Notes under the pieces: generated by a model
Database searches by the model: none
What the model saw: the letters and a program-made list of their open reading frames with translations, nothing else
Told to the model about the DNA's origin: nothing
Translations under genes and position numbers: made by a program
Origin: Bacteroidota bacterium
Lineage (GTDB): Bacteria; Bacteroidota; Bacteroidia; Chitinophagales; Chitinophagaceae
Assembly (NCBI GenBank): GCA_026391435.1
Contig: JAPLEJ010000005.1
Location: 62,001 to 126,000, forward strand
Direction of reading: 5' to 3'
DNA length: 64,000 bases
Shown here: positions 1 to 64,000 of the stretch, in pieces
Numbering within the stretch: the first letter of the stretch is position 1
Layout of the letters: every line of letters begins with the position of its first letter

Positions 1-162
1 GTAGAAGTAATTTATCAAACCATTGAGGATTTACATGAGTGTTGTCCTACCAATACAGGCGATTGGTATTTTACAGGAAACTATCCTACGCCAGGTGGTA
101 ATAAAGTTTGTAACAAAGCTTTTGTGAACTTTATGGAAGGTAAAAATGTAAGAGGTTATTAA
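1..162 (+). CDS. C-terminal fragment, probably amidophosphoribosyltransferase (PurF-like)
   Basis: Frame 1 is open to TAA at 160-162; tail ...DWYFTGNYPTPGGNKVCNKAFVNFMEGKNVRGY resembles C-termini of Bacteroidota PurF-like proteins. Truncated by window edge. Confidence 0.5.
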   Translation, partial: VEVIYQTIEDLHECCPTNTGDWYFTGNYPTPGGNKVCNKAFVNFMEGKNVRGY

Positions 163-168
163 TAACCC

Positions 169-1233
169 TTATACGCGATAGCAAATAGCATTAATATTCA
201 TGCCTGCTCCTACAGAAGCGAAAATAACAATATCACCTTTGTTCAATTGATGTTCCTTATATTTTCCTCTTTTTACTAAGTCGTATAAAGTGGGGATAGT
301 GGCTACTGAACTATTTCCCAAATCATGAATGCTCATTGGCATTATATTTTCTGGAATGGTTCTAATATCATACAACTTAAATAAAGCCTTAATGAATCCT
401 TCATCCATTTTTTCATTGGCTTGGTGCAAAAAGAATTTTTTTACATCATGAATATCAATGCCTGCTTTTTCAATACATTCTTTCATGGCCAAAGGCACAT
501 TTTTAATGGCGTATTCATATACTTTTCGACCCTTCATTTTAATATAACGCGTCGCTTCCTCTCCCTCTGGATGATAAGACTTACCTAAGTACAAAAAATA
601 AGTTTCATCCACGCAATGACTTTGAACACTGGAAGCTAAAATGCCACTTGTGCTTGTGGTATCGCCTTCAACGATACATGCTCCAGCACCATCACTAAAA
701 ATCATACTATCTCTATCATGGCTATCTACGACTCTGCTTAAAATTTCGGCACCAATGACCAAGCATCGTTTAGCCATACCTGATTTAATAAAAGAATCTG
801 CCTGTATTACTCCTTGAATCCAACCGGGGCAACCAAATAAAATATCATAAGCCACACAGTTCGGGTTTTTAATACCCAATTGATGTTTTACCCTTGAAGC
901 AATTGCAGGAATGGTATCTGTTTGAATTGTTCCGGGCAATACATTACCAAAATTATGGGCTACAATGATTTGATCAATGGTTTCAGGATCTATACCCGCA
1001 TCTTCAATTGCCATTTGTGCAGCTTTGGTTGCCATCTCCGAAGTATTCATATTTTCTTCGGCATACCTTCGCTCATAGATACCCGTTATGTCCTTAAACT
1101 TTTCAAATATTTCGGCATTAGGTGTTTTAATCAATTCGCCATCCTCTCCATAAAAGGTATGATCTTCAAAAGATTGATTGGTTTTAATAATGCTAGGAAT
1201 ATAACTTCCTGTTCCGCTTATGATGGTTGCCAT
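169..1233 (-). CDS. 3-oxoacyl-ACP synthase III (KAS III/FabH-like) family protein
   Basis: 354 aa; Cys (DILFGCPGW), His (FFLHQANEKMDEG) and Asn (LGNSSVATIP) triad motifs of thiolase-fold KAS III. Confidence 0.85.
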   Translation of the reverse strand: MATIISGTGSYIPSIIKTNQSFEDHTFYGEDGELIKTPNAEIFEKFKDITGIYERRYAEENMNTSEMATKAAQMAIEDAGIDPETIDQIIVAHNFGNVLPGTIQTDTIPAIASRVKHQLGIKNPNCVAYDILFGCPGWIQGVIQADSFIKSGMAKRCLVIGAEILSRVVDSHDRDSMIFSDGAGACIVEGDTTSTSGILASSVQSHCVDETYFLYLGKSYHPEGEEATRYIKMKGRKVYEYAIKNVPLAMKECIEKAGIDIHDVKKFFLHQANEKMDEGFIKALFKLYDIRTIPENIMPMSIHDLGNSSVATIPTLYDLVKRGKYKEHQLNKGDIVIFASVGAGMNINAICYRV

Positions 1234-1292
1234 TTAGAGGGGCTTTAGTAAGCAATGTTTGTGTAAAGCTAAGGTAAGCTTAATATATAATG

Positions 1293-2390
1293 TTAAATGT
1301 ATTTATCGCCTTTATGTCGTTTCACTTCTGCCACATATTCTTTGATAGACTGTTCTTTTTCTTTACTACAAATGAGTAATACATCTTTGGTATCCACTAT
1401 AATAAAATCATCTAAACCTTGGACTACTACTAGTTTATCCTTAGGTGCATTTATCATACACTTGGTAGCATCAATCACAATTACATTGTCTGAAGCAACT
1501 GCATTGCCAAAATAATCTTTTTCAATATTTTCATAAGCACTATTCCATGTACCTAAATCACTCCATCCAAAACTAGATGGGATAACAAATACATTATCCG
1601 CCTTTTCCATAATAGCAATGTCAATTGAAATATTCGTACACTGCGGATATATTTTTTGAATTGCTTTTGCTTCATCTGGCGTGTTGAAGAATTGTTTTTG
1701 CTGATCAAACAATTCATACATTTCTGGTTGGTTGATTTCAAAAGCAGTTAATATGGTAGATACTTTCCAAGCAAAAATACCTGCGTTCCATAAAAAATCG
1801 CCACTTGCTAAAAAAGAGGCTGCAATTTCTAAATCAGGTTTTTCGGTAAATGTTTTTACTTTATAAATACCCTTGGCTACTTCGAGGCCTTCGTATTGAA
1901 TATAACCATATCCCGTATTGGGATGCGTAGGCTTGATACCTAGGGTAGCTAAGGCTTTTATATTCGCAACAAAGTCAAGTGCTTGTAGCGTAATTTTTTG
2001 AAAATTATCTTCTTCTAAAATTAAATGATCACTAGGGGCAACAACAAAACAAGCTTCTGGATCAATTTGATTTAATTTGAATGATATATAAGCAATACAA
2101 GGGGCTGTATTTTTTTTACTAGGCTCTGCTAATATATTTTGAACAGGTAAGTTGGGCAATTGTTTTTTTACGATATCTACATATTCTTCCGATGTCACTA
2201 TATATATATTCTCCTCGGGTATAAATTTTGTGTATCTATCGTAAGTCCATTGTATTAAAGTTTTACCGGTATTTAATACATCCAAAAATTGCTTGGGAAA
2301 CGAAGTCCTGCTCATTGGCCAAAAGCGACTTCCTATTCCTCCTGCCATAATCGCAACATAATGATGTTTATTTTTCATATCAGCGCTCAT
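1293..2390 (-). CDS. manC: mannose-1-phosphate guanylyltransferase
   Basis: 365 aa; AIMAGGIGSRFWPMSR nucleotidyltransferase signature, VAPSDHLI, FTEKPD, WNAGIF motifs. Confidence 0.9.
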   Translation of the reverse strand: MSADMKNKHHYVAIMAGGIGSRFWPMSRTSFPKQFLDVLNTGKTLIQWTYDRYTKFIPEENIYIVTSEEYVDIVKKQLPNLPVQNILAEPSKKNTAPCIAYISFKLNQIDPEACFVVAPSDHLILEEDNFQKITLQALDFVANIKALATLGIKPTHPNTGYGYIQYEGLEVAKGIYKVKTFTEKPDLEIAASFLASGDFLWNAGIFAWKVSTILTAFEINQPEMYELFDQQKQFFNTPDEAKAIQKIYPQCTNISIDIAIMEKADNVFVIPSSFGWSDLGTWNSAYENIEKDYFGNAVASDNVIVIDATKCMINAPKDKLVVVQGLDDFIIVDTKDVLLICSKEKEQSIKEYVAEVKRHKGDKYI

Positions 2391-2396
2391 TGTTTT

Positions 2397-3383
2397 TTAT
2401 AAAATACCTTCCTTCATTAAATCATGAATATGGATTATTCCTAAATATTGTTTGTCCTTCGCTACAATAAGTTGGCTGATGTCCTTTTGTTCCATCATTG
2501 CTAAAGCTTCAACGGCTAATGCAGTGGGCAAAATAGTGGCAGGTCCTTTATGATAAATATCTTGTGCAGTTAAATGTTGGATACTATTATGTTGCTCTAA
2601 CATACGGCGAATATCACCATCGGTAATAATACCCAATACATTGTTATCGGCATCTGTAATAACAGTAGCACCTAATCTATTTTTTGAAATATCAATAATC
2701 ACATCCTTGATACTTGTTTCCTTTTTAACACAGGGTTTGGAATTCGTGTCAGCCATTTTTTGGACAGTCAATGTTAGCCTTTTGCCCAAATTGCCACCTG
2801 GATGAAACTGTGCAAATTGTATGGCGCTAAATTGTTTCATTTCCATTAAACATACTGCAATGATATCGCCCATCACCATTTGAGCAGTGGTGGAGGAAGT
2901 AGGTGCTAAATTATTAATACAGGCTTCTTTTTCAACCGTCGTATCAATGATAAAATCAGATTGTAGTGCCAAAAAGCTTTGTTTATTTCCCACCATACCA
3001 ATAAGGGTATTTCCAAACTGCTTTATTAATTGCACTAAGCTTTTGATCTCTGGACTCTCCCCGCTTTTACTTATAACAAAGACAATGTCATTGGATTGAA
3101 TCATTCCAGAGTCACCATGGATGGCTTCGGCTGCATGAAGGTATAGGGCAGGGGTACCCGTTGAATTAAAAGTGGCTACTATTTTTTGTGCTATGATCGC
3201 GCTTTTACCAATACCACTCACCACCACCCTTCCTTTGCTGTTTAAAATAGCATTGACTGCCTGCTCAAAGGAGGCATCTATAAAACTATTTAATTCATTT
3301 ATGGCACCTGATTCAATCGCTAAAGCTTTTTTAGCAATAGATATAATGTTTTCTTTCATATTTGATTTTCGCGACATTGTCAA
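2397..3383 (-). CDS. kdsD: KpsF/GutQ-type arabinose-5-phosphate isomerase (SIS + CBS domains); real start may be the ATG at 3377
   Basis: SIS domain (GIGKSAIIAQKI, SKSGESPEI), FHPGGNLGKRL, C-terminal CBS pair (ITDGDIRRML). An upstream TAACTTTG box spaced like its neighbours suggests start at 3377. Confidence 0.88.
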   Translation of the reverse strand: MTMSRKSNMKENIISIAKKALAIESGAINELNSFIDASFEQAVNAILNSKGRVVVSGIGKSAIIAQKIVATFNSTGTPALYLHAAEAIHGDSGMIQSNDIVFVISKSGESPEIKSLVQLIKQFGNTLIGMVGNKQSFLALQSDFIIDTTVEKEACINNLAPTSSTTAQMVMGDIIAVCLMEMKQFSAIQFAQFHPGGNLGKRLTLTVQKMADTNSKPCVKKETSIKDVIIDISKNRLGATVITDADNNVLGIITDGDIRRMLEQHNSIQHLTAQDIYHKGPATILPTALAVEALAMMEQKDISQLIVAKDKQYLGIIHIHDLMKEGIL

Positions 3384-3555
3384 TTCTGACGGGACAAAGT
3401 TAATGTTTCATACACTTTACGCCTCAATTTTTAAGAATTTGCTAAAATGAGTCTATTTTTTAAAAAAGGGCATCCAATTGAACCTTTCATGCATTATTTT
3501 CGTTAACTTAATGGAAGTTCACTTTATACAATAGGTTGATTCTAAGATAATTATA

Positions 3556-5808
3556 ATGGCGACTACAAAAAAAACCATCTCCAAAGCCCCTAAAATCCCT
3601 AAAAATGATAGGTCACTGGATAAAGCATCACTTTTAAGTGCTTTGTCGGATCATTTTGGATTTTCTGAATTTAAAGGAACACAGGAAAAGGCAATCACAT
3701 CTTTAATGAGTGGCCGTGACACTTTTGTGATCATGCCCACCGGCGGTGGCAAGAGTTTGTGTTATCAATTACCTGCATTAGTATTACCTGGTTGCGCGAT
3801 TGTGGTATCTCCCTTGATTGCGTTAATGAAAAATCAAGTGGACTTAGTGAGAGGGTATAGTGAAAATGAAGAAGTGGCACACTTTTTAAATTCTTCATTA
3901 AATAAAGGACAAATTAAAATTGTAAAAGAGGATTTGATTAGTGGTAAAACTAAATTATTGTATGTCGCACCTGAAACTTTAACCAAACAAGAGAACCTTG
4001 ATTTTTTTAGTGATTTAACTATTTCCTTTTTTGCAGTAGATGAAGCGCATTGTATTTCAGAATGGGGTCATGACTTTAGACCCGAATATCGTCGCTTAAA
4101 AGAAATGATGGAAGAAATTAATTCTAGCGTTCCCATCATCGCATTAACTGCCACTGCTACACCCAAAGTACAAAGCGATATTGTTAAAAATTTAGCATTG
4201 CGTGATCCTGAGGTTTTAATAAGTTCCTTTAATCGTGCTAATTTATATTATGAAGTGCAGCCTAAAACTAAAAAGGAAGTCACTGTAAAAAGTATTGTAA
4301 AATATATTTCACAACACAAAGGCAAGAGTGGTATTATTTATACTTTAAACCGTAAAACCACCGAGGAATTAGCCGATTTATTATTAGCTAATAACATAAA
4401 AGCAGTTGCTTATCATGCTGGTTTAGATCAAAAACTGAGAGCACTTAGACAAGATCAGTTCTTAAATGAAGATGTGCAGGTAATCGTTGCTACCATTGCA
4501 TTTGGTATGGGTATTGATAAGCCAGACATTAGGTTTGTCATTCACTATAATATTCCTAAATCCATTGAAAATTATTATCAAGAAACAGGTCGTGCAGGAA
4601 GGGATGGGTTGGAAGGCAATTGTATTTTATACTACTCACATAAAGATGTATCAAAACTGGAACATTTTTTAAAAGATAAGCCATTAAGTGAACGTGAAGT
4701 GGGGTCTCAATTAATTGACGAAACAGTTGCGTTTTCGGAAAGCGGTGTTTGTAGACGACGCAGTTTATTACATTATTTTGGAGAGCCATGGCCACAAGAA
4801 TATTGTGGAAATTGTGATAACTGTTTGCACCCTAAGGAAAAAATTGAAGCAAAAGCACAATTGGTTAGTTTACTTCAAGTGATACAAGCATTGGATGAAA
4901 GATTTGTTGCTGAATATGTAGTGCAAATTGTATCTGGTGAATATACTCCGCAAATAGGTTTATACCGACATGAAAAATTGTCTGTATTTGGAATTGGAAA
5001 AGATTTTGACAATTTATTTTGGAATAGTTTGATACGTCAAGCGATGTTGGAACAAATGATTGAAAAAGATATTGAAGAATATGGTTTATTAAAATTAACG
5101 GACAAGGGCAAAAAATATTTAAAAAAACCAGGCCCATTTAAATTTATTTTAAATACTGTTTTTGATGACAATGCAGAAGATGATGATGAAAATGAATCTA
5201 ATGTAGGTGCTGCAGCTGATGATAAGTTGTTTGAAATGCTTAAAAGTTTAAGACAAACCGAAGCTAAAAAAATAGGACTACCGCCCTTTGTCATTTTCCT
5301 TGAAAATTCATTACAGGATATGGCCACTTTGTATCCCACTACTTTGGCTGAATTAGAGCGATGCCAAGGGGTGAGCAAGGGTAAGGCCATAAAATATGGA
5401 AAACCTTTTATTCAAATTATTGAGCAATACGTTGCAGACAATAATATTGAAAAGCCGGATGATTTTATCATGCGGTCGGTGGCGAATAAGTCTAATAATA
5501 AAATCTATATCATACAAAATGTAGATAAAAAAATTCCATTGGAAACCATTGCAAAAAATAAGGATCTAAAACTAGAAGCATTATTGGAGGAAATGGAGAC
5601 CATTGCGGCCAGCGGTACCAAATTAAATTTGGATTATGCCATTGATGAGTGGTTAGATGAATATGATCAAGCAGAAATTTTAGACTACTTTAAAAACTGT
5701 GATACTTCCTCTTTGCAGATTGCGCAGGAAGAATTAAGCGATAATGACTATAGCTGGGAACAGCTAAAAATAATGCGCATTAAATTTTTAAGCGTAGTAG
5801 GAAATTAA
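3556..5808 (+). CDS. recQ: ATP-dependent DNA helicase RecQ
   Basis: 750 aa; PTGGGKSLCYQLPA Walker A, DEAHCISEWGHDFRPEY, Zn-binding Cys (YCGNCDNC), RQC, HRDC and C-terminal helix-turn-helix region. Confidence 0.95.
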   Translation: MATTKKTISKAPKIPKNDRSLDKASLLSALSDHFGFSEFKGTQEKAITSLMSGRDTFVIMPTGGGKSLCYQLPALVLPGCAIVVSPLIALMKNQVDLVRGYSENEEVAHFLNSSLNKGQIKIVKEDLISGKTKLLYVAPETLTKQENLDFFSDLTISFFAVDEAHCISEWGHDFRPEYRRLKEMMEEINSSVPIIALTATATPKVQSDIVKNLALRDPEVLISSFNRANLYYEVQPKTKKEVTVKSIVKYISQHKGKSGIIYTLNRKTTEELADLLLANNIKAVAYHAGLDQKLRALRQDQFLNEDVQVIVATIAFGMGIDKPDIRFVIHYNIPKSIENYYQETGRAGRDGLEGNCILYYSHKDVSKLEHFLKDKPLSEREVGSQLIDETVAFSESGVCRRRSLLHYFGEPWPQEYCGNCDNCLHPKEKIEAKAQLVSLLQVIQALDERFVAEYVVQIVSGEYTPQIGLYRHEKLSVFGIGKDFDNLFWNSLIRQAMLEQMIEKDIEEYGLLKLTDKGKKYLKKPGPFKFILNTVFDDNAEDDDENESNVGAAADDKLFEMLKSLRQTEAKKIGLPPFVIFLENSLQDMATLYPTTLAELERCQGVSKGKAIKYGKPFIQIIEQYVADNNIEKPDDFIMRSVANKSNNKIYIIQNVDKKIPLETIAKNKDLKLEALLEEMETIAASGTKLNLDYAIDEWLDEYDQAEILDYFKNCDTSSLQIAQEELSDNDYSWEQLKIMRIKFLSVVGN

Positions 5809-5815
5809 ACCAGCA

Positions 5816-6871
5816 CTATTTGTTACTGTATGGTTGTCCAACGCTTAAATAGGTATTGACTCTTTCTGCCACATTGTTTCGAACACTTAAATAAAATAAA
5901 TTATAATCTGCAAAATGGTAGTTAGGCGGATTGTATAAAAAACTTCCAAAAAAATGTGGTTTTTTAATCCAAAGTATACCTTCGTGATTGATTGCACCTG
6001 ATACTTGAGGGGTAATTTTTTTATAATTATATAAAACAGAACCTGGATTATCTTTTTGTTCTACACTTGTGATTTCATCACTCCAACTTAAAGGATTGGT
6101 GACAATAGATTTGTAAGTTTCTATACCAACCCAATCAGGGGTATCGCCATCCTTAAAAGTGCGCCAAGCACATATACATCCAGTGGAAGTGGGCTTAGCA
6201 CAAGGCTTTAATTGGGTATAGTCGGCCGGATTAATCGTCATTCCAACTACATAAGCTGCCACTAATTTTTTAGCCAGTGGTTGATTGTCAAAAAATTCTT
6301 TCAATAATCTTTTCGCATGAGTAGATCCTTGACTATGTGAAGCAATAATCATTGGTCGTCCATTATTATCATGTGCAATATAATATTCAAAAGCCTTTTT
6401 AACATCTTGGTATGCTAATTCAAAAGCAGCCATTGCTTTTAGGGTATCGGCATGTCCAATGGGTGAATAAGATTTAATATGCGCCTGACGATATCTTGGC
6501 GCAAAAACCCTACCTGCAATATTAAATATACTAGCCTGGTTCAAAATGGTACCGTAATCAGTAATGATATTTGTTTTAATATCCTTCATGGAAGCGTTCC
6601 AGCCATAAGGTTTTGCAGTATCTAGATAGGTGGTAGGGTGAACAAAAAAAACATCCACTTTATCTTGAGGTTGAAATTGATTGGCTAATACTTCTGGAAG
6701 GCTATCCGAAGGGTCTTTTTTGTTGGGATGGGCTGCCCAGTAAATCAAATTACTATAATCCGGAACATCGCTATATCCCTCTTTTTCGTAAATGGGCGAA
6801 AACTTAGTAAAATTATTTTGAGCACAGCTGCTCATTATCAATAAAAGGAGGGTGAATTTTACAAAACGCAT
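5816..6871 (-). CDS. DUF3089-type alpha/beta-hydrolase-like lipoprotein
   Basis: Lipobox-like IMSSC near N-terminus; IIASHSQGS nucleophile-elbow-like motif; DVFFVHPTTYLD N-terminal region typical of DUF3089. Confidence 0.7.
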   Translation of the reverse strand: MRFVKFTLLLLIMSSCAQNNFTKFSPIYEKEGYSDVPDYSNLIYWAAHPNKKDPSDSLPEVLANQFQPQDKVDVFFVHPTTYLDTAKPYGWNASMKDIKTNIITDYGTILNQASIFNIAGRVFAPRYRQAHIKSYSPIGHADTLKAMAAFELAYQDVKKAFEYYIAHDNNGRPMIIASHSQGSTHAKRLLKEFFDNQPLAKKLVAAYVVGMTINPADYTQLKPCAKPTSTGCICAWRTFKDGDTPDWVGIETYKSIVTNPLSWSDEITSVEQKDNPGSVLYNYKKITPQVSGAINHEGILWIKKPHFFGSFLYNPPNYHFADYNLFYLSVRNNVAERVNTYLSVGQPYSNK

Positions 6872-7013
6872 AAGCTTAATTTAATATACTATAAGTAGAC
6901 AGCAAAGTTAAATATAAAATAAGAAAAAGGGTCCTCCCTCCTGTGTATAATGTTAAATTAATTTATGGATGGTATCTGTGAAAAATATTTTATTTTTAGG
7001 TTAAAGTACGCCA

Positions 7014-8279
7014 TTGCCCATTTTTCGTCATATCTCTTTTTTACGTGCTGTATTTAATTATAGTATTACCGCTTTTGGAGGGCCTCAAGTAGCAGTCGCC
7101 TTGATGCAAAATCAATTTGTTGAAAAACGAAAAGAGGTCAGTTCGGAAGAATTATTGGAATACAATGCCTTTTGTCAGTTATTACCTGGGGCCTCATCTA
7201 CCCAAACCATTATTTTGATTGCTTATAAAAGAGGAGGCACTTTACTTGCTTTTTTAACTTTATTAGTTTGGATTTTACCTGCTACTTTTTTGATGGCCTC
7301 CTTAGCTATTTTGACAACGCGCATCGAGCTCACACAAGGACTAAAGATGGTGGCATTATTACAACCCATGGCGATTGGATTTTTAGCAAGCGCGGGTTTG
7401 TTATTATATAAAAAAGCAGTTCAAAGCACTATTACTTTTTTTATATTTTTATTTGCTTGCATCATCACTTTTATTGGTTTTAAAACACCATGGACCATTC
7501 CCATCATTATAGTATTAGCGGGTGTCATCACTAATTTTAGTAGTAAAAGAATTCCCAATGATGGACCAGCCCCTAAAAAAGTAAAATGGAGCAGTTTATT
7601 TATTTTTATTTTATTGTTTGTATTTGCTGGAATTTTATCAGAGCAATCAACAAGACATCAATGGAAATATCAAAAAGCATTTAATTTATTTGAAAATAAT
7701 TATCGTTTTGGTAGTTTGGTTTTTGGAGGAGGCGATGTACTTATTCCTATGATGTATGAACAGTATGTCAGTAGGCCCAATTCCGATAGGGTGAAAAAAA
7801 ATAAACGAGATGTTTTAAAATTATCAAGTACTGAATTTTTAACAGGCTCTGGATTTGTGAGGGCAATACCAGGCCCCATTTTTTCAATAGCAAGTTATAC
7901 AGGCGCTGTTGTATTTAAAGATAAAGGGGTTGCTTGGCAAATAACAGGCGCCATTATCGCAAGCGTAGGTGTATTTTTACCAAGCTTTTTAATTGTATTA
8001 TTCTTTTTTCCACTTTGGCAGATGTTACAAAAATTTGCTGTCTTTTATAGATCTTTAGAAGGCATTCATGCATCCATTGTTGGAATCATGATCGGGGCCA
8101 CTTTTTATTTAATTAAGGATATTACAATACAATTACAACAGGCAAGCGTGTCTGATTATCTAACTTATCCTTTGGTTTTTGTTATAAGTACTTATTTATT
8201 ATATCAACATAAGTTAGCGCCACAATGGATTGCTTTATGTTGTTTTTGTCTTGGAGGAATAATTCACTTTTTAAATTAA
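7014..8279 (+). CDS. chromate transporter (CHR) family protein, TTG start
   Basis: 421 aa polytopic; FGGPQVAVALMQ...EELLEYNAFCQLLPGASSTQ and second half FGGGDVLIPMM...FLTGSGFVRAIPGPIFSIASYTGA, characteristic two-domain CHR repeats. Confidence 0.85.
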   Translation: MPIFRHISFLRAVFNYSITAFGGPQVAVALMQNQFVEKRKEVSSEELLEYNAFCQLLPGASSTQTIILIAYKRGGTLLAFLTLLVWILPATFLMASLAILTTRIELTQGLKMVALLQPMAIGFLASAGLLLYKKAVQSTITFFIFLFACIITFIGFKTPWTIPIIIVLAGVITNFSSKRIPNDGPAPKKVKWSSLFIFILLFVFAGILSEQSTRHQWKYQKAFNLFENNYRFGSLVFGGGDVLIPMMYEQYVSRPNSDRVKKNKRDVLKLSSTEFLTGSGFVRAIPGPIFSIASYTGAVVFKDKGVAWQITGAIIASVGVFLPSFLIVLFFFPLWQMLQKFAVFYRSLEGIHASIVGIMIGATFYLIKDITIQLQQASVSDYLTYPLVFVISTYLLYQHKLAPQWIALCCFCLGGIIHFLN

Positions 8280-8350
8280 AAGGTAAAAACCTGTTAATTG
8301 TATACTAGGTAGGCTTTTTTAATGTTTCCTTCCTTAATATTGCAATCATA

Positions 8351-9082
8351 ATGAATAAAAGCGCTGTCGTCCTTCTTTTTAGTACACTATTTTATGGTGC
8401 ACAATTGAATGCGCAGACCATGACCATTAGCGGAAATGTATATGATATTTCTGGCTTGATGCCGATTGAATCAGTGATGGTATATAGTTCGACTAGCCAT
8501 GCAGTTACCGATTCTTTAGGTAGATATCTGATTACAGTTAAAGTAAAAGATTCACTTTGGTTTTCCTTATTTGGAAGGAATACACAAAAATATGCTATTG
8601 ACACTATCGACGACCTCCATCATTTTAATATCATGATACATGTTGCTGGCTTTGATTTGCCAGAAGTGAGCGTTCGTAATTCCTACTATAAACTAGATTC
8701 TATACAAAATAGAGCAGATTATGCAACCTATTTTAATTATCGTCCTCCGGCATTAAAAATGAGTACTAATCAAAACTTTTTTGGTCCAAATGGATTAACC
8801 TTTGGGTTTGATTTAGATGAAATTATTAATTCGTTCCGTACTAAGCGAAATAGGAACTCTCAATATTTGCAGAATAGATTATTGGTACAGGAGCAAGAAA
8901 AATATGTGAACTACCGATTTACGAAAAGATTTGTCGAAAAATTAACCCATTTAGAGGGGGTAGATTTAGATAAATTTATGACATTCTGTAGGCCGGATTA
9001 TACTTTTTTAGGCCTATTAAACGACTTAGAATTAGGGTTGTATATTCAAAAAAAGTATATATCCTTCAAAAAAGGAACGTAA
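8351..9082 (+). CDS. carboxypeptidase-like regulatory-domain secreted protein
   Basis: Signal peptide then ISGNVYDISGLMPIESVMVYSSTSHAVTDSLGRYLITV, a CarboxypepD_reg-like N-terminal fold. Confidence 0.6.
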   Translation: MNKSAVVLLFSTLFYGAQLNAQTMTISGNVYDISGLMPIESVMVYSSTSHAVTDSLGRYLITVKVKDSLWFSLFGRNTQKYAIDTIDDLHHFNIMIHVAGFDLPEVSVRNSYYKLDSIQNRADYATYFNYRPPALKMSTNQNFFGPNGLTFGFDLDEIINSFRTKRNRNSQYLQNRLLVQEQEKYVNYRFTKRFVEKLTHLEGVDLDKFMTFCRPDYTFLGLLNDLELGLYIQKKYISFKKGT

Positions 9083-9156
9083 TTGTCTGCCATTCATCTA
9101 TTTAGTTGCTTATAAAAGCATTTTTTGGCTATCTTTAAAGCTAAAATTGTTTTGCT

Positions 9157-10206
9157 TTGAGAAAAATAAACCTACTCGTAATAACTGCCTTGTGGTTAGC
9201 TATTGGATGTTCTAAAATGCCCAAGTCGGTTGATAAATTTAATTCGAATACACCGGTATCGGTGGATATAGCTGTGATCGAAAATCAAATCATAGATAAG
9301 TCAATTGAAGTCAATGGATCAGTATTAGCCACTGATTATATCGACATTCATCCTGAGACCAATGGCCGTATTGTTTTTTTACAAATCCCAGAAGGTAAAA
9401 TGGTACAAGCGGGTACTGTTTTAGCAAAGTTAAATGATGCTGATTTACAAGCACAATTGGAAAAAATTAAGGTACAATTGGAATTAGCCAATATCAATGA
9501 GCAACGAAATAAACAATTATTAAATGTGAAAGGCATTAATCAAAGCGATTATGATATTTCATTACAACAAGTAAAAAGTTTTAAAGCCGATCTTGCTTAT
9601 ACACAATCTTTAATAGATAAGACCATTGTCAAAGCGCCTTTTACAGGTCAGCTTGGTTTAAGACAAGTGAGTTTAGGAGCCTATATTAATAATGCGTCTA
9701 CCATTGCTTCACTTCAAAAGGTAGATCAATTAAAAGTAGATTTTACATTACCCGAAGTATATCAAAATTTTATTAAAATTGGTAAAAAAGTAAAAATCCA
9801 AAGCATTAGTGGAGGTAATACTATTTTTACAGCAAATGTTTTTGCAATTGAGCCCCAAATTATTGCAACTTCAAGAAATATTAAAGTGCGTGCCAATTTA
9901 CAAGGAAAATTATTACCTGGTTCTTATGTTAAAGTAGCATTAGGTGAAAATGAACAAAAGCCTACCATTATGGTTCCTGCTAATGTGGTCATACCCGATT
10001 CTAGAAATAAACAATTGTCTATTGTGCAAGGAGGTATTGCGAAATTAATAGATATCGAAACTGGTTTCAGAACTAATTCATCTGTTGAAATTACGAAAGG
10101 TTTAAAAGTAGGAGACAGTATTATAGTCTCTGGTATGCTGTTTGTAAGACAAGGAAGTTCGGTTAAAGTAACTAAAACGGTTAAGCTAACTGACATCACC
10201 AAATAA
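9157..10206 (+). CDS. RND efflux periplasmic adaptor (membrane fusion) lipoprotein, TTG start
   Basis: Lipobox LAIGC; biotinyl-lipoyl-like hairpin (GRIVFLQIPEGKMVQAGTVLAKLNDADLQAQL), APFTGQLGLRQVSLGAYI. Confidence 0.88.
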   Translation: MRKINLLVITALWLAIGCSKMPKSVDKFNSNTPVSVDIAVIENQIIDKSIEVNGSVLATDYIDIHPETNGRIVFLQIPEGKMVQAGTVLAKLNDADLQAQLEKIKVQLELANINEQRNKQLLNVKGINQSDYDISLQQVKSFKADLAYTQSLIDKTIVKAPFTGQLGLRQVSLGAYINNASTIASLQKVDQLKVDFTLPEVYQNFIKIGKKVKIQSISGGNTIFTANVFAIEPQIIATSRNIKVRANLQGKLLPGSYVKVALGENEQKPTIMVPANVVIPDSRNKQLSIVQGGIAKLIDIETGFRTNSSVEITKGLKVGDSIIVSGMLFVRQGSSVKVTKTVKLTDITK

Positions 10207-10242
10207 TTAATTGCATTAAATTGTTATAATAAGTTATCATAG

Positions 10243-13200
10243 ATGAATATATCTGAACTTTCTTTAAAACGACCAGTGCTTGCCACTGTCATGAATATTG
10301 CCATTGTACTTTTTGGACTTGTAGGCTTTTCGTTTTTAGCATTGCGTGAATATCCTGCCATTGACCCTCCTATTATCAATGTTCAAACCAATTATACTGG
10401 AGCTAATTCGGAAGTGATTCAAAATCAAATTACAGAACCATTAGAAAAATCAATCAATGGTATTCCAGGTATTAAAACGATTAATTCATCTAGTTCCATT
10501 GGTTCATCAAATATTACGGTTGAATTTAACTTAGGTGTTAATTTAGAGACAGCAGCAAATGATGTGCGAGATAAAGTAACACAAGCAGCAAGAAGTTTAC
10601 CAGATGATATTACCAGTTTACCAGTGGTATCCAAAGCGGATGCCAGTTCTGACTTTATCGTTTTGATGACCATTAAAAGTAAATCAAAAAGTATTTTTGA
10701 ATTAACGGAGTATGCAGAAAATATTTTACAACAACGTTTTCAAACCATTGATGAAGTGAGTAGTGTGGGTGTAAGGGGTAAGCGTTATTCAATGCGCATT
10801 TTCCCAAATTCTGATTTACTGAATGCTTATGGAATTGCATTTAATGATATTCAGACTGCATTAATGAAAGAAAATGTAGAGTTGCCTGCAGGAAAAATAA
10901 ATGGAACTAAGGCCGAATACATTATTAGAACATTAGGTCGTCTAACGACTGAGAATGATTTTAGATCTATTATTTTAAAGCAAGATGCTACTGGGATCAT
11001 TAGACTAGGGGATGTCGCAAAAGTAGAGCTAGGTCCAGAGCAAGAAGATCAAGCAGTTTATTTTAATGGGGCGCAATCTGTAATGGTAACCCTAGCGCCA
11101 CAACCAGGTGCCAACTATATTAAAATTGCAGATGAATTTTATAAGCGATTGGATGAAATTAAAAAGTCCAATAAGACAGATATTATTTTTGATGTCCCTA
11201 TCGACAATACGAAAAATGTACGACGTGCTTTACAAGAAGTAAAGGAAACTATTTTTATCTCTTTTGCATTAGTGGTATTGGTCATCTTCTTCTTTTTTAG
11301 AAATTGGCTTATTGCCATTCGTCCATTAATTGACATCCCTATTTCATTAACGGCTACCTTCTTTATTATGTATCTTTCTGGGTTTTCGATTAATGTTCTT
11401 ACTTTATTAGCCATTGTATTAGCAACAGGATTAGTGGTGGATGATGGAATTGTCGTCACGGAAAATATATTTAGAAAACTAGAAGAGGGCTTGAATTTAA
11501 AAGATGCGGCTAGAGAAGGAAGTAAAGAAATTTTCTTTGCCGTTATTTCAACTTCAATTACACTAGCAGTGGTATTTATGCCTGTTATCTTTTTAGAAGG
11601 ATTTGTTGGTTCCTTGTTTAAGGAATTTGGAGTAGTGGTAGCAGGGGCGGTGTTGGTTTCTGCCTTTGTCTCCTTGACCATAACGCCTGTCCTTAATGTT
11701 TATTTAAATCGCAAAGATGGCAAGCATGGGAAATTTTATGAAAGAACAGAACCCTTTTTTAAAGGCTTGGAAAATGGGTATAAAAATTTACTAGAGCGTT
11801 TTTTAAAAATTCGTTGGATGGCCTGGGTCATCATTTTGTCTTGTGTTACCATTATAGTAATCATTGGTAGCAATATACAATCTGAATTAGCACCAATGGA
11901 GGATAAGGGTACTGTCCGTGTAACTATGACAGGTCAAGAGGGTACTAGTTTTGATGACATGAGAAGTAATTTATTAAAAACCATTCGATTAATGCAGGAT
12001 TCAATACCTGAACATGCATTTACTTGGGGTAGTGTACCTGGATACGGCGGAGCAAGTGGAAGTAGTAGTGCATCTGGTAGAATTGGTTTTGTACCATTAG
12101 ATGAAAGAAAAAGAAGTCAATCAGAAATTGTGGTTGATTTAAATAAAAGATTAAAAAAGTTTAAGGATGTAAGGGTGTTTACCATTGAGGAGCAAACAAT
12201 TTCAGTAGGTATCATGTCAAGAGGTTCTTTGCCTGTTCAGTTCATCATACAAAATTTGGATTTTCAAAAAATTCGAAGTGCCATTCCCACTTTTTTAGAT
12301 GCAGCAAGAAAGGATAAGACCTTTCAAAATGTAGATGTAAATTTAAAATTCAACAAACCTGAATTTGATTTGAATATTGATCGTATGCGCGCTCGCGATT
12401 TAGGTTTAACGACTGCAGATATTTCACAAGCATTACAGTCAGCATTTAGTGGTGCTAGATCGGCTTATTTTATTATGAATGACCGCCAATATGAAGTCAT
12501 CACTCAAGTACCAAGGTCGGATCGAAGCAAGCCTGCTGACATTAATAAAATATATTTAAGAAACAATCGTGGTGAAAGCATTCCTATTTCAAGTGTTTTA
12601 ACGGTTACAGAGAACAGTAATCCACCAAGTTTATATCATTATAATAGGTTTAATTCGGCTACTATTTCTGCTTCTTTGGCAGAAGGCAAAACCATTGGAG
12701 ATGGTGTTGCTGCTATGGAACGCATTGCGAAAGATAAATTGGATGAAAGTTTTCAAACTGCATTGAGTGGACCTTCTCGAGATTTTAAAGAAAGCGCATC
12801 TAATATTTCATATGCTTTAATACTAGCATTGATTTTAATTTATTTAGTACTTGCTGCTCAATTTGAAAGTTTTAAAGATCCATTCATCATTATGATCACA
12901 GTACCATTGGCCATTGCAGGCGCTCTATTATGCTTATGGTTATTTGGTCAAACCTTAAATATATTTTCTGAAATTGGAATTATCATGTTGATTGGATTGG
13001 TAACCAAAAATGGAATTTTAATTGTTGAGTTTGCGAACAAAAAAAGAGCAGCGGGTTTAGAATTAAAAGAAGCAGTTCTAGTGGCAGCTTCACAAAGATT
13101 CCGCCCTATTTTAATGACCAGCCTAGCGACTGCCCTGGGCGCATTGCCTATTGCAATTAGTATCGGGGCTGCTGCGACAAGCCGTAAGCCACTTGGAACA

Positions 13201-13302
13201 GTGGTAGTTGGAGGACTTTTATTTTCGTTAATACTCACTTTATTTGTGATTCCAGCTGTGTACACCTATGTTTCAAGTAAGCATAAGAGAAATTTAGATT
13301 AA
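10243..13302 (+). CDS. RND efflux transporter permease (AcrB/MexB family)
   Basis: 1019 aa; FALREYPAIDPP, ATGLVVDDGIVVTENIFR, VTKNGILIVEFANKKR, 12-TM RND architecture. Confidence 0.95.
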   Translation: MNISELSLKRPVLATVMNIAIVLFGLVGFSFLALREYPAIDPPIINVQTNYTGANSEVIQNQITEPLEKSINGIPGIKTINSSSSIGSSNITVEFNLGVNLETAANDVRDKVTQAARSLPDDITSLPVVSKADASSDFIVLMTIKSKSKSIFELTEYAENILQQRFQTIDEVSSVGVRGKRYSMRIFPNSDLLNAYGIAFNDIQTALMKENVELPAGKINGTKAEYIIRTLGRLTTENDFRSIILKQDATGIIRLGDVAKVELGPEQEDQAVYFNGAQSVMVTLAPQPGANYIKIADEFYKRLDEIKKSNKTDIIFDVPIDNTKNVRRALQEVKETIFISFALVVLVIFFFFRNWLIAIRPLIDIPISLTATFFIMYLSGFSINVLTLLAIVLATGLVVDDGIVVTENIFRKLEEGLNLKDAAREGSKEIFFAVISTSITLAVVFMPVIFLEGFVGSLFKEFGVVVAGAVLVSAFVSLTITPVLNVYLNRKDGKHGKFYERTEPFFKGLENGYKNLLERFLKIRWMAWVIILSCVTIIVIIGSNIQSELAPMEDKGTVRVTMTGQEGTSFDDMRSNLLKTIRLMQDSIPEHAFTWGSVPGYGGASGSSSASGRIGFVPLDERKRSQSEIVVDLNKRLKKFKDVRVFTIEEQTISVGIMSRGSLPVQFIIQNLDFQKIRSAIPTFLDAARKDKTFQNVDVNLKFNKPEFDLNIDRMRARDLGLTTADISQALQSAFSGARSAYFIMNDRQYEVITQVPRSDRSKPADINKIYLRNNRGESIPISSVLTVTENSNPPSLYHYNRFNSATISASLAEGKTIGDGVAAMERIAKDKLDESFQTALSGPSRDFKESASNISYALILALILIYLVLAAQFESFKDPFIIMITVPLAIAGALLCLWLFGQTLNIFSEIGIIMLIGLVTKNGILIVEFANKKRAAGLELKEAVLVAASQRFRPILMTSLATALGALPIAISIGAAATSRKPLGTVVVGGLLFSLILTLFVIPAVYTYVSSKHKRNLD

Positions 13303-13344
13303 TCTATTGGTAACATAGTTGGGAAAAATTGATCAACGATTACA

Positions 13345-14436
13345 ATGTCAAATCAAAGATTTATATCCTTAGATGTTTTTAGAGGCATGACCATTTGCTT
13401 AATGATCATTGTCAATACCCCTGGTGATGGAGGACTTACATTTGCCCCTCTTTTACATGCGAACTGGAATGGGTTTACACCCACAGATTTAGTTTTTCCT
13501 TCATTCTTATTTGCGGTGGGCAATTCAATCAGTTTAGTGGAGCCGCATTGGGCCAAGCTAAATACTTCGTCGGTGTTATTAAAAATTTTTAAACGAACTG
13601 CGCTTATCTTTTTTATTGGATTTTTAATGTATTGGTTTCCATTTATTGGGCCGCTTGCCCAAACACGCATCATGGGTGTATTGCAACGTATTGCACTTTG
13701 TTATGGATTGGCTTCCTTGATTGCTTACTATATGCACGAGCGTGTCATAATGGTTTTATCAGGGCTCCTATTATTATTGTATTGGTATCTTTCTGTTCAT
13801 TTTGGTGATGCAGGAAATCCTTTCGGTATGCATACGAATGCTGTTTTAAAATTTGATACCTGGCTTATGGGCGAAACCCATTTATACCATGGTGAAGGTT
13901 TTGCATTTGATCCTGAAGGTTGGTTAAGTACCATTCCTGCTTTAGTGAATGTGCTTATTGGATATCGTGTTGGAAGATTTATTCAAGAAAAAGGTAAAAC
14001 TTATGAAGGATTGGCATTGTTGTTTATGTGGGGTGCTGGCTTTATCTTTTTAGCCTTTATGTGGAATTATCAATTCCCAATCAATAAAAAATTATGGACT
14101 AGTTCATTTGTGATGCTAACAGTAGGCATTGATATGGTTATTATTGCTACTATTATATATCGTATTGAATTACAAAGACAATTACAGTTTTCGAGCTTTT
14201 TTACCATTTTTGGTCAAAATCCATTGGTCATTTACCTTTTTTCAGAGCTACTTGTTTCCTGTTTATTTATGTTTCATGGCCCCCATGGACTCCCATTATT
14301 CACTTGGTTATACCAAAATAGCTTTGCCCATTTAGCACCTTATTGGGGATCCTTAGGATTTGCCTTTGCTTATATGTTGGTTTGCTGGCTATTGGGTTAT
14401 ATATTAGATAAATTTAAGATATATATAAGAGTGTAA
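13345..14436 (+). CDS. DUF5009/heparan-alpha-glucosaminide N-acetyltransferase-like membrane protein
   Basis: RFISLDVFRGMTICLMIIVNTPGD...HANWNGFTPTDLVFPSFLFAVGNSI motif block; polytopic. Confidence 0.85.
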   Translation: MSNQRFISLDVFRGMTICLMIIVNTPGDGGLTFAPLLHANWNGFTPTDLVFPSFLFAVGNSISLVEPHWAKLNTSSVLLKIFKRTALIFFIGFLMYWFPFIGPLAQTRIMGVLQRIALCYGLASLIAYYMHERVIMVLSGLLLLLYWYLSVHFGDAGNPFGMHTNAVLKFDTWLMGETHLYHGEGFAFDPEGWLSTIPALVNVLIGYRVGRFIQEKGKTYEGLALLFMWGAGFIFLAFMWNYQFPINKKLWTSSFVMLTVGIDMVIIATIIYRIELQRQLQFSSFFTIFGQNPLVIYLFSELLVSCLFMFHGPHGLPLFTWLYQNSFAHLAPYWGSLGFAFAYMLVCWLLGYILDKFKIYIRV

Positions 14437-14488
14437 ATCTTATTACTCCATTTTATCCCTTTTGTTTTTTTAGGAGCCTTAAACCATG

Positions 14489-14496
14489 TACCTTTG
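14489..14496 (+). promoter_or_regulatory. TAnnTTTG -7 box (TACCTTTG) of typA
   Basis: Exact match to Bacteroidota -7 consensus; 17 nt before the typA ATG. Confidence 0.55.
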
Positions 14497-14513
14497 CACC
14501 CTCAAAACAGTAC

Positions 14514-16316
14514 ATGGAAATAAGAAACATCGCTATTATCGCCCACGTTGACCATGGTAAAACCACCTTGGTAGACAGAATTTTACACGCTACAAAAGTA
14601 TTCAGAGATAACCAGGAGACTGGGGACTTGATCATGGATAGCAACGAGCTTGAAAGAGAAAGAGGTATTACCATCTTAAGTAAAAACGCATCAGTTACCT
14701 ATAAGGATGTTAAAATTAATGTTATTGACACGCCAGGTCACAGTGATTTTGGTGGTGAAGTAGAACGTGTTTTAAAGATGGCAGATGGCGTTTGTTTATT
14801 AGTGGATGCTTTTGAAGGCCCTATGCCTCAAACGCGTTTCGTTTTACAAAAGGCCTTACAATTAAATTTAAAACCAATTGTCATTATCAATAAAGTAGAT
14901 AAAGAAAACTGTCGCCCTGATGAAGTGCATGATGCTGTTTTTGAACTATTTTTCAACTTGGATGCGACTGAGGAACAATTAAATTTCCCTACTTTTTATG
15001 GTAGTGGAAAAAATGGTTGGTTTAATGATAGCTTAACAGCTTGCGAAGATATTTTTCCTTTGATGGATGGTATTTTAAAATATGTGCCAGGTCCTGATGT
15101 TAAAGAAGGACATACACAAATGCAAATTACTTCATTAGATTATTCTTCATTCTTAGGTCGTATTGCCATTGGTAAAGTAGAAAGAGGAACCATCAAAGAA
15201 GGTCAAAATATTGTATTGGTTAAAGCGGATGGAAGTTTAAAGAAGAATAAAGTAAAAGAATTATATGTTTTTGAAGGAATGGGAAAACGCAAAGTAACTG
15301 AAGTAGTTTCTGGCGATTTATGTGCTGTAGTAGGATTAGAAGATTTTAGTATTGGTGATACCATTGCGGATCCGGAAAATCCAGAAGCATTACCTGTTAT
15401 TAGTGTTGATGAACCAACTATGAGTATGACTTTTAGTATTAACAATTCACCTTTCTTTGGTAAGGAAGGTAAGTTTGTTACTTCTCGACATATTCGTGAT
15501 CGTTTGATGAAAGAAACTGAAAAAAACTTAGCATTACGAGTTGAAGAAACGGATAGTGCAGATAGCTTCTTAGTATTTGGTCGTGGTATTTTGCATTTAG
15601 GCGTATTGGTTGAAACCATGCGTCGTGAGGGATATGAGTTAACAGTTGGAAACCCTCAAGTTTTAGTAAAGGAAATTGATGGCCGTAAACATGAGCCGTT
15701 TGAAATATTGGTAGTGGATGTACCTGCTGATTTTAGCGGTAAAGTGATTGACTTAGTGACTCAGAAAAAAGGAGAGATGTTGATCATGGAATCTAAGGGT
15801 ACCATGCAACATTTAGAATTTGACATTCCTTCAAGAGGTTTAATTGGTCTTCGTTCTCAAATGTTAACACAAACTGCTGGTGAAGCTGTTATGGCGCATC
15901 GATTCAATGAATACAAGCCTTGGAAAGGTCCTATTCCTGGACGTAGCAATGGTGTGTTGGTGGCTAAGTTTAGTGGTTTAACAACGGCGTATTCCATTGA
16001 TAAATTACAAGACAGAGGTCGTTTCTTTATTGAACCAGGTGAGGAAATTTATGCAGGGCAAATTTTGGCCGAGCATATTAAGCCAGGTGATTTAAATATC
16101 AATGCGGTCGAGATGAAAAAATTAACCAACCACCGTGCGAGTGGTTCTGATGATAGCGTTCGTATTACACCAAAAGTACAATATACTTTAGAAGAGTGTA
16201 TGGAATATATTCAATTTGATGAGTGTATTGAAGTAACGCCTAAGTCAGTAAGAATGCGTAAATCTATCTTAGACGAAAATAACAGAAGCAAAGCCACTAA
16301 GGCCAGCGCTAATTAG
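14514..16316 (+). CDS. typA: translational GTPase TypA/BipA
   Basis: 600 aa; NIAIIAHVDHGKTTLVDRIL, RERGITI, DTPGHSDFGGEVERVL. Confidence 0.97.
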   Translation: MEIRNIAIIAHVDHGKTTLVDRILHATKVFRDNQETGDLIMDSNELERERGITILSKNASVTYKDVKINVIDTPGHSDFGGEVERVLKMADGVCLLVDAFEGPMPQTRFVLQKALQLNLKPIVIINKVDKENCRPDEVHDAVFELFFNLDATEEQLNFPTFYGSGKNGWFNDSLTACEDIFPLMDGILKYVPGPDVKEGHTQMQITSLDYSSFLGRIAIGKVERGTIKEGQNIVLVKADGSLKKNKVKELYVFEGMGKRKVTEVVSGDLCAVVGLEDFSIGDTIADPENPEALPVISVDEPTMSMTFSINNSPFFGKEGKFVTSRHIRDRLMKETEKNLALRVEETDSADSFLVFGRGILHLGVLVETMRREGYELTVGNPQVLVKEIDGRKHEPFEILVVDVPADFSGKVIDLVTQKKGEMLIMESKGTMQHLEFDIPSRGLIGLRSQMLTQTAGEAVMAHRFNEYKPWKGPIPGRSNGVLVAKFSGLTTAYSIDKLQDRGRFFIEPGEEIYAGQILAEHIKPGDLNINAVEMKKLTNHRASGSDDSVRITPKVQYTLEECMEYIQFDECIEVTPKSVRMRKSILDENNRSKATKASAN

Positions 16317-16336
16317 TTTTTTCTCAAGTAAAATAT

Positions 16337-16373
16337 AAAAAAAGTCCCCCGAGTATTCGGAGGGACTTTTTTT
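16337..16373. terminator. bidirectional rho-independent terminator between convergent typA and obgE
   Basis: AAAAAAAGTCCCCCGA-GTAT-TCGGAGGGACTTTTTTT hairpin (one bulge) with A-tract and T-tract on either side. Confidence 0.85.
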
Positions 16374-16406
16374 ATAAGGGAGTATTTTTTTGAAATTTCT
16401 TTTCGA

Positions 16407-17408
16407 TTAGATGGGTTTATTCAATGCCTTCCAAAGTAAATCTTTTAATTCGACTAAGTTTTTTTGTGTAGCAGAAGATATAAAAATATGGGGAATATTT
16501 TTAGGAAGCTCCTTTACAATCGCATCGGTTAATTCTTGATCTAGTAAATCAGATTTGCTAATCGCAATGATGAATTCCTTTTGTAATAATTCAGGATTAA
16601 ATTCGGACAATTCGTTTTTTAGAATTTCAAATTCTTTGTTATGATCATCACTATCCGATGGGATGATAAAAAGTAAAACAGCATTGCGTTCAATATGTCT
16701 TAAAAAGCGATGTCCTAAACCTTTTCCCTCAGCAGCACCTTCAATAATACCTGGTAAATCGGCAATACAAAAGGAACGATTGTCACGATAAGCTACCATA
16801 CCTAACTGTGGCGTTAAAGTGGTAAATGCATAATTGGCTATTTTAGGTTTAGCAGCCGTAATCACCGATAATAAAGTAGACTTACCTGCATTGGGGAATC
16901 CAACCAATCCCACATCTGCTAAAACCTTTAACTCAATTTGTTTCCAGCCTTCAATACCATCTTCTCCTGGTTGTGCATGCTCAGGCACTTGATTGGTAGG
17001 AGTGGCAAAATTAGAATTACCTAAACCACCTCGGCCTCCTTTGGCTAATATAATCTCTTGACCATCTGTTAAAATTTCTGCTTCCACTTTTCCTGTTTCT
17101 TCATCTCTTGCAATAGTTCCTAATGGCACTTCAATAATAATATCTTTACCATCTTTACCTGTACAATTATTTTTACTTCCTCCCTCACCATCGTCTGCGA
17201 TCACATTTTTAAAATAGCGTAAGTGGAGCAAGGTCCAAAGCTGAGCATTCCCTCTTAATATGATATGTCCACCACGGCCTCCGTCGCCTCCATCAGGGCC
17301 ACCTTTCGCAGTCAATTTATTGCGCATCAAATGTCGCGCACCAGCGCCACCGTGCCCGCTATGGCAAAAAATACGGATATAGTCTATAAAATTATTCTTC
17401 TCTGACAC
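16407..17408 (-). CDS. obgE: GTPase ObgE/CgtA
   Basis: 333 aa; Gly-rich Obg fold ([14 protein letters not shown]), [34 protein letters not shown]. Confidence 0.97.
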
Positions 17409-17424
17409 GAGGCATTATTTTGCG

Positions 17425-17432
17425 CAAAGTTA
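17425..17432 (-). promoter_or_regulatory. TAnnTTTG -7 box (TAACTTTG) of obgE
   Basis: Exact consensus on minus strand, 16 nt before the start codon. Confidence 0.5.
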
Positions 17433-17535
17433 AGCTAATCCAAGTAGAGCCAACTGATTATTAAAATAACGGCCTTGTTGGGTTATAAATGGAGTTCTTC
17501 TGTAGGAAACTTTGGTGCTTTAATTATTGAATGGC

Positions 17536-18132
17536 TTATTTTGATAGTTTCAAACCATCAATCAAAATAGTGACCATATTTTGTTCTAATTCGGTCGCTA
17601 TTATTTTTTTAGTAGATCGGTGCCAACTCTCAATACCACTTACGGCATGTAAAAATATAAGTACGACCGTAGGGGCATCAATAGGTTTGATTTCTTTGTT
17701 TCTGATTCCTTCTATAATAATGGCCGCAATCCTTTTGCGGTATACTCTTCGTTGATTTTGAAAATTGGATAAATAAGGATCTGATAAGTGCTTCCATTCC
17801 CTATCACTTACATATACTTCCTCATAATTGTGAATCATTTCAGTAATATGGAATCGTAATAGTTTTTCCATTTTTTGAAGGGAGGAAATATTTTCAGATT
17901 CTATTTCGTCCATCTTTAATACAAACTTGTTAGCCACACTAAATACCAATTCGTGCAATAATTCACTTTTTGATTTAATATGGTTATATAAACTAGCGGC
18001 TTCCACCCCAACGGCTTCGGCTAGGTCGCGCATACTGGCGGCCTTGTATCCTTTTTCTCTAAATAGAGTGGCTGCTTTGCGTACGATCACATCTTTTCTT
18101 GAACCATTCTTTTCGGTCTTAATTCTAGCCAT
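17536..18132 (-). CDS. TetR/AcrR family transcriptional regulator
   Basis: 198 aa; N-terminal HTH AATLFREKGYKAASMRDLAEAVGVEAASLYNHIKSKSELL. Confidence 0.9.
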   Translation of the reverse strand: MARIKTEKNGSRKDVIVRKAATLFREKGYKAASMRDLAEAVGVEAASLYNHIKSKSELLHELVFSVANKFVLKMDEIESENISSLQKMEKLLRFHITEMIHNYEEVYVSDREWKHLSDPYLSNFQNQRRVYRKRIAAIIIEGIRNKEIKPIDAPTVVLIFLHAVSGIESWHRSTKKIIATELEQNMVTILIDGLKLSK

Positions 18133-18329
18133 AACTCTATTTTTAGTGATTTGTTAGCACAAAAATATAGATTTAATTCTTTAAATATCAATAATTTTTA
18201 AAATAAACAGCCATTTTTGTTAGTTTTTGATTATCAAGGCTTTATCAATTGCGGGCCTTCCTTTTAAGCAATCGGAATTTAATTAACAGTAAAAATCGTA
18301 GTTTCGCACCTGAAAATAAAACCATCCAC

Positions 18330-19250
18330 ATGTCATTAGTAGTAGTAGGATCCATGGCCTTTGATGCCATTGAAACCCCATTTGGTAAAAGTGATAAAAT
18401 CATAGGCGGCGCTGCTACTTATATAGCATGGTGTGCCTCTAATTTTACCACAGTGAAACAAATTTCAGTGGTAGGTGGTGATTTCCCGCAGTCTGAGTTA
18501 GATGCCTTATCCAATAGAGGCGTTATTTTAGAAGGCGTTCAAATTAAGAAAGACGAAAAAACATTTTTTTGGAGTGGTAAGTATCATTTAGATATGAATA
18601 CCCGTGATACCATAGAAACACAATTAAATGTGTTAGAAAATTTTGAACCAGTGGTGCCAGACAGTTATCAGGATTGTGAAATTTTAATGCTAGGAAATTT
18701 AGTACCTGCTGTTCAAAGTAGTGTGATTAAGCAAATGAAAAAGCGTCCAAAATTAATTGTAATGGATACCATGAATTTTTGGATGGAAATTATGATGGAC
18801 GATTTATTACATACCATAAGTTTAGTGGATGTCTTAATGGTCAATGACAGTGAAGCGCGTCAATTAAGTGGAGAATATAGTTTGGTGAAAGCGGCTAAAA
18901 AAATTATGGCCATGGGTCCCCGTTATTTGGTTATTAAAAAAGGAGAACATGGTGCATTGTTATTTCATGAGTCAGAAGTATTTTTTGCACCCGCATTGCC
19001 ATTAGAGGAAGTATTTGACCCTACTGGAGCAGGAGATACATTTGCAGGAGGATTTGTAGCCCATTTGGCAAAAACAAAGGACTTCTCATTCAACAACATG
19101 AAGTCGGCAATCATTGTGGGTAGCGCTTTAGCAAGTTTTTGTGTTGAAAAATTTGGTACCCAACGCTTAACTGAAATCAATGAAGCTGATATTAAAGAGC
19201 GTATACAATCGTTTGTTCAGTTGGTCAATTTTGACATTGAGTTGGTTTAA
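18330..19250 (+). CDS. PfkB-family carbohydrate/nucleoside kinase (start re-assigned to ATG 18330; ORF track begins at 18249)
   Basis: MSLVVVGSMAFDAIETPFG start; DPTGAGDTFAGGFVAHL PfkB signature 2. Confidence 0.88.
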   Translation: MSLVVVGSMAFDAIETPFGKSDKIIGGAATYIAWCASNFTTVKQISVVGGDFPQSELDALSNRGVILEGVQIKKDEKTFFWSGKYHLDMNTRDTIETQLNVLENFEPVVPDSYQDCEILMLGNLVPAVQSSVIKQMKKRPKLIVMDTMNFWMEIMMDDLLHTISLVDVLMVNDSEARQLSGEYSLVKAAKKIMAMGPRYLVIKKGEHGALLFHESEVFFAPALPLEEVFDPTGAGDTFAGGFVAHLAKTKDFSFNNMKSAIIVGSALASFCVEKFGTQRLTEINEADIKERIQSFVQLVNFDIELV

Positions 19251-19251
19251 A

Positions 19252-19283
19252 TTTGGTAAAATGAGTGTATCGAATTATTTTCG
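19252..19283 (+). promoter_or_regulatory. putative promoter of the asd leader: TTTG (19252-19255), 20-nt spacer, TATTTTCG (19276-19283)
   Basis: TTTG-N20-TAnnTTcG, one mismatch to the Bacteroidota TTTG/TAnnTTTG promoter. Confidence 0.5.
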
Positions 19284-19310
19284 TGTTCGATACTGATTAA
19301 AATAAATAGG

Positions 19311-19355
19311 ATGCAAAAAAATAAACATACTAAACAAATTAAGAAACCCCTTTAA
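19311..19355 (+). CDS. putative 14-aa Lys-rich leader peptide MQKNKHTKQIKKPL
   Basis: ATG...TAA between putative promoter and terminator upstream of asd; 5 of 14 residues Lys, ending KKPL*. Confidence 0.4.
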   Translation: MQKNKHTKQIKKPL

Positions 19356-19393
19356 ATAGGAAGGTGCTGATTGTTTGTATGCTAAATATATTC

Positions 19394-19423
19394 AGAAGCC
19401 TTCCAGAAATGGGAGGCTTTTTT
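19394..19423 (+). terminator. rho-independent terminator/candidate attenuator upstream of asd
   Basis: AAGCCTTCC-AGAAAT-GGGAGGCTT stem (9 bp, one G-U) followed by a T-tract. Confidence 0.8.
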
Positions 19424-19467
19424 GTTTGAGTTAGGAATGGTTTTTGAAAATTGTAAAAATAAAAAAT

Positions 19468-22552
<3,085 letters not shown>

Positions 22553-22657
22553 CTAAAATACAAATAGTTTTAATCTTTTATTTCGTATTTTCGAAACTAT
22601 AATTCGCTTTTTTGAAACCAGTTATTAAAAGGCAAAGCTAGTTTGCCGACTCCTTAT

Positions 22658-23365
22658 ATGAATTTGATTAAGAAAGATGCTATAAAGTTAGTACAAACCT
22701 ATCCAACTGTTCCATTAACAGTGGATTGTGTCATATTTGGGTTTGACGATAATTCCCTGAAAGTGCTCACCATTAAAAGTGATTTACCTCAATTTGAAGA
22801 GCAATTGTCCTTGTTAGGGGATACGATTTTATCGAATGAGGATTTAGGTAATGCTGCCAATAGGGTCTTGCTAGAGAGAACAGGTATGCAAGATGTTTAT
22901 TTAGAACAAGTATATACATTTAGTCATCCCAAACGACATCCGGGAGGAAGGGTAGTGACTTCGGTATATGCTTCCTTATTGAACATCAAGCATCATGAAT
23001 TAAAAATTTTGGAGAATGAATTAAGCTGGCATATTGTAAAGGATATTAAGGAAATGGCATTTGATCATATGGAAATTTTAGATACTTGTCACAAATGGTT
23101 GCAAAAGCGTATTCAAGAACATCCATTGGCATTTAATTTATTGCCTGTAAAATTTTCATTAAGACAACTACAAAATGTGTACGAAGCCATTTTGAATACA
23201 CCCCTAGATAGGCGGAATTTTAGAAAGAAGTTTGCAAGCATGGGCTTTTTAATTGACATCAATGAAATGGAGACACAGGTAACGCATCGTCCAGGAAAGC
23301 TGTATTCATTTGACTTCAAGGCCTATCAATTACGCAAGAAAAATTGGTTCGGCATTGATTTTTAA
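22658..23365 (+). CDS. Nudix-like (NrtR-type) transcriptional regulator with degenerate Nudix box
   Basis: N-terminal Nudix fold and C-terminal winged-helix segment (LRQLQNVYEAILNTPLDRRNFRKKFASMGFL); ORF track uses TTG 22643, ATG at 22658. Confidence 0.8.
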   Translation: MNLIKKDAIKLVQTYPTVPLTVDCVIFGFDDNSLKVLTIKSDLPQFEEQLSLLGDTILSNEDLGNAANRVLLERTGMQDVYLEQVYTFSHPKRHPGGRVVTSVYASLLNIKHHELKILENELSWHIVKDIKEMAFDHMEILDTCHKWLQKRIQEHPLAFNLLPVKFSLRQLQNVYEAILNTPLDRRNFRKKFASMGFLIDINEMETQVTHRPGKLYSFDFKAYQLRKKNWFGIDF

Positions 23366-23426
23366 AAAATAGGCCGGCTTGCCCATAATTTGATACCTTT
23401 ACATACCATTAAAATTTGGCATTATT

Positions 23427-24302
23427 ATGTTGTATTCAATGACAGGTTACGGAAGAGCAGAATCCATTTTAAAAGATAAAACTTTTTTAGTGGAAGTGAA
23501 ATCCTTGAATGGCAAACAATTTGATGTACGCTTAAATGCCCCTTCCTTATTAAAGCCTTATGAAGTCGAAATAAGAAATAAGCTCAATGAGGAATTATTC
23601 AGAGGAAGTGTAGAATGTTCAATTTCTATTAAATCTAATGGTGCTTCAAAACCAGTGAGTGTCAATAAAGAACTTGCGAAGTCGTATTATCAACCCATTA
23701 TGGAGCTAGCCCAAGAATTGGGTATGGGAACCGAAAATATTTTGAGTACCCTTTTGAAAATGCCTGATGTGGTGTCGTCCACGAACGAGGTATTGACCGA
23801 GGAGGAATGGCAGTTTTTATTTACTTTATTAAAACAAGCCATTGATCATCTAATAAAACATCGCGGGGAAGAAGGTAAATCGATTGAAAAGGATTTATTA
23901 GAAAAAATCATTGCTATTGAAAAGCAACAAGCTGTCGTTGAAATACATGAACCTAATCGCCGTGAAAAAATTAAAGAGGGGATGGTTAAATTATTAGAGC
24001 AGCATGTAGGCGCAGATAAATATGATCATAACAGATTAGAGCAAGAGCTCATTTATTATATTGAAAAAATAGATATCTCCGAAGAGCGTGTTCGTTTAAA
24101 AAATCATTGCGATTATTTTAAGGACATGTTAAAGGAATCCGAACCTTGTAAGGGAAAAAAACTTTCCTTTATATTACAAGAAATAGGTAGAGAGATTAAT
24201 ACCACGGGTTCAAAAGCCAATGACGTGGATATTCAAAAGGCCGTCATTATGATGAAGGATGAGTTAGAGAAAGCAAAAGAGCAAATTTTAAATGTATTGT
24301 AA
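23427..24302 (+). CDS. yicC: YicC family endoribonuclease-like protein
   Basis: MLYSMTGYGRAE start and C-terminal FILQEIGREINTTGSKANDVDIQKAVIMMKDELEKAKEQILNV. Confidence 0.93.
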   Translation: MLYSMTGYGRAESILKDKTFLVEVKSLNGKQFDVRLNAPSLLKPYEVEIRNKLNEELFRGSVECSISIKSNGASKPVSVNKELAKSYYQPIMELAQELGMGTENILSTLLKMPDVVSSTNEVLTEEEWQFLFTLLKQAIDHLIKHRGEEGKSIEKDLLEKIIAIEKQQAVVEIHEPNRREKIKEGMVKLLEQHVGADKYDHNRLEQELIYYIEKIDISEERVRLKNHCDYFKDMLKESEPCKGKKLSFILQEIGREINTTGSKANDVDIQKAVIMMKDELEKAKEQILNVL

Positions 24303-24303
24303 A

Positions 24304-24783
24304 ATGCGGTCGTTCACATCCTACATATTATTTACTGGAATTTTATTGAGTTTGTTGATGTCTAGTTGTGAGCCCATTCAGTTGTATGAGCAAAATACCA
24401 TCTACCCCCAACATGAGTGGTCAAGTAAACAGGTTAATCATTATCAGTTTAACATTACGGATACCAATGCATTGTATAAAATCTTTTTTGTTGTAAGGCA
24501 TCATAATACCTATCGCTATAAAAACATCTGGCTACAAATGGACACACAATCTCCTTCAGATTCAGTTGTTAAGCAAACACTTAATTTGCAATTAGCAGAT
24601 GATCAAAAAGGATGGTTAGGTGTTGGTATGGACGATGTATATGATCAAAGAATTCCTATTAATGCGGTCCCCACTAAGCTTAAGAAGGGGGTGTATCGAT
24701 TTAGTATGCAACATACCATGAGGGAGGATCCACTTTCTGGCATTTTGTCAACAGGCTTGCGTGTCGAAAAAGTCCATTTATGA
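24304..24783 (+). CDS. gldH: gliding motility lipoprotein GldH
   Basis: Lipobox LLMSSC; YEQNTIYPQHEWSSKQVNHYQFNITDTNALYKIFFVVRHHNTYRYKNIWL GldH-like. Start re-assigned from 24292. Confidence 0.8.
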   Translation: MRSFTSYILFTGILLSLLMSSCEPIQLYEQNTIYPQHEWSSKQVNHYQFNITDTNALYKIFFVVRHHNTYRYKNIWLQMDTQSPSDSVVKQTLNLQLADDQKGWLGVGMDDVYDQRIPINAVPTKLKKGVYRFSMQHTMREDPLSGILSTGLRVEKVHL

Positions 24784-25763
24784 AAACAAGATGGTTTAAA
24801 ATAAACAAATTAAAATTTGTCAATTTTATTTACTGGATTTTTTTGACTTATATGATTGCTGCCTTTGTTTGGTGGTATGTGTCACTTGAAAAGCAAAATA
24901 ATGAAATTGCTTTCGTCAAATTTCAATCCATTCGATCAGACGACCCTGCATTAACCGCAAAAGTAAAAAGTATCGAGACGTATGAAGCTCGTAAAACAAA
25001 GCAATACATAGGCGAGGGTATTACTTTTTTATTTTTATTTTTATGGGGGGCCTTGTATGTATATCGATCCTTATTAAAACAATTAAAGTATTCCAATCAG
25101 CAGCAAAATTTTATGATGGCGGTGACGCATGAATTAAAAACGCCTATTGCCATTACCCAATTGAACATTGAAACCTTACTCAAGCGGGACTTAGACGCGA
25201 TACAACAAAAAATGCTGATTGAAAATACTTTAAAAGAAACACACCGACTGGATGCGCTTTGTAACAATATTTTATTAGCCTCTCAATTAGATATGGGTCA
25301 GTATGTGTCAGACATGCAGGTGATGGATTTATCAAGTACACTTCAATCTGTGCTTCATTCCTTTCAAGAACGATTCCCGAATCGAAATTTAATTTTGGAT
25401 ATAGATCCTTCTGTTTTTATACAAGGTGAACCTTTGCTTATTCAATTATTAATTAATAACTTATTAGACAATGCGCATAAATATTCGCCATTGACAAGCA
25501 CTGTTCATATATTACTTAAGACGACATCCCATGAAATTAAATTAATGATTAAAGACAATGGGATAGGGATTCCTGTGGAAGAAAGAGAAAAAATATTTGA
25601 AAAATTTTATCGAATTGGAGATGAGTCTACACGAACCACCAAAGGCACGGGCCTAGGTCTTTATTTATGTAAAAAAATAAGTGCATTTCATCATGCTTCT
25701 CTTAAAGTGGAACCCAATGTACCCAATGGGAGTATTTTTATTTTAAATTTTCCATTAAGATGA
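24780..25763 (+). CDS. sensor histidine kinase
   Basis: Two TM segments, H-box FMMAVTHELKTPIAITQLN, N-box NNLLDNAHKYSP, GTGLGLYLCKK. Confidence 0.93.
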   Translation: MKTRWFKINKLKFVNFIYWIFLTYMIAAFVWWYVSLEKQNNEIAFVKFQSIRSDDPALTAKVKSIETYEARKTKQYIGEGITFLFLFLWGALYVYRSLLKQLKYSNQQQNFMMAVTHELKTPIAITQLNIETLLKRDLDAIQQKMLIENTLKETHRLDALCNNILLASQLDMGQYVSDMQVMDLSSTLQSVLHSFQERFPNRNLILDIDPSVFIQGEPLLIQLLINNLLDNAHKYSPLTSTVHILLKTTSHEIKLMIKDNGIGIPVEEREKIFEKFYRIGDESTRTTKGTGLGLYLCKKISAFHHASLKVEPNVPNGSIFILNFPLR

Positions 25764-26464
25764 GTATTCAGAAACAAACTATTTTAGTAGTGGAAGATGA
25801 AGTCCATTTACACGAAGCGCTCAAATTAAATTTGGAATTAGAAGGCTATGAAGTAAGCTCTGCTTTTGATGGACCCAATGCATTAAACCAAATTCAACAT
25901 GCTCATTTTGATTTAATTATTTTAGATGTGATGTTGCCTGGTATGGATGGCTATACTATTGTTGAATCGGTTCGATTACATCATATCAACACTCCAATAT
26001 TAATTTTAAGTGCAAAAAATACGAGTGCGAATAGGGTGCAAGGATTAAAATTAGGAGCCGATGATTATTTAACCAAACCTTTTAATTTAGAAGAATTATT
26101 ATTACGCGTTTCAAAATTAATTCAAAAATCAGGGACTCCTACCACCACACTTGTTTCCAACGATACTTATTCTTTTTCAGGTCATACTATTTATTTTAAA
26201 TTATTGCAAGCCACCTTAGGTAGCGGAGAAAAAATAAACTTGACTAAAAAAGAAGCAATGTTACTAAAGCTGCTCATTGAAAATAAAAATACCATCATTA
26301 CAAGGGAGCGCATTTTGCAAACAGTATGGGGTTACCAGGTATTTCCCAATACCCGAACAATTGATAATTTTATTCTCAATTTTAGGAAATATTTCGAATC
26401 AGATAGTAAAAATCCCCTCCATTTTATATCGATCCGTGGGATCGGCTATAAATTTCAAGATTAA
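25760..26464 (+). CDS. OmpR/PhoB-family response regulator
   Basis: Receiver domain (LVVEDEVHLHEAL, LIILDVMLPGMDGY, LTKPFNLEELLLR) plus winged-helix C-terminus. Confidence 0.95.
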   Translation: MSIQKQTILVVEDEVHLHEALKLNLELEGYEVSSAFDGPNALNQIQHAHFDLIILDVMLPGMDGYTIVESVRLHHINTPILILSAKNTSANRVQGLKLGADDYLTKPFNLEELLLRVSKLIQKSGTPTTTLVSNDTYSFSGHTIYFKLLQATLGSGEKINLTKKEAMLLKLLIENKNTIITRERILQTVWGYQVFPNTRTIDNFILNFRKYFESDSKNPLHFISIRGIGYKFQD

Positions 26465-26505
26465 TCGATTTTTAAGCAATCTTTAGTCCATTTTGTCGTT
26501 AATTC

Positions 26506-26522
26506 TAGTAGTTAAACTACTA
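26506..26522. repeat. 17-bp perfect dyad TAGTAGTT-A-AACTACTA just upstream of the 26525 start codon
   Basis: 8-bp perfect arms, 1-nt centre; ends 2 nt before ATG. Confidence 0.8.
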
Positions 26523-26524
26523 AC

Positions 26525-27658
26525 ATGTCATTGTCGTCCATAAAAGATTTTGTTGAACCTATTAATGTGGCCCATATTTCAAAAGATGAGGGCTATAGGG
26601 ATACCCAATTAGGCAAACACATCAAGGTAAATGAAGGGACTATTCCGGATATTACGGATGCCGACATTGTCATCATAGGTGCAGGTGAATGCCGTGGGGC
26701 AGGTTTTGCATTAAATGGTCATGCTGCAGCTAATGCCATAAGGACGGCTTTATATGATTTATATTATTGGCATGCGCAGGTGAATGTAGTAGATATTGGA
26801 AATGTGAAAAATGGTCAAAGTATTCAGGATAGTTATGCTGCCTTGAGGACGGTAATTTCAGAGTTGATTGTACAAAATAAAAAAGTGGTCATTATTGGGG
26901 GTGCGCATGATTTAACATTGGCACAATACCATTCTTATACCTCTATTCCTACTTTAGTGAATGCAGTAGTAGTGGATGCTAAAATAGATTTAGACCTTGA
27001 AGCAAGATTGCCCAGGGATCATTTTTTAGAAGAGTTATTTACGGGTTTACCCAATCACTTGAATCATTACAGCCATATTGGTTTTCAAAGTTATTTTATG
27101 CATCCGCATATGTTGGAGACCATTGATAAACTTAGATTTGATTGCTTCCGATTAGGAAAAGTGCGAGAAGGGATTGAGGAAATGGAACCTGTCATTAGAG
27201 ATAGTCACATGATGAGCTTTGATATTAGTGCCATACAAAATGCACAAGCCCCTGCTAATTTAGTAACACCGAATGGATTTAATGGGGAGGAAGCTTGTAC
27301 TTTAATGCAATATGCAGGCATGAGCTGGAAAACAAGTACGATAGGATTATTTGGTTATCAAGCCGAACTAGATGTACACGGTATGACAGCGATTCAAATG
27401 GCACAAATGATTTGGTATATTATGGATGGCGTTCAAAAAGGGAAAAAGGAAGCGCCATTAAGTGATTCGGATAGGTTTAAAGAATTTCATATTGCTTTTT
27501 CAGATATTGAAACTAACTTTTTACAAAGTAAGAGTACGGGCAGATGGTGGATGCAAATGCATAATAATGAATGGGGTCCTTGTAGTTATAAGGATTATTT
27601 AGTAGCTTCCAATAACGAAATTCCAGAAAGATGGCTAAGGGCTTTAGAAAGGGAGTAA
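26525..27658 (+). CDS. arginase/formiminoglutamase-fold (ureohydrolase superfamily) protein with altered metal site
   Basis: 377 aa; GGAHDLTLAQ retained; DAHxD position reads DAKID; SxDxDxxDP position reads SFDISAIQNAQAP. Confidence 0.8.
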   Translation: MSLSSIKDFVEPINVAHISKDEGYRDTQLGKHIKVNEGTIPDITDADIVIIGAGECRGAGFALNGHAAANAIRTALYDLYYWHAQVNVVDIGNVKNGQSIQDSYAALRTVISELIVQNKKVVIIGGAHDLTLAQYHSYTSIPTLVNAVVVDAKIDLDLEARLPRDHFLEELFTGLPNHLNHYSHIGFQSYFMHPHMLETIDKLRFDCFRLGKVREGIEEMEPVIRDSHMMSFDISAIQNAQAPANLVTPNGFNGEEACTLMQYAGMSWKTSTIGLFGYQAELDVHGMTAIQMAQMIWYIMDGVQKGKKEAPLSDSDRFKEFHIAFSDIETNFLQSKSTGRWWMQMHNNEWGPCSYKDYLVASNNEIPERWLRALERE

Positions 27659-28947
27659 TTCATTCATCCCATTTTATTTCAATTTTATTTTGCTGTGTTT
27701 TAAGTGCTTGTAGTATTCAAAAGGCGCAAAAAACATTATTACAATCAGATGCATTAAAGGGAGCGCACATTGGTATTGCTGTATACAATGACACCAAGCA
27801 GCAATGGATAGACCAATATCAAAGTGATCATTACTTTACCCCAGCAAGTAATACAAAAATATTAGCAACTTATGTTGCTTTAAAATATTTAGGAGATTCT
27901 TTGCCAGGTTTTAAGATGGCAGAAAATATGGATACCCTATTTTTAACTCCATTGGGTGATCCTAGTTTCTTACATCCCGATTTTCAATATCAACCCGTGG
28001 TGGATTTGATTAAAAATTCTAAAAAACAAATAGTGATTCAAGTGGAACAATCAATGGACCACTTTGAATTAATGGGGAATGGTTGGGCCTGGAATGATTA
28101 TGCCGAAGATTATCAACCTCAAAGAAGCAGAATGCCCATTTATGGTAATGTGGTTCATTTTTATCAGGCCAATGGAAAGTTAGGGATACAGCCTTTTTAT
28201 TTTTTCAAAGACATGACCGATGTAGCTAGTGGCTATCAAAAAAATTGGACAAGAAAACAAGTTGGAAATATTTTTTATAATACAGCGAAACAAAATACAG
28301 CCCCTTATTTTCAAGTTCCATTTGATGCTTATGCTCAGCCACAACTACCTGTAGCGCTCTTAAGTGATACTTTAAAAAAAGAAATTCATTCAGTAGCCTA
28401 TTCTTCTTTATTGAACAGTAAAATAATCAAAACAGTACCCACCGATTCTTTATTAAAAATAATGATGCGTCGAAGCGACAATTTTTTTGCTGAGCAAGTA
28501 TTATTAATGGCGAGTGAGCAATTATTAGGAAAGATAGATGACGCTGCATTTATTGACACGGTACTTAAAACCGATTTTGCTTCACTACCACAAAAAATGC
28601 GATGGGCAGATGGCAGTGGCTTAAGTAGGTACAATTTAAATACCCCTGAAAACTATATTGCCATTTTAAAACAAATGCAGGATCAATTTGGACAGGCTCG
28701 TGTTGCTAATATATTTGAAACAGGCGGGGTGGGCACACTTTCTTCCTATTATAAAAATTTTCCTGGCGAACTACATGCTAAAACAGGAAGCTTAGGAAAT
28801 CAGATTGCATTGAGTGGATTTATATTTACTCAAAAAAATCAGAAATTATATTTTTCAATATTAGTTTCTAATCACATGAGTCCTACAAGTGCAGCGGTAC
28901 GAAAAGCAGTAGAAGCTTATTTAAGAACGGTTGCGAGTAAAAATTAA
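27631..28947 (+). CDS. dacB: D-alanyl-D-alanine carboxypeptidase/endopeptidase (PBP4-type)
   Basis: SxxK (PASNTK), SDN (RRSDNFF), KTG (HAKTGSLG) motifs; lipobox LSAC. Confidence 0.9.
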   Translation: MAKGFRKGVIHSSHFISILFCCVLSACSIQKAQKTLLQSDALKGAHIGIAVYNDTKQQWIDQYQSDHYFTPASNTKILATYVALKYLGDSLPGFKMAENMDTLFLTPLGDPSFLHPDFQYQPVVDLIKNSKKQIVIQVEQSMDHFELMGNGWAWNDYAEDYQPQRSRMPIYGNVVHFYQANGKLGIQPFYFFKDMTDVASGYQKNWTRKQVGNIFYNTAKQNTAPYFQVPFDAYAQPQLPVALLSDTLKKEIHSVAYSSLLNSKIIKTVPTDSLLKIMMRRSDNFFAEQVLLMASEQLLGKIDDAAFIDTVLKTDFASLPQKMRWADGSGLSRYNLNTPENYIAILKQMQDQFGQARVANIFETGGVGTLSSYYKNFPGELHAKTGSLGNQIALSGFIFTQKNQKLYFSILVSNHMSPTSAAVRKAVEAYLRTVASKN

Positions 28948-28954
28948 AAACGGT

Positions 28955-30826
28955 CTATCTACTAAATAATCCATCTAAGTAGCCTTCCTTAAATTCAACA
29001 TAAGTAGGTGCCCCAGAGGCGGTAACATTGGGGATATCACATTGGCTCAACATTTCAATAATAGAATGCATTTCCTTTTGTGTAAGCGATTGTCCCGCTT
29101 TTATGGCCATCTGTCTTGACATACAACGAATTAATTTTTCACGCTTACTATATTTCACTTCGCCACTAAAATGTTTGAATTGCTCGAGCAATAATTCAAT
29201 GGCATTTTTTTCATTGCCCGATAAAATATCGGCTGGGATACCTTGAATGATAAAGCTATTGTTTCCAAAGGATTCAATTTCATAACCAATAATGGCTAAG
29301 TCTTCTAACATCTCGTCTAATAAAATAGCATCGCTAGGATTTAATTCTAAAACAACTGGGAATAAACTTTTTTGAGTGGCATGAGCTTGGATACTCGCTT
29401 TTTGATATTTTTCATACAATACCCTTTCATGCGCTAATTGTTGGTGTAAAATGATACAACCACTTTGTGTAGGCGCAATGATATAGGTATGATGCAATTG
29501 TAATAATACAGCGTCTTCGATTACGCTCAATCCCTCTTCTTCCTTATACAAACCCATTGACGAAGACTTTACAATATAGGAATCAGGCGACACCTGCATT
29601 TCTCCCATTTCATTGGCTTGGGAATTACTACTCGGAATAGTAGTAAAAAAGTTTTCTAAATCGGAGTTCCCACCTTTTTCAGATTTTGGAATAAAGTGGG
29701 CTTGATTTTTTTGTGTAAAGCCAGCATAAAGAGAATGGCTTGTAGCGCCTTGTATTTTGTCGGCTGTAAATGGTTTTTGAATTGCGTCCAATTGTTGGAT
29801 ATCAGCATCTAAAGAAAAATCAAGTGAAGGGGCAATGCTAAACTGTGCAAGTGCATGTTTCACGGCTGCTTGAACAAAAGCGTATATAATTTTATCGTCC
29901 TCGAATTTAATTTCTTGTTTGGTAGGGTGTACATTGATATCTATTTGCGAAGGGTCAACATCAATGTATAAAATATAACTTGGATAACTATCCTTTGGCA
30001 ATAAACCTTCAAAGGCATTGGCTACAGCATGATGTAAATAGGCGCTTTTAATAAAACGACGATTCACAAAAAAATACTGATCACTTCTTGTTTTGCGCGC
30101 CGTTTCGGGCTTGCCTACAAAACCAGAAACGGTTAAGTAATCGGTTTGTTCACCGACAGCCACTAATTTTGTTTGATACTGATTGCCTAATACTTGAATG
30201 GCTCTTTGTTTAAAACTACCCCCTTCCCAATGATACACATCCTGCCCATTACTACTTAAAGTAAAAAGTATTTCAGGAAAAGATAAAGCTACTCTTGTAA
30301 ACTCTTCAATAATATGTTTTAATTCGGCCGAATTACTTTTTAAAAAATTACGCCTTGCAGGCACATTAAAAAATAAATTCTTCATTGAGATACTGGTTCC
30401 ATTTTCATGTGCAACCGAATTGCATTCAATGACCTTGCTATTTTCAATTTCTACTAATGTGCCTAATTCATCCTCGGCTCGCTTGGTTTTTAAACTTACT
30501 TGCGCCACTGCCGCAATAGAAGCTAAAGCTTCACCACGAAAACCCATGGTTCTAATTTGAAATAGATCCTCGATTGTACTAATCTTACTTGTGGCATGTC
30601 GGGCAAACGCATTTTGAGCGTCACCTACACTCATACCCTTGCCATTGTCTATTACTTGTATCAAAGCTTTACCGGCATCATTTACAATTAATCTAATTTG
30701 AGTGGCGCCTGCATCTACCGCATTCTCCATTAATTCCTTTACGGCACTAGCCGGCCTTTGAATCACTTCGCCAGCAGCAATTTGATTCGCAATGTGATCA
30801 GGAAGTAAATGAATGGTGTCCGACAA
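28955..30826 (-). CDS. mutL: DNA mismatch repair protein MutL, TTG start
   Basis: GHKL N-terminus (IANQIAAGEVIQRPASAVKELMENAVDAGA, DNGKGM, FRGEALASIAAV). Confidence 0.96.
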   Translation of the reverse strand: MSDTIHLLPDHIANQIAAGEVIQRPASAVKELMENAVDAGATQIRLIVNDAGKALIQVIDNGKGMSVGDAQNAFARHATSKISTIEDLFQIRTMGFRGEALASIAAVAQVSLKTKRAEDELGTLVEIENSKVIECNSVAHENGTSISMKNLFFNVPARRNFLKSNSAELKHIIEEFTRVALSFPEILFTLSSNGQDVYHWEGGSFKQRAIQVLGNQYQTKLVAVGEQTDYLTVSGFVGKPETARKTRSDQYFFVNRRFIKSAYLHHAVANAFEGLLPKDSYPSYILYIDVDPSQIDINVHPTKQEIKFEDDKIIYAFVQAAVKHALAQFSIAPSLDFSLDADIQQLDAIQKPFTADKIQGATSHSLYAGFTQKNQAHFIPKSEKGGNSDLENFFTTIPSSNSQANEMGEMQVSPDSYIVKSSSMGLYKEEEGLSVIEDAVLLQLHHTYIIAPTQSGCIILHQQLAHERVLYEKYQKASIQAHATQKSLFPVVLELNPSDAILLDEMLEDLAIIGYEIESFGNNSFIIQGIPADILSGNEKNAIELLLEQFKHFSGEVKYSKREKLIRCMSRQMAIKAGQSLTQKEMHSIIEMLSQCDIPNVTASGAPTYVEFKEGYLDGLFSR

Positions 30827-30847
30827 TTTTTAATGTTTTAAAGTGTG

Positions 30848-30864
30848 TAAAAGTAGTAAATTTG
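30848..30864. promoter_or_regulatory. back-to-back -7 boxes: TACTTTTA (minus, 30848-30855) for mutL and TAAATTTG (plus, 30857-30864) for the M3 peptidase
   Basis: Two consensus-like -7 boxes on opposite strands separated by 1 bp. Confidence 0.45.
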
Positions 30865-30883
30865 CCACTTAAAATTTCATCTT

Positions 30884-32608
30884 ATGCTGAGAACTGCGGA
30901 CATTCAAAAACTACCCCATCATTTTTTACCGTCTAATTTTGAACTCACCCAATGGGAAAGCCTTGAGCCGTATTTTAAAGCCTTAGTAGACAGGGAAATT
31001 ACCGACAAAACCAGCCTTGAAAACTGGATGCAGGATTTGAGTGAATTGGAGGCTTTTGTAAGTGAAGATGCTTGTTGGCGTCAGATTAAAATGACCTGTG
31101 ATACCACTGATGCTAGTTTAGAAGCAGCATTTACTTTTTTCTGCATGGAAATTCAGCCTAAAATCCAACCTTATGCAGATGCTTTAAATAAAAAATTAAT
31201 TCAATGTCCTTTTACAAGCAGCCTAGATCAAAATGAATATTTTACTTATTTACGATCTGTGAAAAAAAGTATTGATTTATTTAGAGAACAAAATATACCC
31301 TTACAAGCGGAGTTAAGTGTATTGCAACAACAGTATGGTACCATCGCGGGCAGAATGACGATTACAGTAGATGAAAAAGAATACACTTTACAACAAGCCG
31401 CACAATTTTTAGAAAGCGAAGACCGTGCAAAAAGAGAGGAAGTGTATCTAAAAATTCAAGAACGCCGATTACAAGATAAGCAAGCCATGCATGATTTATT
31501 TACATCGCTTATTCAAAAAAGACATCAAGTGGCATTGAATGCGGGCTTTCAAAATTATCGTGATTATAAGTTTGTTGAATTAGGTCGATTTGATTATACC
31601 AAAGAAGACTGTTATCAATTTCATCAGGCGATTAAATTACATGTTCTTCCTATCATTGATAAAATTTATGAACGAAAAAAAAATAAGTTAGGATTAACCA
31701 CACTTAAGCCATGGGATACCGAAGCAGAACCTGCTGGCACCAAGCCTTTACGCCCCTTCACCAATGGCAAGGATTTATATAATAAATCAGTCACTTGCTT
31801 TGAACAAATTGATCCCTTTTTTGCTGACTGCTTAAAAAAGATGGATGCCTTGAAGCATTTTGATTTAGAAAGTAGACAAGGTAAAGCGCCGGGAGGCTAT
31901 AATTGTCCATTAGCGGAATCAGGAGCGCCTTTTATTTTTATGAATGCAGCGGGTCAAATGGGAGATGTGACTACCATGGTACACGAAGTGGGACATGCGA
32001 TTCATTCATTTTTAGCGCATCCATTACCATTAAGTGGGTTTAAAGAATATCCAATGGAGATTGCCGAAGTAGCAAGTATGTCCATGGAATTATTTACAAT
32101 GAATCATTGGCAAGCATTTTTTGATAATGAAGAAGATTTAAAGCGTGCACAAGAACATCAATTAGAAAGAACCATTACTATTTTTCCTTGGATTGCGATC
32201 ATAGATAAATTCCAACATTGGGTGTATGAAAATCCAAATCATACGATTGAAGAGCGAACAGAAGAGTGGACAAAAATTACGAAAGAATTTTCGACAAATA
32301 GTATTGATTATTCAGGATTAGATGTGTACCGAGCGATAGGATGGCAAAGGCAATTACATTTATTTGAAGTCCCTTTTTATTATATCGAATATGGGATTGC
32401 GCAATTAGGTGCTATTGGTATGTGGATGCAGTATCAAAAAAATCCTTCCCTTGCTTTAGAAAATTATATGAACGCTTTAAGTTTAGGGGGGACTAGAACG
32501 CTTCCTGATCTGTATCAAACAGCAGGCATTTCCTTTGACTTTTCCTCTGACTATGTAAAATCTTTAATGGATTTCACGAACGAGGCTTTAGAAAAATTAT
32601 ATCAATAG
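30884..32608 (+). CDS. M3 family metallopeptidase (oligoendopeptidase F-like)
   Basis: 574 aa; HEVGHAIHSFL zinc motif with downstream MEIAEVASMSMEL. Confidence 0.93.
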   Translation: MLRTADIQKLPHHFLPSNFELTQWESLEPYFKALVDREITDKTSLENWMQDLSELEAFVSEDACWRQIKMTCDTTDASLEAAFTFFCMEIQPKIQPYADALNKKLIQCPFTSSLDQNEYFTYLRSVKKSIDLFREQNIPLQAELSVLQQQYGTIAGRMTITVDEKEYTLQQAAQFLESEDRAKREEVYLKIQERRLQDKQAMHDLFTSLIQKRHQVALNAGFQNYRDYKFVELGRFDYTKEDCYQFHQAIKLHVLPIIDKIYERKKNKLGLTTLKPWDTEAEPAGTKPLRPFTNGKDLYNKSVTCFEQIDPFFADCLKKMDALKHFDLESRQGKAPGGYNCPLAESGAPFIFMNAAGQMGDVTTMVHEVGHAIHSFLAHPLPLSGFKEYPMEIAEVASMSMELFTMNHWQAFFDNEEDLKRAQEHQLERTITIFPWIAIIDKFQHWVYENPNHTIEERTEEWTKITKEFSTNSIDYSGLDVYRAIGWQRQLHLFEVPFYYIEYGIAQLGAIGMWMQYQKNPSLALENYMNALSLGGTRTLPDLYQTAGISFDFSSDYVKSLMDFTNEALEKLYQ

Positions 32609-32617
32609 AGTAGGGAA

Positions 32618-33955
32618 CTAATTTGATGAAGGTCCGCTATTGGTGCCATTATTAGGCCCATTATTAGGACCGTTATTAGGACGATTCATTGGAGGTCGAC
32701 TAGGTCCATTACTTGGTCCATTATTAGGTCGATTATTGTTCATGGGCCTTCCACTATTATTTCCTTGTTGTTGTCCGCCTTGACGAGGGGGACCTGATGG
32801 ACGATCGTTTGGATTAGGACGACGATCATTATTATTAAATCTTTGTTGGTCTCTGCGGCGACGATCATTTTTCTCCAAACTCTTTAAACTAATTTGACCC
32901 ACCACATCTACAAAATCAGGTTCAACTTCCTTAGGCTTGCCACTGGTTACTTCCACTGCTTGTAATTCCTCAACAGCAATACCTTGTTGGTTTAATGTTT
33001 TTATTTCCTTCACACGCTCAATAGTTAAAGGATAATGTTTTGTGTTATTAGGTAAGGTATACCACATCAAATTTTTGAAAATATCTTTTTTAATCAAAAA
33101 TGCTTGCCCCATGACTGTTTGTAAATTGTCTGCATAATCAGGGAAAGCTTGTAATGCATCTAAGTAGGTATCTAATTCAAAATTCAAACAACATTTAAGT
33201 CGACCGCATTGACCACTTAATTTAGTTTGATTGATTGATAAATTCTGATATCGTGCAGCTGTTGTGTTGACACTTTTAAAATCATGCAACCAAGTACTAC
33301 AACATAGTTCCCTTCCGCAACTGCCAATACCACCCACTTTGGCAGCTTCTTGACGGATGCCTATTTGACGCATCTCCACTTTTACTTTAAATTCGCCTGC
33401 AAAAATTCGGATGAGTTCTCTAAAGTCAATACGATCATCAGCAGTATAAAAGAAAGTTCCTTTTTTTCCATCTGCCTGAATTTCAACCTCGCTTAATTTC
33501 ATGGCTAATTTTAGTTGCCTTGCCGCAGCACGACTCCTAGCTAAAATTGCAGCTTCTCTACTTTTACTTATTTTATAAGCTTCAATATCGCGTTCATTAC
33601 TTGGCCTAAGAATTTTTTTAATTTCAACACTAGATTCTTCAATGCCTCTTTTTTTAAGTTGTAACCTTACTAATTCACCGGTTAAACATATTTCTCCAAG
33701 GTCAAAGCCATTAACTCCTTCGACAGTGACATAGTCACCCTTTTCAAATTGCTGATTACTTAAATTTTTGAAGAATTCCTTTCGACTTCCTTGGTTAAAG
33801 CTTACTTCCACCACTTTGCATTGACTATTGACATCGTCAATCGCTAAGTCACTTAACCAATCGTGCACATTTAAACGGTTACAACCACCTGTGCTACACC
33901 CGCCGTTGCTTTTGCAACCGCCTGGTTTACCAGTTCCACATGATCCACATCCCAT
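32618..33955 (-). CDS. ricT: PSP1 domain (RicT/YaaT-like) protein with Cys-rich N-terminus and Asn/Gly/Pro repeat tail
   Basis: PSP1 core (VKVEMRQIGIRQEAAKVGGIGSCGRELCCSTWL, KLSGQCGRLKCCLNFE); N-term MGCGSCGTGKPGGCKSNGGCSTGGC. Confidence 0.88.
   Translation of the reverse strand: MGCGSCGTGKPGGCKSNGGCSTGGCNRLNVHDWLSDLAIDDVNSQCKVVEVSFNQGSRKEFFKNLSNQQFEKGDYVTVEGVNGFDLGEICLTGELVRLQLKKRGIEESSVEIKKILRPSNERDIEAYKISKSREAAILARSRAAARQLKLAMKLSEVEIQADGKKGTFFYTADDRIDFRELIRIFAGEFKVKVEMRQIGIRQEAAKVGGIGSCGRELCCSTWLHDFKSVNTTAARYQNLSINQTKLSGQCGRLKCCLNFELDTYLDALQAFPDYADNLQTVMGQAFLIKKDIFKNLMWYTLPNNTKHYPLTIERVKEIKTLNQQGIAVEELQAVEVTSGKPKEVEPDFVDVVGQISLKSLEKNDRRRRDQQRFNNNDRRPNPNDRPSGPPRQGGQQQGNNSGRPMNNNRPNNGPSNGPSRPPMNRPNNGPNNGPNNGTNSGPSSN
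32630..32750. repeat. degenerate 12-bp tandem repeat (nnCCATTATTAGG-like) encoding PNNG/PSNG repeats
   Basis: Repeated CCATTATTAGG / CCGTTATTAGG / CCATTACTTGG units in the 3' end of ricT. Confidence 0.7.
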
Positions 33956-34025
33956 ATATCGTTAATTCAAACTGTTAATAATTAAAATACCCTCGCATAT
34001 TACCTATTCACTTTGCTGCTTCTTG

Positions 34026-35222
34026 TTATGCTTCTGTCAAAATTAAGGTTTTGTTCTGAATGATATGGTACAACTTGATACTTAGTGCCATAAATAGCAT
34101 TTTAGCATTGGCATTCCTTTCTATGTAATAAATGGCCTTATCTAGTTCATTTACAATGGATTCCATCTGACTTACCCCTGCAATTTTATTGATTCTGAGG
34201 GCAAAATCCTTTAAATCACTATCCAAAGGGAGGTCGGTTCCCATGGTTTTCAACCTAATACTATGTTCTAGTAAATGGTTAAAATACTTTAGAAACTGCT
34301 TTTGTTGCTCTCTACCCATCTTATTCATTTCTTCTACCCATTTCAATTGGGCCAAAGGGCCTGTTTTTAAGATGGCGTTTAACCAATCCTTTATTAAGCC
34401 AATATAATCCTGGTCACTGTGCTGGATCAAATGCAGGGCCTCCCTATAATTGCCATCTGATAAAATGGCAATTTGTTTTGCTTTTTCAGGCGCTAATTTA
34501 GCGCGTTGAATTAAAGCAGTTTCAATTTCATTTGAACTTAGTCGAGGCACTTTAATAAATTGACATCTACTTAAGATAGTGGGTAAAATATTCTCTTCAG
34601 AGTTGGCTACTAAAATAAAAATAGTATTGTCAGGGGGCTCCTCAATTAATTTTAATAATTTATTACCTTCTTTACCCAAATATTCAGGCATCCATAATAC
34701 CAAAACTTTATAAGCACTTTCGAAACTTTTAAAAGATAATTTTTTTATAATTTCATTACACTCATCTGCGCTGATATTTCCTTGTTTATTTTCTGCTTTA
34801 ATAAATTGCAACCAATCAAATGCATTGCCATAAGGATATCCATTTATAAATTCGCGCCATTGTTCAATAAAATTAGCACTGATATTTTTTTGACCTGGCT
34901 TTTCGGTAATGGTAGGAAATGAAAAATGCAAATCGGGGTGCATGAGTTGACTTGCTCTATGATACGCTGGTAAACTTTCTATTTCTTCAGGACTATAAAA
35001 TACAGGCTTGCTAGGTGCTGCAGGGGCTCCAAATAAATCTCCGCCTGCAGTGGCTTGATTTGGAATACTAACGATGTATTGTGCAAACGCGATGGCCAAA
35101 GGCAAGGCACCTGAACCTTCAGGACCCACCATAAGTAAAGCATGGCTCAGCCTTTGCTGATGCACCATATCCACTAATAGTTGCTTTAATTTTTCCTGCC
35201 CAATGACTTCGCTTAATAACAT
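34026..35222 (-). CDS. holB: DNA polymerase III delta' subunit-like ATPase
   Basis: VIGQEKLKQLLVDMVHQQRLSHALLMVGPEGSGALPLAIAFAQYI; LLKLIEEPPDNTIFILVANSEENILPTILSRCQ. Confidence 0.92.
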   Translation of the reverse strand: MLLSEVIGQEKLKQLLVDMVHQQRLSHALLMVGPEGSGALPLAIAFAQYIVSIPNQATAGGDLFGAPAAPSKPVFYSPEEIESLPAYHRASQLMHPDLHFSFPTITEKPGQKNISANFIEQWREFINGYPYGNAFDWLQFIKAENKQGNISADECNEIIKKLSFKSFESAYKVLVLWMPEYLGKEGNKLLKLIEEPPDNTIFILVANSEENILPTILSRCQFIKVPRLSSNEIETALIQRAKLAPEKAKQIAILSDGNYREALHLIQHSDQDYIGLIKDWLNAILKTGPLAQLKWVEEMNKMGREQQKQFLKYFNHLLEHSIRLKTMGTDLPLDSDLKDFALRINKIAGVSQMESIVNELDKAIYYIERNANAKMLFMALSIKLYHIIQNKTLILTEA

Positions 35223-35226
35223 GTAA

Positions 35227-35234
35227 CGAAGATA
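35227..35234 (-). promoter_or_regulatory. TATCTTCG -7-like box 4 nt upstream of holB ATG
   Basis: Minus strand TATCTTCG-ttac-ATG. Confidence 0.4.
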
Positions 35235-35276
35235 ATGTTTACTTTATAAAGCGTCGACAAAAATCAGCGTGGCTTC

Positions 35277-35801
35277 CTATTTTAAATAGGCTAAAATTTC
35301 AGCGCCATCTGGTTTAACGCTGCTTGGGAAATAAGCCAACATTTTTCCATTTTCATCCAATAAAAACTTATTAAAATTCCATCCAATGCTTGCGTCTAAT
35401 ACGCCATTTTTTGCTTTTTGCGTAAGCCATTGATAGATGGGCGCTATTTGCGCACCCTTCACATCAATTTTATCAGCTAAAGGGAAATTGACACCAAAGT
35501 TTTTTTCACAAAAAGCAACAATCTCTTCATTGGTTCCTGGCTCTTGACCACCAAATTGATTACAAGGGAAACCAATGATCACTAATTTGTTGCCATATTG
35601 TTTGTATACTTTTTGCAAAGCCTCATATTGTGGTGTGTAGCCACATTGAGAAGCAGTATTCACTATTAATATTTTCTTGCCTTTATATGCAGCTAAATTA
35701 ATTTGTTTCCCGTCAATACCCTTTACTTTAAAACTATGGATACTTTGAGCACTCGAAAAAATGGCAATGGCCATACATAAAAAACTTAAAATAGATTTCA
35801 T
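35277..35801 (-). CDS. glutathione peroxidase family protein (exported, Cys-type)
   Basis: Signal peptide; NTASQCGYTPQYEALQ, GFPCNQFGGQEPG, WNFNKFL motifs. Confidence 0.92.
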   Translation of the reverse strand: MKSILSFLCMAIAIFSSAQSIHSFKVKGIDGKQINLAAYKGKKILIVNTASQCGYTPQYEALQKVYKQYGNKLVIIGFPCNQFGGQEPGTNEEIVAFCEKNFGVNFPLADKIDVKGAQIAPIYQWLTQKAKNGVLDASIGWNFNKFLLDENGKMLAYFPSSVKPDGAEILAYLK

Positions 35802-35870
35802 TTTATTTTGATTTAACGCTGTGAAAAGAAATAGTAATTTATGAATATAACAACAATCCTACAAAAAAGT

Positions 35871-36575
35871 TTAAGTAAGGGTATAGGCGGCGGCTACAAA
35901 CTGAATATCAGCAGGCCTGGCTTGTTTCAAACATAAGCAAGCTGATTCGGCGGTGGCCCCGGTTGTAATAACATCATCCACCAATAACAGCCTTTTATTG
36001 AAAAGGGCAGTCGTATTCTTAAGTGAAAAAAGGCGATTGCTGTTTTGTCCCCTTTCAATTCGGCCTTTTTGAGTTTGGGTAAGGGATGGCTTTTTTTTAT
36101 ACAAAACCCTCTTTTCAATAGGAATGGCCAACACTTGAGCAATGCCTTCACAGATAATATAAGTTTGATTATAACCCCTAATTCGCTCTTTTTTTTGCCT
36201 AAGGGGAACAGGAATTAAATAATCAATATGCATAAATCGATTGGATAATTTCATTGTCTCTGCAATGATATGTCCCAACATCCATCCTGCTCTTTTATTT
36301 TGTTTGTATTTTAATTCAAAAATTAATAATTGTACAATACTATTTTTGGTAAAAAATAAAGCGGCTCCACTTGCGCCTAGGGATACCCTGCCCCAAAATA
36401 TTTTTTCAACGACATTGTTTTCGATTTGTAAAAAATCGGTAAAGGGGAGTTGCGAATAACAAGTGCAGCAAATTACATTTTGATTGGGCAGCTCCTCCGA
36501 GCCACAATGCAAACATATTTTTGGAAATATTAAATGCAAAAAGCCATCAAAATACTTTTTTAAAAAAAGGAGCAT
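35871..36575 (-). CDS. ComF family phosphoribosyltransferase-like protein
   Basis: N-terminal CxxC pairs (CLHCGSE...CCTCY), RGYNQ, PRTase motif LLVDDVITTGATAESA. Confidence 0.92.
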   Translation of the reverse strand: MLLFLKKYFDGFLHLIFPKICLHCGSEELPNQNVICCTCYSQLPFTDFLQIENNVVEKIFWGRVSLGASGAALFFTKNSIVQLLIFELKYKQNKRAGWMLGHIIAETMKLSNRFMHIDYLIPVPLRQKKERIRGYNQTYIICEGIAQVLAIPIEKRVLYKKKPSLTQTQKGRIERGQNSNRLFSLKNTTALFNKRLLLVDDVITTGATAESACLCLKQARPADIQFVAAAYTLT

Positions 36576-36599
36576 TTAGGTTCTATAAAATAGGAGGCG

Positions 36600-37970
36600 T
36601 TAAAAAAATAATCGATAGGCTTCATCCACTCTTTCAACTGCAATAATTTGTATACCGTGTTTTTTTTGTTCTAATCCTTTTTTATTAAACTCGGATATGT
36701 ATATTTTTTCAAACCCTAATTTTTCTGCTTCAGCAATGCGTTGTTGTATACGATTCACCGCTCTAATTTCTCCATTCAACCCCACTTCGCCAGCAAAACA
36801 AATTCCTTGTGGTAATGGTATGTCTTCATAAGAGGATAATAAAGAAAGTATAATGGCTAAGTCTAAGGAAGGGTCTTCGATTTTTAATCCACCTGCAATA
36901 TTCACGAATACATCTTTCATACCAAAAGCAAAGCCGCCTCTTTTTTCCAACACGGCTAATAAAAGTTGTAATCTTCTTAAGTCAAATCCAGTCACAGTGC
37001 GCTGTGGCGTGCCATATACGCTTTGCGTAACAAGGGCTTGTACTTCAATTAACAAAGGGCGCATTCCTTCCATGGATGCTGCAATGGTGCTGCCACTTAA
37101 TGTTTCATTGCGTTGCGCAATTAAAAAAGCGGAAGGGTTGTTGACTACTTTCATTCCCTCGCTTGTCATTTCATAAATACCTAATTCACTAGTGCCTCCA
37201 AATCTATTTTTTAAAGTACGCAACATACGATAGGCGTAATGCCTGTCTCCTTCAAATTGCAATACCGTATCCACCATGTGTTCTAAAATTTTAGGACCTG
37301 CAATGGTTCCTTCCTTGGTGATATGGCCAATTAAAAAAACGGGTGTACCTGTTTCTTTTGCAAAGCGTTGAAATTCGGCAGCGGTTTGTTTTATTTGTGA
37401 TACACTTCCTGCCGCTGCGTCAATTAAATTAGATTCTAGTGTTTGAATAGAATCCACAATCACCACCGTAGGTTTTAATTTTTTAATGGCTTTAAAAATT
37501 TGTGCAGTATGTGTTTCGGTCAGTAAATAAAAATTTTCGTTTTGTAAATTCAAGCGATCGGCTCTCATTTTTATTTGTTGTATACTTTCCTCTCCACTGA
37601 TGTATAAAACGGTTTGATCTTTCATCATTAAACCTTGTTGTAAAAACAAAGTACTTTTTCCAATGCCAGGTTCACCTGCGACTAAAATAATAGATCCTAA
37701 AACAATACCACCTCCTAAAACTCGATTCAGTTCCACATCTGAACTATCAATTCTTTTTTCAGATTGACTATTTACTTCGTTTAATGAAATAGCTTGATTC
37801 CCTTTTTGATTTTGATGGTACCCTTCCCAATCGGTATTGGTTTCCTTTCCCTTTTCAATCAATTCTTCAGTGAAGGTGTTCCATTCATTGCAAGCGGGAC
37901 ATTTACCTGCCCACTTTGCAGCTTCATATCCGCAATTATTACAAAAAAACGCTGATTTAGCTTTACTCAT
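36600..37970 (-). CDS. radA: DNA repair protein RadA (start re-assigned to ATG 37970)
   Basis: CNNCGYEAAKWAGKCPACNEWNTF zinc finger, GEPGIGKSTLFLQ Walker A, KNRFG motif. Confidence 0.96.
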   Translation of the reverse strand: MSKAKSAFFCNNCGYEAAKWAGKCPACNEWNTFTEELIEKGKETNTDWEGYHQNQKGNQAISLNEVNSQSEKRIDSSDVELNRVLGGGIVLGSIILVAGEPGIGKSTLFLQQGLMMKDQTVLYISGEESIQQIKMRADRLNLQNENFYLLTETHTAQIFKAIKKLKPTVVIVDSIQTLESNLIDAAAGSVSQIKQTAAEFQRFAKETGTPVFLIGHITKEGTIAGPKILEHMVDTVLQFEGDRHYAYRMLRTLKNRFGGTSELGIYEMTSEGMKVVNNPSAFLIAQRNETLSGSTIAASMEGMRPLLIEVQALVTQSVYGTPQRTVTGFDLRRLQLLLAVLEKRGGFAFGMKDVFVNIAGGLKIEDPSLDLAIILSLLSSYEDIPLPQGICFAGEVGLNGEIRAVNRIQQRIAEAEKLGFEKIYISEFNKKGLEQKKHGIQIIAVERVDEAYRLFF

Positions 37971-37974
37971 GCAG

Positions 37975-37982
37975 TAAAGATA
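37975..37982 (-). promoter_or_regulatory. TATCTTTA -7-like box 4 nt upstream of radA ATG
   Basis: Minus strand TATCTTTA-ctgc-ATG. Confidence 0.4.
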
Positions 37983-38149
37983 GTGGCTTAGTTGAAATTG
38001 ACACACCGTATTTTCCGAAATAGTCAACTTTGAAAATCAATATATTATTTAAAAATCGTATATAAAATGTTATTAAATTATTATTTTTTAACAATTTATT
38101 GTATAATTTTAAGTCAGTATGTAATTAGTACACCAAATAAATTCAATTT

Positions 38150-41100
38150 ATGTTTAAAAAAATCATGCTGGGCTTATTAACTTTTGTGTTTATGGTTAAT
38201 GTAAATGCTCAAAACATTACTGTAAAAGGTAAGGTAACATCTGAAAAAAAGAATGCGCCTATTGAGGGAGCAACTATTCTTCAGAAAAACACTAAAAATG
38301 GTACCACCACAAATAGTGATGGTAGCTTTTCAATTACCGTAAAAGCGGGAACAAAAATTATTGTTACTGCGATCGGCTTTACAACCAAAGAAGTAAATGC
38401 CCAAGCCAACCTTACTATTCAGTTAGCTGAGGAGGTAAAAGATTTATCCGAAGTCGTTGTGACTGGGGTGGGTGTGGCTAGAGATAAAAGAACGGTAGGT
38501 ATTGATTTGGCTACCGTATCAAGTAAAGATTTACCAAAAAGTGCTACGGCTTCAATTGAGCAAGCATTACAAGGTAAAATTGCAGGTGCACAAATTTTAA
38601 TTAATAGTGGTCAACCAGGTTCTGGTGCTGACATTGTTTTAAGAACTTATAACTCTTTATCAGGATCTTATCCTTTAATATTATTAGATGGTATTCAAGT
38701 ATATGATTTGTACTCCTTAGATTTAAGCAATGTGGATAGAGTCGAAGTTATAAAAGGAGCAGCAGGTGGAACTCTATATGGAGCGCAAGGAGGTAATGGA
38801 GTTATCCAAATTTTCAGCAAAAAAGGTACAAGAAATGCTGCCAAACCAACTATTACATTTGGTTCAAAATATACTTCAGATAATATTATCACAGGTGCTT
38901 GGCCACTAGTCAATCAATTTCATCATTATGAAACCAATGCGCAAGGCTATATACTTGATAACAATGGAAAGCCTGTGGCACCTGATGCAAATGGATTATG
39001 GCCTCAACCTTCTTCAGTACCTATTACATTGACAACAATGAGTAATAAGCCATTCAAAGAGCCAGTGTATGATCACTTATCCCAAGCATATCAACAAGCA
39101 TTTTCTTCTAATACCAGTTTGTCTATTAGTGGCGGAACAGAAAAGATGGATTATGCGTTTTCAGGTAATTTTTTCAAACAACAAAATGTGGTAAAAAATT
39201 CATTTGATAGAACCAACCTTACTTTAAGTTTAGGTTTGGAACTTGCAAAAGGATTGACATTGAGAACAAGCACTCAAGTCATACTACAAAATGACGATTT
39301 ATTAAGTGGCTCTAGATTTGACATGATTCAATCTGAAAATTATTTTGATTTTACTAAAAAATATAATGGCGTACTTCCTATTACTTTAATTAAAGAAGCG
39401 GGTCAAAGAAACCCATTATCTGAATATGAGAATCATGAGCGCTATTCTAAAACAAATAGAACAGTTCAATCGGCTAATTTAAATTACAAACTGAATCATT
39501 TTATTGAATTTGATTATAAATATGGTATTGATATTTGGAATACAGAAGGCTATAATTATTATAAAAACCAAACAGCAAATCCACAGTATATTTCCAACGG
39601 TTTCTTTTGGGGCTCTACTGGGAAAGGATCAGTTTATACAGATTATAGCAGAAGTACCTATCAAAACTCTTTAGCAAGTTTGTTTATTAAGACAGATTTC
39701 GAAAAAGACTTTAATATTCATTTACCTATTACTACAGTAACCCAAGTGGCTTATGATTGGAGAAGAGACATGCGTCATAACTTCTGGGTACAAGGATCTG
39801 AATTACCTTCTTTCCCTCCTGCTAGTATTGCGAATACCAATATAAGAACAGGTAGTGAAGGCGCTTATGATTTTATTACTTATGGTACTATGATTAATCA
39901 GTTGATTGACTGGGGTAAATTAGCAGGAGTTGGTTTTACCTACAGGTCTGATTATTCATCAGCATTTGGACAAGGTAGTAAACCATTTAATTTCCCAAGA
40001 GGAAATGTGTATTTAAGATTATCTGAGTTATTCAAGTCTGATATATTATCTGAATTTAAAGTGCGCGCTGCTTATGGAGAAGCTGGGGTACAACCTGGTG
40101 CTTATCAAAGACAAACCACTGTTTCTTCAGGTAACTTTCAAGGAACAGGCGTTTATTTAGCCATTCCTGGTACTTTAAATAATCCTGATTTAAAAGTACA
40201 AGTAACCACTGAATTAGAAATTGGAACAGATATCGTAGTGCAACCTAAATTTCCTGGTGCTTGGTTCAGTAGATTTAATTTAACCTATAACTACTATAAG
40301 AGAGAAAGCAAGGATATTATTGATAATGCGCCATCTCCGTTATCATCAGGTGCGGATGGACAAGTTAACAATGTTATTAATTTGAAATCAAATGGTATGG
40401 AGATTTCATTGGATATCAACGCCTACAGATCTAAAAAATTCACTTGGAATTTTGGATATCGATTCTCCAATCCTAAAACACAAGTGGTTTCAACTTACCT
40501 AGGACAACCTGTTATTAAAGGTGCTTATGCCATCAGACAAGGCACGAACTTAGGTGTTTTCTGGGGCCAATATGCTTTAACAAGTTTGACTGCTAAAGAT
40601 CCTAGTGGAGCGGCTTATTTAGCGAATCCAGCCAACTTTGCAGTTGATAGTTATGGCAATGTGGTTGATAAAGCATCTGGGAAAGTGGTATTAAGTAATT
40701 CAAATGATAAAACCTTTATGGGAGATCCTAACCCAAGTACCATCATGAACTTCATTAATACATTTACTTTTAATAATAAGCTTACTTTTTCTTTCCAATT
40801 TGATATGTTTAATGGTAATAAAATTTACAACGAAACAAATCAATGGTTGTATAGAGATACAAGATCTAAAGATTTTGATCAACCAGTTAGCTGGAATGGA
40901 CAAGCAGCAGGTGCCTACACGGTTTATTATAGTAGCTTATACAATAGTGTAAATCCTGTAAACTGGTTTGTACAAGATGGTTCATTTATTAGATTGAGAG
41001 ATGTTTCCTTAAGTTATATTATAAATAAATTTCCAGGATCGATATTTAAATCAGGGACCATTACCGTTTCTGGAAGAAACTTATGGACTAAGACAAATTA

Positions 41101-41212
41101 TCAAGGTTTAGACCCTGAAGCAGTCTCCACAGGTGCGGTAGGAAGAGGCTATGATAGTTTCACCTTCCCTAACTTAAAATCTTTACAAATTGGATTTAAC
41201 CTTACATTCTAA
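38150..41212 (+). CDS. SusC/RagA family TonB-linked outer membrane protein
   Basis: 1020 aa; signal peptide, CarboxypepD_reg plug extension, EVVVTGVGVARDKRTVG, plug LDGIQVYDLYSLDLSNVDRVEVIKGAAGGTLYG. Confidence 0.95.
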   Translation: MFKKIMLGLLTFVFMVNVNAQNITVKGKVTSEKKNAPIEGATILQKNTKNGTTTNSDGSFSITVKAGTKIIVTAIGFTTKEVNAQANLTIQLAEEVKDLSEVVVTGVGVARDKRTVGIDLATVSSKDLPKSATASIEQALQGKIAGAQILINSGQPGSGADIVLRTYNSLSGSYPLILLDGIQVYDLYSLDLSNVDRVEVIKGAAGGTLYGAQGGNGVIQIFSKKGTRNAAKPTITFGSKYTSDNIITGAWPLVNQFHHYETNAQGYILDNNGKPVAPDANGLWPQPSSVPITLTTMSNKPFKEPVYDHLSQAYQQAFSSNTSLSISGGTEKMDYAFSGNFFKQQNVVKNSFDRTNLTLSLGLELAKGLTLRTSTQVILQNDDLLSGSRFDMIQSENYFDFTKKYNGVLPITLIKEAGQRNPLSEYENHERYSKTNRTVQSANLNYKLNHFIEFDYKYGIDIWNTEGYNYYKNQTANPQYISNGFFWGSTGKGSVYTDYSRSTYQNSLASLFIKTDFEKDFNIHLPITTVTQVAYDWRRDMRHNFWVQGSELPSFPPASIANTNIRTGSEGAYDFITYGTMINQLIDWGKLAGVGFTYRSDYSSAFGQGSKPFNFPRGNVYLRLSELFKSDILSEFKVRAAYGEAGVQPGAYQRQTTVSSGNFQGTGVYLAIPGTLNNPDLKVQVTTELEIGTDIVVQPKFPGAWFSRFNLTYNYYKRESKDIIDNAPSPLSSGADGQVNNVINLKSNGMEISLDINAYRSKKFTWNFGYRFSNPKTQVVSTYLGQPVIKGAYAIRQGTNLGVFWGQYALTSLTAKDPSGAAYLANPANFAVDSYGNVVDKASGKVVLSNSNDKTFMGDPNPSTIMNFINTFTFNNKLTFSFQFDMFNGNKIYNETNQWLYRDTRSKDFDQPVSWNGQAAGAYTVYYSSLYNSVNPVNWFVQDGSFIRLRDVSLSYIINKFPGSIFKSGTITVSGRNLWTKTNYQGLDPEAVSTGAVGRGYDSFTFPNLKSLQIGFNLTF

Positions 41213-41233
41213 TAATAAAGAAAAAATAATAAT

Positions 41234-42877
41234 ATGAAAAATAAATACTTAGGAATATTAATAATATCAACTCTTTTTTTATTCGCAGCGTGTAAGAAAG
41301 AGTCATTGAATTTAAAAGATCCAGTAAGTCCTACCGTTTCTTCTGTAAATACCGAATCAGGTATTTTCCCATTCGCTTTAGGTATGTGGTCAAAAATGGT
41401 GAGTGGTGATTTTTGGATTGCCGCTAATTATCATTCCACAATGGGGGATGAAACTTTTATCCCTTGGGGTAATTACGGTTGGAGATGGGGCAATCAAGTA
41501 GCAAAGATCACTTTGCCTGATGGAACAGTTGTGAATAATCCAATTGGACCATTACAAAAGGATCAATTACAAAGTACTAATAGTAGAGAAGCGGGTGACG
41601 TCAATGCATTTTTATATGAGTGGAAGTCAATGTACTATACTATTGCTACGAGTAATGTATTGTTAAACTATACCAAAAAACCAAGCTTTACTTTTTCCGG
41701 TGATGCAGCTACGAAACAAAAAGTATTACAAGCCTGGGCTTATTTTTGTCGTGGCTATGCTTATTCAAGAATTGGTTCAATGTATATAGCAGGTGTCATT
41801 AATAACACTTCTGGTACAAGTGATTTTATACAAAATAATTTCGTATCAAGTGCGACTATTGTAAAAGAAGGGAATGCTAATTTGGATAGTGCCATTGCCA
41901 TTTTAAGTGGGGTATCCAATAATGATACTTATGCATCCATGCTAGGTGGAAGCGGTGGTATATCTATCGTGCCTGCTTTTTGTAATACACGCGGATTAGT
42001 AAAGCCAGACAATTGGGTTAGACTTTGTAATACGATGAAGGCAAGAAATATTCTTGTGAATAAGAAAACAGCATCTATGTCCTCTGCTGATTGGAAAGCA
42101 GTACAAGATTTAGCAGCTGTTGGTTTAAAAGCGGGTGATGTCACTTTTACAGAAGGCTTTACGCCAGATGGTAATAATGATGTTGCAGGCGGTTTTTGGA
42201 CTCCTTCTATTCAACTTTCAGACAATAACGGCGGTGGAGGTTGGTTGTTTGTAAGTGAGCGTTTGGTTCAAGAGTTTCAACCAAACGATGCAAGATTGGA
42301 TCGCAATTTTGTTAGCGATTATGGCATTGTATTATTAAATCCTAGAAATAGAGGTATTAATTTTGGCACCACATATCATACTATTGACGCAGAAGATGGA
42401 GGTGATTTTACTACCAGAGACAATACAACTAATGTGCAAGCCTATTTTGTTCCAAGTTATGAAGAGAATGAATTAATGCTAGCTGAAGCAAAAATTAATC
42501 AAAGTAATATTGATGCAGGTTTAGCTCATATTGATGCCGTTAGAAGGGCTCAAAGTGCAAGTTTACCTGCAGTGAGTGGCACTGGTTTAACCTTTACTCA
42601 AGCAAAGGAAGAACTAAGAACAGAACGCAGAATTGCATTATTTTTAAGAGGGTTGGCTTTTTACGATGCCCGCAGATGGGGTGTGACTGCTGCTAAGTCA
42701 GCAGGTGGTGGAAGAGCTAATGCCAATGTATTGGTACCAAAAGGTTTTGGTTCTTATACATCTAATGCAGTTCGTAAATGTTTTATTGAATATAATTTTA
42801 TGGATTATTGGGATGTTCCATTGAATGAGTTAGATTTTAATAAACCTTCAAGTACTTCAGTTCCTGTAAAACAATAA
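41234..42877 (+). CDS. SusD/RagB family nutrient-binding outer membrane lipoprotein
   Basis: Lipobox LFAACK; directly follows SusC; C-terminal LRTERRIALFLRGLAFYDARRWG. Confidence 0.93.
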   Translation: MKNKYLGILIISTLFLFAACKKESLNLKDPVSPTVSSVNTESGIFPFALGMWSKMVSGDFWIAANYHSTMGDETFIPWGNYGWRWGNQVAKITLPDGTVVNNPIGPLQKDQLQSTNSREAGDVNAFLYEWKSMYYTIATSNVLLNYTKKPSFTFSGDAATKQKVLQAWAYFCRGYAYSRIGSMYIAGVINNTSGTSDFIQNNFVSSATIVKEGNANLDSAIAILSGVSNNDTYASMLGGSGGISIVPAFCNTRGLVKPDNWVRLCNTMKARNILVNKKTASMSSADWKAVQDLAAVGLKAGDVTFTEGFTPDGNNDVAGGFWTPSIQLSDNNGGGGWLFVSERLVQEFQPNDARLDRNFVSDYGIVLLNPRNRGINFGTTYHTIDAEDGGDFTTRDNTTNVQAYFVPSYEENELMLAEAKINQSNIDAGLAHIDAVRRAQSASLPAVSGTGLTFTQAKEELRTERRIALFLRGLAFYDARRWGVTAAKSAGGGRANANVLVPKGFGSYTSNAVRKCFIEYNFMDYWDVPLNELDFNKPSSTSVPVKQ

Positions 42878-42893
42878 AGTTATTTTTAACTAC

Positions 42894-42932
42894 AAAAAAA
42901 CCGAAGCAATAGTTATTGCTTCGGTTTTTTTA
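42894..42932. terminator. bidirectional rho-independent terminator between convergent susD and rng
   Basis: AAAAAAACCGAAGCAATA-GT-TATTGCTTCGGTTTTTTT. Confidence 0.9.
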
Positions 42933-42981
42933 TTTAAATATTTGACCGCTGATCAAGTATCGCGGTAGCTTATTTAAAAAA

Positions 42982-44532
42982 CTAGTAAATTTTAATTTCT
43001 TCTAAGTGCTCATCTAAGAATTTATATTCTACTAAATGGCTAATGGTAGAGGCCTGTGATTTTAATTTAATTTTATATTTTTTTCTCCAACCTTTAATGA
43101 TACTATTAAAAATTCCCTTAGTTAAATGTGAATGAATGATGGGATGAACAAGAATCTGTAAATTTTTATGACCATGTGTCGTCAAATAAGCTAGTTTTTT
43201 CTCCATCTCATCTTCCAATAGCAAAGTAGCTGTAATATTACCTGTTCCATTGCAGGCAGGACAATCTTCAGAGGTATTAATATTGACTTCGGGGCGAATG
43301 CGTTGACGAGTGGCTTGCAATAGACCAAATTTTGAAATAGGTAATACTGAATGTCTAGCACGGTCGGTTTTCATGAAGTTTTCCAAGGACTCTTGTACCT
43401 TACGACGATTGTCTGGCAGCTTCATATCAATGAAGTCAATCACGATGATCCCACCAATATCTCTTAATCTTAATTGCCTTGCGATTTCCTCTGCGGCTTC
43501 CATATTGGTTTGAAGCGCATTTTCCTCTTGGTTGTTGGATACACTTTTAAAACCACTATTCACATCAATGACATGTAATGCTTCGGTATGCTCAATAATT
43601 AAATAAGCCCCACTTGGAAGGTTTACTGTTTTTCCAAAGGAGGACTTTACTTGTTTGGTAATGCCATATTGATCAAAAATGGGTTGATCCCCATTATGTA
43701 AACTTAAAATATTGCTTTTGCTAGGGGCGATTCTTTGCAAATAACTTAAAGTAAGATCAAATATTTTTTTATCGTTGACTACGATTTTATTAAAATCTTC
43801 ATTTAGTAAATCTCTTAATATACTGGTCGTTTTACTTGCTTCGTTCATGATACGACTTGGAGGCAAGGCGCCTTGTAAATTGGATTGGATATTCTTCCAA
43901 TTTGCTTCAAGGGTTAATAAATCCTCGTGTAGCTCTGCAGTAGTTTTTCCTTCTGCAGCGGTGCGCACAATCACACCAAAGTTTTTTGGACGAACTGCCT
44001 CGATTATTTTTTGTAATCTTTTGCGTTCATCACCAGAATGTATTTTTTTAGAAACGGCAACAATTTCATTAAATGGAGTAAGGACCACAAAGCGGCCTGC
44101 TAAGGATATTTCACAAGTTAACCTTGGTCCTTTAGCTGCAATAGGTTCCTTTAAAATTTGAACCAATACATTTGGCTTACCATTGAGTACTTCACTTATT
44201 TTTCCTGTTTTTACAATTTCAGGAGCCGATTGAAAGCTGGCGAAGTCCAAACTTTTATCTTGATCATTCATCGCTAATTGCGTGAATTTGATGATGGATT
44301 TAGCATAAGGGCTTAAATCGGTATAATGTAGAAAGGCATCTTTTTCAAAACCAACATCTACAAAGGCTGCATTTAATCCAGGTATAATTTTCTTGACTTT
44401 ACCTAAATACAAATCGCCAACGGACCAGCGTGCATCCATTTTTTCGTTGTGTATTTCAACCAACTTTTTTTCCTCTAACAAGGCAATTTCAACCCCATCT
44501 AAGGAACTATTAATGATTAATTCTTTGTTCAC
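42982..44532 (-). CDS. rng: ribonuclease E/G family protein
   Basis: S1-like WSVGDLYLGKVKKIIPGLNAAFVDVGFEKDAFLHYTDL; DFIDMK...; CPACNGTG zinc link. Confidence 0.95.
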   Translation of the reverse strand: MNKELIINSSLDGVEIALLEEKKLVEIHNEKMDARWSVGDLYLGKVKKIIPGLNAAFVDVGFEKDAFLHYTDLSPYAKSIIKFTQLAMNDQDKSLDFASFQSAPEIVKTGKISEVLNGKPNVLVQILKEPIAAKGPRLTCEISLAGRFVVLTPFNEIVAVSKKIHSGDERKRLQKIIEAVRPKNFGVIVRTAAEGKTTAELHEDLLTLEANWKNIQSNLQGALPPSRIMNEASKTTSILRDLLNEDFNKIVVNDKKIFDLTLSYLQRIAPSKSNILSLHNGDQPIFDQYGITKQVKSSFGKTVNLPSGAYLIIEHTEALHVIDVNSGFKSVSNNQEENALQTNMEAAEEIARQLRLRDIGGIIVIDFIDMKLPDNRRKVQESLENFMKTDRARHSVLPISKFGLLQATRQRIRPEVNINTSEDCPACNGTGNITATLLLEDEMEKKLAYLTTHGHKNLQILVHPIIHSHLTKGIFNSIIKGWRKKYKIKLKSQASTISHLVEYKFLDEHLEEIKIY

Positions 44533-44674
44533 TTATAGCAACTTTGTTAAAGCACGCATAGCGAAATAAAACGCAAATACTGCCTTATAATTATTTGAAA
44601 CACGACCACTTTACAAAGGAAGGAATAGGTAAAGGTAAAGTTGCTAAGTAGGTAAGTGGTGTGCAATTTTAAAA

Positions 44675-44710
44675 TATACAAGCGTAATTGAATTCAATTA
44701 CGCTTGTATA
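44675..44710. repeat. perfect 36-bp palindrome TATACAAGCGTAATTGAA|TTCAATTACGCTTGTATA, candidate terminator of the adjacent small minus-strand ORF
   Basis: 18-bp arms, zero spacer, central GAATTC; 9 bp past the stop of the 31-aa ORF, followed on minus strand by TTTT. Confidence 0.9.
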
Positions 44711-44719
44711 GAAAATGAA

Positions 44720-44815
44720 TTATTTATTCTTTTTCTTATGTCTATTTTTTCTTAAACGCTTCTTTCTTTTGTGTGTCGCAATTTTATGACGTTTTCTTTT
44801 TTTACCACAAGGCAT
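44720..44815 (-). CDS. 31-aa basic protein, AURKAIP1/COX24 (mS38-like) domain, probable small ribosome-associated protein
   Basis: MPCGKKRKRHKIATHKRKKRLRKNRHKKKNK, read from minus strand; below ORF-track length cutoff. Confidence 0.8.
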   Translation of the reverse strand: MPCGKKRKRHKIATHKRKKRLRKNRHKKKNK

Positions 44816-44842
44816 GTCCGATATTTTTTTTGTTATATAATA

Positions 44843-45691
44843 TTATTTCTTTAATTGTTGTATTCTCTTGTCTATTGCATTGATGAACTCTTTCGAATTC
44901 ATTTTATTGGATTGTTTCACTTTCAAGTAACACTCCAATGCCAAAGGCTTTTGGTTGGTTAATTCATAACATTCTGCTAAGCTAACCAAGGCTTCGATAT
45001 TATAAGGTTCATCATTTAATATCAATAAAAACCTTTCAATCGCTTTTTGGTTTTGACCGGATTTTTTACCTCCTAAAGCCAATACCATTTGACCATAAAT
45101 GTTATGTGGATTCTTGTCTACTACTTCTTTGATCTTTAATATGCCCTGCATAGGGTTGTCTGAAATATTGCCAAACAAATAACAGGCCCCTAGATTTATT
45201 TTTGCAGAATCATTATTAGGATTAATAACCAATGCTTTATCTAAAAGAACTTTTGCATTACCTGCCATCCATTTTAGGAAAGCGGGCGGTGCTTCAGGGT
45301 CGGTCAAGTTATCAACCAACTGCTGGGCTGCAAAAGTGAGGCTTTTTTCAGAACTTTCCAACAAAGCAGTGCTGTAAGTATAATATAAATAAGGACCCAT
45401 TTTATGAGCTGAATCGGCCCAAAATTTGGACAATTCCCTATAAACACGAATACTATCCGCGACAGATGATTTATTATCTAATTGATTTTCAATGCTTAAT
45501 AGTGATAATTTTTGATCTGCTGGGAGGTTTAATTTTGCACCTTCTAATACAGATATGGACGTAACTTCCTGATTTTCAGTAGTGGTAGCCATAGTAGCCG
45601 CATCTGCTTTTTTGTTTCTAGGAGCAAAAAAGTAAAGCCCACTAATTAAGGCAATAGCAATAAGAACAACAATAAATTGAGGCTTTTTCAA
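44843..45691 (-). CDS. tetratricopeptide-repeat protein, membrane anchored
   Basis: N-terminal TM then TPR-like helices (AKINLGACYLFGN..., IEALVSLAECYELTNQKPLALECYLKV). Confidence 0.8.
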   Translation of the reverse strand: MKKPQFIVVLIAIALISGLYFFAPRNKKADAATMATTTENQEVTSISVLEGAKLNLPADQKLSLLSIENQLDNKSSVADSIRVYRELSKFWADSAHKMGPYLYYTYSTALLESSEKSLTFAAQQLVDNLTDPEAPPAFLKWMAGNAKVLLDKALVINPNNDSAKINLGACYLFGNISDNPMQGILKIKEVVDKNPHNIYGQMVLALGGKKSGQNQKAIERFLLILNDEPYNIEALVSLAECYELTNQKPLALECYLKVKQSNKMNSKEFINAIDKRIQQLKK

Positions 45692-45718
45692 TGTAAATCG
45701 ATTTCAAGCAAAGGTAGC

Positions 45719-46003
45719 TTACTTCCGTTTGCTTTTCACATCGTTTACAAATTCTTTTGCAGGCTTAAAGGCGGGAATAAAATGTTCAGGAATTTCGACC
45801 GCTATATTCTTTTTGATATTGCGTCCAATTTTCGCAGCCCTTTTTTTAGTAATAAAGCTCCCAAACCCACGGATATAAATGTTTTCACCGTTGGATAAGC
45901 TTTCTTTTACTTCCTTAAACATCGTTTCTAAAGTAACCAGCACATCCACTTTTGGGATTCCAGTTTTTTCAGAAATTTGATTAATGAGATCAGATTTTCT
46001 CAT
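45719..46003 (-). CDS. HU/IHF family DNA-binding protein
   Basis: 94 aa; MRKSDLINQISEKTGIPKVDVLVTLETMFKEVKESLSNGENIYIRGFGSF. Confidence 0.95.
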   Translation of the reverse strand: MRKSDLINQISEKTGIPKVDVLVTLETMFKEVKESLSNGENIYIRGFGSFITKKRAAKIGRNIKKNIAVEIPEHFIPAFKPAKEFVNDVKSKRK

Positions 46004-46210
46004 GAAGTTTGGTTTTAGGTTCAGTATTAAAAATAAATCAATTTTTAACCAATTACAACTATATCCTAATATATTTTATACATTTTTAGACAATCTTTGA
46101 GGTTAATATACATATTAATTAATTATATATAAAATAGTACAAATGTATAATGTGCGCGAACTTCATTAAAAATAACCATTATTAGCTATAATTTTAGCAC
46201 TTTTGCTAAT

Positions 46211-47317
46211 ATGACCCTACCCTTTACTCAATTACTTTTAAAATGGAATTCATCCTCCAATCATAGGCCAATGCCTTGGAAAGGAGAAAAGGACCCCTAT
46301 AAAATATGGCTGAGTGAAATTATTTTACAACAAACCAGGGTCGAACAAGGATGGTCCTATTATGAAAAGTTTGTTTCCAATTTTCCAACTGTTCATGATT
46401 TAGCAAAAGCAGCTGACCAAAGAGTATATAAATTATGGGAGGGATTAGGTTATTATAATCGTTGCAAAAATTTACTTATTACAGCTCGGCTTATTAGTAA
46501 ACAACACAAGGGTGTATTTCCAAGCACCTACGAAAATCTTTTAAGTTTAAAAGGAATTGGCCCTTATACCGCATCGGCCATTGCTTCTTTTGCATATAAT
46601 TTACCTCATGCGGTTGTAGATGGAAATGTGTTTCGTGTATTGGCTCGCTTTTATGGTATAGCCACTCCCATAGATACAAAACCAGGCATAGATTTGTTTA
46701 ATAAAATTGCTACAGAAAACTTATCCAAAAAGCAAGCGGGTGTCTATAATCAATCCCTGATGGATTTTGGGGCTACTGTGTGCAAGCCAGTTGCCCCCAA
46801 TTGTGCAAGTTGCATTATGCAAAAAAAATGCGTTGCTTTTTTAAATAATCAAGTAAATCAATTGCCTGTTAAGTTAAAAAGCATAAAGCGTAAAAAAAGA
46901 CAATTCGATTTTTTTTGTTTTAACTACAAAGGGAAATGGCTGGTTCAAAAAAGAGGGGAAGGAGATATTTGGGGAGGATTATATCAGTTTTACTTAATAG
47001 AAAATAAAAGTATGCCCATTTTAGAAGCGAGTTATCTAAAAGAAATTTTAATGCAGCAGTTAGGCTTGAATCAAAAACAGATCAAATTAAATTTAAAACA
47101 ACCTTTGGCCATTAAAAATGCGGCATCTTCGGTGTATAGTCAAACCTTAACCCATCAGCTATTGCAAGCAAGATTCATTTTGATTCCATGTGCTACTTTA
47201 CCATCAATTTTTACTAAGGCATTGTGGGTCAACCCTCAACAACTCAAACAACTACCTTTCCCTAAAGTGATTAATCAATTTTTGGAAAGCGAGTTTATAA
47301 ATTGGTCAAAAACTTAA
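46211..47317 (+). CDS. mutY: A/G-specific adenine glycosylase
   Basis: PWKGEKDPYKIWLSEIILQQTRVEQ, HhH KGIGPYTASAIASFAY, VDGNV Asp, Fe-S C-x6-C-x2-C-x5-C (CKPVAPNCASCIMQKKC). Confidence 0.96.
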   Translation: MTLPFTQLLLKWNSSSNHRPMPWKGEKDPYKIWLSEIILQQTRVEQGWSYYEKFVSNFPTVHDLAKAADQRVYKLWEGLGYYNRCKNLLITARLISKQHKGVFPSTYENLLSLKGIGPYTASAIASFAYNLPHAVVDGNVFRVLARFYGIATPIDTKPGIDLFNKIATENLSKKQAGVYNQSLMDFGATVCKPVAPNCASCIMQKKCVAFLNNQVNQLPVKLKSIKRKKRQFDFFCFNYKGKWLVQKRGEGDIWGGLYQFYLIENKSMPILEASYLKEILMQQLGLNQKQIKLNLKQPLAIKNAASSVYSQTLTHQLLQARFILIPCATLPSIFTKALWVNPQQLKQLPFPKVINQFLESEFINWSKT

Positions 47318-47355
47318 AAAATTGGTAACTTTCCAAAAATTAAAACACTTTACAA

Positions 47356-48711
47356 TTGGAAGCGCATTCGGGTAACTCCCTTTTTTTGTCCGTTTCGTTT
47401 ATTGCCTCACTCCAACAGGATATCGGATTGATTTTTTTAATCTGCTTTTTACTTTTTTTATCTTTTGCTATAGCGGGATCTGAAGTTGCTTTTTTTTCTC
47501 TTCCCTACAAGGATATACAGGTTTTAAAAACAAAGCGACATATTCCTTTACAGCGTATAGTAAAATTGTTAGAGCAGCCTAAAAAGTTATTGACTTCCAT
47601 GTTAATCGCCAATAGCTTTATAAATATTTGTATTATTTTAATTGCGAATTTATTATTGGACCATTTTTTTGTATTTGATCAAATTGCAATTCCAGGTTTT
47701 GAATTTATTATTAAAATTGTAGTGGTCACTTTATTGTTATTATTTTTTGGTGAAATTTTACCAAAAGTAATGGCAACGCAAAATAATATTCGTTTTGCAC
47801 AAGACTTTGGTTTTATTATTCAGACAGTGTATTTTATTTTTTCGGGCCTGAGTGGCTTAATGGTCAAGTATACCAACTTGATGGAAAAGAAATTAGCGCA
47901 AAAAACGGGTGGCGCCTCCTATAGTATGGAGGAACTAGATCACGCCATCGAGTTGACAAGTTCGGCACATCATAAAGACAATGAAAAAAAGATTTTAAAA
48001 GGAATTGTAAAATTTGGAAATATTACAGTGAAACAAATCATGAAAACACGACTAGATGTGCATGGTATTGATGAAGCGGAAGATTATAATAGTTTATTGA
48101 ATAATATTAAGGAGTATAGCTATAGCCGTTTTCCTATTTTTAAGGATGATTTAGATACGGTGGTGGGAATGATTCATACCAAAGATGTGATACCACATTT
48201 AAAGGAAGCGGATCAATTTAAATGGCAAACCCTTATACGACCTGCCTTTTTTGTGCATGAACAAAAAATGATCGAAGATTTATTAAAAGAATTTCAATTG
48301 AAACGAATTCACTTTGCTGTAGTGGTCGATGAATTTGGCGGCACCAGCGGTATCATTACATTAGAGGATATATTAGAGGAAATTGTAGGAGATATTAAAG
48401 ATGAGTTTGATGAAGAAGAATCAACCATTAAAAAAATTGATGAGTTCCATTATATAGTAGAAGGTAAAACTGCCATTATTGATTTATGTAATTTTATTGA
48501 TCTGCCTTCGAGCACTTTTGATTCAGTTAAAGGGGAAAGTGATACCATGGCTGGTTTGTTTTTAGAATTGGCAGGGGAATTCCCAGTGTTGCAACAGGTG
48601 GTTAAATTTCAACAGTTTAGTTTTACAGCATTGGAAATACAAAAAAATAGGATTCATAAAATCCAAATGATTATTACTCCTGTCATTTTATCCCAGCCTC
48701 CGAATGCGTAA
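47356..48711 (+). CDS. gldE: gliding motility-associated protein GldE (CNNM/CBS/CorC-like), TTG start
   Basis: DUF21-like TM domain, two CBS domains, CorC C-terminus (VVVDEFGGTSGIITLEDILEEIVGDI); directly upstream of gldD-like gene. Confidence 0.85.
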   Translation: MEAHSGNSLFLSVSFIASLQQDIGLIFLICFLLFLSFAIAGSEVAFFSLPYKDIQVLKTKRHIPLQRIVKLLEQPKKLLTSMLIANSFINICIILIANLLLDHFFVFDQIAIPGFEFIIKIVVVTLLLLFFGEILPKVMATQNNIRFAQDFGFIIQTVYFIFSGLSGLMVKYTNLMEKKLAQKTGGASYSMEELDHAIELTSSAHHKDNEKKILKGIVKFGNITVKQIMKTRLDVHGIDEAEDYNSLLNNIKEYSYSRFPIFKDDLDTVVGMIHTKDVIPHLKEADQFKWQTLIRPAFFVHEQKMIEDLLKEFQLKRIHFAVVVDEFGGTSGIITLEDILEEIVGDIKDEFDEEESTIKKIDEFHYIVEGKTAIIDLCNFIDLPSSTFDSVKGESDTMAGLFLELAGEFPVLQQVVKFQQFSFTALEIQKNRIHKIQMIITPVILSQPPNA

Positions 48712-49291
48712 TTTTATAATGTATATTATTGGGGTCCTGTTTTGCATTAGTCTTGCTTGTAATAGCCCCTTTATCCCTAAAGAGAAAGGGTATGCTAATG
48801 TTACATTTCCTGCTAAATCATATCAGTTATTGGATAGTCCCCAATATGATTATCAATTTGAATATCCCATGTACGCCTTCATTGATAATAATGTCAATTA
48901 TTTTGGAGTCAATAAAAAGACGGATGCTTGGATTAATATTCAGTTTCCAAATTTAAACGGCACCTTATATGTGAGTTATAAAAAAATGAAGCCCAATCAA
49001 TTAGATACCTTAATTAATGATGCCTATAAATTTGCCAACAACCATAGTAATAAAGCAACTTATATAGCGGATTCTGTGTTTACTACTCCCCATGGCGTAC
49101 ATGGTGTTTTTTTTCATATTGGGGGTGATGTAGCAACCGCTTATCAATTTTTTTTAACCGACTCAACGCGTCATTTTTTCAGAGGGGCTTTATATTTTAA
49201 TACAACGCCCAATGCGGATTCCCTTTCTATTTACAACGATTTCTTATTTAAAGATGTGCAGCACTTAGTGAATACTTTTAGATGGAAATAA
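48704..49291 (+). CDS. gldD: gliding motility lipoprotein GldD
   Basis: Lipobox SLAC, PKEKGYANVTFPAKSYQ, WINIQFPNLNGTLYVSYK. Confidence 0.88.
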   Translation: MRNFIMYIIGVLFCISLACNSPFIPKEKGYANVTFPAKSYQLLDSPQYDYQFEYPMYAFIDNNVNYFGVNKKTDAWINIQFPNLNGTLYVSYKKMKPNQLDTLINDAYKFANNHSNKATYIADSVFTTPHGVHGVFFHIGGDVATAYQFFLTDSTRHFFRGALYFNTTPNADSLSIYNDFLFKDVQHLVNTFRWK

Positions 49292-49294
49292 TGA

Positions 49295-49302
49295 TATCTT
49301 TG
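49295..49302 (+). promoter_or_regulatory. TATCTTTG -7 box for the DUF3109 gene
   Basis: Exact TAnnTTTG, 16 nt before ATG 49319. Confidence 0.5.
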
Positions 49303-49318
49303 CACTACAAATAATTTT

Positions 49319-49903
49319 ATGATAGCGATTGATTCGGTTTTGGTAAGTGATCAGGTAATTGAAGAGCAATTTGTTTGCGACCTCACTAAATGTAAAGGGG
49401 GCTGTTGTGAAGATGGGGATGCCGGAGCACCTTTAGAAAACAAAGAGAAGGACTTTATTAAACAATACTATTCGGTCGTGGAGCCCTATATGACTAAGGA
49501 AGGGATTAAGGAAATTAAACAAGTGGGCCAATTTTTATATGATCGAGAATTTGGTTGGGTCACACCTACTTTAAATGGCCAAATTTGTGCCTATGGATTT
49601 AGAGATCCATCTGGTATCATCAAATGTGCTTTTGAACAAGCCTATAATGATGGAAAAATACCTTGGAAGAAACCCATTAGTTGTCATCTGTTCCCCATCA
49701 AGGTTCAAAAAAGCAAGCAAGATCCCGATATTGAGTATATGAATTATGAGCCCCGTGCCGATTTATGCAAGGCAGCTTGTTCTTTAGGGGTGAAATTAAA
49801 AGTGCCTGCCTATGTTTTTTTAAAGGAGTCCATTATACGCAAATATGGGGAAAAATTTTATGAAGCATTGGAGGCTTCTGCGCAACACCTAAAGGATAAA
49901 TAG
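49319..49903 (+). CDS. DUF3109 family Cys-rich protein
   Basis: FVCDLTKCKGGCCEDGDAGAPLE...CAYGF...CAFEQAY...KPISCHLFPI. Confidence 0.85.
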   Translation: MIAIDSVLVSDQVIEEQFVCDLTKCKGGCCEDGDAGAPLENKEKDFIKQYYSVVEPYMTKEGIKEIKQVGQFLYDREFGWVTPTLNGQICAYGFRDPSGIIKCAFEQAYNDGKIPWKKPISCHLFPIKVQKSKQDPDIEYMNYEPRADLCKAACSLGVKLKVPAYVFLKESIIRKYGEKFYEALEASAQHLKDK

Positions 49904-49922
49904 CTATTTTTGTTCAATCATT

Positions 49923-51302
49923 ATGCAAAGTATTTACGCCAACTCATTTGATTCCAAAAGCAGTAAAAAAGCGGTTGATCTGGAGCACAGACGAAAGCTT
50001 AATTTTAATATTTCAAAATACAATGCAGTTGTTCCTAAAGGCAAATCGCAATTTCCAGATTTAAATAGAGTTCGTGAACTAGCAAAAAATAAAAAATGGG
50101 AAGCCATTGAGCATTTAGATTTATACCTTACCCAATTTGAAGATCAAATTACAAAACGCGGCGCTAAAGTTTTTTGGGCAGAGGACAGCGAACAAGCTTT
50201 AAATTTTATTGGCGACTTATGCAAAGAAAAACAATGTAAATCCGTTGTTAAAAGTAAAAGCATGGTCACCGAGGAAATTCATTTAAATGATTATCTCACT
50301 TCTATCGGAGTAGAAAGTGTAGAAACAGATTTAGGTGAGTATATTCAACAAATGGATGGAGAAGCGCCCTATCATATTGTAACACCCGCCATGCATAAAA
50401 GCAAGGAAGATGTAGCGAAATTATTTAATGAACATTTGGGTACTGATATTTCATTGACCCCTGAACAATTAACTTTAGTTGCAAGAAAAAATTTACGTGA
50501 AAAATATGTGCAAGCAGAAATTGGAATTTCTGGTGCTAATTTTATTTTATCTGATATTGGGGGTATTGCATTAACCGAAAACGAAGGCAATGCGCGCTTG
50601 TCTGTGTCTTGGCCAAAAACACATATTGTAGTAGTAGGCATCGAAAAAACAATTCCTTCAATGAACGATTTAGGCTTGTTTTGGCCTTTGTTAGCTACTT
50701 ATGGAACTGGTCAACAAATCACTGTTTACAATAGTATTATTACAGGCCCTAGACAACCAGGTGAGTCTGATGGACCAGAAGAAATGTATGTTATTTTATT
50801 AGACAACGGACGTACCGAATTATTATCTAATGCCAAAGCAAGAGAAGCTTTGTATTGTATTCGTTGTGGTGCTTGTTTAAATGCTTGTCCTGTTTATAAA
50901 AATATTGGAGGCCACGCTTATGATACTACTTATAGTGGTCCCATTGGAAGTGTGATTACACCGCATTTAAGAGGTATGCATGATTATAAACATTTAAGTT
51001 ATGCTTCAAGTTTATGTGGTAATTGTACTGAAGTTTGTCCAGTAAAAATAAATGTACATGAATTGCTATTGGAAAATAGGAGAGAGTCGGTGGTATTAGG
51101 CGAAACTAATTTTGCTGAAAAATTTGCATGGAAAATGTGGAAGCAAGCCTCGCTCAATCGAATGTTGATGAACCAAGGCACCGCCCCCATTAAAAATTGG
51201 CTAATCAATAAAATGTTTAAGGGCTGGTCCAATCAACGCGCCCCCTTGGAATTCCCTAAGAAAACTTTTAATCAACTTTGGAAAGAAGCGCACAAAAAGT
51301 AA
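49923..51302 (+). CDS. lutB: LutB/YkgF-type iron-sulfur cluster-binding lactate-utilization-like protein
   Basis: VKSKSMVTEEIHLN, LSDIGGIALTENEGN, two 4Fe-4S motifs CIRCGACLNACPVY and CGNCTEVCPVKI. Confidence 0.9.
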   Translation: MQSIYANSFDSKSSKKAVDLEHRRKLNFNISKYNAVVPKGKSQFPDLNRVRELAKNKKWEAIEHLDLYLTQFEDQITKRGAKVFWAEDSEQALNFIGDLCKEKQCKSVVKSKSMVTEEIHLNDYLTSIGVESVETDLGEYIQQMDGEAPYHIVTPAMHKSKEDVAKLFNEHLGTDISLTPEQLTLVARKNLREKYVQAEIGISGANFILSDIGGIALTENEGNARLSVSWPKTHIVVVGIEKTIPSMNDLGLFWPLLATYGTGQQITVYNSIITGPRQPGESDGPEEMYVILLDNGRTELLSNAKAREALYCIRCGACLNACPVYKNIGGHAYDTTYSGPIGSVITPHLRGMHDYKHLSYASSLCGNCTEVCPVKINVHELLLENRRESVVLGETNFAEKFAWKMWKQASLNRMLMNQGTAPIKNWLINKMFKGWSNQRAPLEFPKKTFNQLWKEAHKK

Positions 51303-51304
51303 TT

Positions 51305-52231
51305 TTACATTCCGTCCGCATCTGCAATGGCATGCACAGGATCCTTTTGATTTTTTAAACTATTATTCACCACATATACGCCTACTAAGGTACATACGGT
51401 ACCAATAATACTTGTTGCCGACATTTTTTCATCTAATAGTAATGATCCAACCCAGATGGCTACAATGGGATTAATATAAGCATATAAGGAAGCGATAGCC
51501 GGTTGTAAATGTTTCATGCTGTATATAAAAGATATAAAAGCAAAAATAGAACCCCCCAATACCATATAAATGATAACGCCCCAGGTGCTTAGTGGAATGG
51601 ATTGTAGTGGAATATAATTACTTGTATAAAGTGTAACGCAACCCATGGTAGCAGCACTAATCAGCATTTGCCAACCAATAGAGTAATAAGCGTTTATATT
51701 TATTTTACTTCTTGATATAATAACCGAACCAACACTCCAAGTGAGCATTGCAAAAAGAGAGAGGGCCACGCCTAAAGGATAATTTTTTCCGTGCATTTGT
51801 AAACTGTCCTTGTAAAATATGAACACAATTCCCAATAAACCCAATACCAACCCAATCAGTGTAGGAGCTGTTATTTTTATTGCTTTAAAATAAAACCGTT
51901 CAATTAATACCACCGATAAAGGATATAAGGCTGCAATTAAGGCGGCTAATCCACTGGTGATAAATTGTAATCCATATGTGGCGATTCCATTAGAGGAAAC
52001 AAACATTAAAAAAGACATGGGGATGAGCCATAAAAATTGCTTTGCGGTAGGAAGCCCTTCTCCTTTTATTAAAAAAAAGCTGACATAAATAATACCACCT
52101 AAAAATTGTCTTATGCTAGCAAATTGAAAAGCAGGTACATGAGAAACACCCATTTTACTCGCCACCCAAGTAGTACCCCAAACTAAACTCGTTACGGCAA
52201 CAGCGAAATAGGCTTTTTTTGTATTGGCCAT
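51305..52231 (-). CDS. DMT superfamily (EamA) transporter
   Basis: 308 aa, about 10 TM, duplicated EamA domains (VWGTTWVASKMGV...; PIVAIWVGSLLLDEKM). Confidence 0.9.
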   Translation of the reverse strand: MANTKKAYFAVAVTSLVWGTTWVASKMGVSHVPAFQFASIRQFLGGIIYVSFFLIKGEGLPTAKQFLWLIPMSFLMFVSSNGIATYGLQFITSGLAALIAALYPLSVVLIERFYFKAIKITAPTLIGLVLGLLGIVFIFYKDSLQMHGKNYPLGVALSLFAMLTWSVGSVIISRSKININAYYSIGWQMLISAATMGCVTLYTSNYIPLQSIPLSTWGVIIYMVLGGSIFAFISFIYSMKHLQPAIASLYAYINPIVAIWVGSLLLDEKMSATSIIGTVCTLVGVYVVNNSLKNQKDPVHAIADADGM

Positions 52232-52261
52232 AACAGGGGCTTATTATATTGAATGAGTGAT

Positions 52262-53746
52262 TTAGTGCTTAAAATGTCTTAGTTGTGTCATCACCATTGC
52301 TAAACCATTTGCTTGACAATATGCAATACTATCCTTATCTCTAACAGAACCTCCTGGTTGAATATAGGCTTCAATTCCTTCCTCATGTGCAATACGAACA
52401 CAATCATCAAAAGGGAAAAAAGCATCTGATGCAAGGGTGGCTCCTTTTAAATCAAATTTAAATTGTTTTGCTTTTTCAATGGCATGTCTTAAGGCATCCA
52501 CTCTACTTGTTTGACCACAGCCCTTGCCTACAAGTTGTTTATTTTTTATTAAAGCAATGGCATTACTTTTTAAATGCTTACAAATAATATTTCCAAAAAT
52601 TAAATCTTCTTTTTCTTTATCAGTGCAAGGTCTAGCTCCCACTTCATCCCACTGAGTATAATTACCTGTATCTAATCCTTGTTCTAAACTTCCGTTTAAG
52701 ATAGATTTTTTTTGCGTTTCCTTGAAATGAGCGCCTGGTTTACTTTGTAGTAATACTCTATTTTTCTTTGCAGTTAAAATGGTTAAGGCATCCGCATCAA
52801 ATGCAGGTGCAATTAAAACTTCAAAAAATATTTCTTGAATGGCTTCGGCAGTGGCTAAGTCAATTTTTCCGTTGGTCACCAGCACGCCACCAAAAGCACT
52901 TTCAGGGTCACCCGCTAAAGCAGATTGCCAACTTTCAAATACATTGGTACGATTGGCAACACCACATACATTGGTATGTTTGATAATGGCAAAACTGATA
53001 CTAGGCAATTCTGCAATTAATGCAATGGCTGCATCCACATCCACTAAATTATTATAAGATAATTCTTTACCATGTAATTGCGTAAACCAATCATCTAGGT
53101 TGCCATAAAATGTAGCCACTTGATGAGGGTTCTCACCATACCTTAATACTTTTCCAACACCTGGATTAAAATAATCACTAATGGCAATATCGTAATGCAT
53201 CACTACTTCAAATGCTTTGGCTGCAAAAGCTTTACGTTGCTCAAGGGTAGTGCTTCCATTTTGATCAAGTAGTAACTGATTTAATTTTTGATAGTCGTCC
53301 TTTGCCGATAACACCACTAAATCTCTGAAATTCTTTGCTGCTGCACGAATCATAGAAGGCCCACCAATATCAATTTTTTCGATAATAGCTTTTTCCTCGT
53401 TCGTATTTTTAAGCGTTTCCTCAAATGGATATAAATCAACAATAACTAAGTCAAGGGCTGGTATTTTGTATTGGGCCATTTCAATTAAATCCTGTTCCTC
53501 ATAACGACGTCCTAGTATACCTCCAAAGACAGAGGGATGTAAGGTTTTTACCCTACCCCCTAAAATGGAAGGATAGCCTGTTACCGATTCAACAGAAACA
53601 CAGGGGATGCCTAAATCTTCTAAAAATTTTTGAGTACCGCCTGTTGAGTAGATGGTAATATTTAGTTGTTGTAAGGTTCTTGCTAGTGGTTCTAAGCCAT
53701 CTTTATAAAAGACAGAAATAAGGGCTGATTGTATTTTCTTTTCCAT
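52262..53746 (-). CDS. purH: bifunctional AICAR formyltransferase/IMP cyclohydrolase (start re-assigned to 53746)
   Basis: IYSTGGTQKFLEDLGI, GGRVKTLHP, RYGENPHQ, KHTNVCGVA, LASDAFFPFDDCV. Confidence 0.96.
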   Translation of the reverse strand: MEKKIQSALISVFYKDGLEPLARTLQQLNITIYSTGGTQKFLEDLGIPCVSVESVTGYPSILGGRVKTLHPSVFGGILGRRYEEQDLIEMAQYKIPALDLVIVDLYPFEETLKNTNEEKAIIEKIDIGGPSMIRAAAKNFRDLVVLSAKDDYQKLNQLLLDQNGSTTLEQRKAFAAKAFEVVMHYDIAISDYFNPGVGKVLRYGENPHQVATFYGNLDDWFTQLHGKELSYNNLVDVDAAIALIAELPSISFAIIKHTNVCGVANRTNVFESWQSALAGDPESAFGGVLVTNGKIDLATAEAIQEIFFEVLIAPAFDADALTILTAKKNRVLLQSKPGAHFKETQKKSILNGSLEQGLDTGNYTQWDEVGARPCTDKEKEDLIFGNIICKHLKSNAIALIKNKQLVGKGCGQTSRVDALRHAIEKAKQFKFDLKGATLASDAFFPFDDCVRIAHEEGIEAYIQPGGSVRDKDSIAYCQANGLAMVMTQLRHFKH

Positions 53747-53749
53747 AGT

Positions 53750-53757
53750 CAAAGGTA
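53750..53757 (-). promoter_or_regulatory. TACCTTTG -7 box 3 nt upstream of purH ATG
   Basis: Minus strand TACCTTTG-act-ATG. Confidence 0.45.
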
Positions 53758-53805
53758 AGCGCTTTGCTATTTTTAATTTTTGTAGATTTTCCACAAAAAG
53801 GGGAC

Positions 53806-55068
53806 TTATAGGCTGAATAACTTTATCAAAGAAAATAGAGTTAAAATGACCAAACTATAAATAAGGTATTTTGCTTGTCTCTGATACAGCCATAAGTAAA
53901 CTAAAAACAGCCCAGCGTAATAGCCCAACACTTGTAATGCTGACATTTGAATAACAAAAGGGGTCCCAATAGCTTGCTCGTAAAAATAGACTACCCCCTT
54001 ATTTAGCCACTGAATATAATGTTGAATCCAGTTTCCAAGGTAAGCACTGATTTGCATTTGATGGGGGGCTAGAATAAGTATAAACAAGGCATATAGCAAA
54101 AGGGTGCTTAAAGGAACCATGATAAAATTACTTATGATGACCAAGGTGGATAGTTGATGAAAATGAAATAGCAAAATGGGCAATGTAGTCAGTTGGGCCG
54201 CAAAACTGACACACATATTGCGCCACATCCATTTTAAAATAATATTATCCATGGGCAGCATTTTATCAAATAAGGGATAAAATAAATGAATTCCAATTAC
54301 GGCGGCATAGGATAATTGCAACCCAATATGATGGATACTATGTATATCAAAAAATAGAATCATAAATAATCCAGCTGCAACACAATTTAATGTATACCTA
54401 GGTTGGTTTAAAAAACTACCCATAAAATAAATTGAAAAAAAGAGACTGGCCCTCACGACAGAAGGACTTGCATAGGCGATAAAAGTATAGATCCATACAG
54501 CACTTAATATCAGTACGAGTTCCAATACTAGCCAAAATCTTTTTCGCGGAAGCCAATGGGTTATAAAGAGTGCATTTTTAAAAAGAATATCTAAATGCAT
54601 GCCACTAATGGCAATAATATGTATAATACCTAATTGAGTGTAGGCTTTCAGAATATCTTTATTAATGTCTGTTTTAACGCCCATGAGTAATGCTTGCGCA
54701 AATCCATTGGCATCATTATCTGTGATGGATTTATTTATTTTAAGAATCATCCATTGCCTTGCCTCATTGATAATCGCATGAGGATAGGGGATCTGAAATA
54801 AATCTTGTTTTTGCGTTGCTAAATAAAGCGCTCCTCCCCAACTTACTAATATCATTAAAACTAGAGTGCCTTGTATCCAATTGCTTAATAAAAATTGTTT
54901 TGTCAATAATATGATCAGCATGCTGATCAACATGATACTTAAAGACCATGTAAGGAATGCGTTGGTTGGAATATCAATTTGAGATGCGATGCTGTATCCA
55001 ATACAAAGCGCACTTGATATAAATAGCAGGGGATGCGCTGCTCTCCAATGGGCATGGGACTTTTCCAT
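53806..55068 (-). CDS. short ComEC/Rec2-family competence membrane protein
   Basis: LGIIHIIAISGMHLDIL motif, multiple TM; only 420 aa, no C-terminal metallo-beta-lactamase domain. Confidence 0.82.
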   Translation of the reverse strand: MEKSHAHWRAAHPLLFISSALCIGYSIASQIDIPTNAFLTWSLSIMLISMLIILLTKQFLLSNWIQGTLVLMILVSWGGALYLATQKQDLFQIPYPHAIINEARQWMILKINKSITDNDANGFAQALLMGVKTDINKDILKAYTQLGIIHIIAISGMHLDILFKNALFITHWLPRKRFWLVLELVLILSAVWIYTFIAYASPSVVRASLFFSIYFMGSFLNQPRYTLNCVAAGLFMILFFDIHSIHHIGLQLSYAAVIGIHLFYPLFDKMLPMDNIILKWMWRNMCVSFAAQLTTLPILLFHFHQLSTLVIISNFIMVPLSTLLLYALFILILAPHQMQISAYLGNWIQHYIQWLNKGVVYFYEQAIGTPFVIQMSALQVLGYYAGLFLVYLWLYQRQAKYLIYSLVILTLFSLIKLFSL

Positions 55069-55116
55069 GCCTGATAATAATTATAAATGCGAAACTAATA
55101 TTTGCGGTAAATACCT

Positions 55117-55818
55117 TTAGGCGCCCAATAAAAAAACAACTAATTTTTTATGTAATTCAGGTTTGTTGTTTTTCCAATAGCCTACCGTTTTTGTTTTGAT
55201 CCACTCCGTTGGTGCTGTAATGTCCATTGCAATGCACAACCTTGTATTGGGATGACAATATTGAATGATGGCTTCTAATAATTGGTTATTTCGGTAGGGG
55301 GTTTCAATAAATAAATGAGTTCCATTAGTTTGTTTCAAGTCGGATTCAAGGGATTGAATTTTTTTCTTTCTTTCTAGTGCATCAATAGGTAGGTATCCAT
55401 GGAATTGAAATAATTGCCCATTCATGCCACTAGCCATTAAAGCTAATAATAAGGAAGAAGGTCCAGTATAAGGTTTCACCTCCGCGCCCAATTCTTGTGC
55501 AGCGGCAACTAATATTTGACCAGGATCGGCAATACCTGCACAACCTGCTTCCGAAACAATACCGATATTTTTTCCTTGTTGCAATAAATGTAAAAATGAA
55601 TTGATTTGTTCATTTTCAACTTTATGTATGGTGTGCCACACATAATCGTCGATCACCATTTCTTTCCATAACTTTTTAAAGAATCGCCTTGCTGTTTTTT
55701 CGTTCTCCACAAAAAAAGCATCACATTGTTGTATCCAACTAAGTGTGGCAGCGGGCAAACTGTCTGCTCCTTCTTCATGGAGTAACATGGGCAATAAAAA
55801 TACTTTTCCTAAAGGCAT
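55117..55818 (-). CDS. SAM-dependent (tetrapyrrole methylase/RsmI-like) methyltransferase
   Basis: GIVSEAGCAGIADPG, PYTGPSSLLLALMASGMNGQLFQFHGYLP, FIETPYRN. Confidence 0.88.
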   Translation of the reverse strand: MPLGKVFLLPMLLHEEGADSLPAATLSWIQQCDAFFVENEKTARRFFKKLWKEMVIDDYVWHTIHKVENEQINSFLHLLQQGKNIGIVSEAGCAGIADPGQILVAAAQELGAEVKPYTGPSSLLLALMASGMNGQLFQFHGYLPIDALERKKKIQSLESDLKQTNGTHLFIETPYRNNQLLEAIIQYCHPNTRLCIAMDITAPTEWIKTKTVGYWKNNKPELHKKLVVFLLGA

Positions 55819-56579
55819 TAGCGGGAATCTTTAACTTGTTGAATATTGATATGGGCAGCAATTAATGCATAAAAAGGGGCTACCATCCATCCTACAATAG
55901 GAACTAGATGCAGCATATAAAATAGCAGACCATTGCCAATAGGAAGGCCTTTATGATTGGCTACATAATCGGCGGAAGCTACTTTATTTTTTTTCTCTGT
56001 AGCTAAGCCATAGTCCAACATGCCATATCCAAAAAAATAACATTCCATTAGAATAGTGAATATAGGCGTGAACCAACCGATGAGTGGTATAGAACAAAAT
56101 ATGACGATGGGAATTAAATAAACCGTTTGCCACAATAGATTTGTAAGGTTTAATAACACGGCCCTACTTATTAATTTTTTATATGAGGGGGTATCCAAAA
56201 CAAAAGGGATGTCCTTTTGGATAGACTCTAATTTCAAATGTAAAAAAGAAAAGAAAGGTGAAAACAGAATTAAAAAAAGATACTTAAATAAGGCAAAATA
56301 AAATAAGAATAAAGTAAACCATAACCAAAAACTTCCCATGGTAATAAAAAATCCAAGCCAATCACTACTAATACTGTCTAGCCAAGTTTTTAATCCTGTT
56401 CTTAAAATAATCCATTCAATAAAAGTGCTCGATGTTTCTGTAAAATAACCCATACCTACTACAAATAAAAAAGCATAAAGTATTCCAGGAATAATCATCC
56501 ACTTCCACAATTGGTGTTGTAGAATAAATCGATGTGCTGCAAAATAAGCACGAATAGATAAAATAAGTTCTTTGAGCAA
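55818..56579 (-). CDS. EI24/CysZ-like membrane protein
   Basis: 253 aa polytopic; pattern of EI24-domain proteins (LIGWFTPIFTILMECYFFGYGMLDY). Confidence 0.75.
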   Translation of the reverse strand: MLKELILSIRAYFAAHRFILQHQLWKWMIIPGILYAFLFVVGMGYFTETSSTFIEWIILRTGLKTWLDSISSDWLGFFITMGSFWLWFTLFLFYFALFKYLFLILFSPFFSFLHLKLESIQKDIPFVLDTPSYKKLISRAVLLNLTNLLWQTVYLIPIVIFCSIPLIGWFTPIFTILMECYFFGYGMLDYGLATEKKNKVASADYVANHKGLPIGNGLLFYMLHLVPIVGWMVAPFYALIAAHINIQQVKDSR

Positions 56580-56626
56580 GTCGCTTGATTTAAGTTAAAG
56601 ATACGAACTACTCCTTTAGTAATAGT

Positions 56627-57280
56627 TTAGGATTGCATTTTGGTACCATATGAAAGGTCGCCTGCATCCCCTAATCCTGGTACAATATAACTATGGTCGT
56701 TCAGCACTTCGTCAATATCGCCACACCAGATAGGCACATTTACGCCTAGGGTTGCTTGGACATTTTCAATACCTTTTTTACTTGCAATGGCAACAGCAAT
56801 ATGAATTTCCTTAGGCTTTTGTGTTTTGGTAATGGCTTTGATGGTTTCCACTAAAGAGGCGCCGGTGGCCAACATGGGGTCGGCTACAATTAATATTCTA
56901 TTATTTAAATCGGGACAACTTAAGTATTCGATACTGATTTCAAAACTACCATCCTCATGATGTTTTCGATAAGCAGATATAAATGCATTGTCTGCTTTGT
57001 CAAAATAGTTCAACATACCTTGGTGTAAGGGTAGTCCTGCTCTTAAAATAGTGGCAATGACGGGTTGTTCGGCTAATACTTTTGAGGCATGAATACCCAA
57101 TGGCGTTGTGGTTTCTACTATTTTATGTGCCATTCCTTTACTCATTTCATAGGCTATCACTTCACCAATGCGTTCAATATTGCGTCTAAAACGCATACGA
57201 TCTTTTTGAACTTGCACATCTCTTAATTCTGCAATCCAATTACTTATTAAACTGTGTTTTTCGCTTAAATGATGTACCAT
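56627..57280 (-). CDS. upp: uracil phosphoribosyltransferase
   Basis: ATILRAGLPLHQGMLNYFD, ILIVADPMLATGASLVETI, VPGLGDAGDLSYGT. Confidence 0.95.
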   Translation of the reverse strand: MVHHLSEKHSLISNWIAELRDVQVQKDRMRFRRNIERIGEVIAYEMSKGMAHKIVETTTPLGIHASKVLAEQPVIATILRAGLPLHQGMLNYFDKADNAFISAYRKHHEDGSFEISIEYLSCPDLNNRILIVADPMLATGASLVETIKAITKTQKPKEIHIAVAIASKKGIENVQATLGVNVPIWCGDIDEVLNDHSYIVPGLGDAGDLSYGTKMQS

Positions 57281-57297
57281 GACAGATTATTTTGTTT

Positions 57298-57305
57298 CAA
57301 ATCTA
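57298..57305 (-). promoter_or_regulatory. TAGATTTG -7 box of upp
   Basis: Exact TAnnTTTG on minus strand, 17 nt before the start codon. Confidence 0.5.
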
Positions 57306-57323
57306 AGTTTCTTCAAGGCAATT

Positions 57324-58958
57324 TTAAAATAATTTAAAATGATCTCCATCAAATAAGCCCTTGTCGCTTAATTTAAGATGTGGAATCACTAATAATGCCA
57401 TAAAACTCAGGGTCATAAAGGGGGAGCCTAAACGACTACCTAATCCCTTTGCCATTTTATCAATTTCGGTATAGTCGGCTGCTATTTGATATGGGTCCCC
57501 TGTACTCATTAGTCCAGCCACTGGTAATCCAATTATTTTATGTTCATCCCCATCCACGCAACTAATGCCTCCTTTTTCATGAATCACTAAATTGATGGCA
57601 TTCATTAAATCGGTATCGGATACACCCACTGCAATAATATTATGACTATCATGCGCTACTGTTGAAGCAATGGCGCCTCTTTTAAAACCAAAGTTTTTTA
57701 TTAAAGCCATTTTAGGTGGGGCTGCATGATATCGATTAAACACCACTATTTTCAGTATATCTTGTTCTATATCCGATATGAATGCATCTTCACTTAAAGT
57801 AGGAGGCATCCATAAGCAATGGGTAATCAATTGACCATCGATGGCTTCAATCACAGGAATTTTACCATTCGATGTTGGATAGTCGGCGGCATGAATTTTT
57901 ATATCTGCTTCATTCAATTTTTTTGCATCAAATTGATTAATGGTTGTTTCAACGACAGCATCCATAAAGGAATTTCCATTTTCTGCAACCATTGCACCAT
58001 TAATATAAGTTTGTTGTACCTCGAAAGAAATTAAATCCTTAACCACAATAAAATTAGCAGGGTCGCCTATTTGCATTTTTCCGGTAGGTAAACCATAATG
58101 GTCCACTGGGTTGAGACAAGCTGCTCTTAAAACATTAAATGGATTCATTCCCTTGGCGACCGCTCTTGCACATAGTGTATTGATATGTCCTTCCAATAAA
58201 CTGTCAGGATGCTTATCATCGCTGCATAACATGATATGATCTGGATGCGTATCTATCAATGGATACAGTGCTTCGAAATTTTTAGCTGCACTGCCTTCTC
58301 TAATTAAAATATGCATTCCAAAAGATAATTTATCTAAAGCTTCTTCGATAGTGAAACATTCGTGATCTGTGCTCATGCCAGCTTCAATATAATTTTTTGC
58401 ATCCTCACCTCTTAACCCTGGCGCATGACCATCAACCGGCTTGCCTAGTTTTTTTGCTGCATTTATTTTTTTGATGACTTCCTCCTCTTTATTTAAAACA
58501 CCTGGGAAATTCATCATCTCGCTTAAATAATAAATATCCTTTGAGGCTAATAGTTCGGCCACTTGAGTACTATCAATGCTGGCACCTGCTGTTTCAAAAA
58601 TGGTGGCTGGAACACAACTAGGTGCACCAAAGAAAAAATGAAAAGGAACTTTTTTCCCATTATTAATCATGTAATGCACTCCTTCCACGCCACAAACATT
58701 AGCTATTTCATGAGGGTCACTAATAGTACCAATGGTACCATGTGTAACCGCTAGTCTTGCAAAGGAGCTTGGTATAAGCATGCTACTTTCAATATGGACA
58801 TGGCTGTCGATAAAGCCGGGCAATAAATACTGCATGGGCGCTTCCTTGCAGGGTATGATAGTCTTTATCCGCCCTTGCTCTATATAAAGGGTGGCTGGAT
58901 AAATTTGCTTTCCTAGAATATCTACATATTGACCTGAAACCGAAAAGGGTTGATTCAT
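57324..58958 (-). CDS. ade: adenine deaminase
   Basis: LLPGFIDSHVHIESSML, DPHEIANVCG, VDGHAPGL, CSDDKHP, GAIASTVAHDSHNIIAVG. Confidence 0.95.
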   Translation of the reverse strand: MNQPFSVSGQYVDILGKQIYPATLYIEQGRIKTIIPCKEAPMQYLLPGFIDSHVHIESSMLIPSSFARLAVTHGTIGTISDPHEIANVCGVEGVHYMINNGKKVPFHFFFGAPSCVPATIFETAGASIDSTQVAELLASKDIYYLSEMMNFPGVLNKEEEVIKKINAAKKLGKPVDGHAPGLRGEDAKNYIEAGMSTDHECFTIEEALDKLSFGMHILIREGSAAKNFEALYPLIDTHPDHIMLCSDDKHPDSLLEGHINTLCARAVAKGMNPFNVLRAACLNPVDHYGLPTGKMQIGDPANFIVVKDLISFEVQQTYINGAMVAENGNSFMDAVVETTINQFDAKKLNEADIKIHAADYPTSNGKIPVIEAIDGQLITHCLWMPPTLSEDAFISDIEQDILKIVVFNRYHAAPPKMALIKNFGFKRGAIASTVAHDSHNIIAVGVSDTDLMNAINLVIHEKGGISCVDGDEHKIIGLPVAGLMSTGDPYQIAADYTEIDKMAKGLGSRLGSPFMTLSFMALLVIPHLKLSDKGLFDGDHFKLF

Positions 58959-58974
58959 AAAAGTATCATTACCA

Positions 58975-61194
58975 TCACAAATTAAACCAATAACTGAACT
59001 TAAAGATAAGTGCTCGGTTTTTATTTTTAAATAAGGGGTCGGTAAAATAGTTATCGGTGTATACTAGGAAAAAGTCACTCATAGGCCTGTACCTATATTG
59101 TAATCGGCTATTGATGTTGAAATTATTTCCCTGAGTATTGTATTGTAAGAAAGTAGTCCAAAATAATTTAGTATTAAAATTGTATTCAATGCGCGGAGAT
59201 ATTAAAAATAGATTGGCGCTTCCATAGGGATAGGGTAATTCAATTTTATTAAATTCGCCACGGATACTCACATTCAAATTGGGTCTTCTTCTTAAGGTAA
59301 TTCCACTGCTATAACTTTTTATATTTCCATTATAAAACTGTCCAAAAGTTAGTTCGGTGAACCAACTAAATAATTTACGCATATCCGACATATAAGAAAA
59401 GGTCAAATTAGTAAACTGATATTGAGCTGCCGGCAATGGTGTCCCATTCGTAAATGAAATAGGGTATAATAAATTAATAGCATCGTTTGATAGTTGTGCT
59501 TTAAAAAACGAAGCATTTTTAAAATCTGTTTTAAAAGTGAAGCCTAGCTGGTTTTCATTTAAAGTATTATCTGGGTTAAAAGCAGCATAATTTTGTAAAT
59601 TAAATTCTATTTTTCCGATCAGTCCTTTTATGGGCATGATCTTATAACTCAATTCGGTAAAGATGTGTTTAAAGCCCACTCGAATAACAGTATCTCTAAT
59701 AGCGTCATAATTATTGATGCGCTGCACATACCCCATATCGGTATAATAGTTTTTTCCAACATTAGTGAAATCAAGTATCATGCCTAATGTTCTAGTATCA
59801 TAACCTATTCCAGCTTCATAATAGGCGTTTAGGTCATTAATACCGGGCTTCATTGCTAAATTATAGTTCGTCCAGGAACTGACAGTGCCTTCAGGGTTCG
59901 AGTACTCAAAGGAAACGCCTGCATTTCGACCATAACGATCTAAGGGGTTGGCTTTTTCTTCGGCTGCGGAAATATAATTTTCTCTGTTTAAAAAGTAGCT
60001 TTTAATTACTGATCTTTTTAAAACACTTTTTTGTAAAGTCAAAGCTGAAAAATTTTCAGGCGAATAATTTCCTTGTCTACCTGTTTGCATATTCATCACG
60101 CCGATCCTGGTACGCGGCGATAAATTACCAGATAAGCGCGCTCCAAATAAAATTGGAATTCTATTCCCCTCCTTGTCTAGCCCAATGGTTCTTGAATAAA
60201 ATGGTCTAATAGGAGGAATACCAAAATTGGAAAACAAATCAGAGTTCTCCATAAAAAAATTACGCTTTTCAGGTAAAAAAATATCAAATCGAGTTAAGTT
60301 AGAAACTTGTTTGTCCACTTCCACTTGTGAAAAATCGGGGTTCACCGTTAAGTCTAAATTCAAAGATGAATTCAAGGTTAGTTTGGCATCAAAACCTGCA
60401 TTACCATTAGCATTTAAAGATTTGTGATTTTCAACATCCTCATTAGCATCCCCTGTTATATAGGGTTGTAAAATAATATTATTTGTCAACTTTGGAATTT
60501 CCCCTTCCCAATTTAAAACACCAGTGTACCCAATATCATAGGATCTAAAATTGACAGGCACTTTTGTCCAAGCAGAGTATTCATTGTTTTTCGCATCTAC
60601 TCTTAAAAAATTAATACCCCATTTTTTTTGACTTGGATCGTATCGAATTGATTTAAATGGAATCATGATTTCAGCAATCCAATATGTACCATAATTTTTT
60701 GTTGCAGAAAACCATTTCGTATCCCAACTCCATTCAGGACCTTTTTCCATGGAGTTGATTAATTGATCTTCAGATTGAACATTTAAGGCACTTACTACAA
60801 AATAAAATCCATTTGATTTTAAATTCAATGGGTCTAATATGATTCCAATGCCATCATTGCCATCATGACCATTGTCTCTTTTTAAACCTGTTGTTATAAA
60901 AGCACCACTATCGTATACTTTAAAGGCAAAGTATAAATTTTTATCATCATAAGTATAGCGGGCTTCGGTTTGTTGTTTAGCCGGTCCAATATCACTAGGG
61001 TATTTTTTATAAAAATCCTTGGCTACTTGGCTGGTTGCCCAAACCGCTTCATCTAATACGCCATCAATTTTTATAATGGAGGTAGTTGGGCGAATGCTGG
61101 TCTGAAAATTTTGTTGAAATTCAGTCACTCGCTGCGCCACTAATACATGGGCAGATAGTAAAAATAAAAAGACTAAAAATCGTAAACGACCCAT
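58975..61194 (-). CDS. CBM9-like N-terminal plus DUF5916 beta-barrel-like outer membrane protein
   Basis: IIKIDGVLDEAVWATSQVAKDFYKKYPSD (CBM9-like), NPDFSQVEVDKQVSNLTRFDIFLPEKRNFFMENSDLF (DUF5916). Confidence 0.82.
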   Translation of the reverse strand: MGRLRFLVFLFLLSAHVLVAQRVTEFQQNFQTSIRPTTSIIKIDGVLDEAVWATSQVAKDFYKKYPSDIGPAKQQTEARYTYDDKNLYFAFKVYDSGAFITTGLKRDNGHDGNDGIGIILDPLNLKSNGFYFVVSALNVQSEDQLINSMEKGPEWSWDTKWFSATKNYGTYWIAEIMIPFKSIRYDPSQKKWGINFLRVDAKNNEYSAWTKVPVNFRSYDIGYTGVLNWEGEIPKLTNNIILQPYITGDANEDVENHKSLNANGNAGFDAKLTLNSSLNLDLTVNPDFSQVEVDKQVSNLTRFDIFLPEKRNFFMENSDLFSNFGIPPIRPFYSRTIGLDKEGNRIPILFGARLSGNLSPRTRIGVMNMQTGRQGNYSPENFSALTLQKSVLKRSVIKSYFLNRENYISAAEEKANPLDRYGRNAGVSFEYSNPEGTVSSWTNYNLAMKPGINDLNAYYEAGIGYDTRTLGMILDFTNVGKNYYTDMGYVQRINNYDAIRDTVIRVGFKHIFTELSYKIMPIKGLIGKIEFNLQNYAAFNPDNTLNENQLGFTFKTDFKNASFFKAQLSNDAINLLYPISFTNGTPLPAAQYQFTNLTFSYMSDMRKLFSWFTELTFGQFYNGNIKSYSSGITLRRRPNLNVSIRGEFNKIELPYPYGSANLFLISPRIEYNFNTKLFWTTFLQYNTQGNNFNINSRLQYRYRPMSDFFLVYTDNYFTDPLFKNKNRALIFKFSYWFNL

Positions 61195-61280
61195 ATATGT
61201 AATTGTGGTGCAAATATGAGGGTATCTTGCTGTAAAATCTACTTTGTGTATGGATAATAGCGGTTTAATATTACAAGCGG

Positions 61281-61961
61281 TTAATCCTTGTCTAATATAT
61301 CAGGTCTGCGCTCTTTTGTTCTTTGTATCGCTTGTTCTTGTCTCCATTCTTCTACTTTTTTGTGATCACCTGTCAGTAAAATGGGAGGTACGGGCAAACC
61401 CCTAAACTCTGCAGGTCGCGAATAAACAGGAGGGGCTAATAAATTATCTTGAAAGGAATCAGTTAATGCCGAAGTTTCATCATTTAATACACCAGGAATG
61501 ATACGGCCAATAGCATCCACTAAAACTGCTGCTGCCAATTCGCCGCCACTTAATACATAGTCGCCAATAGATATTTCACGCGTCACATATAAGTCACGAA
61601 TACGTTGATCAATGCCTTTGTAATGTCCGCAAATAATTAGAATTCTATTTTTTAATGAAAGGGTGTTCACTTCTTTTTGTTCCAATGGTTTTCCATCGGG
61701 TGTCATAAAAATAATCTCATCAAATGGAGCTTCTTTTTGTAATTCATCAATTGCATTGGCTAAGGGTTCACACATCATTACCATGCCAGCGCCCCCGCCA
61801 TATTGATAGTCATCCACTTGACCATGTTTATTGACAGCCCACTTTCTCAGTGAGTGTAATTGTATAGTAAGAATGCCTTTTTCCTGCGCCCTTTTCATCA
61901 TACTGTGTTCAAAGGGGCTGGTTAAAAGTTCTGGAAGAACGGATAAAATTTCGATGGTCAT
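61281..61961 (-). CDS. trmD: tRNA (guanine-N1)-methyltransferase TrmD (start re-assigned to 61961)
   Basis: MTIEILSVLPELLTSPF, YGGGAGMVMMCEPL, CGHYKGIDQR, GDYVLSGGELAA. Confidence 0.96.
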   Translation of the reverse strand: MTIEILSVLPELLTSPFEHSMMKRAQEKGILTIQLHSLRKWAVNKHGQVDDYQYGGGAGMVMMCEPLANAIDELQKEAPFDEIIFMTPDGKPLEQKEVNTLSLKNRILIICGHYKGIDQRIRDLYVTREISIGDYVLSGGELAAAVLVDAIGRIIPGVLNDETSALTDSFQDNLLAPPVYSRPAEFRGLPVPPILLTGDHKKVEEWRQEQAIQRTKERRPDILDKD

Positions 61962-61965
61962 AAAA

Positions 61966-61973
61966 CAAAGATA
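61966..61973 (-). promoter_or_regulatory. TATCTTTG -7 box 4 nt upstream of trmD ATG
   Basis: Minus strand TATCTTTG-tttt-ATG. Confidence 0.45.
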
Positions 61974-61994
61974 AAGAAACAAAATTGACTTGCC

Positions 61995-62402
61995 TTAGTC
62001 TAATAATTCACCCAAATCGCGCCTGTCTTTTTTAGTAGGCCTTCCTACTTTACTTAATCTTTTTCCGGTCTGAAAACTGGAAGCGACTTGTCTAACGCGT
62101 TCTATTTCTTCAATAGGAGTAAGGTCTTCGTAATATTTGATGGCTTCGGAATAGGCCATTCTTACTTCTAAAATCTGGGTCACTTTAAGCACCCAATTTT
62201 TATGTTCTGTTCGAGCTTCATATTCATCGCCGATCACTACATTTCTAGAAGCTTTTACGGATTCCCCTTTTATTTTAACGCGACCTTTGTCAATCGCTTC
62301 TGTGGCCTGGCTTCGAGTTTTGAAAACTCGGATACACCACAGGTATTTATCTAACCTTACTTTTTTCTTTTCTATTTTTTTTAAATCATCTTGCCCCTTC
62401 AT
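61995..62402 (-). CDS. RNA-binding S4 domain protein (Hsp15-like)
   Basis: VRLDKYLWCIRVFKTRSQATEAIDKGRVKIKGESVKASRNV. Confidence 0.9.
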   Translation of the reverse strand: MKGQDDLKKIEKKKVRLDKYLWCIRVFKTRSQATEAIDKGRVKIKGESVKASRNVVIGDEYEARTEHKNWVLKVTQILEVRMAYSEAIKYYEDLTPIEEIERVRQVASSFQTGKRLSKVGRPTKKDRRDLGELLD

Positions 62403-62405
62403 GCA

Positions 62406-63776
62406 CTAAGATTTTTTTTCGGCAAAAAATTGATGGAAATAGGGAATGGTTTCGATGCCCTTATAAAAATTGACAATATCATATTTTTCATTAGGGCTGT
62501 GTAAATTATCACTATCCAATCCAAATCCCATGAACACAATTTTTACCCCTAATTCTTTTTCAAATAAAGAGCAAATGGGAATACTACCACCGCCTCTAAC
62601 AGGGATGGGGTCCTTTCCAAATGTTGCTGCAATGGCCTTAGCAGCGCTTTGATATTCATGAGAATCAATAGGTGTAATATAAGGTTCTCCTCCATGATGT
62701 TCAAATGCATGCACCGTTACATTGGCAGGTGCTATTTTTTTAAAATGTGCTAACACCATACTAGTTATTTTTTCTGAAGACTGATTGGGAACTAATCGAC
62801 AAGATATTTTTGCAAATGCTTTAGAAGGCAAAACAGTTTTAGCTCCCTCGCCTGTGTAGCCACCCCAAATACCATTCACTTCTAAAGTGGGTCGAATACC
62901 TGTTCTTTCATTAGTGGTGTATCCTTTTTCGCCCCATACATTTTGTATTCCTAAGTCTGCTTTAAATTCATTTTCATCAAAGGGAGCATTGGACATTTTG
63001 TTTCTTTCTTCATCGGTACAATTCATCACATCATCATAAAAACCTGGAATGGTAATATGATTGTTTTCATCGTGACAACTTGCAATCATTTTAGCAAGTA
63101 TGGTTATAGGATTGGCGACTGCACCACCATACACACCACTATGTAAGTCGCGGTTAGGTCCTGTTAATTCAATCTCAATATAACTTAAGCCTCTGACGCC
63201 AATATCGATGGAGGGATTATCCATGCTGATCATTGCAGTATCGCTAATTAAAATGACATCTGCTTTTAATAAATCAGTATGTGCTTTTACAAATTGAGCT
63301 AAATGAGGACTTCCAATTTCCTCCTCCCCTTCGATAATAAATTTAATATTAGTGCATAATGATTTTGTTTGTGTCATAATTTCCAATGCTTTCACATGCA
63401 TATAAAATTGCCCCTTGTCATCACAAGCGCCGCGCGCAAATATTTTCCCGTCTTTGATAGTGGGGTCAAATGGATTGCTATGCCATAATTCCAATGGATC
63501 AGCGGGTTGTACATCATAATGTCCATAAACCAAAACGGTGGGAAAGCTAGGGTCGGTCATTATTTCGGCATATACAATAGGATGCCCAGCTGTTTCATAA
63601 ATTTTTGTAATGGGCGCACCCGCTTCTATCAGGGATTGCTCCACTGCTTTAGCACAGGTCAACATATCAGCACTATGCTCGGTTTTAGCGCTGATACTTG
63701 GAATGCGCAATAGGGCTAAGAGTTCTTCTAAAAAACGAGTTTTATTTTCCTCTTGGTATTGTTTCCATTGATTCAT
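62406..63776 (-). CDS. M20 family dipeptidase
   Basis: VLVYGHYDVQPADPLELWHSNPFDP, GACDDKGQFYMH, EGEEEIGSPH, HSPNEKY. Confidence 0.93.
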   Translation of the reverse strand: MNQWKQYQEENKTRFLEELLALLRIPSISAKTEHSADMLTCAKAVEQSLIEAGAPITKIYETAGHPIVYAEIMTDPSFPTVLVYGHYDVQPADPLELWHSNPFDPTIKDGKIFARGACDDKGQFYMHVKALEIMTQTKSLCTNIKFIIEGEEEIGSPHLAQFVKAHTDLLKADVILISDTAMISMDNPSIDIGVRGLSYIEIELTGPNRDLHSGVYGGAVANPITILAKMIASCHDENNHITIPGFYDDVMNCTDEERNKMSNAPFDENEFKADLGIQNVWGEKGYTTNERTGIRPTLEVNGIWGGYTGEGAKTVLPSKAFAKISCRLVPNQSSEKITSMVLAHFKKIAPANVTVHAFEHHGGEPYITPIDSHEYQSAAKAIAATFGKDPIPVRGGGSIPICSLFEKELGVKIVFMGFGLDSDNLHSPNEKYDIVNFYKGIETIPYFHQFFAEKKS

Positions 63777-63817
63777 TTTGTCATATTTTTCAGTAAGTAA
63801 ATATAGTATTGGTCTGT

Positions 63818-64000
63818 TTAATTCATTTGATGTTTCAAATCGGATAACACATTATCCTTATTCCATTCCAGCTTTTTTTGAAATGGGGATTTTCTTTTTT
63901 CGCAATTTTCAATTGTACATATGGGGCAACTAAATGGCATACATCCATCGGTGTGTACAAAAAATTCAACACTATCTCCGAATTTATTTTTAATTAAATT
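63818..64000 (-). CDS. C-terminal fragment, probable cation diffusion facilitator-type transporter
   Basis: Minus frame ...FFVHTDGCMPFSCPICTIENCEKRKSPFQKKLEWNKDNVLSDLKHQMN*; Cys-rich tail as in Bacteroidota CDF proteins. Truncated by window edge. Confidence 0.45.
   Translation of the reverse strand, partial: NLIKNKFGDSVEFFVHTDGCMPFSCPICTIENCEKRKSPFQKKLEWNKDNVLSDLKHQMN

Follow-up and report, generated by a model that had tools for sequence, protein, structure and literature searches.

In arginase numbering, the Mn-A ion of the ureohydrolase cluster is bound by H101, D124, D128 and D232, and the Mn-B ion by D124, H126, D232 and D234. In the canonical sequence motifs, the His of GGxH is an Mn-A ligand, and the His of DAHxD and the second Asp of SxDxD are specific to Mn-B. 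Proteins that have the fold and have given up this chemistry have been described. The beta subunits of metformin hydrolase have a ureohydrolase fold and no active metal centre (PMC11399263; PDB 8ryi and 8snf), and an arginase-like protein of Trypanosoma brucei (Hai et al., 2015) is, in the description given by a paper that cites it (PMC5602898), a metal-free or inactive form of the same fold. We analysed a window of 64,000 nucleotides from the 1.9 Mb draft genome (84% complete) of a bacterium related to Sediminibacterium (Chitinophagaceae), in which a gene for a candidate protein of this kind is found. A sequence-only reading of the window had drawn attention to its metal motifs; its class-wide distribution, its C-terminal subdomain and its association with genes of the type 9 secretion system (T9SS) and gliding motility are points beyond that reading.

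An arginase-fold protein that has lost both Mn-B-specific ligands

The gene occupies positions 26525..27658 of the forward strand, begins with ATG and encodes an arginase-fold protein of 377 amino acids without the binuclear metal site of ureohydrolases; the opposite strand is closed over 26525-27658, with no open frame there. The protein matches the Pfam arginase family (PF00491) with 54.2 bits against a cut-off of 22 (E 1.9e-14). An AlphaFold2 model (mean pLDDT 94.8, pTM 0.94) was compared with the PDB using Foldseek, which returned metformin hydrolase as the top match as well as formimidoylglutamase and agmatinase, with E-values of about 1e-15 to 1e-14 and TM-scores, by target length, of up to 0.82. 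Sequence and predicted fold thus both place the protein in the arginase/ureohydrolase superfamily. No signal peptide was evident in it.

The sequence-only reading had identified the three metal motifs as GGAHD, DAKID and SFDIS and had concluded that exactly the two ligands specific to Mn-B were replaced, and both statements were borne out. GGAHD (residues 125-129; 26897..26911, + strand) corresponds to the canonical GGxH with its Mn-A His. DAKID (residues 151-155; 26975..26989, +) corresponds to DAHxD with Lys153 in place of the Mn-B His, and SFDIS (residues 231-235; 27215..27229, +) corresponds to SxDxD with Ser235 in place of the second Asp. In the Pfam alignment and in a PDB profile these sequences fall on the ureohydrolase metal-ligand motifs. 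Close relatives from the outgroup have intact motifs in the very alignment columns in which the window protein has its altered ones; misalignment was therefore rejected as an explanation, and no intact DAHxD or SxDxD lies elsewhere in the window protein. Because Lys153 and Ser235 replace both Mn-B ligands, the protein does not have the ligand set of a catalytic binuclear ureohydrolase. Gly277 (27353..27355, +) aligns with the canonical Glu of the E(V/I)NP motif, the guanidinium-binding residue in arginase; this position is Glu in 35 of 73 relatives.

The gene is under purifying selection. Within the genus dN/dS is approximately 0.03-0.06, at dS values near saturation, and no stop codons interrupt the frames of the listed relatives, observations that led us to reject a decaying pseudogene.

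Alignment and model define a C-terminal subdomain of four strands and two helices (residues 318-377; 27476..27655, +). It is absent from the relatives with intact motifs, and a search of the PDB by sequence found no relative of it. Among the residues that are invariant in the family, F332, W341, W342 and C353 are located in this subdomain and G92, Q188, G251, G265 and G302 precede it. The family and the intact-motif relatives largely have R73, Y77, D90, G92 and Q188 in common, and F205, R209, E221, R225, W297 and the tail are mostly specific to the family.

Distribution and gene neighbourhood in Bacteroidia

Of 195 good Bacteroidia genomes, 186 have a homologue, nearly always as a single copy, and these genomes represent 114 of 121 genera. 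Among relatives of the window's genome the figure is 59 of 61, and all 38 good genomes in this set have the gene. Outside Bacteroidia, matches to the family profile end near profile position 295-319, and the matching proteins that we inspected have no tail and carry the usual ureohydrolase motifs.

In the window, the arginase-fold gene belongs to a run of genes on one strand. The run includes gldH, encoding a gliding motility lipoprotein (24292..24783, +; TIGR03511, 114.6 bits against a cut-off of 78.7), followed by a sensor histidine kinase gene that overlaps the end of gldH (24780..25763, +) and an OmpR/PhoB-type response regulator gene (25760..26464, +) that overlaps the end of the kinase gene and stops 60 bp before the arginase-fold gene. 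A gene for a PBP4/DacB-like D-Ala-D-Ala carboxypeptidase (27631..28947, +; 88.7 bits, below the cut-off of 107.8) shares 28 bp with the 3' end of the arginase-fold gene. The position after gldH, kinase and regulator is found in the window's genus, and the overlapping or closely spaced ends suggest that in this genus the genes from gldH to the PBP4/DacB-like gene (24292-28947) constitute a single operon. As had been stated from the sequence alone, neither hut nor arg genes adjoin the run. Elsewhere in the window, positions 32618-33955 (-) encode a protein whose N-terminus is rich in Cys (MGCGSCGTGKPGGCKSNGGCSTGGC) and which has a long tail rich in Asn, Pro and Gly.

To describe the neighbourhood across the class, we used 83 diverse loci with their flanks; the families of representatives were confirmed by curated models, and topA, murF and miaB were assigned from their sequences. 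Either porP or gldK is located directly downstream on the same strand in 28 of the 83 loci, mostly followed by gldL and gldM and often by gldN. The gene directly upstream is topA in 27 loci, and 22 loci have both topA and porP. Six further loci, all from the window's order, have a convergent murF-gldK-porP arrangement downstream without topA. In another order, sampled with one genome per family, 33 of the 56 carriers encode gldM on the same strand as the gene, 3.2-4.6 kb downstream of it. This linkage to T9SS and gliding genes across many families is the main clue to function. A possible gene fusion in locus L158 was rejected, the long open frame being upstream read-through in high-GC DNA.

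Presence of the gene is accompanied by GldM in 187 of 188 genomes of the class sample and in 55 of 56 of the order sample; in the sole exception of the class (G112), the gene lies at the edge of a contig. The reverse does not hold, as the gene is not present wherever T9SS is. It is missing from 5 of 192 GldM-bearing genomes in the class sample and from 19 of 74 in one order, and the latter number indicates that it cannot be an essential part of T9SS.

The same loci could be explained by a role linked to topA (DNA topoisomerase I), or by some other housekeeping role, with the proximity to gld genes reflecting ancestral gene order only. This explanation opposes only the link to T9SS; a repurposed fold is common to both. 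At the 27 loci with topA directly upstream, the intergenic distance is short on the topA side (median 13 to 16 bp, and 20 bp or less in 16 of the 27) and long on the side of the next gene (median 132 bp), so that the family gene may share its transcript with topA and not with the gld genes. The T9SS-bearing genomes that lack the gene also fit a housekeeping role. However, topA without porP or gldK was seen beside the gene once, whereas porP or gldK was near without topA in several loci. In addition, genomes without GldM usually lack the gene: each of two samples contained five such genomes, and four of the five lacked it (p = 1e-5 and 0.02 in Fisher tests that ignore relatedness; in the class sample, three of the joint absences come from a single family). 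We regard a topA-linked or housekeeping role as possible but somewhat unlikely.

Variation of the metal site and relation to other ureohydrolases

Metal-site residues were counted in an alignment of 73 diverse family sequences. Loss of the Mn-B ligands is common to the whole Bacteroidia family, which puts it well outside what chance would produce: the second Asp of SxDxD is present in none of the 73 sequences and the His of DAHxD in three. The sequence-only reading had suggested that the ammonium group of a Lys could occupy the Mn-B position, and a cationic residue is indeed frequent in place of this His, with Arg in 22 and Lys in 19 members at position 153. Position 235 is Ser in 32, Asn in 12 and other residues in the remainder. 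The Mn-A site is more variable. Position 128, that of the Mn-A His, is Gln in 37 sequences, His in 22 and Asn in 5; Asp151 is found in 66, Asp155 in 59 and Asp233 in 65. All four Mn-A ligands occur together in 22 members and none of them in three. The claim that all Mn-A ligands are present therefore stands for the window protein and its lineage and fails for the family, and the proposed survey of phylogenetic spread gave a divided answer, the Mn-B loss being class-wide and the Mn-A set variable among the 73 relatives.

Two or fewer Mn-A ligands were counted in 16 of the 73 members, and these keep 21-24 of 24 signature residues, like the rest; the mean is 22.7 in sequences with no Mn-A ligand and 23.4 in those with four. 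The 24 signature columns were chosen from the same alignment, and the informative part of this comparison is that ligand loss does not loosen the signature. Ranked by conservation among the 377 columns, position 128 is 158th, position 235 is 222nd and position 153 is 287th. Because ligands are lost without loss of the signature, an intact Mn-A site is a trait of some lineages and not what the family conserves. The losses argue against a mononuclear Mn-A enzyme as the conserved state of the family, which had been suggested as one option for the window protein, and they argue that the conserved function would lie elsewhere than at the metal site. Asp151 and Asp233, retained in about 90% of members, may mark a residual metal or ligand site. 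In some very divergent members (L209, L210, L211 and L125) the tail signature is mostly kept and the ligand motifs are gone.

If the protein were nevertheless a mononuclear metalloenzyme, a single metal would be bound in a reduced Mn-A site composed of Asp151, Asp155, Asp233 and His, Gln or Asn128, with Lys or Arg153 substituting for the second metal, and the reaction would be a C-N hydrolysis or a lyase reaction. The retention of the three Asp residues, the presence of Arg or Lys at position 153 in 41 of 73 members and the complete Mn-A set of the window protein are consistent with such an enzyme, as are the polar and nearly invariant residues R73, D90, Q188, R209, E221, R225 and D357. Moreover, Asn can replace the GGxH His in formiminoglutamases of known structure, one PDB entry being an N114H variant, and Gln or Asn at position 128 alone thus does not forbid a metal. 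In contrast, the members with zero to two of the four ligands retain both the gene and its signature, and the His128 column has only a middling rank in conservation. We consider a mononuclear enzyme improbable.

We give a smaller chance still to the possibility that the protein is an inactive subunit paired with a catalytic ureohydrolase, as beta is with alpha in metformin hydrolase. The top structural match is that enzyme, a heterohexamer with inactive beta subunits (PMC11399263), and most Bacteroidia, including the window's genome, have further canonical PF00491 proteins. However, the family protein is the sole PF00491 match in G158 (a 100% complete genome) and in G101 (95%), which weakens the case for an obligate partner, and no recurrent catalytic paralog was seen as a neighbour in the tabulated contexts. 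The one further PF00491 protein of the window's genome is encoded outside the window, about 66 kb upstream on the same contig (L001:1462-2421; G000:C40:22348-23238), and its motifs (SGDHS, DAHAD and SFDVD) look canonical.

In a last explanation, the protein would be an ordinary HutG, a formimidoylglutamase acting in histidine degradation, that has diverged in sequence. We rejected this identity and regard it as hardly credible. In its favour are the best curated family match (TIGR01227) and a fold that matches HutG structures, but the score is 62.8 bits against a cut-off of 229.15, the metal site is lost, hutU had no match in the window's genome (84% complete) or in G091, G070, G098, G132 and G142, all of which carry the gene, and several Bacteroidia genomes encode a separate intact HutG-like protein in addition to the family protein, the one in G143 (DAHFD/SVDLD) adjoining hutU.

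In a tree of arginase domains, which was obtained by a short search and contains some long branches, the family occupies one side of a branch with an SH-aLRT value of 95. The other side holds the intact-motif relatives and the HutG paralogs of Bacteroidia, both tail-less. The closest relatives outside the class (L194:3718-4755, - strand, and L195:3903-4985, - strand) are tail-less and HutG-like with nearly intact metal motifs, DTHLN/SFDLD and DTHLD/SFDLD, respectively, and these proteins may approximate the ancestor.

Proposed role and comparison with described systems

We favour a repurposed arginase fold that does not act as a ureohydrolase and is most plausibly linked to T9SS and gliding, a reading to which we assign a probability of roughly 0.6. 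Taken alone, the repurposing to a non-ureohydrolase is likely, and the link to T9SS, the weaker half, is tentative. A formimidoylglutamase- or agmatinase-type ureohydrolase would have been copied or captured early in Bacteroidia, and would then have lost its binuclear metal cluster and gained the C-terminal beta-subdomain. Vertical inheritance would have maintained it in almost all Bacteroidia, in a role other than that of a ureohydrolase. A network of side chains and salt bridges, in which Arg or Lys153 would interact with Asp151, Asp155 and Asp233, may fill the old pocket instead of metals. The protein would probably act in the cytoplasm, given that no signal peptide is evident, as a binding or regulatory partner, with the C-terminal subdomain and the region of R209, E221 and R225 as the putative binding surface. 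Its partner could be a T9SS or gliding component accessible on the cytoplasmic side, for example the portion of GldL that lies in the cytoplasm. The more specific proposal that this nearly universal arginase-fold pseudoenzyme is an as yet unrecognised accessory or regulator of T9SS and gliding in the cytoplasm, acting via its lineage-specific C-terminal subdomain, is doubtful at present.

Almost the whole class retains this protein as a single copy, with a tail that is invariant and an active site that has been taken apart. It almost certainly does something useful, and current names such as formimidoylglutamase or arginase family protein obscure this. Should it prove to be part of the T9SS or gliding apparatus, a much-studied machine would gain a cytoplasmic component that had been missing; otherwise, the family remains a clear example from nature of an enzyme fold put to new use without its metal cluster. 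The literature searched held no interaction, expression or phenotype data on the family, and in open-access literature we found no paper on the family or on its gene beside gldK. As far as these searches reach, no class-wide bacterial family that combines a metal-less ureohydrolase fold with an added subdomain and a location beside secretion genes has been described.

Among known systems, the T9SS core operon porP-gldK-gldL-gldM-gldN (PorP and PorK/L/M/N) often has the family gene as its immediate upstream neighbour, but the family protein is not homologous to any named component and is absent from many T9SS genomes of one order. HutG (TIGR01227; PDB 3m1r, 4mxr and 1xfk) has the same fold, and its motifs align with those of the family column by column; the family differs in lacking the Mn-B ligands and often the Mn-A His, in its extra C-terminal subdomain and in not being tied to hut genes. 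The metformin hydrolase beta subunit, which arose recently, is encoded in one operon with its active alpha partner, whereas the family described here spans the class and in some genomes supplies the sole PF00491 protein. Compared with the T. brucei arginase-like protein as the citing paper describes it, which is a single eukaryotic protein, the proteins studied here form a bacterial family that extends across a class, has an extra subdomain and has secretion and gliding genes as its gene context.
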